Origin: Lithacetigena sp037446255 [NCBI: Coprothermobacterota bacterium]
GTDB taxonomy: Bacteria > Coprothermobacterota > HKB111
Assembly (NCBI GenBank): GCA_037446255.1
Contig: JBBIIY010000011.1
Span: forward strand, 1 to 40,380
DNA: 40,380 nt
Direction of reading: 5' to 3'
Of this stretch, positions 1 through 40,380 are shown piece by piece. Position 1 is the first letter of the stretch; the number at the start of each line of letters is the position of its first letter. A program made the position numbers and the translations under genes. The notes below the pieces were generated by a model. It was not told where the DNA came from, ran no database searches, and was given only the letters and a program-made list of their open reading frames with translations.

Positions 1-3
1 TTT

Positions 4-2055
4 CTAAACTAAACCTGATATTTTTGATAAAACATAGGATGGAGCTTCTCTGTATTGAGCGAACTCCATATTAAAAACTCCCCTGCCTTGGGTCAATGAA
101 CGAAGAATAGTCGCATAACTAAAAGTTTCGTTTAAAGGTATTCTTAAAGATATAATCCTGGTAATTCCGTGTATCTCAATTCCTTGAACCTCAGCACGAG
201 AAGCAATCAGATGAGATAAAACATTACTTAAATATTCCTCAGGAATTATCACTTCCATAAACATTATTGGTTCAAGTAAAATTGGCGATGCTTTCTTCAT
301 TGCTTCTTTAAATCCAATTGAACCAGCAATACGAAAAGCCATAGCTGATGAATCCACTACATGGTAAGAACCATCTTCAATAATCACTCTAACATCAACA
401 ACAGGATAACCTGCTACTGTACCCATTTCCAGGGATTGCCTGATTCCTTCTTCCACTGCAGTAACATATTCTCTGGGAATTGCTCCTTCTCTAATAGCAT
501 TAACAATCTCATTACCCTTTCCTCTTTCCAGAGGTTCCATTCTTAAAGAAACATCGCCATACTGGCCTTTACCACCTGTTTGCTTTATATACTTTCCTTG
601 AGATTCTGAAACTGTGGTTATAGTTTCTCTATAAGATACTTGAGGATTACCAACATTTACCCCTACTCCAAACTCTCTTTTAAGTCTGTCAATTATTATT
701 TCCAGGTGTAGCTCTCCCATACCAAAGATAACTAATTGGCCGGTATCAGGATCTACTTTATAATTAAAAGTGGGATCTTCATCAGACAACTTGTTTAGTG
801 AAAGAGCTAATATGTCCTGATCAACACGACTTTTCGGTTCAATTGCTTGAGATATCACTGACATAGGTATATGAATATTTTCTAATAAAATAGGATTTGA
901 TTCCTCGGTTAAAGAATCACCAGTGGAAGTAACCCTTAGTCCAACCACTGCACCTAAATCGCCTGCTTCTACTTCCAGAACTTCTTCCCTACGGTTAGCG
1001 TGCATTTTTAAAAGTCTGGAAACTCGTTCTTTTTCTTTTTTATTAACATTATAAATATATGAACCTGCATTAATAGAACCAGAGTAAACTCGAATAAAAG
1101 TAAGCCTTCCTACATAAGTATCAGAAACTACTTTAAAAGCAAGAGCTGAAAAAGGTTCGTTAATATCAGCTGTTCTTTCCTCTATTTTTTGAGTGAAAGG
1201 ATTAATGGCTTTTATAGCAGGTACATCCAGGGGGGAAGGAAGATAATTAACAATGGCATCAAGAAGAGGTTGAACTCCTTTATTTTTAAATGAAGTACCG
1301 CAAAGAACAGGTACGATTTTGTAACTGATGGTTGCTTCTCTTAATGCTTGATTAATTTCTTCAGGAGTTATTTCTTTTCCCTCAAGATACTTTATAGTAA
1401 GGTCTTCTTTCAGTTCAGCTACTTTTTCTAACAACTTCTCACGATAAAACAGTGCTCTATCAAGATGTTCATCTTTAATAGCTTCTTCTCGTGGGGATAA
1501 TCCCAGGTCATCTTCATAAACTATAGATTTCATATTTATAATATCAATTATCCCTTGAAAATCCTCTTCTTCTCCTAAGGGAATGTTTATAGCTACGGCT
1601 GTGATTCCTAACTTTTCCTTCAATGAATTCAGTGCTTTATCAAAATTAGCTCCAGTTCTGTCCATTTTATTAACATAAACTATAAGGGGTATATTATGCC
1701 TGTCAGCTTGTCGCCAAACTGTCTCAGATTGTGTCTGAACTCCTGCCACTCCACAAAGCACCATTACTGCACCATCCAGTACCCTTAAGGACCTTTCTAC
1801 CTCTATAGTGAAATCCACATGTCCTGGTGTATCTATAATATTAATTTTATGATCTTTCCAGAAACAGGTAGTTACTGCTGCAGTTATAGTTATACCTCTT
1901 TCTCTTTCCTGAACCATATAATCCATCTGGGTAGTTCCGCTATCCACCTCTCCCAATCGGTATATTTTTCCAGAGAAAAAAAGGAGACGCTCGGTAGTTG
2001 TAGTTTTACCAGCATCAATATGAGCTATAACTCCTATGTTTCTGATCTCTTCCAT
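4..2055 (-). CDS. fusA: Translation elongation factor G
   Basis: Ribosomal GTPase that drives translocation and, with RRF, ribosome recycling in the cytoplasm. Counting from the chosen ATG, the protein has 683 residues, close to the usual ~690. Visible GTPase motifs are AHIDAGKT (11-18), the switch region RERGITIT (51-58), DTPGHVDF (75-82, catalytic His79 kept) and NKMD (129-132); domains II-V follow to a complete TAG stop at 4-6. The reading frame stays open for 36 more codons upstream, but these lie inside rpsG, and the family N-terminus begins at MEEIRNIG, so the start at 2055 is preferred. It begins 10 bp after the rpsG stop, and the AGGTGG at the end of rpsG can serve as ribosome binding site. 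Last gene of the rpoB-rpoC-rpsL-rpsG-fusA string. Confidence 0.97.
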   Translation of the reverse strand: MEEIRNIGVIAHIDAGKTTTTERLLFFSGKIYRLGEVDSGTTQMDYMVQERERGITITAAVTTCFWKDHKINIIDTPGHVDFTIEVERSLRVLDGAVMVLCGVAGVQTQSETVWRQADRHNIPLIVYVNKMDRTGANFDKALNSLKEKLGITAVAINIPLGEEEDFQGIIDIINMKSIVYEDDLGLSPREEAIKDEHLDRALFYREKLLEKVAELKEDLTIKYLEGKEITPEEINQALREATISYKIVPVLCGTSFKNKGVQPLLDAIVNYLPSPLDVPAIKAINPFTQKIEERTADINEPFSALAFKVVSDTYVGRLTFIRVYSGSINAGSYIYNVNKKEKERVSRLLKMHANRREEVLEVEAGDLGAVVGLRVTSTGDSLTEESNPILLENIHIPMSVISQAIEPKSRVDQDILALSLNKLSDEDPTFNYKVDPDTGQLVIFGMGELHLEIIIDRLKREFGVGVNVGNPQVSYRETITTVSESQGKYIKQTGGKGQYGDVSLRMEPLERGKGNEIVNAIREGAIPREYVTAVEEGIRQSLEMGTVAGYPVVDVRVIIEDGSYHVVDSSAMAFRIAGSIGFKEAMKKASPILLEPIMFMEVIIPEEYLSNVLSHLIASRAEVQGIEIHGITRIISLRIPLNETFSYATILRSLTQGRGVFNMEFAQYREAPSYVLSKISGLV

Positions 2056-2065
2056 ACTGTTTTTA

Positions 2066-2542
2066 TTACCACCTAAAATGGGCGAAAGCTCTATTAGCTT
2101 CAGCTGACTTATGTGCATCATCCCTTTTCTTAATTGAAGCTCCGGTATTGTTATAAGCGTCAAGAATTTCTGCAGCTAATTTCTCAAAGGCTCTCTTTTG
2201 GCTTCCGCTACGCTTGCGCATAGAATTAACCATCCACCTTAAAGACATAGAAATGCCTCTCTGTACAGGTACTTCTACTGGTACCTGATAAGTTGCTCCT
2301 CCGACTCTTCTGGGTTTAACCTCCAAAAGAGGTCGTGCATTATTAACCGCCTTTTCAAATACTTCTAAAGGATTTTTCTGAGTTTTTTCTCCCACCATAC
2401 TGAAAGCATTATATACAATCGTTTCTGCAAGAGATTTCTTTCCTTTCTCCATAACATAATTGATTAATTTTGCTACCACAGTCGTATGATAGATAGGATC
2501 AGGATTTAAAACCCTTTCAGGAATTTTCCCTCGCCTTGGCAT
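2066..2542 (-). CDS. rpsG: 30S ribosomal protein S7
   Basis: Primary 16S rRNA-binding protein that nucleates the head of the small subunit. The 158-residue product has the family length (about 156) and typical segments such as PRRGKIPERVLNPDP at the N-terminus, NARPLLEVKPRRVGGATYQVP in the middle and SAEANRAFAHFRW at the end. Its ATG follows the rpsL TAA with no gap (TAA|ATG), and an AGGGGG inside the rpsL tail lies about eight bases upstream, so translation is probably coupled. S7 is the autogenous repressor of the str operon in E. coli; whether that holds here cannot be seen from the sequence. Confidence 0.97.
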   Translation of the reverse strand: MPRRGKIPERVLNPDPIYHTTVVAKLINYVMEKGKKSLAETIVYNAFSMVGEKTQKNPLEVFEKAVNNARPLLEVKPRRVGGATYQVPVEVPVQRGISMSLRWMVNSMRKRSGSQKRAFEKLAAEILDAYNNTGASIKKRDDAHKSAEANRAFAHFRW

Positions 2543-2929
2543 TTACTTTGCCCCCTTTTCCTTAGGTCTTTTGGTTCCATATTTTGACCTGCTTTGTTCT
2601 CTGCTGGAAACTCCACTAGCATCAAGAGTTCCACGAATCATGTGATACCTAATTCCTGGTAAATCTTTTACCCTACCTCCCCTTATCAGGACTACCGAAT
2701 GTTCCTGTAAGTTATGTCCTATACCTGGAATATAGGTAGTGACTTCCATCCTATTAGATAACCTAACCCGAGCTACTTTCCTCAGTGCTGAATTAGGTTT
2801 TTTAGGAGTCATGGTATAAACCCTGGTACAAATCCCTCTTTTTTGAGGGTTACCATCTAAAGCAGGTGATTTAGATTTACTTGCTATAACATTTCTTCCT
2901 TTTTTAACTAACTGGCTAAAAGTTGGCAT
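2543..2929 (-). CDS. rpsL: 30S ribosomal protein S12
   Basis: Decoding-centre protein of the small subunit, 128 residues. The conserved loops [11 protein letters not shown] and [12 protein letters not shown] are intact. The lysines corresponding to E. coli K42/K43 and K87/K88, the usual streptomycin-resistance sites, are present, so the protein looks drug-sensitive by family knowledge. The start [12 protein letters not shown] matches the family. The strong GGAGGT lies 11 bases upstream, an unusually long gap, with a two-codon ATG-TTG-TAA frame in between (see separate entry). A 46-bp gap separates it from rpoC; no L7Ae-family gene lies between them, unlike in most Bacillota. Confidence 0.97.
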
Positions 2930-2937
2930 TACAACAT
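2929..2937 (-). promoter_or_regulatory. Two-codon leader frame (ATG-TTG-TAA) before rpsL
   Basis: Between GGAGG and the rpsL ATG there is an ATG-TTG-TAA whose stop overlaps the rpsL start as TAATG. GGAGG is four bases from this first ATG but twelve from the rpsL ATG. This could be a minimal leader frame feeding rpsL by termination and reinitiation, or chance. Only the geometry is seen. Confidence 0.3.
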
Positions 2938-2975
2938 AATACCTCCGGCTAATCTGATAAAATTAATAATATCAT

Positions 2976-5900
2976 TTATACAGCAAATATGTCAAGGTTT
3001 TCATCAGAAGTTGAAATGTCTTTATAGGTAGGGCTTCCCGTACCTGCAGGAACCAATCTGCCTAAAATAACATTTTCTTTTAAACCTTGAAGCTCGTCAA
3101 CTTTTCCGCGAATAGCTGCATCAGTAAGTACTCGGGTTGTTTCCTGGAAAGAAGCAGCCGATAAGAAACTTTCAGTAGTTAACGCAGCTTTAGTTATTCC
3201 GAACAGTATTGATTTTCCTTGAGGAGGTCTTTTTCCTTGTTCAACATAGTACTGCCTGATATCTTCTAAAATATAACGGTCCACAAGATTTCCAGGTAAG
3301 AAATCAGAATCGCCTCCATCTTCTATAACTACTTTCCTTAACATTTGCCTGATAATGATTTCCAGATGAACATCATTAATATCAACCTTTTGGCTTTTAT
3401 ATACTTTTTGGACCTCTCTTACCAGGTATTCTCTTACTTTATTAAATCCATATTGATCAAGCAGTTTATGAGGATTAACTGCTCCCTCGGTTAACCGCTG
3501 TCCTTCATCAACATTCACACCATCCCAGATTTCTATTTCTTGACCAAAACTAACGTCATAGGTCCTGGAATCATTATCACCAAAGATAGTTATTTTTCGT
3601 TTACCTTCTTCCTGAGTTATCCTGACTTTCCCTTTAATTTCTGCAGTAATAGCTTCTCTTTTAGGTTTTCTGGCTTCAAACAACTCTTCTACCCTGGGTA
3701 AACCACGGGTTATATCTTCAGCTGATACTCCACCTGTATGAAAAGTTCTCATAGTTAGCTGAGTTCCAGGTTCACCAACTGATTGGGCTGCAATTATCCC
3801 CACAGCCTCTCCTACTTCTACAATCCTCTGGGTAGCAGGACTTACACCATAGCACCTTGCACATACACCTCTAAGACTTTTGCAGGTTAATACGGACCTT
3901 ATTCTAACCCTTTTAATATCTGTTTCACTGATAAATCTCGCAGCTTTCTTGGTTATGATGTCTCCTGCTGTAACGATTACCTCTTTACTAAGAGGATCAA
4001 TAATATCAAAAGCAGCTATTCTTCCAGAGATTCTCTCCTCTAATGTCTCAATAACATTTCTACCTTCAATAATATCCATCACCTCTAAATAATCCAGAGG
4101 TTGTTTTAGAACTAATTCAGTTATACCTGAGTCTTCTATATGTTTTGCCTGTGGAAAAGATATTGTCTCTCCCTTACTTACAATTAAATCCCCTGTTTCG
4201 GGGTCTATAATGTTTTCAACAGCTACTTTGTTGAAGATGCGAGCATGAAATGGTATTTGTTTATGTGTACCTTTAATTTTAGCTTTTATTTCTACATATG
4301 AACAATCATCTTCAGAAACAGTTATTTCATGAGAAACATCAACTAATCTTCGGGTAAGATAACCTGCATCTGCAGTTTTCAAAGCAGTATCAGCTAAACC
4401 TTTTCGAGCTCCATGAGTAGAAATGAAGTACTCCAATACACCCAAGCCATCAAGAAATGAAGATTTAATGGGAAATTCAATAGCTCTTCCCGTGGGATCG
4501 GTCATCAATCCTCTGATTCCTACTAACTGGCTTACCTGATCACGATTTCCCCGCGCTCCAGAAGTAAACATCATATAGAGATTATCAAATTCTGAAAAGT
4601 TTTTTACTACCGCTTCGGTTATTTTCCTTCTAGTTTCATCCCAGGTTTTAACTATCTTCCTGTATCGCTCTTCTGGAGAAAGGCGCCCCATTAAAAATTC
4701 CTTTTCTAAAAATTTAACTTCATTTTCAGCTTCCTGAAGCAATATTTTTTTCTGTACAGGAACCTTCATATCAGCAAAACTAATAGTCGCGCCACTCAAG
4801 GTAGCGTACTTAAAACCTAATTCTTTAAGGGCGTCCAGTAATTCAGAAGTTTTAGAGGAACCGAAAGCTTCATAGCAATCATAAGTTAAGTTCTGAAGGT
4901 TCTTTTTATCATATTGTGTATTGAGATAGGGAAAATTAACACCCATTTTAGTCCCTAGGGCTTTGTTAATCTCAATATTCATAATAATCCTGCCCGGAGT
5001 AGTAGTTACCAGGTTATTCCCTAATAACACTTTGACACTATTTTGCAGTGAAACCAATCCGGTTTCAAATGCATAAACTACTTCTTCTGGACTCGCAAAT
5101 AACTTCAACTCAGATTTATCTTCTATAACTTCTAAAGTTAGATAATGACAACCAAGCACAATATCCTGCGTAGGTGAAACTAAGGGCCTCCCATGTGCTG
5201 GGCTCAGTAAATTATGGCTGGAAAGCATTAAAATCTTGGCTTCAGCCTGTGCCTGGGTAGAAAGTGGGATATGAACAGCCATTTGATCTCCATCAAAATC
5301 AGCATTGAAGGGAGCGCACACCATTGGATGAATACGAATAGCCTTACCTTCAACCAGAATTGGTTCAAAAGCCTGTATGCTGGCTCTATGTAAAGTTGGT
5401 GCTCTGTTTAAAAGGACAACTTTTTCCTTGCAGACAATTTCCAAAACAGACCATACTTTCTCGTCTCTTTTTTCAATTAGCTTCTTGGCACCTTTTTCAT
5501 TGCTCGCATAATCTCTGGCTGTAAGTTCATGAATAACAAATGGCTTGAACAACTCAAGAGCCATTTCTTTAGGTAATCCGCATTGATGGAGTTTAAGCTC
5601 AGGACCTACTACAATGACTGATCTTCCAGAATAATCAACTCTCTTCCCTAAAAGATTCTGTCTGAACCTTCCCTGTTTACCTCTGAGTACACCTGACAAA
5701 CTTTTTAAGGGTTTGTTATGACTGCCTGTTATTGGCCTGGCTCTTTTGGAATTATCTATTAATGCATCTACCGCTTCTTGAAGCATCCTTTTTTCATTTC
5801 GGATGATCAACCCAGGTGCTCCCACTTCCATTAGTTTTTTTAGCCGGTTGTTGCGATTTATTACCCTTCTATACAGGTCGTTTAAATCTGAAGAGGCAAA

Positions 5901-6671
5901 GCGACCTGAATCTAAATGTATCAAAGGTCTTAAATCAGGAGGTAGAACCGGTAACACATTCAGAATCATCCACTCTGGCCGATTCCCGGTGGCTTTTAAG
6001 GCTTCAAGAAGGCTAAGTTTTCTTAATAATTTACTTTTCCTTTGACTCTTAGCTGTCTCATTTTCTTTTCTTAACTCTTTTATTGTAGAATCCAGGTTTA
6101 AGCTTGATAGATAATCCCTCAAAGCTTCTGCTCCCATACCTACAACCAGGTCTGGATAAAGTTTCTTTTGTTCATGATAACTCTCTTCTGATAGTACCTG
6201 ACCATTTTTAAGGGGAGAACTCCCGGAATTTAATATCAAGTAGGCTCCATAATATATGACCTGCTCTAAAATTACCGGCGATAAGTCCATAATAACTCCC
6301 AACTTACTGGGGATACTTTTCAAATACCAGGAATGAACAACTGGAGCATTAAGTTTGATATGACCCATTCGTTCTCTTCTTACTTTTGTATCAATAACTT
6401 CAACTCCACAACGATCGCAAATAACGCTTTTATAACGCATACCTTTATATCTACCGCAATAACATTCATAATCTCGGGTTGGTCCAAATATTTTTTCACA
6501 AAATAATCCATCAGGCTCTGGTCTTAAAGTTCTATAATTGATGGTCTCTGATTTTAAAACCTCACCCTTTGACCAGGAAAGAATATCATCTGGTGAAGCG
6601 ATTTTTAAACCAATATAATCAAAATGTATAGTTTCAGTAATATTTTTATCTATCAATTTATTAATCACCAT
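2976..6671 (-). CDS. rpoC: DNA-directed RNA polymerase subunit beta'
   Basis: Largest catalytic subunit of RNA polymerase, 1231 residues from the chosen start. Visible are the N-terminal zinc-binding segment (CYCGRYKG...ICDRCGVEV), the Mg-binding NADFDGDQMAVH, the second cysteine cluster (CKSLRGVCARCYG) and the trigger-loop region ending in ITRGLPRVEELFEARKPK. There is no large insertion like E. coli SI3 in the trigger loop. The frame is open for 27 more codons into rpoB, but the family begins close to the segment MVINKLIDKN. The ATG at 6671 directly follows GGGGGAG, so the GTG at 6668 is an equally possible start. It overlaps the rpoB stop by 11 bp, as is common for coupled rpoBC. Confidence 0.96.
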   Translation of the reverse strand: MVINKLIDKNITETIHFDYIGLKIASPDDILSWSKGEVLKSETINYRTLRPEPDGLFCEKIFGPTRDYECYCGRYKGMRYKSVICDRCGVEVIDTKVRRERMGHIKLNAPVVHSWYLKSIPSKLGVIMDLSPVILEQVIYYGAYLILNSGSSPLKNGQVLSEESYHEQKKLYPDLVVGMGAEALRDYLSSLNLDSTIKELRKENETAKSQRKSKLLRKLSLLEALKATGNRPEWMILNVLPVLPPDLRPLIHLDSGRFASSDLNDLYRRVINRNNRLKKLMEVGAPGLIIRNEKRMLQEAVDALIDNSKRARPITGSHNKPLKSLSGVLRGKQGRFRQNLLGKRVDYSGRSVIVVGPELKLHQCGLPKEMALELFKPFVIHELTARDYASNEKGAKKLIEKRDEKVWSVLEIVCKEKVVLLNRAPTLHRASIQAFEPILVEGKAIRIHPMVCAPFNADFDGDQMAVHIPLSTQAQAEAKILMLSSHNLLSPAHGRPLVSPTQDIVLGCHYLTLEVIEDKSELKLFASPEEVVYAFETGLVSLQNSVKVLLGNNLVTTTPGRIIMNIEINKALGTKMGVNFPYLNTQYDKKNLQNLTYDCYEAFGSSKTSELLDALKELGFKYATLSGATISFADMKVPVQKKILLQEAENEVKFLEKEFLMGRLSPEERYRKIVKTWDETRRKITEAVVKNFSEFDNLYMMFTSGARGNRDQVSQLVGIRGLMTDPTGRAIEFPIKSSFLDGLGVLEYFISTHGARKGLADTALKTADAGYLTRRLVDVSHEITVSEDDCSYVEIKAKIKGTHKQIPFHARIFNKVAVENIIDPETGDLIVSKGETISFPQAKHIEDSGITELVLKQPLDYLEVMDIIEGRNVIETLEERISGRIAAFDIIDPLSKEVIVTAGDIITKKAARFISETDIKRVRIRSVLTCKSLRGVCARCYGVSPATQRIVEVGEAVGIIAAQSVGEPGTQLTMRTFHTGGVSAEDITRGLPRVEELFEARKPKREAITAEIKGKVRITQEEGKRKITIFGDNDSRTYDVSFGQEIEIWDGVNVDEGQRLTEGAVNPHKLLDQYGFNKVREYLVREVQKVYKSQKVDINDVHLEIIIRQMLRKVVIEDGGDSDFLPGNLVDRYILEDIRQYYVEQGKRPPQGKSILFGITKAALTTESFLSAASFQETTRVLTDAAIRGKVDELQGLKENVILGRLVPAGTGSPTYKDISTSDENLDIFAV

Positions 6672-9600
6672 CTCCCCCAAAAATAACACCTGTAGCAAGT
6701 TTATCTTGAATTGATAATAATTGAGTTTTTTGTGCCGGCTTTTTTTCGTCACTAGTCATTAAAATTACATCAAGACACAAGCTTCTTAGTTCTTGAATTA
6801 ATACTTTAAAAGATTCAGGACACCCTGGAGTTGACACTCCCTTACCTTTGACAATATCTCTGAAGGTTTTATTTCTTCCAGTTATGTCATCGGATTTAAT
6901 AGTTAACATTTCCTGTAAAGTATAGGCTGCTCCATGCCCTTCTAATGCCCATACTTCCATTTCACCAAACCTCTGTCCCCCAAACTGAGTTTTTCCACCA
7001 AGAGGCTGCTGGGTTATCAGAGAATAAGGTCCAATAGCTCGAGCATGTATTTTATCTTCTACCAGATGTATTAGTTTAAATACATACATTTTTCCTATAC
7101 TAACTTCATTTAGGAAATAATTACCTTCTTTGCCATCTTTTAGAGGTGCCCTACCTTCTCTAGGAATATTAGCTTCTTTTAAAAGCTCAGTTATTTCCTT
7201 GAGTTTAGGTCCGTCAAAAATTGGCACAACAAAACGAACTCCCATTTTACTGGCAACCCAACCGAGGTACATTTCTAGAATCTGGCCAACATTCATTCGG
7301 GATGGAACACCTAGAGGATTAAGTATGATATCCACAGGAGTGCCGTCTTCTAAAAAAGGCATGTCTTCTTCGCTAAGAACCTTGGCGATTACTCCTTTAT
7401 TTCCATGTCGACCAGCTATTTTATCGCCCACATTAATTTTTCTTTTCTGTGCAACTCTTACCTTAACCGACTTAATCACACCTGAGGGTAATTCATCGCC
7501 ATTTTCCAAGGAATGAACTGTTACTCCAACTATAACTCCCTGTTCTCCAGGTGGAAGTCTCAAGGAGGTATTTTTTACATTACTGGCTTTTTCTCCAAAA
7601 ATAGCTCTTAAAATTCTATCCTCAGGACTTAGTTCTCCTTCTCCTCTCGGAGTTACCTTGCCTACAAGAATATCTCCTGCTTTAACTTCAGCTCCTAAAC
7701 GAATAATTCCCGTTTCTTCAAGATTACTTAATGACTCTTCACTTTCTCCGGGAATATCGCGAGTAATTTCTTCAGTAGCAATTTTTAATTCTCTGGCTTG
7801 AATTTCATACTCCTCAACATGAAGTGAAGTAAATACATCATCTCTAACTAATTTTTCACTAATGATGATAGCATCTTCATAGTTATAACCACCCCATATC
7901 ATAAAGGCGACCAGAACATTCCTGCCAAGTGACAATTCACCCTGATAAATAGATTGGCTGTCAGCAATAATCTGTCCTTTTTCAATTTGCTGTCCTTTTT
8001 CAACGATAGGGTATTGATTGAATACTGTGCTTTGGTTAGTTCTCTGAAACTTAGACAGTATATATTCATCTTTTGAACCATTATCATCTATAATAACTAT
8101 TTTCCCCGCATCTATATAATCAACTAATCCGCTGTTTCTGGAAACGAGTGCTTCACCCGAATCAATAGCCACCTTAGTTTCTAAACCTGTTCCTACTAAT
8201 GAGGGTTCAGGGTATAGAAGGGGAACAGCCTGCCTGTACATGTTGGATCCCATCAAAGCCCTGTTGGCATCATCATGTTCCAAAAAGGGTATTAATGATG
8301 CTGAAATACTAAAGATTTGACGGGGTGATACATTCATCAGGTTTATCTTTTCTTTAGTCGTACTCACCAACTCAGAGCCCTTTCTTGCAGTTAATTGGTC
8401 ATAAATAATGTTGCCATCATCTCCAATAGCAGTGGTAGGGTCGGCAACAAAAAGCGCTTTTTCTTCATCTGCAGTCAGATAAAGGATTTCTGAAGTTTTT
8501 TTTCCTGAATTTACTTTGAAATAGGGAGTAATAATAAAACCGTAATCATTAATCCTGCTATAAGTAGATAATGTATTGATAAGACCAATATTGGCTCCTT
8601 CTGGAGTCTCGATCGGACAAATTCTCCCATAGTGAGAATGATGAACATCCCTGACCTCAATACCTGCTCTTTCCCTATGTAAACCACCAGGTCCTAAAGA
8701 ACTTAGTCTCCTTTTATGGGTTAAAGACGCCAGAGGATTAATTTCGTCAAGATATTGAGATAGCTGACTGGCCGTAAAAAATTCTTTAAACGCCGTGCTT
8801 AAAGGCCTGGAGCTGACAATCTTGGAAGGGCTTATTTCCTGGTGAGGGGTAACAATCATTTTATCTCTAATAATTCTATCTAACTTGGCCAGAGCTGCCT
8901 TTAAATGACCTAACAGCAGTTCTCCAACTAATCTTACCCTTCTGTTTCCTAAATGATCTATATCATCATAGTCTTCAAGACCTTCGTATAATTTAATTAA
9001 GTGCTTGGTTATAGCAATAACATCGTCCAAAGTCAAAGTAGTGTTGGTTTCAGGAACAGTAACACCTAATCTTTTATTAATTTTATATCGACCTACTTTG
9101 TCCAGATTATTTCTCTTGATATCAAAAAGAAGAAGGTTTACGAATCTTTTGGCGGTTTCTAAAGAAGGCATTTCGCCAGGTTTTAGTTTTTTATAAATTT
9201 CTAAATATGCTTCGTCACTATTTTTAGTGTTGTCTTTTTTTAGGGTGGTAACCAATGGTTTAGAAATTTCATTTCTAATTACAGGAATCTTCTCTAAGCC
9301 CAATTCTTTTAATAAGTACAACAATCGCGGGGTTAATTGGGTACCTTCTTTTAACAGTTCATCTTTATGGTCAGGTTTAATTTTATCTAAATCAAGATAA
9401 TCGTCTGCTTCTATTGCTTCATAGCCAATTTCACTTTTGTAGGAATTCATGAATACCTTGGACAAATCATCATCAGTACTTAAGCCAGCTGCTCTGAGTA
9501 ACACAGTAATGGGTACTCTTCTACTTTTTTTATCGATCCTGACCCAAATTGTTCCATTTCTTTCTACTTCAAAATCTACCCAGGTACCTCTATCAGGTAT

Positions 9601-10062
9601 TAAATAAGCAGTAATGCACAAAGAACCCGGTTGATCTTCAGGAATCTTTTCAAAATATACTCCCGGAGAACGAGTTAACTGGCTTACTACCACCCTCTGG
9701 GTACCATTAATTAAAAAAGTACCTGAATCACTCATCAAAGGGATGTTAGCTAAAATTACCTCTTGCTCTTTTATTTCTCCACCTGGCAGTTTAAGTCTGG
9801 CTTGAGATTTAATCTTTCCCTGGTAGGTTATTCTTCTTTCCCTGCATTCTTCATAGCTAATTTGTGAAGGTTCAATGTAACATTTAGAAAATTCAAGTAT
9901 CATACCTGCTTCTTTAATAGGGTTAATACTCATAATAAGATCTTCAATGCCTTTATCTAAAAAACTCTTAAATGATTGTGTTTGATGCTCAAGAAAACCA
10001 GGAGGCTCAAGTTGACTACTAATCTTCCCCAAATTTAACACTCTGGAAGAGTTATTCTCCAT
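6661..10062 (-). CDS. rpoB: DNA-directed RNA polymerase subunit beta
   Basis: Second-largest RNA polymerase subunit, 1133 residues. RSPGVYFEK (131-139) and the rifampicin region (about 431-457, with SQLSQYLDEINPL and THKRRLSSLGPGG) are intact. The residues matching E. coli D516, H526 and S531 are Asp, His449 and Ser454, so no classical resistance change is present. The C-terminal clamp-binding part (GGQRFGEMEVWALEGHGAAYTL) is typical. GAGGTGAT lies eight bases before the ATG. Unusually, the gene upstream is pilC rather than rplL, and an extended -10 element lies in the 84-bp gap, so rpoB appears to head its own operon. Confidence 0.97.
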   Translation of the reverse strand: MENNSSRVLNLGKISSQLEPPGFLEHQTQSFKSFLDKGIEDLIMSINPIKEAGMILEFSKCYIEPSQISYEECRERRITYQGKIKSQARLKLPGGEIKEQEVILANIPLMSDSGTFLINGTQRVVVSQLTRSPGVYFEKIPEDQPGSLCITAYLIPDRGTWVDFEVERNGTIWVRIDKKSRRVPITVLLRAAGLSTDDDLSKVFMNSYKSEIGYEAIEADDYLDLDKIKPDHKDELLKEGTQLTPRLLYLLKELGLEKIPVIRNEISKPLVTTLKKDNTKNSDEAYLEIYKKLKPGEMPSLETAKRFVNLLLFDIKRNNLDKVGRYKINKRLGVTVPETNTTLTLDDVIAITKHLIKLYEGLEDYDDIDHLGNRRVRLVGELLLGHLKAALAKLDRIIRDKMIVTPHQEISPSKIVSSRPLSTAFKEFFTASQLSQYLDEINPLASLTHKRRLSSLGPGGLHRERAGIEVRDVHHSHYGRICPIETPEGANIGLINTLSTYSRINDYGFIITPYFKVNSGKKTSEILYLTADEEKALFVADPTTAIGDDGNIIYDQLTARKGSELVSTTKEKINLMNVSPRQIFSISASLIPFLEHDDANRALMGSNMYRQAVPLLYPEPSLVGTGLETKVAIDSGEALVSRNSGLVDYIDAGKIVIIDDNGSKDEYILSKFQRTNQSTVFNQYPIVEKGQQIEKGQIIADSQSIYQGELSLGRNVLVAFMIWGGYNYEDAIIISEKLVRDDVFTSLHVEEYEIQARELKIATEEITRDIPGESEESLSNLEETGIIRLGAEVKAGDILVGKVTPRGEGELSPEDRILRAIFGEKASNVKNTSLRLPPGEQGVIVGVTVHSLENGDELPSGVIKSVKVRVAQKRKINVGDKIAGRHGNKGVIAKVLSEEDMPFLEDGTPVDIILNPLGVPSRMNVGQILEMYLGWVASKMGVRFVVPIFDGPKLKEITELLKEANIPREGRAPLKDGKEGNYFLNEVSIGKMYVFKLIHLVEDKIHARAIGPYSLITQQPLGGKTQFGGQRFGEMEVWALEGHGAAYTLQEMLTIKSDDITGRNKTFRDIVKGKGVSTPGCPESFKVLIQELRSLCLDVILMTSDEKKPAQKTQLLSIQDKLATGVIFGGDGD

Positions 10063-10119
10063 TTATTTAATCACCTCAATAAATAATTAATTATTCTTGG
10101 GTACAAAAAACAAGGTATT

Positions 10120-10128
10120 ATTATAACA
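10120..10128 (-). promoter_or_regulatory. Predicted extended -10 promoter for rpoBC-rpsLG-fusA
   Basis: Minus-strand TGtTATAAT, an exact extended -10, lies between pilC and rpoB and would start transcription near 10113, giving a leader of about 50 bases. No convincing -35 hexamer is present at 17 bp. A 14-bp perfect palindrome AATAATTAATTATT (10082-10095) lies in the leader. The call rests on consensus match and position only. Confidence 0.5.
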
Positions 10129-10146
10129 TATTAAGATGAAAAAAAT

Positions 10147-11373
10147 CTATTGAAGACCACCCATTAGAGAAAATAGCGGTAGAAACATGGTCAAAACTAG
10201 AAAGGCTACCATCCCGCCCAGAAAAATAAGCATTATGGGTTCAATAGCTGATGTTATTGAAGCTATAGTGTATTCAATTTCATCATCGTAAAAATCTGCA
10301 ACTTTCTTTAATACTTCAGATAAAGCTCCTGATTCTTCACCTGAGCCTATTAACCCTAAAAATAATGGGGGATAAAGTCCACTTCGGAAAAGAGCATTTT
10401 TGAATGTTTTTCCTCTTTCAAGCTCTAATCTGATATTTTTGATATCATCTTCATAAACAGCATTACCTATAACATCCTGTAAAACTTTCAAAGCATCTAC
10501 AAGGGTGGTTCCACCTTCCAGCAATAGGCTTAAAGTTCTGGCAAACTGTGAGTATACTGATTTTCTGAATAATGGACCTACCAGGAATATTTTAAGCAAA
10601 AGCCTATCTTTGAATTTTCTTCCAATTTCAGTTTTCAGATACCTTCTCAGTAAAAATAAAGCCACTGATATTATGGCCAATGCTATATACCAGTAAGTTG
10701 TTAAAGCCTTAGAAAAAGCCATTACTATTTTAGTAGGCAAAGGTATATCAACTCCTACCTCTATTAATAAAGCAGCAAATCCTGGAATAACAAAAGTTGT
10801 TAGTCCTACTACCATTATTAAAGCTGCACTCACTACAATAACTGGGTAAGTAAGAGCAGATTTTATTTTAGAGCGTAATTTTACATCTTTTTCCAGGAAT
10901 AAAGATAACCTTTCAAGGGATTCAGTAAGTTTACCAGTAGCCTCACCACTCTTGACTACATTGATAAAAAAGGGAGAAAAAACATCTTTTTGTCTTGAAA
11001 GAGCAGCTGATAAGAATAGACCTTTGGAAACATCTGCTTGAACTTCACGGGTTATTTTTTTTAAATACGGAGTTTCTAATTGATTTGTTAAAGTAGTTAG
11101 AGCATTAATTAAAGGAATTGCTTTTAATAACACTGCAAGTTGGCGAGCATAAAGTGATAGGTCTTTCAAAGAAACTCTGGGTTTGAATATTTTCATAAAG
11201 GTTCCAATATTAAAAACCTCATTAATAGCGGTCCGTGAATCGATGGGGACAATGGACACAATGGAAAGGTCAGAACCTATCATCTTTGCTACCTGAGAGG
11301 ATGATTCAGCCTCTATAATACCCTCAACTACTTTACCGGTTACACCCATAGCCCGATATTTAAAGTTTGGCAC
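10147..11373 (-). CDS. pilC: Type IV pilus inner-membrane platform protein PilC (T2SF family)
   Basis: 408-residue member of the GspF/PilC family, which forms the inner-membrane platform on which the pilus motor ATPases act. It has two related T2SF domains (about 60-190 and 265-390), each ending in hydrophobic segments: near 170-195, 222-242 and a C-terminal one near 375-400. Conserved pieces are FARQLAVLLKA in the first domain and FARTLSLLLEGGTTL in the second. The start is GTG at 11373 with GGGGG nine bases upstream; it overlaps the pilT stop by 14 bp, implying coupled translation. Third gene of pilB-pilT-pilC. No pilin, prepilin peptidase, PilM/N/O or secretin gene is in the window, so those must lie elsewhere if a pilus is built. 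Confidence 0.93.
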   Translation of the reverse strand: MPNFKYRAMGVTGKVVEGIIEAESSSQVAKMIGSDLSIVSIVPIDSRTAINEVFNIGTFMKIFKPRVSLKDLSLYARQLAVLLKAIPLINALTTLTNQLETPYLKKITREVQADVSKGLFLSAALSRQKDVFSPFFINVVKSGEATGKLTESLERLSLFLEKDVKLRSKIKSALTYPVIVVSAALIMVVGLTTFVIPGFAALLIEVGVDIPLPTKIVMAFSKALTTYWYIALAIISVALFLLRRYLKTEIGRKFKDRLLLKIFLVGPLFRKSVYSQFARTLSLLLEGGTTLVDALKVLQDVIGNAVYEDDIKNIRLELERGKTFKNALFRSGLYPPLFLGLIGSGEESGALSEVLKKVADFYDDEIEYTIASITSAIEPIMLIFLGGMVAFLVLTMFLPLFSLMGGLQ

Positions 11374-12451
11374 TTTTATATACCCCCTTTTCTCTTAATA
11401 TCCTTTCCATCTCTCTTTGGTTAAAGGCATAGTTAATTGCCACTTCCTGGGTTATCCTTCCAGCAATATATAGTCTAATTAAATCCTGATCCATAGTGTA
11501 CATTCCAAATTGAGATCCTGTTTGAAGTAGCGACATAATTTGATTGGATTTTCCTTCTCTAATAAGGTTCCTGACAGCTGGAGTAGAAACCAATAACTCT
11601 GTTGCCAGCACTCTTCCTTGCCCACTACTATGAGGTAATAGCAACTGGCTGATGACTCCTTCTAAAACTTCTGATAACTGATACCTTATCTGATTTTGTT
11701 GAGAAGAAGGAAACACATCTATTAACCTATCTATTGTCTGAGAAGCATTGTTGGTATGTGCTGTACTTAAGACCAGGTGACCTGTTTCCGCCAGGGTAAG
11801 CGCAGCGGTAATGCTTTCTAAATCTCTGATTTCACCTACCATAATAACATCTGGATCCTCTCTTAGGGAAGAACGCAGTGCTTGAGCAAAACTGGTAGTG
11901 TCCTTGCCAACTTCTCGCTGGTTAACCATACCCTTACCATGATGATGTAAAAATTCAATGGGGTCTTCAATGGTGATAATATGGCACAACTTGTTTCGGT
12001 TTATATATCCCACAATAGAAGCTAAACTGGTAGATTTTCCCATACCTGTAGGACCGGTAACCAGTAGTAGTCCACGAGGCTTCATCGCCATTTCTTCAAT
12101 TATCGCAGGTAACCCCAATTCAGTAAAAATAGGAATGCGATCCATGATTATTCTTAAAGCTGCACCGATACTTCCTCTTTGCTGATATACATTTACCCTA
12201 AACCTTCCCAGGCCTCTAATACCAAATGAAGTATCCAGATCTTTAAAGTGATTAAGTTCTTCTATCTCTTCCTCAGTAATAAAAGGAAAAATGAGATCTT
12301 TGATTAATTGAGGTGTTAAACCAGGGTAATCAGTTAGATGGTGCAGTTTACCATCAATTCTTATGATAGGTGGAACTCCACTTGTTAAATGTACATCTGA
12401 AGCATTTAAATCAAAAGCATTTTTCATTATTTCATACAAACTTAACTCCAT
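11360..12451 (-). CDS. pilT: Twitching motility / pilus retraction ATPase PilT
   Basis: 363-residue hexameric secretion-type ATPase that retracts type IV pili. Walker A is GPTGMGKS (133-140), with Met in place of the usual Ser or Ala at the variable position. The Walker B region reads DPDVIMVGEIRD, followed by the His box ETGHLVLSTAHTNNA. The AVRNLIREGK segment with MDQDL near the C-terminus is characteristic of PilT rather than PilB. It lacks the zinc-binding cysteines seen in the neighbouring PilB, as expected. GGAGGT is nine bases from the ATG. The gap to the pilB stop is four bases. Confidence 0.94.
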   Translation of the reverse strand: MELSLYEIMKNAFDLNASDVHLTSGVPPIIRIDGKLHHLTDYPGLTPQLIKDLIFPFITEEEIEELNHFKDLDTSFGIRGLGRFRVNVYQQRGSIGAALRIIMDRIPIFTELGLPAIIEEMAMKPRGLLLVTGPTGMGKSTSLASIVGYINRNKLCHIITIEDPIEFLHHHGKGMVNQREVGKDTTSFAQALRSSLREDPDVIMVGEIRDLESITAALTLAETGHLVLSTAHTNNASQTIDRLIDVFPSSQQNQIRYQLSEVLEGVISQLLLPHSSGQGRVLATELLVSTPAVRNLIREGKSNQIMSLLQTGSQFGMYTMDQDLIRLYIAGRITQEVAINYAFNQREMERILREKGVYKSAKL

Positions 12452-12455
12452 TCAC

Positions 12456-14183
12456 TTATACCTCCACCGTACTTATTACTCTAAACACCTCTTCAAGGGT
12501 AGTTTTACCGATACAGGCTTTATAAAGTAAGTCAAGTAACATGGTCCTGCACCCTTTTTGAATAGCAACTTCTCTAATTTGGGTTGCTGATGAATTTTTA
12601 ATAATCATAGCTCTCAAATCATCATCAATTTTCATTACCTCGTGTATTCCAATTCTACCAAAATAGCCACTGTTTCTGCACTTAGGGCAACCAGCACCCT
12701 TTTTAAACTCTGGTTGTTTCCCTTCCATAACCTGCTCAATTTGTTTTTCAAAAAAGGAAATATAGGCAACTGGTGGTTTATCAGGTTCTTCGCAATACTT
12801 GCATATGGTCCTGGCTAACCTCTGTGCGGTAACTCCTAATAAAGATGAGGCGATAAGGTAGGGCTCAATACCCATATCAATTAACCGGGGTGGAGCGCTA
12901 AAAGCATCGTTAGTATGTAAAGTTGATAATACAAGATGACCGGTCAAAGCTGCCTGCATGGCCATTTCTGAAGTCTCAGCATCTCTAATTTCTCCTACCA
13001 TTATTATATCAGGGTCCTGTCGTAATATAGTTCGTAAAAGATTAGAGAACATGAGTCCAACCTTAGCATTAACTCCAACCTGGTTAATCCCTTTTAATTC
13101 GTATTCCACAGGATCTTCCACGGAAATTAAATTTTTATCAGGGGAATTAAGGTGGTTTAAAACTGCATAAAGAGTGGTAGTTTTACCAGAACCGGTTGGT
13201 CCGGTAACCAGAATCATACCATAAGGCTGTTCAATCATCTTGGTAAATATGTTCTGGTTTTCTATTGTAAAGCCCAGCTGAGAAAGAGATATCAGGGCTT
13301 TTGATTTATCCAGTATCCTGCATACTATTTTTTCACCGTACTGTTTAGGTAAGGTGGAAACCCTCAGGTCAATATCTTTACTAGAATATCGTACATTTAT
13401 TCTTCCATCCTGGGGCAGCCTTCGTTCAGCGATATCCATTGCGGATATTATTTTAAAACGGCTTAACAGAGCGGATTGAATATTCTTTGGGACTTTCATC
13501 ATCTCATACAATATACCATCTATTCTCTGCCTTACCAATACATGGTCTCTTTGAGGTTCTATATGAATGTCTGATGCTCCTTCTGAAAATGCCTGGGTCA
13601 TAATTAAATTAGCTAACCTTATAATGGGGGCTTCTCCAGCCATTTCTTTTAAATCTTTGATAGAATCTTCTTCAATTGTATCTGAAACAACTCCAACTTC
13701 ACCTTCAACAGGCATTAAGTCATCAGAAGCTTCCCTTAAGGACCGTTCAACACCATATAGTTTATCAAGTAAATCTCCTACGGCAGTCTTAGTTGACAAC
13801 CCCCAGGTTATCGGTTTTTTAATTATAGCCTTGATTTTATCCTGAGCATATAAATTTACAGGATCAGTAATTACTACTGCAACCGAATCATCAAATTCAA
13901 TCCCTATAGGAAGACACAAATATTTTCTGGCTATATCTTCGGGAAGCATCCGGGATACTTCCTCATCAAACTTAACTTCACTTAGATTTACAAAGGGAAT
14001 GTTCCATTCAATACTCAATGCCCTGGCTAAGGTTTCTTCATCAACCAGTCCGAGTTTGGTCAGTACATCAGGAAGGCTACCTCCTTCCTTTATTTGTGCT
14101 TCATGAGCCTTCATTAGATTTTCTACTGTGATCGCTCCCATTTCAGTAAGAACTTCTCCGAGACCCTTACGGCTTTTGCGCAT
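12456..14183 (-). CDS. pilB: Type IV pilus extension ATPase PilB (GspE family)
   Basis: 575-residue motor ATPase that powers pilus (or type II pseudopilus) assembly. An N-terminal MshEN/GspE-N domain occupies roughly residues 1-150. Then come ASDIHIEP (203-210), Walker A GPTGSGKT (328-335), DPDIIMVGEIRD, the His box LTGHLVLSTLHTNDA, and the zinc tetracysteine pair CKYC...CPKC before the last 100 residues. AAGGAGG precedes the ATG at optimal spacing. The gene begins 17 bp inside the end of the YqeG-like phosphatase gene, tying the pilus motor block to the mltG operon. A GspE assignment is possible, but the pilT and pilC neighbours favour PilB. Confidence 0.93.
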   Translation of the reverse strand: MRKSRKGLGEVLTEMGAITVENLMKAHEAQIKEGGSLPDVLTKLGLVDEETLARALSIEWNIPFVNLSEVKFDEEVSRMLPEDIARKYLCLPIGIEFDDSVAVVITDPVNLYAQDKIKAIIKKPITWGLSTKTAVGDLLDKLYGVERSLREASDDLMPVEGEVGVVSDTIEEDSIKDLKEMAGEAPIIRLANLIMTQAFSEGASDIHIEPQRDHVLVRQRIDGILYEMMKVPKNIQSALLSRFKIISAMDIAERRLPQDGRINVRYSSKDIDLRVSTLPKQYGEKIVCRILDKSKALISLSQLGFTIENQNIFTKMIEQPYGMILVTGPTGSGKTTTLYAVLNHLNSPDKNLISVEDPVEYELKGINQVGVNAKVGLMFSNLLRTILRQDPDIIMVGEIRDAETSEMAMQAALTGHLVLSTLHTNDAFSAPPRLIDMGIEPYLIASSLLGVTAQRLARTICKYCEEPDKPPVAYISFFEKQIEQVMEGKQPEFKKGAGCPKCRNSGYFGRIGIHEVMKIDDDLRAMIIKNSSATQIREVAIQKGCRTMLLDLLYKACIGKTTLEEVFRVISTVEV

Positions 14184-14679
14184 GGAGATACCTCCTTAAC
14201 AATTTTTCTAAAAACCTGTTGATTTTTGTAAATATAAAATCTTTTCCGGAGCTGGGCTTAACCAGTATGGTATAAACTCCTTCAATTTTTCCAATAAGAA
14301 CATCTGTGAAAACCTGGTCTCCAATTAACGCTCCCTGGGTTGGGGTTAACCCTCGTTTCTGAAGTTCCTGCCGTAGATTTCTTATAATAGGTTTAAAAAC
14401 TTTACCTTTCCCTCTAAGGCCCAACATACATCCAATTTTTGCTACCCTCGCCAGATTCGCATTACTAAATATATACACTTCTAACCCTAAAGATTTCACT
14501 TTTTCTACCCATTCGTAAGTTTCTTTAGGTATCTCGTCTTCCAGGTAAGGAACTAAGGTGTTATCTAAATCTACTGCGATAAATTTAATGTCTCTGCTTA
14601 TCAGATCTAAGATATCAATATCTCCCAATCTATCTACTATTAAATCAGGTTTAAAATAATAAAATAATCCTTTTTTCAT
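14167..14679 (-). CDS. YqeG-family HAD phosphatase (class IIIA)
   Basis: 170-residue haloacid-dehalogenase-fold hydrolase of the YqeG type. Motif I is AVDLDNTLVP with the nucleophile pair Asp37/Asp39, motif II is the Ser in IFSNANLARV, and motif III is IGDQVFTDVLIG. Related proteins dephosphorylate phosphoglycerol-type lipids in some lineages, but the substrate here is not deducible. Its ATG overlaps the mltG stop as ATGA, and its 3' end overlaps pilB by 17 bp. In Bacillus yqeG heads a different operon (with yqeH and aroE), so its placement between mltG and pilB is unusual. Confidence 0.85.
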   Translation of the reverse strand: MKKGLFYYFKPDLIVDRLGDIDILDLISRDIKFIAVDLDNTLVPYLEDEIPKETYEWVEKVKSLGLEVYIFSNANLARVAKIGCMLGLRGKGKVFKPIIRNLRQELQKRGLTPTQGALIGDQVFTDVLIGKIEGVYTILVKPSSGKDFIFTKINRFLEKLLRRYLHAQKP

Positions 14680-15713
14680 GGATATAAATACTTCCTTTTT
14701 GCTTGATTATGTTCTTCCAGGGTTCTGCTAAATGCATGAGTGCCATCCCCTTTATGAACAAAATATAAATAACTGGTGTTAGAAGGATAAAAAGCTGCTT
14801 TTATAGAACTTAACCCGGGATTGGCAATTGGAGTTGGGGGTAACCCGGTATGTAAATAGGTATTATAGGGTGAATCAGTAGCTAAATCTTCATAAGTAAG
14901 TCTTTCTTTAGGCTCTTTTAAGACAAAGTTTATGGTAGCACAGGACTGTAAAAGCATGCCCTTTTTTAATCTATTATAAAAAACTGAGGCAATAATAGGT
15001 CTTTCCTCTTCTACCTGGGCTTCTTTCTCTACTATAGAAGCTAATATCAAAGCCTTGTAGAAACCTAATTCTTCAACAACTGGCGAATCATTAACCAGGC
15101 TTCCGACTTTCTCTTTAAAATTAGATAAAATAATATTTACAATCTCATTTATTCCAACACGGGGTATGATATAAGTATCTGGAAATAAAAAACCTTCCAA
15201 GGTTGAAGGTCTCTCCAGGAGAAAAGGCAGGGAAAAACTGAGAATATTTAGTTCTGAAAATTCCTGTTCGTTGATAAGATTTATTTTTTCCAAAGTTCGA
15301 GAAGCATCCTTAACTGTGTGCCCTTCTAAAATAGTAAAACGGTATTTTATAAATTTGTCTTTAGAGGTAATTATATCTACCACTTCTTTATTATTCATTC
15401 CTTTATATAATATAAATTCTCCTGCTTGGACAATTCTGTCCTTTTTACTTTTAATCAAATAGTTTACAAAATTTTTGTAGTTATGAATTATTTTCATATC
15501 AACCAGATTTTGCGCAATTATGGATATGGAATCCTCGCGGGATATGAAAAATACAACTTCCTCAGCAGGTTGTTTGGTTGAAAAATAAAAAGAATATATT
15601 TCCTTCCCTTTAAATATGAAAAAAGTAATAAATACTAAGGCAAATACTATTAATAGCCAGTATCTGATTTGTTTAACTGAGAGTATTTTCTTCAAGTTCC
15701 TTTTCTTCCTCAA
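14676..15713 (-). CDS. mltG: Endolytic murein transglycosylase MltG (YceG-like)
   Basis: Membrane-anchored lytic transglycosylase that cleaves nascent peptidoglycan strands and helps set glycan length. The 345-residue reading has one N-terminal membrane segment (about 18-36), a LysM-like region, and the catalytic block LASIVEKEAQVEEERP (about 224-239; the catalytic Glu is in EKE), followed by NRLKKGMLLQSCATINF. The usual LQSDPTV reads LQSCATI here, a conservative variation of the motif. The first start is TTG at 15713 (GGAAG six bases upstream); TTG at 15695, with GAGGAA about ten bases upstream, would shorten the overlap with the preceding gene from 41 to 23 bp. The order alaS-ruvX-DUF1292-mltG matches Bacillota. 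Confidence 0.9.
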   Translation of the reverse strand: MRKKRNLKKILSVKQIRYWLLIVFALVFITFFIFKGKEIYSFYFSTKQPAEEVVFFISREDSISIIAQNLVDMKIIHNYKNFVNYLIKSKKDRIVQAGEFILYKGMNNKEVVDIITSKDKFIKYRFTILEGHTVKDASRTLEKINLINEQEFSELNILSFSLPFLLERPSTLEGFLFPDTYIIPRVGINEIVNIILSNFKEKVGSLVNDSPVVEELGFYKALILASIVEKEAQVEEERPIIASVFYNRLKKGMLLQSCATINFVLKEPKERLTYEDLATDSPYNTYLHTGLPPTPIANPGLSSIKAAFYPSNTSYLYFVHKGDGTHAFSRTLEEHNQAKRKYLYP

Positions 15714-15948
15714 TCAAGTCTTCCAGTTTATTCCAATAAGATTTAAGCCTGTGGTATTCCTTCTCATCATCTATATCAATAAGCATTTCCCCCTGAACTT
15801 TTAAAAAAATAGGCTCTGCTAAATCGTTTTCCAGGCTAAAAAACACAGCATACTCACAATTATTAAAACCTATTAGTTCAGTAAGATAGTACTTTCTTTG
15901 TTTAAGACCATCATTAAACGATATAACCAGTTCCTCTATTTCTTTCAC
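15673..15948 (-). CDS. DUF1292 (YrzB-like) small protein
   Basis: 91-residue acidic protein of the DUF1292 family, recognised by the pattern of a short beta-rich domain (LTELIGFNNCEYAVFF...EPIFLKV) followed by a Glu-rich tail and by its fixed place between ruvX and mltG in Bacillota. The molecular function of the family is unknown. The start is GTG, sharing its first G with the last base of the ruvX stop (TAGTG), and an AGAAGG lies just upstream. It overlaps the start of mltG. Confidence 0.75.
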   Translation of the reverse strand: MKEIEELVISFNDGLKQRKYYLTELIGFNNCEYAVFFSLENDLAEPIFLKVQGEMLIDIDDEKEYHRLKSYWNKLEDLIEEEKELEENTLS

Positions 15949-16355
15949 TAAACCTTCTCTCTTTCAAGATAGCGTTGAAGAATTAAGGAAGCAGATATTT
16001 TATCAACACTCTTCTTTCCTTTTTTATACTTGATGCCCATCTTCTGTAAACTCTCGTAAGCTTCCATAGTGGAAAACCTCTCATCGCAAAAAACAATATT
16101 AACTTTCCCCTGCAAATTATCTGCATAAAACAAATTTTTAGTTGACTGCTCAGTGCTATTGCCATCCTGATTATAGGGCACTCCCAGAACCACTAACCCA
16201 ATGTTTAAAGTACTTACTATTTTCAGTATTGCTTTAAGAGCTTCCACCTGGTTGGTTACTTCCAAAACTCCATAGGGCGTAGCTATGATTCCCAAAGGGT
16301 CAGTCATTGCTATGCCTATTCGCTTATCACCTATATCCAGGCACATTATTCTCAT
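15948..16355 (-). CDS. ruvX: Holliday-junction resolvase-like / pre-16S rRNA nuclease YqgF (RuvX)
   Basis: 135-residue RNase H-fold nuclease. The first active-site Asp lies in MCLDIGDKRIGIA (Asp7), then VVLGVPYNQDG, the DERFST motif and a C-terminal Asp/Ala helix ending ILQRYL. YqgF processes the 5' end of 16S rRNA in E. coli, and the RuvX name reflects proposed junction resolution; the sequence cannot decide between these. It sits 11 bp downstream of alaS, as in Bacillota. Confidence 0.92.
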   Translation of the reverse strand: MRIMCLDIGDKRIGIAMTDPLGIIATPYGVLEVTNQVEALKAILKIVSTLNIGLVVLGVPYNQDGNSTEQSTKNLFYADNLQGKVNIVFCDERFSTMEAYESLQKMGIKYKKGKKSVDKISASLILQRYLEREKV

Positions 16356-16366
16356 AAAGATATCAA

Positions 16367-18931
16367 TTACTTCAGAAAGAAATTAATAATTGAAACAATA
16401 TCACTTAAAACCAGATAGGCTTTGTCAATGTCTTTTACTCCACCCTGTCCAGTTTCAATATTTCCTCCTCCCTTACCTCCTGTTCTAAGAGCTATTTCTA
16501 AAGCAAATTTACCAGCATGTAAACCTGTTTTCGCAGCGTTTTTTGACAGAGAAACGAAAAGATACCCATTTTCCTTTCCTACTAAAACAATTATATAATC
16601 CTTAAGGTTATTTCCCAGTTCATCGGCTAACATTCGTATTGCTTTCTGGTCAAGATGTTCTATCACGGAACTGACAATCTGTAAGTTATTATGCGACTGG
16701 GCATTGGCTAAAAGGCGATCTTTGTAAATAGTAATCATATGATTAACCAGTATTTCTTTTTGTTGCTGAAGTTGTTTATAATCATTTAAAAAATTATTTA
16801 TTCCTTGCACCAGGTCGCCTGAGTGTTTTATTAAACTTAAAGAAACCTCTCTTTCATGTCTTAAACCGTTTAGGTATTCAAGGGCTTTTTTTCCAGAAAC
16901 TGCTTCAATTCTTCTTAATCCTGCTCCCACTCCCTCTTCTTTGAGAATCAAGAATAAACCTGCCTCACCTGTTCTTTTTATGTGAGTACCCCCACAAAGT
17001 TCAGTACTTATATTATTTATTTTTACTACCCTCACCTCTTCTCCGTACTTTTCCCCAAATAAAGCTGTGGCACCCATTTCCAGAGCTTCTTTATAAGTTC
17101 GGGTGAAATATTTTACTTCGTAATCATTTCTAATATATTCATTAACCAATTTTTCTATACTGATGATTTCTTTAGAAGTAAGCTGATTATGGTAAGTATA
17201 ATCAAATCTGAAATAATCTGGAGAAACTGAAGATCCTGCCTGTCTAACCTGTGACCCGAGCAATTTCCTTAAAGCTGCCTGAAGAAGATGAGTGCAGGTA
17301 TGATGAATTTCTACATCCTTTCTTCTTGCAGAATCAACTTCTAAAATGACTCTTTCACCGATTCTGATGAATCCTTTTTCAAATTGAATTATATGGACTA
17401 TTCTACCTGTATCAGTATTATACACATCAATTATCCTGCCTATCCCTTCCGGGCTTTTTACCAATCCAAAATCGGGTAATTCCCCTCCACCAAAACCATA
17501 AAAAGGGGTTACATCAAATATACAGGCAAAATTATCATCAGCCCTTTTTTCACAAAAAAGTACAGTAGCCTCTGCTTCTAAAGAGGAAAATCCGATGAAT
17601 TCAGTTTCAGGTATGTCTTCATAGAAAGTAGTATCGGTTTTTTCAGTTTCTTCTTTACCTGGAAATTTAGAAAATGACCTTTGTTTATTCATTTCCCTTC
17701 TGAATGACTCGGTATCTAAGGTAAACTTTTCTTCCTGTAAAAGTTCAACTTGAAGCTCTATGGGAAAACCATAAGTATCATATAAAAAGAAGGCATCTTT
17801 ACCGGAAAAAATAGTTATTTTTTCGCTTTTTAATTTATCCAGATGCTCAGCAAAGTAATCTAATCCTCTACCTAAGGTCTTAAGAAACCTCTCTTCTTCG
17901 GTCTTAACTCCCTTGGAAACCCAATCTGGTTTTTCTTTCAAAAATGGATAAAACTCTCCCATTAGACTTACTACTTCAGGGATGGCTTTGTATAAAAAGG
18001 GTTTGGTAGTACCCAAACGGTAACCTTTCAGAAATGCCCTCCTGATAAGTCTTCTAAGCACATATCCCCTCCACTCATTAGAAGGTGTTAAACCTTCAGA
18101 TAAAAGGAAAGTTATAGACCTGAGGTGATCAGCAATAATTCTTAAAGGAACAATATTGCTTTCTTTGTATTGAGCATTCAGCATCTGAGATAAGGCATTT
18201 ATTAAGGGTTGAAAAATATCTGTTTCAAAAAAAGAATCTTTTTTTTGCATTATGGCCGATATTCTTTCTAAACCCAGCCCGGTATCAATATTTTTATTGG
18301 GTAAAGGGGTCAGGATACCTGATTCATGGGCATTGTACTGCATAAAAACTATATTCCAAAATTCTAAAAACCTTTCTCCTGGAAAACCATTTAAAGAGAA
18401 TGGTCCTTCACCCCGGTCGTAATATATTTCCGAGCAGGGTCCGCATGGTCCAGTTTCGCCCATCCTCCAGAAATTATCTTCTTCTCCCAGTGATATTATT
18501 TTATCAGCTGAGATACCAGCCACTTTTTGCCAGAGTAACGAGCTTTCTTCATCTTGTTCATAAACTGTAACCAAAATTTTTTCTCGGGGAAGTTTTAAGC
18601 AGTCCAGGACAAATTCACAGGCAAAATGTATAGCTTCTTCCTTAAAATAGTCTCCGAATGAGAAATTCCCTAACATTTCTAAAAGAGTGCTATGCCTTGA
18701 GGAATAACCGATCTGCTCAATATCATTTACCCTCAGGCAAGTTTGAACAGTAGTAACTCTTTTAGAAGGAGGAGGTAATTCCTCCAGAAAATACGGTTTG
18801 AATTGTATCATGCCAGCTATAGTAAATAATAGCGAGGAGTCAGAAGGCATCAGAGAACTCCCTGGGAGCTTCATATGTCCCTGGCTAAGAAAGTAGTTTA
18901 TAAAAGATTCTCTTATAGTAGATGATAGCAT
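16367..18931 (-). CDS. alaS: Alanyl-tRNA synthetase
   Basis: Class II synthetase charging tRNA-Ala, 854 residues. The catalytic core reads FTIAGMIQFKPYFL, then RHSTLLEMLGNFSFGDYF (motif 2 region). The editing domain carries the metal-binding HHTCTHLL and CGGTHIKRTGEAG. The C-terminal part (EIALRTGGKGGG) resembles the C-Ala/DHHA1 domain. Length is slightly below the usual ~875. No Shine-Dalgarno is visible before the ATG. A -35/-10 pair lies just upstream, which would give a very short leader of about 17 bases. No T-box is present. Confidence 0.97.
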   Translation of the reverse strand: MLSSTIRESFINYFLSQGHMKLPGSSLMPSDSSLLFTIAGMIQFKPYFLEELPPPSKRVTTVQTCLRVNDIEQIGYSSRHSTLLEMLGNFSFGDYFKEEAIHFACEFVLDCLKLPREKILVTVYEQDEESSLLWQKVAGISADKIISLGEEDNFWRMGETGPCGPCSEIYYDRGEGPFSLNGFPGERFLEFWNIVFMQYNAHESGILTPLPNKNIDTGLGLERISAIMQKKDSFFETDIFQPLINALSQMLNAQYKESNIVPLRIIADHLRSITFLLSEGLTPSNEWRGYVLRRLIRRAFLKGYRLGTTKPFLYKAIPEVVSLMGEFYPFLKEKPDWVSKGVKTEEERFLKTLGRGLDYFAEHLDKLKSEKITIFSGKDAFFLYDTYGFPIELQVELLQEEKFTLDTESFRREMNKQRSFSKFPGKEETEKTDTTFYEDIPETEFIGFSSLEAEATVLFCEKRADDNFACIFDVTPFYGFGGGELPDFGLVKSPEGIGRIIDVYNTDTGRIVHIIQFEKGFIRIGERVILEVDSARRKDVEIHHTCTHLLQAALRKLLGSQVRQAGSSVSPDYFRFDYTYHNQLTSKEIISIEKLVNEYIRNDYEVKYFTRTYKEALEMGATALFGEKYGEEVRVVKINNISTELCGGTHIKRTGEAGLFLILKEEGVGAGLRRIEAVSGKKALEYLNGLRHEREVSLSLIKHSGDLVQGINNFLNDYKQLQQQKEILVNHMITIYKDRLLANAQSHNNLQIVSSVIEHLDQKAIRMLADELGNNLKDYIIVLVGKENGYLFVSLSKNAAKTGLHAGKFALEIALRTGGKGGGNIETGQGGVKDIDKAYLVLSDIVSIINFFLK

Positions 18932-18952
18932 ATTTATTTAGTAGTAAATAAA

Positions 18953-18981
18953 ATTCTAACATTAATATAAGATTAAATCAA
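18953..18981 (-). promoter_or_regulatory. Predicted promoter for alaS
   Basis: On the minus strand TTGATT (18976-18981) and TAGAAT (18953-18958) are separated by exactly 17 bp, next to the sigma-factor stop codon. Transcription would begin near 18946, about 15-17 bases before the alaS ATG, which lacks a ribosome binding site. Both hexamers miss consensus at one or two positions. alaS may also be read from the upstream sigma operon. Confidence 0.45.
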
Positions 18982-18982
18982 T

Positions 18983-19759
18983 CTATACGTTAAGTAACTC
19001 TTTTTTAATCTTACTTAATGCCCGTCTTTGCAGCCTTGAAACCTGTACCTGGGAAACTCCTAATTTTTTGGCAATGTCGGCTTGTGGAAGGTGGTCATAA
19101 AATCTCCACTTAATAACCTGTCTCTCGTTACCGGGAAGCTTCTCTATAGCAGTTTTTAAAAATAACCTTTCATCTTCATTTTCCTTATCATAGGAATTGA
19201 ATGAAGCTATTTCGTTTAATGGTCTTGACTTTTCATCGTCATCATTAAAGGCAGTATCAAGAGAAAGAGCATCATAAGATGCTCCGGCTGACATCGCTTC
19301 CATTGCCTCTTCTTCCGTAATCCCAAGTTCATGAGCAATTTCGCTATACTTGGGAGTTCTTCCTAACTCTTGAGATAACCGGTCCGCAGATTTTTGTATT
19401 TTTAACCCTAACTCTTGTAATCTTCTCGGTACCTTAATATCCCAACTGCTATCCCTGAGATATCTTTTCATTTCACCCAGTATGGTAGGAATAGCAAAAG
19501 AAAGAAAATCTTTTTTTAAAGAAGGGTCAAATCTTCTAATTGCTTGAACTAAACCGAGAAAACCAACCTGTTCCAGGTCTTCCTTATTTTTATAAGATTT
19601 GAATTTACGAGCTAAATAATAAACAATTCCTGCGTAATGACGTATTAAGTCCTCAAGTTTACTCTCATCTTTTTCATTTTTATAGTTGAGTAAAAGTCTT
19701 TCTATATGTTCTTTACTTTTTTGTTCTACCTCACCTGGAAGAAGCAGCATATTTAACAA
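18983..19759 (-). CDS. RNA polymerase sigma factor of the SigB/SigF/SigG family
   Basis: 258-residue group 3 sigma factor. Region 2 is LIRHYAGIVYYLARKF...EDLEQVGFLGLVQAIRRFDP...FLSFAIPTILGEMKRYLRD (about 43-119). Region 3 follows (VPRRLQEL...YSEIAHELGITEEE), and region 4 is LPGNERQVIKWRFYDHLPQ plus the helix-turn-helix ADIAKKLGVSQVQVSRLQRRAL. This layout and the adjacent RsbW-like gene place it in the general-stress/sporulation group, but the sequence does not say which. The start may be TTG at 19759 or ATG at 19750. It overlaps the RsbW-like gene by 20-29 bp, so the two are probably coupled. Confidence 0.88.
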   Translation of the reverse strand: MLNMLLLPGEVEQKSKEHIERLLLNYKNEKDESKLEDLIRHYAGIVYYLARKFKSYKNKEDLEQVGFLGLVQAIRRFDPSLKKDFLSFAIPTILGEMKRYLRDSSWDIKVPRRLQELGLKIQKSADRLSQELGRTPKYSEIAHELGITEEEAMEAMSAGASYDALSLDTAFNDDDEKSRPLNEIASFNSYDKENEDERLFLKTAIEKLPGNERQVIKWRFYDHLPQADIAKKLGVSQVQVSRLQRRALSKIKKELLNV

Positions 19760-20099
19760 TTCTTACCAATACCCCCCTTCTGGTATCTGTTTTTTCAACA
19801 TTATCAGCCAAACAACTAAGTAAAATATTGGTAATTTCCTTTTCTAAAAAGCACGAATACCTTCGGGGAATTTCCATCAGCAAGTAAAACACTTCGTCTT
19901 TCATTTCATAGGAGACTCTTATTGTTCCACGTTTTACTTCGTTATCAAGTAAGCAACTCATTACTTCAGCAACAAAAAGTTTTAAATCTTCAACCTCCTC
20001 AAAACCAAGACCAGCTTGAGTGGCTGCACCAGAAACAAACAACCTGAATTGGGTCAAAAATGATTCTTCCAGGGGAAGTATCAAAAAAGCCTTACTCAC
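19731..20099 (-). CDS. Degenerate RsbW/SpoIIAB-like protein (HATPase_c_2 fold, probable anti-sigma partner)
   Basis: 122-residue protein upstream of, and overlapping, the sigma gene. The segments FLTQFRLFVSGAATQAGLGFEEVEDLKLFVAEVM resemble the N-terminal half of SpoIIAB/RsbW. The N-box (ExxxN) reads EVMSC: the Mg-binding Asn is replaced by Cys, and no DxGxG or GxG lid motif can be recognised further on. It is therefore doubtful that it binds ATP or is a kinase. A sigma-binding role is inferred from position and fold similarity only. The start is GTG, overlapping the ytxH stop as GTGA. Confidence 0.6.
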   Translation of the reverse strand: MSKAFLILPLEESFLTQFRLFVSGAATQAGLGFEEVEDLKLFVAEVMSCLLDNEVKRGTIRVSYEMKDEVFYLLMEIPRRYSCFLEKEITNILLSCLADNVEKTDTRRGVLVRIVKYAASSR

Positions 20100-20326
20100 T
20101 TTTCTTCTTCCAATATTATTTCTTCTTCAGTCTTTAAGGTTTCTCCGATTGCCTTTCTTAACTCGTCAACCTTTTTAATTAACTCGTTGGAAGCAGTTTT
20201 ACTGGTTTGTACGATTTTTTTTCTGGTCTCTTCACCAGTTTCAGGAGCATATAACACTCCAAATACTCCTCCGATTACTAATCCGGCAATAAACCAACCA
20301 AAATTGTCAAACATTCTGTCAGACAT
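20096..20326 (-). CDS. YtxH-domain small membrane protein
   Basis: 76 residues: one N-terminal membrane segment rich in Gly (FGWFIAGLVIGGVFGVLYAP, 9-28), then the YtxH signature PETGEETRKKI and a charged, probably helical tail. In Bacillus the ytxGHJ genes belong to the SigB/SigH regulon, and ytxG is DUF948, the same pairing as here. The biochemical role is unknown. AGGAGG lies eight bases before the ATG. The gene starts only a few bases after the DUF948-like gene and overlaps the RsbW-like gene. Confidence 0.8.
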   Translation of the reverse strand: MSDRMFDNFGWFIAGLVIGGVFGVLYAPETGEETRKKIVQTSKTASNELIKKVDELRKAIGETLKTEEEIILEEEK

Positions 20327-20330
20327 TTCA

Positions 20331-20657
20331 TTAACCTCCTTTCTTTTTAAGAATTGAAGATGTTTTTTTGCTTATATCCACTATCATTTTAATAGTGCTC
20401 AAAAAAGATAAAGCACCAGTAATCTGAGGCAATAGATGGGTAGAAACTTTTACTTTATTCAATATTACCCTGGAATCTCGTAAAAGTCCTTTCCCCTCTC
20501 GGATTATCTCCTTACCTTCATTTTCTACAAAGTAGTTCAATTCTTTACTGATTTTATCCATCTTATTTACCAATAATTTAGTACTCACTAGAAAAACGAT
20601 CAGCGTAATCCACAGGGGAAATCCTATAAAAACAATTAATACCCAGTTATCTACCAT
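20331..20657 (-). CDS. DUF948-like (YtxG-type) membrane protein
   Basis: 108 residues with an N-terminal membrane segment (about 5-28) followed by an amphipathic helical region with LVNKMDKISKELN and an ENEGKEIIREGKGLLRDS stretch, as in DUF948 proteins. No catalytic motif is visible. It overlaps the end of rseC by 11 bp and is followed four bases later by ytxH. The assignment rests on the pattern and on the DUF948-YtxH pairing. Confidence 0.65.
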   Translation of the reverse strand: MVDNWVLIVFIGFPLWITLIVFLVSTKLLVNKMDKISKELNYFVENEGKEIIREGKGLLRDSRVILNKVKVSTHLLPQITGALSFLSTIKMIVDISKKTSSILKKKGG

Positions 20658-21072
20658 TACTAAAACCTCCTTTCCTTAACTCTATCACTTTAGGTTTAAA
20701 GGAAATGAATTTTCTTAAAAAATAAACACAACTTATACCTATTATAAAACCAATTGTTCCACCAAGCAAGTAGCCATAATTGGTATGGCTATGCAAAATA
20801 CCTCCGATTACCACTCCTGTAATTAAAGCTGTAGTGGGCATTAAAAAAACAATAGTAGATAACATAAATACAGATTGGTCAGGAATATCTACAACCGCCA
20901 TATCGCCTACAGAAGCTTTTTCCAGTAAATCATCAGGCAGATTGGCTTTCAAATTGGGTGTTCTTCTACTACAACCCCATCCACAACTCTCGCAATTTGA
21001 AGATTCCCCGGGAAAGCATTTTACCTCTACTTCTTTATTGTTAATAGAAACTACTTGTCCATGTCTATACAT
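20647..21072 (-). CDS. RseC/MucC-family membrane protein
   Basis: 141 residues. The N-terminal 60-residue cytoplasmic part has a cysteine cluster (Cys27, Cys30, Cys34 in NCESCGWGCS) typical of RseC, followed by two membrane segments (about 68-90 and 96-116). RseC modulates the RseA/sigma-E pathway in enterobacteria and is linked to Rnf-type electron transfer and SoxR reduction; here its target is unknown. It heads a five-gene overlapping run ending in a sigma factor. No Shine-Dalgarno is seen before its ATG. The predicted structured RNA ends 20 bases upstream. Confidence 0.85.
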   Translation of the reverse strand: MYRHGQVVSINNKEVEVKCFPGESSNCESCGWGCSRRTPNLKANLPDDLLEKASVGDMAVVDIPDQSVFMLSTIVFLMPTTALITGVVIGGILHSHTNYGYLLGGTIGFIIGISCVYFLRKFISFKPKVIELRKGGFSNGR

Positions 21073-21092
21073 TATTAATATGAATAAAGTTA

Positions 21093-21225
21093 CCCGCCGT
21101 GCCGTTTGGCTTGAACATTACAAACCTGTGCCAAAAAGTGGTATCCATTAGAGCGTTTCTGCTGGATCCTATATGTCTGTGTTAGGTTGTATGTCTTGCC
21201 TTAACACGCACACGGCAGGATTCCT
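21093..21225 (-). ncRNA. Predicted structured RNA / leader upstream of rseC
   Basis: From an apparent start near 21225 the minus strand can fold into a closed multi-branch structure. P1 pairs 21219-21211 (CCTGCCGTG) with 21101-21093, 9 bp with one G-U. P2 is GTGTTAaGG (21207-21199) with CCTAACAC (21186-21179). P3 is GGATCCA (21169-21163) with TGGATaCC (21147-21140). P5 is GGTTTG (21126-21121) with CAAGCC (21113-21108), also with a G-U and a 7-base loop. Both G-U pairs become A-C mismatches on the plus strand, so the minus strand is favoured. No U-run terminator follows; the RNA may read into rseC as a leader. It matches no riboswitch I recognise. The closing stem and the last hairpin faintly recall 6S RNA, but it is about 50 bases too short. 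Confidence 0.45.
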
Positions 21226-21231
21226 TAAAGC

Positions 21232-21240
21232 ATTATAGCA
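21232..21240 (-). promoter_or_regulatory. Extended -10 promoter for the structured RNA and rseC operon
   Basis: Minus-strand TGCTATAAT is an exact extended -10 (TGnTATAAT). It predicts a start at 21225-21226, five or six bases before the first paired base of the predicted RNA. No -35 match is found at 16-18 bp. Confidence 0.55.
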
Positions 21241-21373
21241 CATTTCAAGATTGCCAGGATAATTAAGTAATGGAGAAAATAATTTTCCTACTCTCTATTA
21301 CCGTTCTTATCCCTATAAGGGGTATATACTGTACTTAAGGTTTACTTGACGGTTGAGGGTACAGATCTTTTGG
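21241..21373. other. Gene-free stretch between rhomboid gene and rseC promoter
   Basis: With 21073-21240 this makes a 301-bp gap. The part here contains a weak hairpin at the rhomboid stop (GGGTA/TACCC arms, no U-run) and a small CCC-TTATA-GGG hairpin around 21309-21319. No strong intrinsic terminator, conserved operator or open reading frame is seen. Confidence 0.5.
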
Positions 21374-22012
21374 TTACCCCTTTTTAGAATATTTTATTAG
21401 TGAAGCCCAGATATATCCAACTACAAATCCTCCCACATGTGCCCACCAGGCAACACCTCCCTCTGAAACTACACCCAGGCTGGAAAATCCATAGATTAAT
21501 TGAATAATAAACCATATACCCAAATATATATAAGCTGGTAAAGCCACTACCGTAATAAACAGACCAAGTGGTACTAAAGTAAGGATTTTAGCCCTGGGGT
21601 AAAGCACAAAGTACGAGCCTATAACTCCTGAAATAGCACCACTGGCTCCAATGAGTGGCAGGTTGGAGTTCAAGTCTAAAACCGCATGCAATAAAGTTGC
21701 TGTTACCCCAGCGGTTAAATACATAATAATATAGTTTAAATGCCCTAATCTGTCTTCTACATTATCTCCAAAAATCCAGAGAAAAAGCATATTTCCCAGG
21801 AGATGCATGAAACCCCCATGGATGAACATAGCGCTAAATATGTTAGGTAGGGAAATATTTGAAGGGATAAATCCATACTCCATTATGAAAGCCATATACC
21901 CTTTGGAAGAAAGAGAAAGCATAAAAAGATAAACAGCAATGTTTGCAAGTATCAGAGAAATATTAAAAATACAAAATGATTTTGCTAATATATTATCTTT
22001 TAATGGAATCAT
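21374..22012 (-). CDS. Rhomboid-family intramembrane serine protease
   Basis: 212-residue membrane protein with six predicted transmembrane segments. The catalytic dyad is visible as Ser124 in GASGAISG and His192 in AHVGGFVVG; the conserved FIHGGFMHLLGNMLFLWIFGDN block (64-85) supplies the oxyanion-side His65/His70/Asn74. Rhomboids cut substrates within the membrane; this one's substrate is unknown. The ATG abuts the rlmB TAG directly. Last gene of the clpC-to-rhomboid run. Confidence 0.92.
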   Translation of the reverse strand: MIPLKDNILAKSFCIFNISLILANIAVYLFMLSLSSKGYMAFIMEYGFIPSNISLPNIFSAMFIHGGFMHLLGNMLFLWIFGDNVEDRLGHLNYIIMYLTAGVTATLLHAVLDLNSNLPLIGASGAISGVIGSYFVLYPRAKILTLVPLGLFITVVALPAYIYLGIWFIIQLIYGFSSLGVVSEGGVAWWAHVGGFVVGYIWASLIKYSKKG

Positions 22013-22759
22013 CTATTGGTAAAATCTTTGCTTTACAGCTTCGAATAAAACAACTGCCGTAGCTACCGATACATTCAAACTGGTTACTCTCCCCAGCATA
22101 GGAATCTTTACCAGAAAATCACATTCTTTAACAATATTATCTCTAAGCCCTTTACCTTCACTACCTACTACCAGGACTAAAGGCATCTTTAAATCTACTT
22201 CAAAATATTCCTTATCACTTTTCATATGTGCGCCTATAATCCAGAAACCTTTCTCTTTAAAAACTTTTAAAGATGCCAGAAGATTTTTTACTCTGACAAT
22301 TTTTAAGTGGAACACAGCACCTGAGGAAGCTTTGGCTACTATCCCGGTTATGGGTGCAGTTCTCCTCTCACACATAATAACACCACTTACCCCGGCACCT
22401 TCAGCAGAACGCATAATCGCACCCAAATTATAAGGGTCCACTATTTCATCCAGTGCCAGAATTATAGGATAGGAGCACTTTATAGATTCAAGCAAAATTT
22501 CCTCTATATTGGAAAAAGGAAAAGTTGAGGTTATAGCAATAATTCCCTGATGATGTCTTGAACCGCAGGTATAGGTAAGTGTATCTTCACTTACTCTTCT
22601 TACAGGGAGGTTATGAGCTTTTATCTCTTTTACAAGGTTATCGTTAAAATACTTACTAAGGTAAACTTCCTCAATAAATTTACCAGCTTTAAGAGCTTCG
22701 CTTACTACTCTTTTACCGAATATTATTTCTCTTTGTATTTCGGTAGAATCTTGTTCCAT
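22013..22759 (-). CDS. rlmB: 23S rRNA 2'-O-methyltransferase RlmB / TrmH-family SPOUT methyltransferase
   Basis: 248 residues: an N-terminal L30e-like substrate-binding domain (about 12-75), then the knotted SPOUT domain. Motif 1 is DPYNLGAIMRSAEGAG, motif 2 VLVVGSEGKGLRD, motif 3 MLGRVTSLNVSVATAVVLFE. It probably methylates ribose 2'-OH of 23S rRNA (Gm2251 in E. coli); the exact target is inferred from family and from its usual place after cysS. The start ATG lies 47 bp inside cysS, which is a long overlap, with AGGA eight bases before it. No later ATG precedes the conserved domain. Confidence 0.88.
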   Translation of the reverse strand: MEQDSTEIQREIIFGKRVVSEALKAGKFIEEVYLSKYFNDNLVKEIKAHNLPVRRVSEDTLTYTCGSRHHQGIIAITSTFPFSNIEEILLESIKCSYPIILALDEIVDPYNLGAIMRSAEGAGVSGVIMCERRTAPITGIVAKASSGAVFHLKIVRVKNLLASLKVFKEKGFWIIGAHMKSDKEYFEVDLKMPLVLVVGSEGKGLRDNIVKECDFLVKIPMLGRVTSLNVSVATAVVLFEAVKQRFYQ

Positions 22760-24134
22760 AGGGGGAGTCCTGAATAATTAAGCCTGAATCCATCAAAGAT
22801 GTTCTAATTTGATCAGCTTCATCGTATTTTCCATTCATCCTCATATCTTGTCTATAGATTAAAATCATCTCAATTAATTTTCTAACTTCTTTATCTTCTT
22901 CCAATTGTAAACCTAATATTTCCAGGGCTAAAACTATTTCTTCCAATGCTTTACCCAGTAAAAGCTTAGAGCCGCCTTTTATCAGGTTAAGATCATTTAA
23001 AAACTGAAACAACACCCCTAAAGAACCAGCATAGTTAAAATCATCCGCTAAATGTTCTTTAAATCTGGCAATAAAGCTATCCAATACTTTTAAAATACCC
23101 TTATCTTCAGCATGTTCTACGCTACTACCCTGGTTTATCATCATTTTAAAATGGTAATAAAAATCTTTTAATTTAAGAAGTGTTTCAGCTCCTTCATCTA
23201 AAAGCTCGGGATAAAAATCCATTGGCCTGCTATAATGTGATTTGAGGAGGGTCATTCTGATAACCATCGGGTCATAAATCTGCAATACTTCTTTTAGAGA
23301 GATAGCATTCCCTACTGATTTAGACATCTTTGATTCTCGGAGATTAAATAATCCTGAATGCATAAAATACCTGGCATAAGGAGATTGTCCAGAGTACGCT
23401 TCTGACTGAGCTATTTCATTTTCGTGGTGAGGAAATACTAAATCTTGTCCTCCTCCATGAATATCAAAACCCATACCCAGATATTTTAAATTCATAGCAG
23501 AACATTCAATATGCCAACCTGGCCTGCCCGGTCCCCAAGGGCTATTCCAGTAAGGTTCAGAGGGTTTGGCAGATTTCCATAAAGCAAAATCAAGGGTATC
23601 TTCCTTAATTTCATTAGGCTCAATTCTTGCTCCTGACTTTAGTTCATCCAGTGATTGACCACTTAAAATTCCATAGGCAGGAAATTTTCTAACCCTAAAA
23701 TATATATCGCCACCTACCTCATAAGCAAAACCTTTACTCATCAGTACTTCAACCATTTCTATAATTTCCGGGATATGAGCTGAGGCTCTGGGATATAAAG
23801 ATGCGGGTTTAATATTTAGAGTTCTCATATCCTCAAGACAAGATTCAATATATCTCTCAGCTAAAAATTGGGGGTGCTCCCCGAAATTATTGGCTTTAGC
23901 AATAATCTTATCGTCAATATCTGTAAAGTTTACGAGATAAGTAACCTCATTGCCATAAACTTCTAATACCCTCCTGATAACATCAAAGGTTATAAAAGTT
24001 TTAGCATGCCCAAGATGAAGGTGATCTTGTGGTGTTAAACCGCAAACATACATACTAACTTCACCAGAACACTTACTCTGGAAAATTTCCTTTTTTCGGG
24101 TTAAAGAGTTATAAATTAAAACATTGTCTTTCAT
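22713..24134 (-). CDS. cysS: Cysteinyl-tRNA synthetase
   Basis: Class I synthetase, 473 residues, family length. The HIGH signature is HLGH (40-43). Zinc ligands include Cys31, the Cys in [12 protein letters not shown] and the His-rich [14 protein letters not shown]. The KMSKS loop reads [10 protein letters not shown]. The C-terminal DALR region and the end [13 protein letters not shown] are typical. The ATG is preceded by AAGG at short distance; the gap to the upstream membrane-peptide gene is 11 bp. Confidence 0.97.
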
Positions 24135-24145
24135 CTTACCTTCAT

Positions 24146-24349
24146 TTAATCCATAAGTGGAGGCGATATAGGGTCACGAGGAATAGTATCATTTGGCGGG
24201 TTAATATGGTTAAAATCATTCAGGATTTCATTTTCACTCTGATTAAAAAAATGATTATATAACGCCGCTCCAAATAAAAGAGCCATCAAAACAGTTGTTA
24301 ATGCTAAAACAGTAATTACTTTTTTAATAACAATATTATTGTCTTTCAT
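24146..24349 (-). CDS. Small single-pass membrane protein, unknown
   Basis: 67 residues. A basic start (KDNNIVIKK) is followed by one hydrophobic segment (about 11-31, VITVLALTTVLMALLFGAALY) and a Pro/Asn/Asp-rich tail (NPPNDTIPRDPISPP). This suggests a membrane-anchored peptide with an extracytoplasmic tail. It overlaps the end of gltX by 14 bp and is followed 11 bp later by cysS, so it would be co-transcribed. No ribosome binding site is evident. Bacillota usually carry cysE in this position. No family was recognised. Confidence 0.55.
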   Translation of the reverse strand: MKDNNIVIKKVITVLALTTVLMALLFGAALYNHFFNQSENEILNDFNHINPPNDTIPRDPISPPLMD

Positions 24350-25772
24350 GATTTAAAAGTATAGCATCTAACCTTTTTAAAACTTCATCTCTTCCCAGAG
24401 AAGACATTATGATATTTAATTCCACCCCTTTTTCTTCCCCTGTTAGGGTTTTTCTGATTAAAGGCAGGTAACCCTTCTTAGGTAACCCTAATTGTAGAGA
24501 TAAATCATTCAAAAAATTGTTAGTGTCGTCAAAATTAAGGTCCTCTTGCCACAGGAAAACAGTTTTTCTTACTCCTTCTAAAATTTCTTTTTCGGAAGGT
24601 GATATAGAAAATAATTCCGGAGAGTTAAAGTAAAACCTGATTCTTGCAGGTAACTCTTCCAACATATGAAGACTGCTTTTAATTGAATTTATTAACTTAC
24701 TGAGTCTATTATCGTTTTTATCAGCCTGGTAGCCAGCCTTTGAAAGGTATGGCATTGACATATCCAAAATCTCTTTTTCATTCAGGTTAGAAATGTGGTG
24801 ATGGTTGATCCATTTAAGTTTCTCATCGTCAAAAATAGCAGGACTTTTACCGACTCGACTTAAATCAAATACTCTTATTAACGTCTCTAAATCAAATAGT
24901 TCTCTTTCATCTCCCGCTGACCATCCTAATAATGCAAGGTAGTTGGTAATTGACTGAGGTAAGTAACCCAACTCACGATATTCGTGGACTGCCATAGCTC
25001 CATGCCTTTTGCTTAATTTTGATTTATCTTTTCCCAGTACCATTGGAAGGTGACCAAAGTATGGCATATTCCACCCTAATTCCTGATAAACAACTATCTG
25101 CCTCGGTGTATTGCCATGGAGGTGGTCTTCGCCTCTTATCACATGGGTAATTTTCATCAGGTAATCATCAATTACCACCGCAAAATTATAGGTGGGTGTT
25201 TTATCGCTTCTCTGGATTATGAAATCATCAAGATCCTGATAGGTAAAAGTAAGGTTACCCCGAATAATATCTTCAACAACTATTTCTCCCTGTAATGGTG
25301 TTTTAATCCTGATAGCTGGCACCAGGCCTTTTTCACTCAACTTAACCCTTTCAGTGTCGCTTAATTCTCTGCATCTCCGGTTATAACGGGGAATAACTCC
25401 CCTGGCTAATGCTTCCTCTCTCTCTTTCTCTAAAAAATCAGCAGAACAAAAACATTCATAGGCTTTATTCTCTTTTAATAGTGCTTGCGCATACTCCTGA
25501 TAAATAGCAAATCTTTCAGACTGCCTGTAAGGAGCATAGGGGCCTCCTATATCAGGTCCTTCGTCCCATTTTAGTCCCATCCATAATAAATCTTCCATCA
25601 TAGCAATTTCATATTCTTTTTTACTTCTTGTGAGGTCTGTGTCTTCAATCCTTAATACAAAAACACCTTTTTCTTTTCTAACAAATAACCAATTGAAAAT
25701 TGCGGTTCTAGCGTTTCCCAGATGAAAAAAACCGGTGGGGCTCGGTGGAAACCTAACTCTAATGTTACTCAT
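24336..25772 (-). CDS. gltX: Glutamyl-tRNA synthetase
   Basis: Class I synthetase, 478 residues. HIGH is HLGN (17-20) within FPPSPTGFFHLGNARTA, and KMSKS is KLSKR (252-256) within KSKLSKRHGA. A GEDHLHGNTPRQ block precedes it. The C-terminal anticodon-binding part is present. Many bacteria with this gene order use it also to make Glu-tRNA-Gln for amidation, which cannot be judged from this window. The ATG overlaps the ispF stop by 8 bp. Confidence 0.97.
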   Translation of the reverse strand: MSNIRVRFPPSPTGFFHLGNARTAIFNWLFVRKEKGVFVLRIEDTDLTRSKKEYEIAMMEDLLWMGLKWDEGPDIGGPYAPYRQSERFAIYQEYAQALLKENKAYECFCSADFLEKEREEALARGVIPRYNRRCRELSDTERVKLSEKGLVPAIRIKTPLQGEIVVEDIIRGNLTFTYQDLDDFIIQRSDKTPTYNFAVVIDDYLMKITHVIRGEDHLHGNTPRQIVVYQELGWNMPYFGHLPMVLGKDKSKLSKRHGAMAVHEYRELGYLPQSITNYLALLGWSAGDERELFDLETLIRVFDLSRVGKSPAIFDDEKLKWINHHHISNLNEKEILDMSMPYLSKAGYQADKNDNRLSKLINSIKSSLHMLEELPARIRFYFNSPELFSISPSEKEILEGVRKTVFLWQEDLNFDDTNNFLNDLSLQLGLPKKGYLPLIRKTLTGEEKGVELNIIMSSLGRDEVLKRLDAILLNHERQ

Positions 25773-26250
25773 TGGTTGTTTTCTCCCTTAACATGCAGAC
25801 TGCATAAGCTTCAATTCCTTTTTTCCTGCCAATAGGGCCCAAACCCTCGCTGGTAGTAGCTTTTACATTAATTTTATTACAATCTATTTCTAAAATCCGA
25901 GAAATATTATTTTTCATAATTTCATAAAAATCCTTCAAAACCGGTGACTCAGCAACAATAGTTATGTCAATGTTTAATATAGAATAATTATTTTCCAGTA
26001 AATTTACCTTTATCTTATTTAAAAGAATAAGACTTGATATATTCATATATTCTTTTTCACCGGGGGGGAACAATAAACCAATATCTCCTTTCCCCATGGC
26101 ACCCAGCAAGGCATCCATCAGCGCATGTATTACTACATCAGCATCTGAGTGCCCTTTTAAGCCTTTAAAGTAGTCAATTACCTGACCTCCCAGGGTTAAT
26201 CGCCTTCCTTTTTTTAAAGGGTGAATGTCATAACCAAAGCCAACTCTCAT
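25765..26250 (-). CDS. ispF: 2-C-methyl-D-erythritol 2,4-cyclodiphosphate synthase
   Basis: Fifth enzyme of the MEP isoprenoid pathway, 161 residues. Metal and substrate residues Asp8/His10 (GYDIH), the GHSDADV segment (33-39) and His42 are intact, and the central GDIGLLFPPGEKEY motif has the FPPG variant seen in some anaerobes. It overlaps ispD by an ATGA junction, so ispD and ispF are separate but coupled here rather than fused. Confidence 0.96.
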   Translation of the reverse strand: MRVGFGYDIHPLKKGRRLTLGGQVIDYFKGLKGHSDADVVIHALMDALLGAMGKGDIGLLFPPGEKEYMNISSLILLNKIKVNLLENNYSILNIDITIVAESPVLKDFYEIMKNNISRILEIDCNKINVKATTSEGLGPIGRKKGIEAYAVCMLREKTTNE

Positions 26251-26942
26251 TTTTTATTTCTTCCGAGTAAATATTCAGTAAAGGCAATGTCCTCTTTAAT
26301 AGTAACCTTTATATTTTCGGGATCACCGGGTACGAGGTAAACAGAATAACCAGCAGCATAAACCAGTGAACCTTCATCAGAAAAACTTTCCCAGTTTTCA
26401 ACTCTTTGATAGGCAGTTTTTAACAAATCCTTTTTAAAACCCTGCGGGGTTTGCACTAATCTTAAATATTCCCTGTTTAAAGAATAAGAGAGCCTTCCCT
26501 CAGGGTCAACCACCGCTACATTGTCAAACACATTTAATACAGGAACTGCACATCCTTTTTCTTCTGTGGTAATGAGTATGTTTTGAATTAAATCGTGAGA
26601 TATAGCTGGTCTGGCTCCATCGTGGATTAACACCATATCCACTTCCTCGCAGATTGATTTATATCCGTTGTATACGGAAATAGCCCTTGTTCTGCCGCCC
26701 TCTTCTATTCTTAAATCCTTCTCGCAATAGTTTATAGGTAAAATTTTACTGAATAACTCCATCTCTCCTTCAGGTACCACTACCACGATAGGATTTAAAC
26801 CTTTATATTTAAGAAAATTCCTCAGCGTATATAGAATAAGAGGTTCATCTTTAATGAAAGATAATAGTTTCTTTTCTGGAGATAAATATCTGAGACCAAG
26901 ACCTGCAGCAGGAATAATAACACCCGTTTTTATTGTCTTCAT
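26247..26942 (-). CDS. ispD: 2-C-methyl-D-erythritol 4-phosphate cytidylyltransferase
   Basis: 231-residue nucleotidyltransferase making CDP-methylerythritol in the MEP pathway. The CTP-binding N-terminus is PAAGLGLRY with Arg18 and a Lys24/Lys25 pair in SPEKK. Later come IHDGARP (substrate-binding), QTPQGFKKD, and SDEGSLVYAAG followed by NIKVT. The usual DTIK-type loop reads FDNV, a divergence. Both ends of the gene are ATGA junctions with the PIN-TRAM gene and ispF. Confidence 0.93.
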   Translation of the reverse strand: MKTIKTGVIIPAAGLGLRYLSPEKKLLSFIKDEPLILYTLRNFLKYKGLNPIVVVVPEGEMELFSKILPINYCEKDLRIEEGGRTRAISVYNGYKSICEEVDMVLIHDGARPAISHDLIQNILITTEEKGCAVPVLNVFDNVAVVDPEGRLSYSLNREYLRLVQTPQGFKKDLLKTAYQRVENWESFSDEGSLVYAAGYSVYLVPGDPENIKVTIKEDIAFTEYLLGRNKK

Positions 26943-27979
26943 TTTGGTTTAGCGAATATCATCTTACCTGAAGATGTCTGTAAAATACTGCTTACTGTAA
27001 CTTCAATTGACCTTCCCAAGTATTTTTTCCCGTCTTCAACCACAATCATAGTACCATCATCCAGATACCCTATACCTTGCGAGTGCTCTTTTCCTTCTCG
27101 GATAACTGCTACATTCAAATCTTCTCCTGGAAGCACCTGTAGCCTTAAAGCATAGCTTAACTCACTCAGGTTTAGTACCCTGATGCCCTTTAATCTTCCA
27201 ATGCGGGTAAGATTGTAATCGTTGGTGATTAATACTCCTTTGAACTGCCTTGATATTTCCAACAAAACCTCATCTACGCTAAGTAAAGCCTTTTTTGTTT
27301 CTACTACCTCAATGGGAAACATCCTACTTTCTTTTACAGTGTCCAGGGTATCCAGTCCCCTTCTTCCGCGGGCTCTTTTAAGATAATCAGTGGAGTCAGC
27401 AATTTTTTGGAGTTCACTTAATACTACACCAGGGATAACAATTATTCCTTCCAGTATTCCTGTTTGTAGAAACTCATTAAGCCTACCGTCAATGATAGCG
27501 CTGGTATCAATAATATAATGCTTGTGGATGCCCCTTCTATCACTTTTTACAGGTGATAAAATTTGTTTAATTTCAGCTTTTTTTCTCCAGGAAATATAAG
27601 CCCCTAATAAAGAAAGAACAATTATCAGAAGAGCTTTTAGGTATTCACCAATAACAGGAATTAACTGCAGAAAAGGAAAAAATAGTAAAGAAAGAGAGGC
27701 TCCTACAAATATTCCAAGAAAGAAAATCAATATGTCAACTATTGAAAAATTACTAAAAAGCTGGTCTAGTTTTGGTAAAAACCACTTCAAAAAATTCGTT
27801 AGATAAATTGCTATTAATGACCCAACCAGAATACCTGCAAAACCACCCAGCACTGCTATAATAAAATTATTATAAGGTAGTTTTATATAGTCGCTATAAA
27901 TAAATCCCAGACTTGCACCGCTTAAAGTAAATAAAATAATTGCAAAAACTTTTAAAATTGATAGTATCTTATTTTCCAT
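26939..27979 (-). CDS. YacL-type membrane protein with PIN and TRAM domains
   Basis: 346 residues: four N-terminal membrane segments (about 9-30, 38-62, 82-106 and 112-130), then a PIN domain starting IIDTSAIIDGRL with acidic residues (DTS, SELQK, TND) resembling a nuclease active site, and a C-terminal TRAM domain (about 285-345, LPGEDLNVAVIREGKEHSQGIGYLDDGTMIVVE). Related YacL proteins occur just before ispD in Bacillota, and their RNA target is poorly known. GGGTGG precedes the ATG. A gap of 12 bp separates it from radA; disA, normally between them, is absent. Confidence 0.9.
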   Translation of the reverse strand: MENKILSILKVFAIILFTLSGASLGFIYSDYIKLPYNNFIIAVLGGFAGILVGSLIAIYLTNFLKWFLPKLDQLFSNFSIVDILIFFLGIFVGASLSLLFFPFLQLIPVIGEYLKALLIIVLSLLGAYISWRKKAEIKQILSPVKSDRRGIHKHYIIDTSAIIDGRLNEFLQTGILEGIIVIPGVVLSELQKIADSTDYLKRARGRRGLDTLDTVKESRMFPIEVVETKKALLSVDEVLLEISRQFKGVLITNDYNLTRIGRLKGIRVLNLSELSYALRLQVLPGEDLNVAVIREGKEHSQGIGYLDDGTMIVVEDGKKYLGRSIEVTVSSILQTSSGKMIFAKPK

Positions 27980-27991
27980 AATTCCACCCCT

Positions 27992-29332
27992 TCAGGATGT
28001 AAATATTTTTTTTAATCCCCGTATTTCCTTTATAATCTTAACCTGTAAACCCATATTTTTAAAATCTAAATTAGATTCCTCAGGTATTACCACCTCCTTA
28101 TATCCTCGCTTTAATAGTTCTTTTAACCTCCTTTCTAATTGCGATACTTTTCTCACCTCACCTTGAAGACCCACTTCTCCAATAAAGAACCTTATTTTAT
28201 CAGGTGTACTTTCATAATAACTGGAAAGTAATGCTGCAATAATAGCCAGGTCAGCAGATCTATCCTTAATATTAAGATTACCCGTAGTACTAATATATAC
28301 ATCCGACTTGGCCAGGTTCAACCCACATCTTCTATCAACAACAGCTAATAATTGTAAGGCACGGTTAAAATCAACACCGGAAAACACTCTCCTGGGATAA
28401 GGAGAAAAAGTAGGAGATATGAGTGCCTGGATTTCTGCCATGTACAATCTGCTTCCTTCCAAAATCATGGTCATTGAAGTGCCCGGAAGGAAAGAAAATT
28501 CCCCCATACCAGCTTCCAACTCATTATCAGATACTGGTTTAAATCCTTTTTCGGTCATCTGAAGGAAAGCAATTTCAGATGAAGAACCAAAACGGTTTTT
28601 AGTAGCCCTGAGCATCTTCAAAGAACTTTGGGCATCACCTTCTAAATAAAGCACTACATCAACCATATGCTCAAGGGTTTTGGGTCCTGCTATGACGCCT
28701 TCCTTGGTAATATGGCCTATGATAAACAATGGAATATTCCTCTCTTTGGCTATCTTTATTAAAGATTGGGCGCATTCTCTGACCTGAGAAATGGTTCCTG
28801 CTGAACTGGGAATGGCTGTACTTTGAATGGTCTGGATAGAGTCAACAATCAGGGCTCCAGGGTTAAGAGTTTCTACATCTTCTACAATATTTTCTAAGTA
28901 GGGGGTGTATTTGAAATATATATTATTTAAATTAACCCCCACTCTTCTAGCCCTGTCCACCAACTGTTCTTCTATTTCTTCTCCTGAAAAATAAATGACC
29001 GAGTTACTTTTTGCCAGTTCAGGTAAAAATTGTAATAACAGGGTTGATTTGCCTATACCCGGTTCTCCGCTTAAAAGTATGGAAGAACCAGAAACAATAC
29101 CGCCTCCCAGAACATTATTAAAATTACTGAAATTCGTAGTTATTCTTTCATTTATTACAGACAATTCTTCTGCTTTTTTGGGAGATTGGCTTTGAAGCGA
29201 TATTTTCTGCTTTTCTATTATATTTACCTTATCTAAAGAATCCCAGCTGCCGCAAGTAGGGCATTTTCCTGACCACTGGATACTGCTAAATCCACATTCA
29301 CGGCAGAGATAATCAATTTTTGACTTTTTCAT
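27992..29332 (-). CDS. radA: DNA repair protein RadA (Sms)
   Basis: 446-residue recombination-associated ATPase/helicase. An N-terminal C4 zinc finger uses Cys10, Cys13, Cys24 and Cys27. The RecA-like core has Walker A GEPGIGKST (89-97) and the RadA-specific KNRFG motif. A Lon-protease-like domain follows (about 285-440, YPRRVFSGVDFNRALQLLAVV...). It overlaps the clpC stop by 20 bp, and the zinc finger lies next to the ATG, supporting the start. Confidence 0.95.
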   Translation of the reverse strand: MKKSKIDYLCRECGFSSIQWSGKCPTCGSWDSLDKVNIIEKQKISLQSQSPKKAEELSVINERITTNFSNFNNVLGGGIVSGSSILLSGEPGIGKSTLLLQFLPELAKSNSVIYFSGEEIEEQLVDRARRVGVNLNNIYFKYTPYLENIVEDVETLNPGALIVDSIQTIQSTAIPSSAGTISQVRECAQSLIKIAKERNIPLFIIGHITKEGVIAGPKTLEHMVDVVLYLEGDAQSSLKMLRATKNRFGSSSEIAFLQMTEKGFKPVSDNELEAGMGEFSFLPGTSMTMILEGSRLYMAEIQALISPTFSPYPRRVFSGVDFNRALQLLAVVDRRCGLNLAKSDVYISTTGNLNIKDRSADLAIIAALLSSYYESTPDKIRFFIGEVGLQGEVRKVSQLERRLKELLKRGYKEVVIPEESNLDFKNMGLQVKIIKEIRGLKKIFTS

Positions 29333-31754
29333 ACCTGCTCGCTTTTCTTCTGAAGAATATTTCTTCTCCTTCTATATCAACCAGAATAGTATCATCAGTC
29401 TGGAAAGTTGATTTTAATATTTCTTCGGACAATGGGTCTTCTATAAGTTTTTGAATCTTTCTTCTTAAAGACCTGGCACCATACTCTTTATCATAACCTA
29501 AAACAGCTAACTTATTTTTCAAACCCTCAGAGAAAACAATACTAAACCCCTGTAAAGCTAACCCGGATTCAACACGAGACAGCATTATGCTTACAATTTC
29601 CAGCATGTTCCTCGGAGATAATTGTTTAAAAACTATGATATCATCAATTCTATTCAGGAATTCTGGTTTAAAAGAGGTTTTTGCTTCTTCCAGCATCCTA
29701 TCCCTCATCTTTTCATAATTCTCCTCCTGACTCATGAAAGAATTAAACCCAGGAGTAGTTTCTTTAAAGATTTTTCCCGTCCCCAGGTTTGAAGTCATAA
29801 TAATTATTGTGTTGGAGAAAGATACCACCCTGCCCTGACCATCGGTCAATCTACCATCGTCAAATATTTGCAGAAGAATATTAAATACCTCTGGATGTGC
29901 TTTTTCAATTTCATCAAGAAGTATCACTGAGTAAGATTTCCTCCTTATTGCTTCTGTCAATTGTCCACCTTCTTCGTAACCTATATAGCCAGGTGGCGCA
30001 CCGGTTAAGCGGGAAACTGTATGCCTTTCCATAAACTCTGACATATCCAGTCTTACCATCTGTCCTTCATCTTTAAAAAGCGTTTCGGTCAGGGTCCTGG
30101 CTAATTCTGTTTTACCTACACCGGTAGGTCCTAAAAACATAAATACTCCAAGTGGTCTTTTGGGGTCTTTAAGTCCTGTCCTGGCTCTCCTGACTGCTTT
30201 GGCTACAATCCTTATGGCTTCTTCCTGGCCAACCACTCTTTTTCTCAAGGTATCTTCTAAGAAAAGCAGTTGTTCTTGCTCCTCTTCCAACAAACGTACC
30301 AGGGGTATCCCTGTCCATAAAGATACTACCTGAGCTACATCTTCTGCATTTACCAGCTTCTGACTTCCTGATGACTTTATCTTCCAGATATTCCGAAGCT
30401 CCTGATACTTATACAGTAACTCATTTTCCTGTTCTCTTAATCTTTTATCCTCCTCATCATTCTTGGTAGAAACAGATAGCTCTTTTATCTTTTGAATATC
30501 TACAAGTTCTTTTTCAATTTCTTTTATTTCCTGAGGGATTTCTTCTCTCCGAAGGTAAACCCGAGTACAGGCTTCATCCAGAATATCGATAGCTTTATCA
30601 GGTAAGTATCTATCTTTAATATAACTATTGCTTAATCTGGTTGCAGCAGTAATAGCCTCGGGAGAAATATGAACCTGATGGAACTCTTCGTATTTTGAGG
30701 CTAATCCGGTAAGAATTTCCAAAGTTTCTGCTTCTGTAGGTTCCATAACCTGAATAACCTGAAACCTGCGCTCAAAAGCCGGGTCTTTCTCCATATGCTT
30801 TTTATATTCCGTAAGAGTGGTTGCACCAATACATTTTATATCTCCCCTCACCAGGAATGGTTTTAATATACTGGCTGCATCCAAAGCACCTTCAGCAGCT
30901 CCAGCTCCTACCAGTGTGTGAATTTCATCAACAAACAAAACAATTTTTCCACTCTGCTTTTGTACTTCCTCTATAAGATTTTTAAGTCTATCCTCAAACT
31001 CTCCCCGATACTTGGTACCAGCAATCAGCCCTGTCAAGTCAAGAGCCAATAAGCGCATACCTTTTAGTTTTCCTGGTACTATATTATTAGCGATTCTATT
31101 TGCTAAACCTTCTACTAAAGCTGTTTTACCCACTCCAGGCAACCCTAACAGTATCGGGTTATTCTTGGTTCTACGTAAAAGTACCTGAATAATCCTTTCT
31201 ATTTCTTTTTCTCTACCTATAACCGGGTCAAGTTTATTTTCTAAAGCCAGCTGGGTTAAATCCCTGGAAAACCTATCTAACATGGGTGTTTTACTTTTAG
31301 TTTTTACAGTTTCCTGATTATCACCCACCAAGGAAATAATTTTATCTTTTATAGAACTATAGGTTATATTTTCTTCTTCCAGAATTGCCGATAACTGCCC
31401 ACCCTGATCAAGTATCCCTAAAAGCAAGTGCTCAGACCCAATTGCCTCACTCCCCATATAATCTGCTTCTCTTCTGGCTGATTCCATAACCAAATCGCTA
31501 GCGCGTGAAAACTCCCGATAATAACGAGAAGAAGTAGGTTTTATATTGAAGGGAGGCATAAGTCTTCCTAACAGATTATCTACATCAACACTTAAATCTC
31601 TCATGGCAATTATTGCCACAGAACCTCGGTCTTGAAGAAGAGAAAGAAAAATATGGATTGGTTCTACGAAGGAATGACCAAATTGCTGCGAGAGGTCCTG
31701 GGCTATACTTAAGACCTTTTTAGCTCGCTCGGTGAACCTTTTACTGTTATACAA
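29313..31754 (-). CDS. clpC: ATP-dependent Clp protease ATP-binding subunit ClpC
   Basis: 813-residue AAA+ unfoldase that feeds the ClpP peptidase. Two Clp-N repeats occupy about 1-145. D1 has Walker A GLPGVGKT (204-211). A middle coiled coil (about 405-455) contains a UVR-like charged region, and D2 has GPTGVGKTE with the C-terminal Clp-B2 domain. The start is TTG at 31754, well supported by a perfect GGAGGT (31765-31760) five bases upstream, so a later ATG is not needed. The Bacillota partners ctsR, mcsA and mcsB, which flank clpC in Bacillus, are absent upstream, where an EF-G paralogue lies instead. No CtsR or CIRCE operator is seen. Confidence 0.94.
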
Positions 31755-31819
31755 GCTTAACCTCCGGTAAAATAGTTACAGGTATTGAAATAATTACCCT
31801 GCTTTTAGTTTACCCATTT

Positions 31820-33892
31820 TTAAGCTTCTTCTTCTTTGCTAGTCTTGGTTTCAGCTATGATCTTTTCTTGAATATGTGCTGGTACTTCTTCATATTTAAA
31901 AAATTCGTAGGAAAAAGCGCCTCTTCCCTGGGTTATAGATCTCAAAGAAGCTCCGTATCTCAATATCTCAGCAAGAGGTACTAATGACTCAATTTTTCTC
32001 AAATTTCTTTCTTCGCCTATACCAAGTATGCGAGCTCTACGAGTATTCAGATCTGATATAACATCACCCATGAATGATTCAGGCACAACTACGAAAAGCT
32101 TAACCATCGGTTCTAATATGTGAGGTTTTGCTTGCAGTAAACCTTTTTTTAAAGCCATCTGGCCTGCTATTTTAAATGAAATATCTGATGAATCCACATC
32201 ATGATACGAGCCATCAAACAGGGTAACTTTAATATCTACTATGGGAAAACCTGCAAGCACTCCTTCAAGTAAAGATTCACGAACACCTTTCTCCACTGAA
32301 GGAACATATTGTTTGGGTACAGATCCACCAAATATTTCTTCATCAAAGATGAAACCTTCACCCCTGGGTAAAGGTTGAATTCTCAGAAAAACATGCCCAA
32401 ACTGACCCCTACCACCACTTTGTTTCTTATGTTTATATTCGCTTTCCACCTTAGCAGAAGCTGTTTCCTTATAGGGTATCTTTGGTTCTTCCAGCAGAAC
32501 TTTAGCTCCAAATTTTGACTGAAGTCTGTCAATCATAGCTTCTAAATGAACTTCACCCATACCTTTTATCAAAACCTGATTAGTAGTAATTTCTCTTTCA
32601 ACGCTTAGAGTCGGGTCGCTAAGAAGCATTTTTTGTAAAGCACCGCTTAATTTATCTTCGTCTCCCTTACTTAAAGGCTTTACTGCTAAAATGGCCATAG
32701 GTGAGGGGTATTTAACGGTATCGTACATAAGTAAGTTGCCTTTATCTGATAAAGTGTCATTAGTGTGAGTGTCTTGAAGTTTAGTCACAATTACTATATC
32801 TCCAGCAAGTACTTCCTCTACTACAGATTGATTTTTACCTCTCAAACGATAAAGCTGGCTAATTTTCTCCTCTTTGTTTTTATTAACATTTAACACTACG
32901 CTATCAGGAGTTAATTTACCTGTTTGAACCCTTAGATAATTCAGCTGACCGACATAAGGGTCAGCAACTGTCTTAAAAACAAAGGCACTGAAGGATTTAT
33001 TCACATCTGTATTTACCTGAACTTTTTCACCCGTACGAATATTAGTGGCCATCATAACCCTGTGTTGAGTATCGGGAAAGGCTTTAAGGTAGTGAAGCGT
33101 TCTTCCAATACCGGCAAGATTGGCAGCCGAGCAAGCAAGAACAGGAAATATTTTTCTTTCCTTTATACCTAACTCTAAGGCTTTAATTAACTCACAATTT
33201 TCAATATTCTGACCATCAAGGTATTTATTTAGCAAATCATCATCCAGTTCAACCAGTTTTTCTACTAAAATCTCTCGCATTGTTTGAAATTCTTTTTTCT
33301 GTGAATCAGTAATTTCCAGAGTTGGATCCTCTTTACCCTTGGGAATACCAAAAGATTCTTCAGTGAGGAAATCATAAACCCCCTTGAAGGCTACTCCCTC
33401 ACCGATAGCTCCAACTAATGGAATTACCGATGTACCGAAAGTTGTTCTCAATTCCTCATAATTCTTAAAGAAATTTGCCCCTTCTCTTTCCATTTTATTA
33501 ATTAGAAATATCATGGGCAGGTTATTTTCCTGGGCATACCCCCATACTTTCTCAGTTCCAACTTCTACGCCGGAAGTGCCGGAAACAATCACCACCACTC
33601 CATCACTAATGTGTAAACCTGCTTTTATATCTCCAATAAAATCATCAAATCCTGGCAAGTCAATCAGATTGAGTTTGAACTCTTCTAAGTTGATAGGTAA
33701 TATTGAAAGATTTATACTGCTTCTTCTTTTTATTTCATCCGGGTCATAATCAGAAACAGTGTTTCCGTCATCTACCCTGCCAAGACGATCTACAAGACCG
33801 TTTAAATATAAAAATGCTTCTGAAATAGATGTCTTACCTGCTCCAGCATGAGAAGCAAGAGCTATATTTTTAATGGTATTTTTACCTTTCAT
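31820..33892 (-). CDS. Elongation factor G-like protein (EF-G2 type)
   Basis: 690-residue paralogue of EF-G with the same domain order. G1 is SHAGAGKT (14-21), G4 NKME (132-135). G3 reads DLPGFDDF (78-85), so the catalytic His of EF-G (position 82) is Phe, as in the EF-G-like group whose function is unclear. A GGRGQFGHVFL segment in domain IV and a short acidic C-terminal tail are visible. The longest frame begins at a TTG (33937), but the ATG at 33892, with GGAGGT ten bases upstream, matches the family N-terminus. The true EF-G is fusA at the left edge. It could act on ribosomes under special conditions, which is inference. Confidence 0.85.
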   Translation of the reverse strand: MKGKNTIKNIALASHAGAGKTSISEAFLYLNGLVDRLGRVDDGNTVSDYDPDEIKRRSSINLSILPINLEEFKLNLIDLPGFDDFIGDIKAGLHISDGVVVIVSGTSGVEVGTEKVWGYAQENNLPMIFLINKMEREGANFFKNYEELRTTFGTSVIPLVGAIGEGVAFKGVYDFLTEESFGIPKGKEDPTLEITDSQKKEFQTMREILVEKLVELDDDLLNKYLDGQNIENCELIKALELGIKERKIFPVLACSAANLAGIGRTLHYLKAFPDTQHRVMMATNIRTGEKVQVNTDVNKSFSAFVFKTVADPYVGQLNYLRVQTGKLTPDSVVLNVNKNKEEKISQLYRLRGKNQSVVEEVLAGDIVIVTKLQDTHTNDTLSDKGNLLMYDTVKYPSPMAILAVKPLSKGDEDKLSGALQKMLLSDPTLSVEREITTNQVLIKGMGEVHLEAMIDRLQSKFGAKVLLEEPKIPYKETASAKVESEYKHKKQSGGRGQFGHVFLRIQPLPRGEGFIFDEEIFGGSVPKQYVPSVEKGVRESLLEGVLAGFPIVDIKVTLFDGSYHDVDSSDISFKIAGQMALKKGLLQAKPHILEPMVKLFVVVPESFMGDVISDLNTRRARILGIGEERNLRKIESLVPLAEILRYGASLRSITQGRGAFSYEFFKYEEVPAHIQEKIIAETKTSKEEEA

Positions 33893-33947
33893 ATATAAAA
33901 AGACCTCCAAAATTTTCTTTATTTTAACATATAACAATAAAAGTTAA

Positions 33948-33968
33948 ACACTTACTTACTTTAAGTGT
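33948..33968. repeat. Inverted repeat between rmuC and EF-G2 gene
   Basis: ACACTTA and TAAGTGT pair as 7-bp arms around a 7-base loop. On the minus strand the stem is followed by a T-rich stretch, so it may weakly end rmuC transcription; it is too AT-rich for a firm terminator call. Confidence 0.3.
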
Positions 33969-33972
33969 GGCA

Positions 33973-33995
33973 ATAACATTTGTTTCTTATGTTAT
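33973..33995. repeat. Second inverted repeat between rmuC and EF-G2 gene
   Basis: ATAACAT and ATGTTAT form perfect 7-bp arms around 9 bases, four bases from the previous repeat. It is either a paired terminator-like element or a protein-binding palindrome upstream of the EF-G2 gene; the sequence cannot decide. Confidence 0.3.
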
Positions 33996-34027
33996 GATTT
34001 TTTGTTATAAAACTTGATATTTAAAGA

Positions 34028-34915
34028 TTAATCCTGGTCAATTTCTCTACTCTGAATATTTTCAAATTTTTCTTTTAATTTTCTGTACGCTGAATCTAAT
34101 TCATCGGCTTTAAGGTTGACATTTTTTATATGGGTCTCATAAAGTACTTTCCAGATTTCATCAACCTTTTTAAAAGATGAGCCCAAATTCAATATTTCAT
34201 TCCTCACTACCTTGGCATTTTCGGATAAACGTAGAGCATACACCCCGGCTTTAATAAGTTCAACTTTTTGAGACAGAGTAAGAGGAGAAAGCACCTGTAC
34301 CCCCTTTTTCACCATTTTTAAAAGCAATTCACTTTCTTCAGTTTGAAGATAGTAAGCCACGGACTCTACGGGTATGTAAGCAAAAGCAAATTCAGCAGAA
34401 CCTTTAAGAGGACACACGTAATCGTCGGCAATTTTTTTTAATTGTTTCTCCACATCATCTTTAAATGCTTTCTTGAAATTACTTTTTTCTTGCGGATCTT
34501 CACATTCTACAAATTTTCTATAATTATCCAGTGGAAATTTGGAATCTATGCAGATGATGCCGACAGTAGATTTTATATACGCATCAGGCTTTTTGCCTTC
34601 CAATACCTGTTTTTGTAATCCAAACATTTCAGCAGGAAGTTGGTCGGATAAAATTGTTTCCAGAGATATTTCTCCAAAATTACCCCTTTCAGTGGGTATT
34701 CTTAACAACTGATCAAATGATTGGTAGCTTTTCTTTATTTCACTTGCCTGTTCAGCTATAAGAGCAATTTTTTCTCCCAATCCCACCTTCAACCAGGTTT
34801 TATACAAAGCATTTTCCAGGTACTCTTCAGTATTGCCCTTTTTTTCTCTAAAAACCAGAAAAAGCACCACACCCAATACCAGGATTAAAAGAATAATAAT
34901 TATTATTTCCCACAT
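34028..34915 (-). CDS. rmuC: RmuC-family DNA recombination protein
   Basis: 295 residues. An N-terminal membrane segment (about 2-22) is followed by a short helical region and the RmuC nuclease-like domain: RGNFGEISLE (about 77-86), CIDSKFPLDNY, FAFAYIPVESVAYYL. It is much shorter than E. coli RmuC (about 475) mainly because the long coiled coil is missing. RmuC limits recombination at repeats in E. coli. A perfect GGAGG lies before the ATG. Divergent from nikR, with 80 bp between. Confidence 0.88.
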   Translation of the reverse strand: MWEIIIIILLILVLGVVLFLVFREKKGNTEEYLENALYKTWLKVGLGEKIALIAEQASEIKKSYQSFDQLLRIPTERGNFGEISLETILSDQLPAEMFGLQKQVLEGKKPDAYIKSTVGIICIDSKFPLDNYRKFVECEDPQEKSNFKKAFKDDVEKQLKKIADDYVCPLKGSAEFAFAYIPVESVAYYLQTEESELLLKMVKKGVQVLSPLTLSQKVELIKAGVYALRLSENAKVVRNEILNLGSSFKKVDEIWKVLYETHIKNVNLKADELDSAYRKLKEKFENIQSREIDQD

Positions 34916-34953
34916 AAAAACCTCCTTCTAAATATCAATTTGTTTAATTATTT

Positions 34954-34962
34954 TGTTATAAT
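34954..34962 (+). promoter_or_regulatory. Extended -10 promoter for nikR
   Basis: TGTTATAAT at 34954-34962 is an exact extended -10, with a start near 34969 and about 27 bases of leader. The region is AT-rich with no clear -35, and no NikR-type palindrome is seen here, so autoregulation is not indicated. Confidence 0.45.
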
Positions 34963-34995
34963 TTACCATATAAATGAATTTAGCAGTGGAAACTT

Positions 34996-35409
34996 ATGTC
35001 TGACCTGGTTCGCTTTGGAGTATCTCTGGAAAAAGATTTACTGCAAATCTTTGATTCTTTTATTCAAGAAAAAGGGTTTAATAACCGTTCAGAAGCCCTA
35101 AGAGCCTTAATAAAAAGTTCGTTGATTGAGCAAAACTGGCTGGAAGGAGAAGAGGTCGTGGGTATAATAACCTTGGTTTACGACCACCATAACACCATGC
35201 TTATAAACCGATTAAAAGACCTGTCTCACCAAAATCATCACCTGATAATATCTACCCAGCACATACATCTGGATGAAGAAAATTGCCTGGAGGTTATTAT
35301 TTCCCGGGGAGGGGCCTTGGAAATAAAGCGTTTAGGAGATAACCTTACCTCTACCCGCGGTCTAATGCATAGTGGGTTTATTCATACTTCGGGAAAATTG
35401 ACTCTTTGA
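34996..35409 (+). CDS. nikR: Nickel-responsive transcriptional regulator NikR
   Basis: 137-residue ribbon-helix-helix repressor. The N-terminal DNA-binding part (VRFGVSLEKDLL...NNRSEALRALI, 5-40) is followed by an ACT-like metal domain. The four high-affinity nickel ligands are conserved: His78, His89, His91 and Cys97, with spacing identical to E. coli His76/87/89/Cys95. This makes NikR a firmer call than a generic CopG-family regulator. It is convergent with lysA (15-bp gap) and divergent from rmuC. The likely target is the permease gene at 36.8 kb, whose upstream region carries an inverted repeat. Confidence 0.92.
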   Translation: MSDLVRFGVSLEKDLLQIFDSFIQEKGFNNRSEALRALIKSSLIEQNWLEGEEVVGIITLVYDHHNTMLINRLKDLSHQNHHLIISTQHIHLDEENCLEVIISRGGALEIKRLGDNLTSTRGLMHSGFIHTSGKLTL

Positions 35410-35424
35410 TGATAACTGGCAGTG

Positions 35425-36684
35425 TTACTTCAATATTTCAGGAACAATCTCGTTATTAGTTAAATCCTCAAAGGTTTCCCTTTTTCTAATCAGGTAAAAC
35501 TCCTTCCCTTTAACCAATACTTCAGCGGCTTTGGGCTTAGAATTATAGTTAGAGGCTAAACTAAAACCATAAGCCCCTGTGTCCATCACCGCCAGCAAAT
35601 CTTCAGGTAGTAACCAGGGCAGATTCCTATCTTTACCTATGAAGTCTGCAGTTTCACATAGTGGGCCAACGACATCAAAAACTGCAGTTTCTTTTTCATC
35701 CAAAGACACCGGTTTAATATCATGGTAAGCATTATAAAGACAGGGTCTAATTAAATTATTCATACCAACATCTACAATGAGAAAATTTTTCCCTTCACGG
35801 GATTTTTGATACAAGACCTTTCCAATGAGAATTCCCGAGTTAGCAACAATTGACCTTCCTGGCTCAATAATCAATTTTATTCCAACTAATTCTTCTATTT
35901 CTTCTATTATGGCAAAACTCCATTCCTCGGGACCTGGTACAGGGTTCCCCTGATAACTGATACCCAGTCCCCCTCCAACATCAAATATTTTTATATTAAA
36001 ACCCTGTTCTATTAAAATTAAAATAAGCTGTTTCAACCGCCTTACCGATAATAAATAAGGCTCAATCTCGGTAATTTGAGACCCAATATGACAGTCAATT
36101 CCCATCAGGTTTACATTAGGAAGGGTTTTGATTAAACTGCTGTAATGTAGTGCTTCTTCACAAGTGATACCGAATTTGTTTTCTTTCATACCGGTGGTTA
36201 TATAAGGATGAGTTCTGGCACTTACTTCTGGATTTACCCTGAAAGAGATGTTTGCTCGTAATTTCAAATTACCAGCCAGATCATTAATCAGAAGAAGTTC
36301 TCCCAAGGATTCAACATTAAATATTAATATTCCCGCCTTAAGAGCCATTTCTATTTCCTCTCTACTCTTTCCCACCCCTGAATAAACGATTTTCTCAGGT
36401 ATTCCTCCAATTTCCAGAACTCTTTGCAATTCCTCTCCGGATACAATATCAAAACCTGCGCCAAGATTAGACATAAGTTTGAGGAGAGAAAGGTTAGAAT
36501 TAGCTTTTACTGAATAACAAATTAGATGATCAATATTGGCTAAGGAGCGGGTGTATTTATAATAATTATGTTGAATTACACCGTAACTATAGATATATAA
36601 GGGAGTCCCATAAATTCTAACTAATTCTTTTACCGGTACTTCCTCACAAAACAATTCATCATTAATGTATTTATATCCGTTCAT
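35425..36684 (-). CDS. lysA: Diaminopimelate decarboxylase
   Basis: PLP-dependent final enzyme of lysine synthesis, 419 residues. Lys60 in CYSVKANSNL is the Schiff-base lysine. The glycine-rich phosphate-binding GGGLGISYQG and the EPGRSIVANSG block are present, with CETADFIGKDR near the active site of the partner subunit. Fold type III alanine-racemase-like barrel plus beta domain. GAGG lies 14 bases before the ATG, which is long. It is divergent from the permease gene, and the palindrome between them could in principle affect both. Confidence 0.95.
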   Translation of the reverse strand: MNGYKYINDELFCEEVPVKELVRIYGTPLYIYSYGVIQHNYYKYTRSLANIDHLICYSVKANSNLSLLKLMSNLGAGFDIVSGEELQRVLEIGGIPEKIVYSGVGKSREEIEMALKAGILIFNVESLGELLLINDLAGNLKLRANISFRVNPEVSARTHPYITTGMKENKFGITCEEALHYSSLIKTLPNVNLMGIDCHIGSQITEIEPYLLSVRRLKQLILILIEQGFNIKIFDVGGGLGISYQGNPVPGPEEWSFAIIEEIEELVGIKLIIEPGRSIVANSGILIGKVLYQKSREGKNFLIVDVGMNNLIRPCLYNAYHDIKPVSLDEKETAVFDVVGPLCETADFIGKDRNLPWLLPEDLLAVMDTGAYGFSLASNYNSKPKAAEVLVKGKEFYLIRKRETFEDLTNNEIVPEILK

Positions 36685-36722
36685 AGTAAATATTTTACCT
36701 CATCATTGAAGTTAATTTATGA

Positions 36723-36751
36723 AGTAGCACATACACAATATTCGTGCTACT
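36723..36751. promoter_or_regulatory. Candidate NikR operator upstream of nickel-permease-like gene
   Basis: AGTAGCAC and GTGCTACT are perfect 8-bp arms around 13 bases, centre to centre 21 bp. This is close to the E. coli NikR geometry (GTATGA-N16-TCATAC, 22 bp) and to GTGTTAC-type half-sites reported for Geobacter, though the half-site sequence differs. It lies about 33 bases before the permease start. The link to NikR is inferred from symmetry, spacing and gene neighbourhood. Confidence 0.5.
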
Positions 36752-36783
36752 ATATATTATTATTTTTTATAAGAGGATTTATA

Positions 36784-37422
36784 TTGGATACCAGTATTAG
36801 TATATTATTTCTTACCGCACTAACTATCGGGGTAACCCATGTCATTTTAGGACCTGACCATTACTTACCTTTTATTGTATTAAGTAAAGCTGGGAAATGG
36901 TCTTTACCTAAAACTATGTTTATAACTATGATTACCGGGATAGGACATGTTATAGGTTCGGTAGTCCTGGGATTGTTGGGTGTTTTACTAAGCCTGAATC
37001 TTCAGCGATTGGAGATTATTGAGTCTATAAGGGGTGATTGGGCAGGTTGGCTTTTAACATTCTTTGGCTTTGTCTATCTTATATGGGCATTATTTAAAAT
37101 GAACCACGGGCATACACATAAAATAGACGGTCAAAAATTTAATTCTACTCCCTGGATTTTATTCATTATTTTTGCTTTGGGACCATGTGAACCCTTAATA
37201 CCCTTATTAATATACCCTGCTGCTAAAGGCAACTTTATATCGGTAATTATGGTAGCTCTCATTTTTTCAGTATCAACTATCTTTACTATGATGATAGCTG
37301 TTTACCTCGGATACTACGGTCTATCTCTGGTAAAACTGCAAAAACTTGATAAATATGCACATGTACTGGCAGGAACAGCTATATTCCTCTCAGGCATTGC
37401 AGTTACCTTCCTCGGGTTGTAA
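36784..37422 (+). CDS. NicO/UreH-like membrane permease, possible nickel transporter
   Basis: 212-residue protein with about six membrane segments. The first carries GVTHVILGPDHYLPF, similar to the His/Asp signature of nickel-cobalt permeases. The second has GIGHVIGSVVLG, a cytoplasmic loop NHGHTHK is His-rich, and a later segment has FALGPCEPLIPLL. The frame is open from a TTG at 36706, but AAGAGGA (36771-36777) six bases before the TTG at 36784 marks the likely start, and this puts the first membrane segment at the N-terminus. Its proximity to nikR and the inverted repeat in front support nickel uptake; the alternative is a general UreH/TauE-like permease. Confidence 0.65.
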   Translation: MDTSISILFLTALTIGVTHVILGPDHYLPFIVLSKAGKWSLPKTMFITMITGIGHVIGSVVLGLLGVLLSLNLQRLEIIESIRGDWAGWLLTFFGFVYLIWALFKMNHGHTHKIDGQKFNSTPWILFIIFALGPCEPLIPLLIYPAAKGNFISVIMVALIFSVSTIFTMMIAVYLGYYGLSLVKLQKLDKYAHVLAGTAIFLSGIAVTFLGL

Positions 37423-37456
37423 TTATATAATAATTTATTATATTAATCAGAAGTAG

Positions 37457-37462
37457 TATAAT
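37457..37462 (+). promoter_or_regulatory. -10-like TATAAT upstream of the MFS gene
   Basis: A consensus TATAAT lies 35 bases before the MFS ATG and two bases before an inverted repeat. The -35 region is AT-rich without a clear hexamer, so this is a position-based guess. Confidence 0.35.
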
Positions 37463-37463
37463 A

Positions 37464-37488
37464 CCTGTGGTTTAAATATCATCACAGG
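37464..37488 (+). repeat. Inverted repeat covering the MFS start region
   Basis: CCTGTGgt and atCACAGG pair as 8 bp (one G-U) with a 9-base loop. The right arm includes the AGG of the ribosome binding site. It may act as a repressor operator over the transcription start or as an RNA hairpin that hides the binding site; if transcription starts near 37469 the hairpin would be incomplete, favouring an operator. Confidence 0.4.
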
Positions 37489-37496
37489 AACGCAAA

Positions 37497-38813
37497 ATGA
37501 ATTATAAACCTTCAGGAATGAAAGCTTTTCTAATTGTTTGGTTTGGACAGTTAGTTTCACTTTTTGGGTCCTCTCTCACAGGATTTGCTTTATCAATCTG
37601 GGCCTGGCAGATAACAGGAAGAGCTACTGCCTTAGCGCTGGTAGGTTTTTTCCATTTTGGCCCAACAGTCCTTTTTAGTCCCATTGCTGGAGCATTAGTT
37701 GATAGGTGGAACAGAAAATTAGTAATGATGTTTAGTGATTTGGCCGCTGGATTATCAACTATTGCTATTTTGATTTTATACTTAACCGGGAGATTGGAAA
37801 TCTGGCATTTATATATCGCTGGAGCTTTTTCAGGCACTTTTCATGCATTTCAATGGCCAGCTTATTCAGCAGCAATTTCCGTAATGATACCTAAAGAACA
37901 GTACACCCGAGCAAATGGAATGATTTCCCTGGCTGAATCAGCATCCAATATTGCCGCCCCGATAGTAGCAGCCTTTTTATTAACTTTCATAGGAATACAG
38001 GGAATATTATTTATTGATATCTTTACCTTTCTCTTTGCTATAGGAGCGCTAATATTGATTTTCATTCCCCAGCCTCCACCCACTCCCGAGGGACTTAAAA
38101 GCAGAGGTAGTCTATTGAAAGAATCAATGTACGGTTTTAAGTACATAATCAAAAAGCCGAGCCTTTTGGGATTGCAGTTAATATTTTTTGCCTCCAACCT
38201 GGTTGCCACTTTTGGCTATACTGTTCTATCACCAATGATTCTTGCCAGAACGAACAACAACTCGGTAACTTTGGGTAGTGTCCGTTCAGCTGCCGGTCTG
38301 GGTGGAACCTCCGGTGGTCTTTTTCTGAGTATATGGGGAGGGCCAAAAAAAAGAATAAACGGTGTTTTATTAGGAATGATTCTTACCAGTTTGACCGGTG
38401 CTTTATTGCTGGGTCTCGGAAAAAGTGTCTATATTTGGGTAATAGCTTCATTTTTTTCTTCTTTTTTCCTGCCTTTAATCAATGGGTCAAACCAGGCAAT
38501 TTGGCAGTCTAAAGTGCCTCCAGACATTCAGGGTAAGGTTTTTGCCACCCGTAGAATGATTGCCCAGATAACTGCACCGGTAGCTATGTTGATTGCTGGA
38601 CCTGTAGCTGATTATGTATTAGAACCATTAATGAGCTCAAGTAATGCATTTTCTCTTTTCTTTACCCCGATAGTGGGTATGGGTAAGGGAACGGGGATGT
38701 CTCTTATGCTTGTTTTATCAGGTATTTTTGGCATATTGGTTGGTTTAAGTGGTTATCTGATTCCTGTAGTCAGAGATGTGGAAAAAATTGTTCCTGACCA
38801 TGACTCTCAATAA
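37497..38813 (+). CDS. Major facilitator superfamily exporter (MFS_3, Mef/BacE-like)
   Basis: 438 residues with about 12 membrane segments. The loop after the second segment reads GALVDRWNRKLVM, the MFS motif A variant typical of the macrolide-efflux/enterobactin-exporter group. A central loop (about 193-215, PQPPPTPEGLKSRG) separates two halves. The substrate cannot be predicted. AGGA is eight bases before the ATG. It follows the nickel-permease-like gene by 74 bp in the same direction but has its own -10-like element. It is convergent with the EamA gene, with a 10-bp gap and no terminator hairpin. Confidence 0.8.
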   Translation: MNYKPSGMKAFLIVWFGQLVSLFGSSLTGFALSIWAWQITGRATALALVGFFHFGPTVLFSPIAGALVDRWNRKLVMMFSDLAAGLSTIAILILYLTGRLEIWHLYIAGAFSGTFHAFQWPAYSAAISVMIPKEQYTRANGMISLAESASNIAAPIVAAFLLTFIGIQGILFIDIFTFLFAIGALILIFIPQPPPTPEGLKSRGSLLKESMYGFKYIIKKPSLLGLQLIFFASNLVATFGYTVLSPMILARTNNNSVTLGSVRSAAGLGGTSGGLFLSIWGGPKKRINGVLLGMILTSLTGALLLGLGKSVYIWVIASFFSSFFLPLINGSNQAIWQSKVPPDIQGKVFATRRMIAQITAPVAMLIAGPVADYVLEPLMSSSNAFSLFFTPIVGMGKGTGMSLMLVLSGIFGILVGLSGYLIPVVRDVEKIVPDHDSQ

Positions 38814-38823
38814 TTTAATTATT

Positions 38824-39705
38824 TTAAAACAAAACAGTAAGCCAGGCACCTAACACACATAACAGTGTCCCCAGAGCGACCTTTAAGGTAATTTTCTCTT
38901 TTAAGAAAAGGATGGATAAAGGCGCTACAAAAAGAGGAGAGGTTACTCCAAGAATAGTTGTTTTAGCAATACCTATATGCTGTATAGCCGTAAAGAAAAA
39001 ATAGGAAGCTACTAATTGGTCAAGTACCCCGCTGGTACAGGTTTGCACTAACAACCAATTCCGCTTATTACTATTGATATTTATTACCTTTTCTCTTTGG
39101 GATAATATTATGAGGGGAATAATTGCTACCGGTAACCTGATGAAATTAACCAGAAAAGGATGAACTTCGGTTATCCCTAATTTTAAAAAAACACTGGCTA
39201 TTGCCCAACAGGTTCCAGCAAGTAAAGCAAACAAATACCCAAGATAAAAATCTGTTTTAGCTTTGGGAGTTAGATTTTTTTCGCTGGTTAAAAAAATCAT
39301 ACCGAGCAGTATAAGAAGCGCTCCTATAATCATATAAACTGTAATGCTCTCTCCCAGAAAAAAATATGCTGATATCCCTACCAGGGTAATCCAGAAACTA
39401 TTACAAATCGGATAGGCTCTGGAGAGATTAATATAACTTAAAGCTTTTATATAAAAAGTAGAGCCTATGGTAAGTCCCACCATTCCAGAGAGAAGAATAT
39501 ATATTATAGATTTTAAGGGAATTGCGCCTAACTGGTTGATTAAACCGGAAAAAATAGTAACCAGGGCTATGATAATCAAGGCTACTGAGTTTCGCCATTT
39601 GTTTAAATACAAAGGAGGAAGTTGGGTGCTTGGATTCTTAAGTGCTATCCCGCCAAGCGCCCAGGAAAAAGCTGCTATTAAAGAAAATATTTCACCATAA
39701 ACCAT
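38824..39705 (-). CDS. EamA-family (drug/metabolite superfamily) transporter
   Basis: 293 residues, ten membrane segments in two EamA repeats (about 5-140 and 152-290). Each repeat carries the family pattern of hydrophobic helices, e.g. SLIAAFSWALGGIALK in the first and ALLAGTCWAIASVFLK in the second. Substrate unknown; the family exports small metabolites such as amino acids. AGGAG lies eight bases before the ATG. The 322-bp gap upstream separates it from the divergent tRNA genes. Confidence 0.82.
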   Translation of the reverse strand: MVYGEIFSLIAAFSWALGGIALKNPSTQLPPLYLNKWRNSVALIIIALVTIFSGLINQLGAIPLKSIIYILLSGMVGLTIGSTFYIKALSYINLSRAYPICNSFWITLVGISAYFFLGESITVYMIIGALLILLGMIFLTSEKNLTPKAKTDFYLGYLFALLAGTCWAIASVFLKLGITEVHPFLVNFIRLPVAIIPLIILSQREKVININSNKRNWLLVQTCTSGVLDQLVASYFFFTAIQHIGIAKTTILGVTSPLFVAPLSILFLKEKITLKVALGTLLCVLGAWLTVLF

Positions 39706-39792
39706 TTTTTATCTCCTGATGCTTGTAATTATAAACTAAAATCGTAACTGAAATTTATCTGAAAAGCTTTTTTAACAGACAGTTGATACAAA

Positions 39793-39818
39793 AAAAGATT
39801 ATATAAACTTAATCTTTT
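39793..39818. repeat. AT-rich inverted repeat
   Basis: AAAAGATTA and TAATCTTTT are perfect 9-bp arms around 8 bases. The arms are AT-rich (one G-C pair each), so a terminator or operator role is uncertain. Confidence 0.35.
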
Positions 39819-39980
39819 AAGCAGTCAAGTTATAAGCCTTTATTCGGTTAAGCCAAAATGAAAATGTCTTGTTAGAGGTATATTTTACAAAATTGAATAA
39901 ATAACCTTTACAGTAGGTAATTTATTTAAACAATTATGTTAAAATTATATCTACAAAATTTTAGAGGTATTTTATTCTGT

Positions 39981-39999
39981 TATAATATATGGTTATAAT
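39981..39999 (+). promoter_or_regulatory. Possible -10 elements for the tRNA cluster
   Basis: TATAAT occurs at 39981-39986 and again at 39994-39999, 41 and 28 bases before the first tRNA. Either could be the -10. No good -35 match is found at 16-18 bp. Confidence 0.4.
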
Positions 40000-40027
40000 A
40001 GATATATGGCATTTAGTTGCCAGATGT

Positions 40028-40103
40028 GCCGATGTAGCTCAGCCGGCAGAGCGGCTGATTTGTAATCAGCAGGTCGTGGGTTCGATTCCCGCCGTCGGCT
40101 CCA
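40028..40103 (+). tRNA. tRNA-Thr (UGU)
   Basis: 76 bases including encoded CCA. The acceptor GCCGATG pairs with CGTCGGC, the anticodon arm GCTGA/TCAGC encloses TTTGTAA with anticodon TGT, and the T-loop TTCGATT is canonical. First of four tRNAs with short spacers. Confidence 0.96.
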
Positions 40104-40113
40104 GTAGTATTTT

Positions 40114-40199
40114 GGGGAGGTACCCAAGTGGTCAAAGGGAGCTGACTGTAAATCAGCCGGTAAACACCTTCGGAGGTTCGAATCCCCCCCTCCCCACCA
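40114..40199 (+). tRNA. tRNA-Tyr (GUA)
   Basis: 86 bases with a long variable arm (type II) and encoded CCA. Acceptor GGGGAGG pairs with CCTCCCC. The anticodon arm GCTGA/TCAGC holds CTGTAAA with anticodon GTA. Ten bases after tRNA-Thr(UGU). Confidence 0.96.
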
Positions 40200-40200
40200 T

Positions 40201-40275
40201 GCGGGAGTAGCTCAGCGGTAGAGCGTCAGCCTTCCAAGCTGAGGGTCGCGAGTTCAAATCTCGTCTCCCGCTCCA
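40201..40275 (+). tRNA. tRNA-Gly (UCC)
   Basis: 75 bases with encoded CCA. Acceptor GCGGGAG pairs with CTCCCGC. The anticodon arm TCAGC/GCTGA holds CTTCCAA, anticodon TCC. One base after tRNA-Tyr, so cleavage of one precursor is expected. Confidence 0.96.
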
Positions 40276-40277
40276 GA

Positions 40278-40353
40278 GCCCAGGTAGCTCAGTCGGCAGA
40301 GCGTATCCTTGGTAAGGATAAGGTCACCGGTTCAATTCCGGTCCTGGGCTCCA
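40278..40353 (+). tRNA. tRNA-Thr (GGU)
   Basis: 76 bases with encoded CCA. Acceptor GCCCAGG pairs with CCTGGGC. The anticodon arm TATCC/GGATA holds TTGGTAA, anticodon GGT. The order Thr(UGU)-Tyr(GUA)-Gly(UCC)-Thr(GGU) equals that preceding tufB in E. coli. Confidence 0.96.
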
Positions 40354-40380
40354 AAATTTAAAAAGTTAAAAATAGTTAGT

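What the first reader, a model, noticed from the sequence alone, without database searches (positions are those of the whole stretch)
21093..21240. Unassigned multi-branch RNA with a strong promoter ahead of the rseC-to-sigma operon
In a 301-bp gene-free gap, an exact extended -10 (TGCTATAAT) points at a sequence that folds into a 9-bp closing stem enclosing at least three hairpins. Two of the pairs are G-U on the minus strand and A-C mismatches on the plus strand, which gives a strand direction. The RNA ends 20 bases before rseC, whose ATG lacks a ribosome binding site. A leader RNA controlling a stress/sigma operon, or an independent small RNA such as a shortened 6S relative, are both possible; neither is a class I recognise.
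Basis: partly seen in the sequence, partly recalled or inferred. Interest (0 to 1): 0.62.

Follow-up and report, generated by a model that had tools for sequence, protein, structure and literature searches.

The report
A short, divergent 6S RNA gene
This is most likely the gene for 6S RNA, a widespread bacterial RNA that mimics a promoter and holds RNA polymerase, here in a short form that default annotation misses; apart from that it is ordinary.

Summary
It is best read as a 6S (SsrS) RNA on the minus strand, about 21224-21087. A permissive Rfam scan matches RF00013 end to end (39.5 bits, E 1.1e-6 in 421 bases), under the 46.4-bit gathering score, so the default scan misses it. The window is close to Ca. 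Lithacetigenota (alaS 84-86% identical). In that phylum set 7 of 9 genomes match 6S, 4 above the gathering score. A model built from five of them finds only this place in the window at E<=1. 8 of 8 copies have an exact TGNTATAAT 7-12 nt before the closing stem and an invariant AACA at the predicted product-RNA start. One inner stem changed sequence between two clades but pairs within each. The predicted fold is a rod, not three hairpins. The RNA is not tied to rseC: five of the eight genomes have no rseC match, and a DUF948-like gene follows the RNA there. It is short (138 nt; median of 52 matches 182). Transcription and polymerase binding are inferred.

The parts
21231..21240 (-). Extended -10 promoter element TGCTATAATG; predicted transcription start about 21225-21224 (inference)
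   Evidence: Exact match; exact TGNTATAAT ending 7-12 nt before the closing stem in 8 of 8 copies. Best -35: 3-4 of 6 matches in window, G001, G002 and G007; TTGAGA (5 of 6) in G003-G006 at spacing 15-16.
21087..21224 (-). 6S RNA, 138 nt
   Evidence: RF00013 end to end, 39.5 bits, E 1.1e-6; model R1 from five relatives, 27.7 bits, E 2.6e-5, only place in the window at E<=1.
21206..21219 (-). Closing stem, 5' arm
   Evidence: Pairs with 21093-21105, probability 0.87-1.0; almost invariant in 8 of 8.
21093..21105 (-). Closing stem, 3' arm
   Evidence: As above.
21184..21200 (-). Inner closing helices, 5' arm
   Evidence: Pairs with 21108-21127, probability 0.33-1.0; arm-swap test.
21108..21127 (-). 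Inner closing helices, 3' arm; could refold on its own into the hairpin GGUUUG/CAAGCC, a candidate release hairpin (inference)
   Evidence: the hairpin appears in the forced three-hairpin fold.
21170..21183 (-). Central bubble, 5' strand
   Evidence: Between inner helix and apical stem; the minimum-energy fold puts four pairs (21176-21179 with 21132-21135, probability 0.89-0.98) inside it.
21128..21139 (-). Central bubble, 3' strand
   Evidence: see the caveat on four predicted pairs.
21181..21200 (+). Predicted product RNA (pRNA) GUUAGGUUGUAUGUCUUGCC, made on the 6S RNA as template (inference)
   Evidence: Template start C at 21181 inside AACA, invariant in 8 of 8; GG at positions 5/6, as described for pRNAs in PMC8414754 (passages).
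21140..21169 (-). Apical (terminal) stem-loop, shortened
   Evidence: Pair probabilities 0.91-1.0; 15 alignment columns shorter here than in G003.
20647..21072 (-). rseC-like gene, next downstream; possibly read through from the 6S promoter (inference)
   Evidence: PF04246 E 1.3e-15; no terminator-like site found in 20600-22100.
20331..20657 (-). DUF948-like gene; its relatives follow the RNA directly in the other clade
   Evidence: phmmer E 4.6e-7 to 2e-5 with the genes after 6S in G003, G004, G005 and G007. Those of G003 and G007 match PF06103 at E 8.4e-4 and 5.2e-4, under its cut-off; the window's own copy has no Pfam match at E<=0.001.

Best explanation
Minus strand 21224-21087 encodes a 6S RNA of a Ca. 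Lithacetigenota-like bacterium. It would be transcribed from its own extended -10 promoter and fold into a rod with a central bubble that imitates an open promoter. By analogy with characterised 6S RNAs, it binds housekeeping RNA polymerase holoenzyme when growth stops. When nucleotides return, the polymerase copies a short pRNA from the bubble, predicted to start at 21181 with GUUAGG, and the RNA refolds and lets go. Transcription may run on into rseC and the DUF948-like gene, as E. coli ssrS is transcribed together with ygfA. Supported by computation: family, strand, promoter-like site, fold, conservation. Inferred: transcription, polymerase binding, pRNA synthesis, read-through.
For: RF00013 end to end, E 1.1e-6. 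7 of 9 genomes of the phylum set match at E<=0.001, 4 above the gathering score. Model R1, built only from the five other-clade sequences, finds the window locus and both close relatives and nothing else in 59,380 bases at E<=1. Exact TGNTATAAT in 8 of 8. Closing stem almost invariant. Arms of one inner stem pair within clades (mean -5.1 and -7.7 kcal/mol) and poorly across clades (-0.9, -2.7). Invariant AACA at the pRNA start, with GG at pRNA position 4/5 or 5/6 in 7 of 8, as reported for known pRNAs (PMC8414754, passages). The same DUF948-like gene lies downstream in both clades. Of the 14 control genomes 5 match and 4 of these pass the cut-off; by comparison the one that does not pass is Lactococcus lactis, for which a 6S RNA is described (PMC8414754). 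I did not check that its match is that gene.
Against: Below Rfam's gathering score by 6.9 bits. 138 nt is shorter than the 160-200 nt given for 6S RNA (PMC8414754). The minimum-energy fold puts four pairs inside the bubble. G002 lacks the GG in its predicted pRNA. 2 of 9 genomes of the phylum set gave no match even at E<=10, none to the closing-stem pattern with one mismatch, and their DUF948-like genes have no 6S match nearby. R1 over G001, G002, G008 and G009 through the genome search was empty although R1 matches loci of G001 and G002, so it says nothing. Much of the R1 match is the closing stem; in G002 the model skips most of the middle. The automatic consensus of all eight is not a clean rod and has a small covariation term (-1.84), and within the window's clade it is +0.12 with 1 of 42 pairs changed on both sides. 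In the arm-swap test the apical stem shows no such effect for the window's clade (-7.9 within, -6.3 and -8.1 across), and over the wider inner region G002's 5' arm pairs with three other-clade 3' arms as well as with its own (-11.2 against -11.1).
Confidence: 0.92

Rival explanations
1. A cis-acting leader RNA of the downstream rseC / DUF948-like genes, not a 6S RNA.
For: About 15-20 nt separate it from the next gene in the window and in G003; no terminator-like site in the window between RNA and rseC; a DUF948-like gene lies downstream in both clades.
Against: Full-length 6S match, with 4 relatives above the gathering score; rseC had no match at E<=0.001 in the five genomes of the other clade; no 6S match beside the DUF948-like genes of G008 and G009.
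Confidence: 0.05
2. An Ms1-type RNA: a 6S-like rod that binds core RNA polymerase without sigma factor.
For: Ms1 is structurally related to 6S RNA (PMC9130861, start of abstract and passages).
Against: The Rfam scan of the gap listed 6S and two chance-level families up to E 10, no Ms1; I did not check that Rfam holds an Ms1 family. Ms1 is reported from Actinobacteria. A pRNA-like start is conserved here.
Confidence: 0.02
3. A structured stretch of no function, or a decaying 6S pseudogene.
For: The gap also holds the broken 3' end of a protease gene; the RNA is short and low-scoring.
Against: 138- and 140-nt forms in two further genomes at 91% and 88% identity with stem and -10 intact.
Confidence: 0.01

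Closest known systems
6S / SsrS RNA (Rfam RF00013), including E. coli ssrS and B. subtilis 6S-1
   Same: Rod with closing stem, central bubble and apical stem; own promoter-like site; pRNA-like start; end-to-end model match.
   Different: 138 nt against 160-200 nt; apical stem shortened; below the gathering score; followed by rseC and a DUF948-like gene, not ygfA as in E. coli (PMC2848244, passages) nor between rarA and uspA as in lactic acid bacteria (PMC8414754, passages).
6S RNAs of the other clade of the phylum set (G003-G007)
   Same: Same closing stem, exact extended -10, AACA site and DUF948-like downstream gene.
   Different: 152-157 nt, longer apical stem, a small hairpin in the 3' strand of the bubble; 4 of 5 above the gathering score; ABC transporter permease gene upstream; no rseC match.
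Ms1 RNA of Actinobacteria
   Same: 6S-like shape (PMC9130861).
   Different: Ms1 binds core polymerase; no Ms1 match was listed here.

Membership tests
6S RNA (RF00013) | Match to the family model over its whole length | tested here: met
   Model positions 1-187 of 187, 39.5 bits, E 1.1e-6. The curators' gathering score (46.4), a curation threshold and no biological feature, is NOT reached by the window copy; 4 of 9 genomes of the phylum set reach it.
6S RNA (RF00013) | Rod: closing stem, large central bubble, apical stem | tested here: met
   Caveat: four pairs are predicted inside the bubble.
6S RNA (RF00013) | Base pairing conserved despite sequence change | tested here: inconclusive
   For: one inner stem in the arm-swap test; 7 of 33 consensus pairs with two-sided change in 8 sequences. 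Against: the apical stem shows no effect for the window's clade; covariation terms are small. It rests mainly on one split between clades; no R-scape.
6S RNA (RF00013) | pRNA start in the bubble (adenine beside the start, GG at pRNA 4/5 or 5/6) | tested here: met
   Adenine 8 of 8, GG 7 of 8 (rule from PMC8414754, passages). I chose the start after seeing the alignment, so this is a fit and not a blind prediction.
6S RNA (RF00013) | Typical, not defining: length of 160-200 nt | tested here: not met
   138 nt. Matches under 160 nt above the gathering score: G003, G004, G005, G006 and, outside the phylum set, G087 (150) and G046 (158).
6S RNA (RF00013) | Binds housekeeping RNA polymerase holoenzyme and templates pRNA | not testable with these tools
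   Needs RNA-seq or in vitro binding and transcription.
Cis-acting leader of rseC | RNA found with rseC across relatives | tested here: not met
   Five genomes carry the RNA without an rseC match at E<=0.001; a DUF948-like gene follows instead. A very divergent rseC could be missed.
Ms1 RNA | Binds core polymerase without sigma factor | not testable with these tools
   No Ms1 entry among matches up to E 10.

The most novel reading that the evidence does not exclude
In this lineage the 6S RNA heads a transcript that continues through rseC and a DUF948-like membrane protein towards an anti-sigma-like gene and a sigma factor, so that making the sponge for housekeeping polymerase is coupled to making an alternative sigma factor; and the RNA has been pared down towards the smallest size that still works as a promoter mimic.
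Probability: 0.15. Interest if true: 0.5.

Novelty: new member of a known kind. Interest (0 to 1): 0.25.

Why it matters
It extends 6S RNA to a candidate phylum from serpentinite-hosted systems; a full-text search for '6S RNA' with 'Lithacetigenota' found no paper in the held library. It ties with G001 for the shortest of the 6S matches seen here, useful for asking how little structure a promoter mimic needs. It also shows a practical blind spot: likely 6S copies can fall under Rfam's default cut-off, and relatives that pass it settle the case.

Tried and rejected
Riboswitch or other Rfam class: at gathering level only four tRNAs in the window; at E<=10 the gap gave 6S and two chance-level matches (ctRNA_pND324 E 8.4, DUF805b E 1.9).

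Three-hairpin fold: 4.1 kcal/mol worse than the rod. Its first hairpin appears as an inverted repeat, but the 5' arm is not kept in the other clade. I keep it only as a possible alternative conformer.

6S in G008 and G009: none by RF00013 at E<=10, by closing-stem pattern with one mismatch (which finds the 6S of both positive genomes given, G003 and G004), or beside their DUF948-like genes. In G009 the stretch just upstream of that gene reads as coding; aspS-like is from memory and by eye.

DUF948-like, rseC or rhomboid genes beside 6S in 30 loci outside the phylum set: no phmmer hit at E<=1 among 360 ORFs, repeated with a positive control that worked. Flanks are about 1.5 kb at most and some contigs end sooner; 30 of the 52 matches were looked at.

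DNA search over 98 genomes: 47 of 98 gave a match at E<=1, but only G001 (query 1-148) and G002 (1-156) match nearly or fully end to end; the rest are short.

Papers: '6S RNA' with 'Lithacetigenota' 0, with 'DUF948' 0, with 'rseC' 2, seen only in the listing. PMC9751293 (phylum description): passages only, '6S RNA' 0 occurrences in the main text. PMC4227106 (Aquificales 6S): passages only, not used as evidence. No paper was read whole.

Full report
The gap. Window 21073-21373 is a 301-bp gap between rseC (20647-21072, PF04246 E 1.3e-15) and a rhomboid gene (21374-22012, PF01694), both on the minus strand. The minus strand carries TGCTATAATG at 21240-21231 and, 7 nt after the TATAAT, a stretch that folds more stably than its shuffles (21240-21085: -48.7 kcal/mol, z -3.57, 0 of 200 shuffles as low; plus strand z -1.51, 15 of 200).

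What it is. Rfam at gathering thresholds reports only four tRNAs in the window. At a permissive threshold the gap matches RF00013, 6S RNA, on the minus strand at 21224-21087 over all 187 model positions with 39.5 bits (gathering 46.4) and E 1.1e-6 for 421 bases. E-values grow with the amount searched: G001 and G002 had E 1.3e-4 and 1e-3 in a 45-kb, all-family scan.

Relatives. alaS from the window is 86% identical to that of Ca. Psychracetigena formicireducens and 84% to that of Ca. Lithacetigena glycinireducens, both phylum Ca. Lithacetigenota; the other 27 loci returned are at 39% or less. Of 9 genomes in the phylum set, 7 match RF00013 at E<=0.001 and 4 exceed the gathering score; G008 and G009 do not match, even at E<=10. 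Of 14 control genomes 5 match and 4 pass the cut-off; comparison shows that the fifth is Lactococcus lactis, for which a 6S RNA is described (PMC8414754, passages), though I did not check that the match is that gene. So the cut-off need not be the border of the family. A covariance model built only from the five other-clade sequences (G003-G007) finds the window locus (27.7 bits, E 2.6e-5), G002 and G001, and nothing else in 59,380 bases at E<=1. Much of that match is the closing stem. The same model run over G001, G002, G008 and G009 through the genome search returned nothing, which is uninformative because it misses G001 and G002.

Anatomy. In 8 of 8 copies an exact TGNTATAAT ends 7-12 nt before CCTGCCGTGT. 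The best -35 is weak (3-4 of 6) in the window, G001, G002 and G007, and TTGAGA in G003-G006 at a spacing of 15-16. The closing stem is almost invariant. One inner stem differs in sequence between the clades; its arms pair within a clade (mean -5.1 and -7.7 kcal/mol) and poorly across clades (-0.9 and -2.7). The wider inner region shows the same on average (-11.1 and -18.2 within, -6.8 and -7.1 across), except that G002's 5' arm pairs with three other-clade 3' arms as well as with its own; the apical stem shows no such effect for the window's clade (-7.9 within; -6.3 and -8.1 across). The automatic consensus of all eight is not a clean rod and its covariation term is small (-1.84); within the window's clade it is +0.12. 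Covariation is therefore supportive, resting mainly on one evolutionary split, and not a formal proof. The window's minimum-energy fold is an unbranched rod, mean pair probability 0.92, with four pairs inside what the 6S model treats as bubble. One of its hairpins, GGUUUG/CAAGCC in the 3' strand, could be a release structure of the kind known for 6S RNAs; this is inference.

Product RNA. Known pRNAs have an adenine beside the start and GG at position 4/5 or 5/6 (PMC8414754, passages). In these 8 sequences AACA is invariant in the bubble's 5' strand. Starting at its C gives GUUAGG... in the window and G001, GUUAAG... in G002, and GUUGGA... in G003-G007: adenine 8 of 8, GG 7 of 8. I chose this start after seeing the alignment.

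Setting. In the five other-clade genomes the gene upstream of the RNA is an ABC transporter permease (phmmer 5 of 5; Pfam for G003 and G007). Downstream is a DUF948-like gene: phmmer relates those of G003, G004, G005 and G007 to the window's 20331-20657 gene (E 4.6e-7 to 2e-5); in G006 the contig ends 114 nt after the RNA, but its downstream DNA encodes the same opening, TNWQVFFIAFPLWVFAV, read by eye. In the window and G002 rseC stands between the RNA and this gene. rseC matched only G001 and G002 among 13 genomes. So the wider association is with the DUF948-like gene, and rseC was seen only in the window's clade. There is no terminator-like site between RNA and rseC, which allows read-through as for E. 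coli ssrS-ygfA (co-transcription stated in PMC2848244, passages).

Size. The 52 matches (from 50 of 96 genomes) have median length 182; the shortest are G001 (138) and G002 (140), and the window copy is 138. PMC8414754 gives 160-200 nt as usual.

Verdict. An ordinary 6S RNA gene in a little-studied phylum, short and under Rfam's default score. Identity is well supported; function is inferred from the family.

Noticed in passing
window 21294-21367, minus strand: The gap holds the last ~26 codons, in two reading frames, of an SDH-type ClpP-like protease gene (PF01972) that is complete between the rhomboid gene and the 6S RNA in G001 (L067:268-1095) and G002 (L068:2322-3146); tblastn finds no other credible piece in the window, so the window's lineage seems to have lost it here.
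   Followed up: partly
L069, L070, L071, L072, L073: In the other clade the 6S RNA begins about 20 nt after an ABC transporter permease gene, so that its -35 region lies in the end of that gene in G003; a DUF948-like gene (followed in G003 by a YtxH-like gene) starts shortly after the RNA.
   Followed up: partly
G008 and G009 (L108, L107): Two genomes of the same phylum set gave no 6S match; their DUF948-like genes sit in other surroundings. True loss, incomplete assembly or a more diverged 6S remain open.
   Followed up: partly
window 19731-20099 and 18983-19759, minus strand: A small protein without a Pfam match overlaps the start of a sigma factor with regions 2, 3 and 4; by eye it looks like an anti-sigma kinase. 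231 bp separate it from the DUF948-like gene.
   Followed up: no
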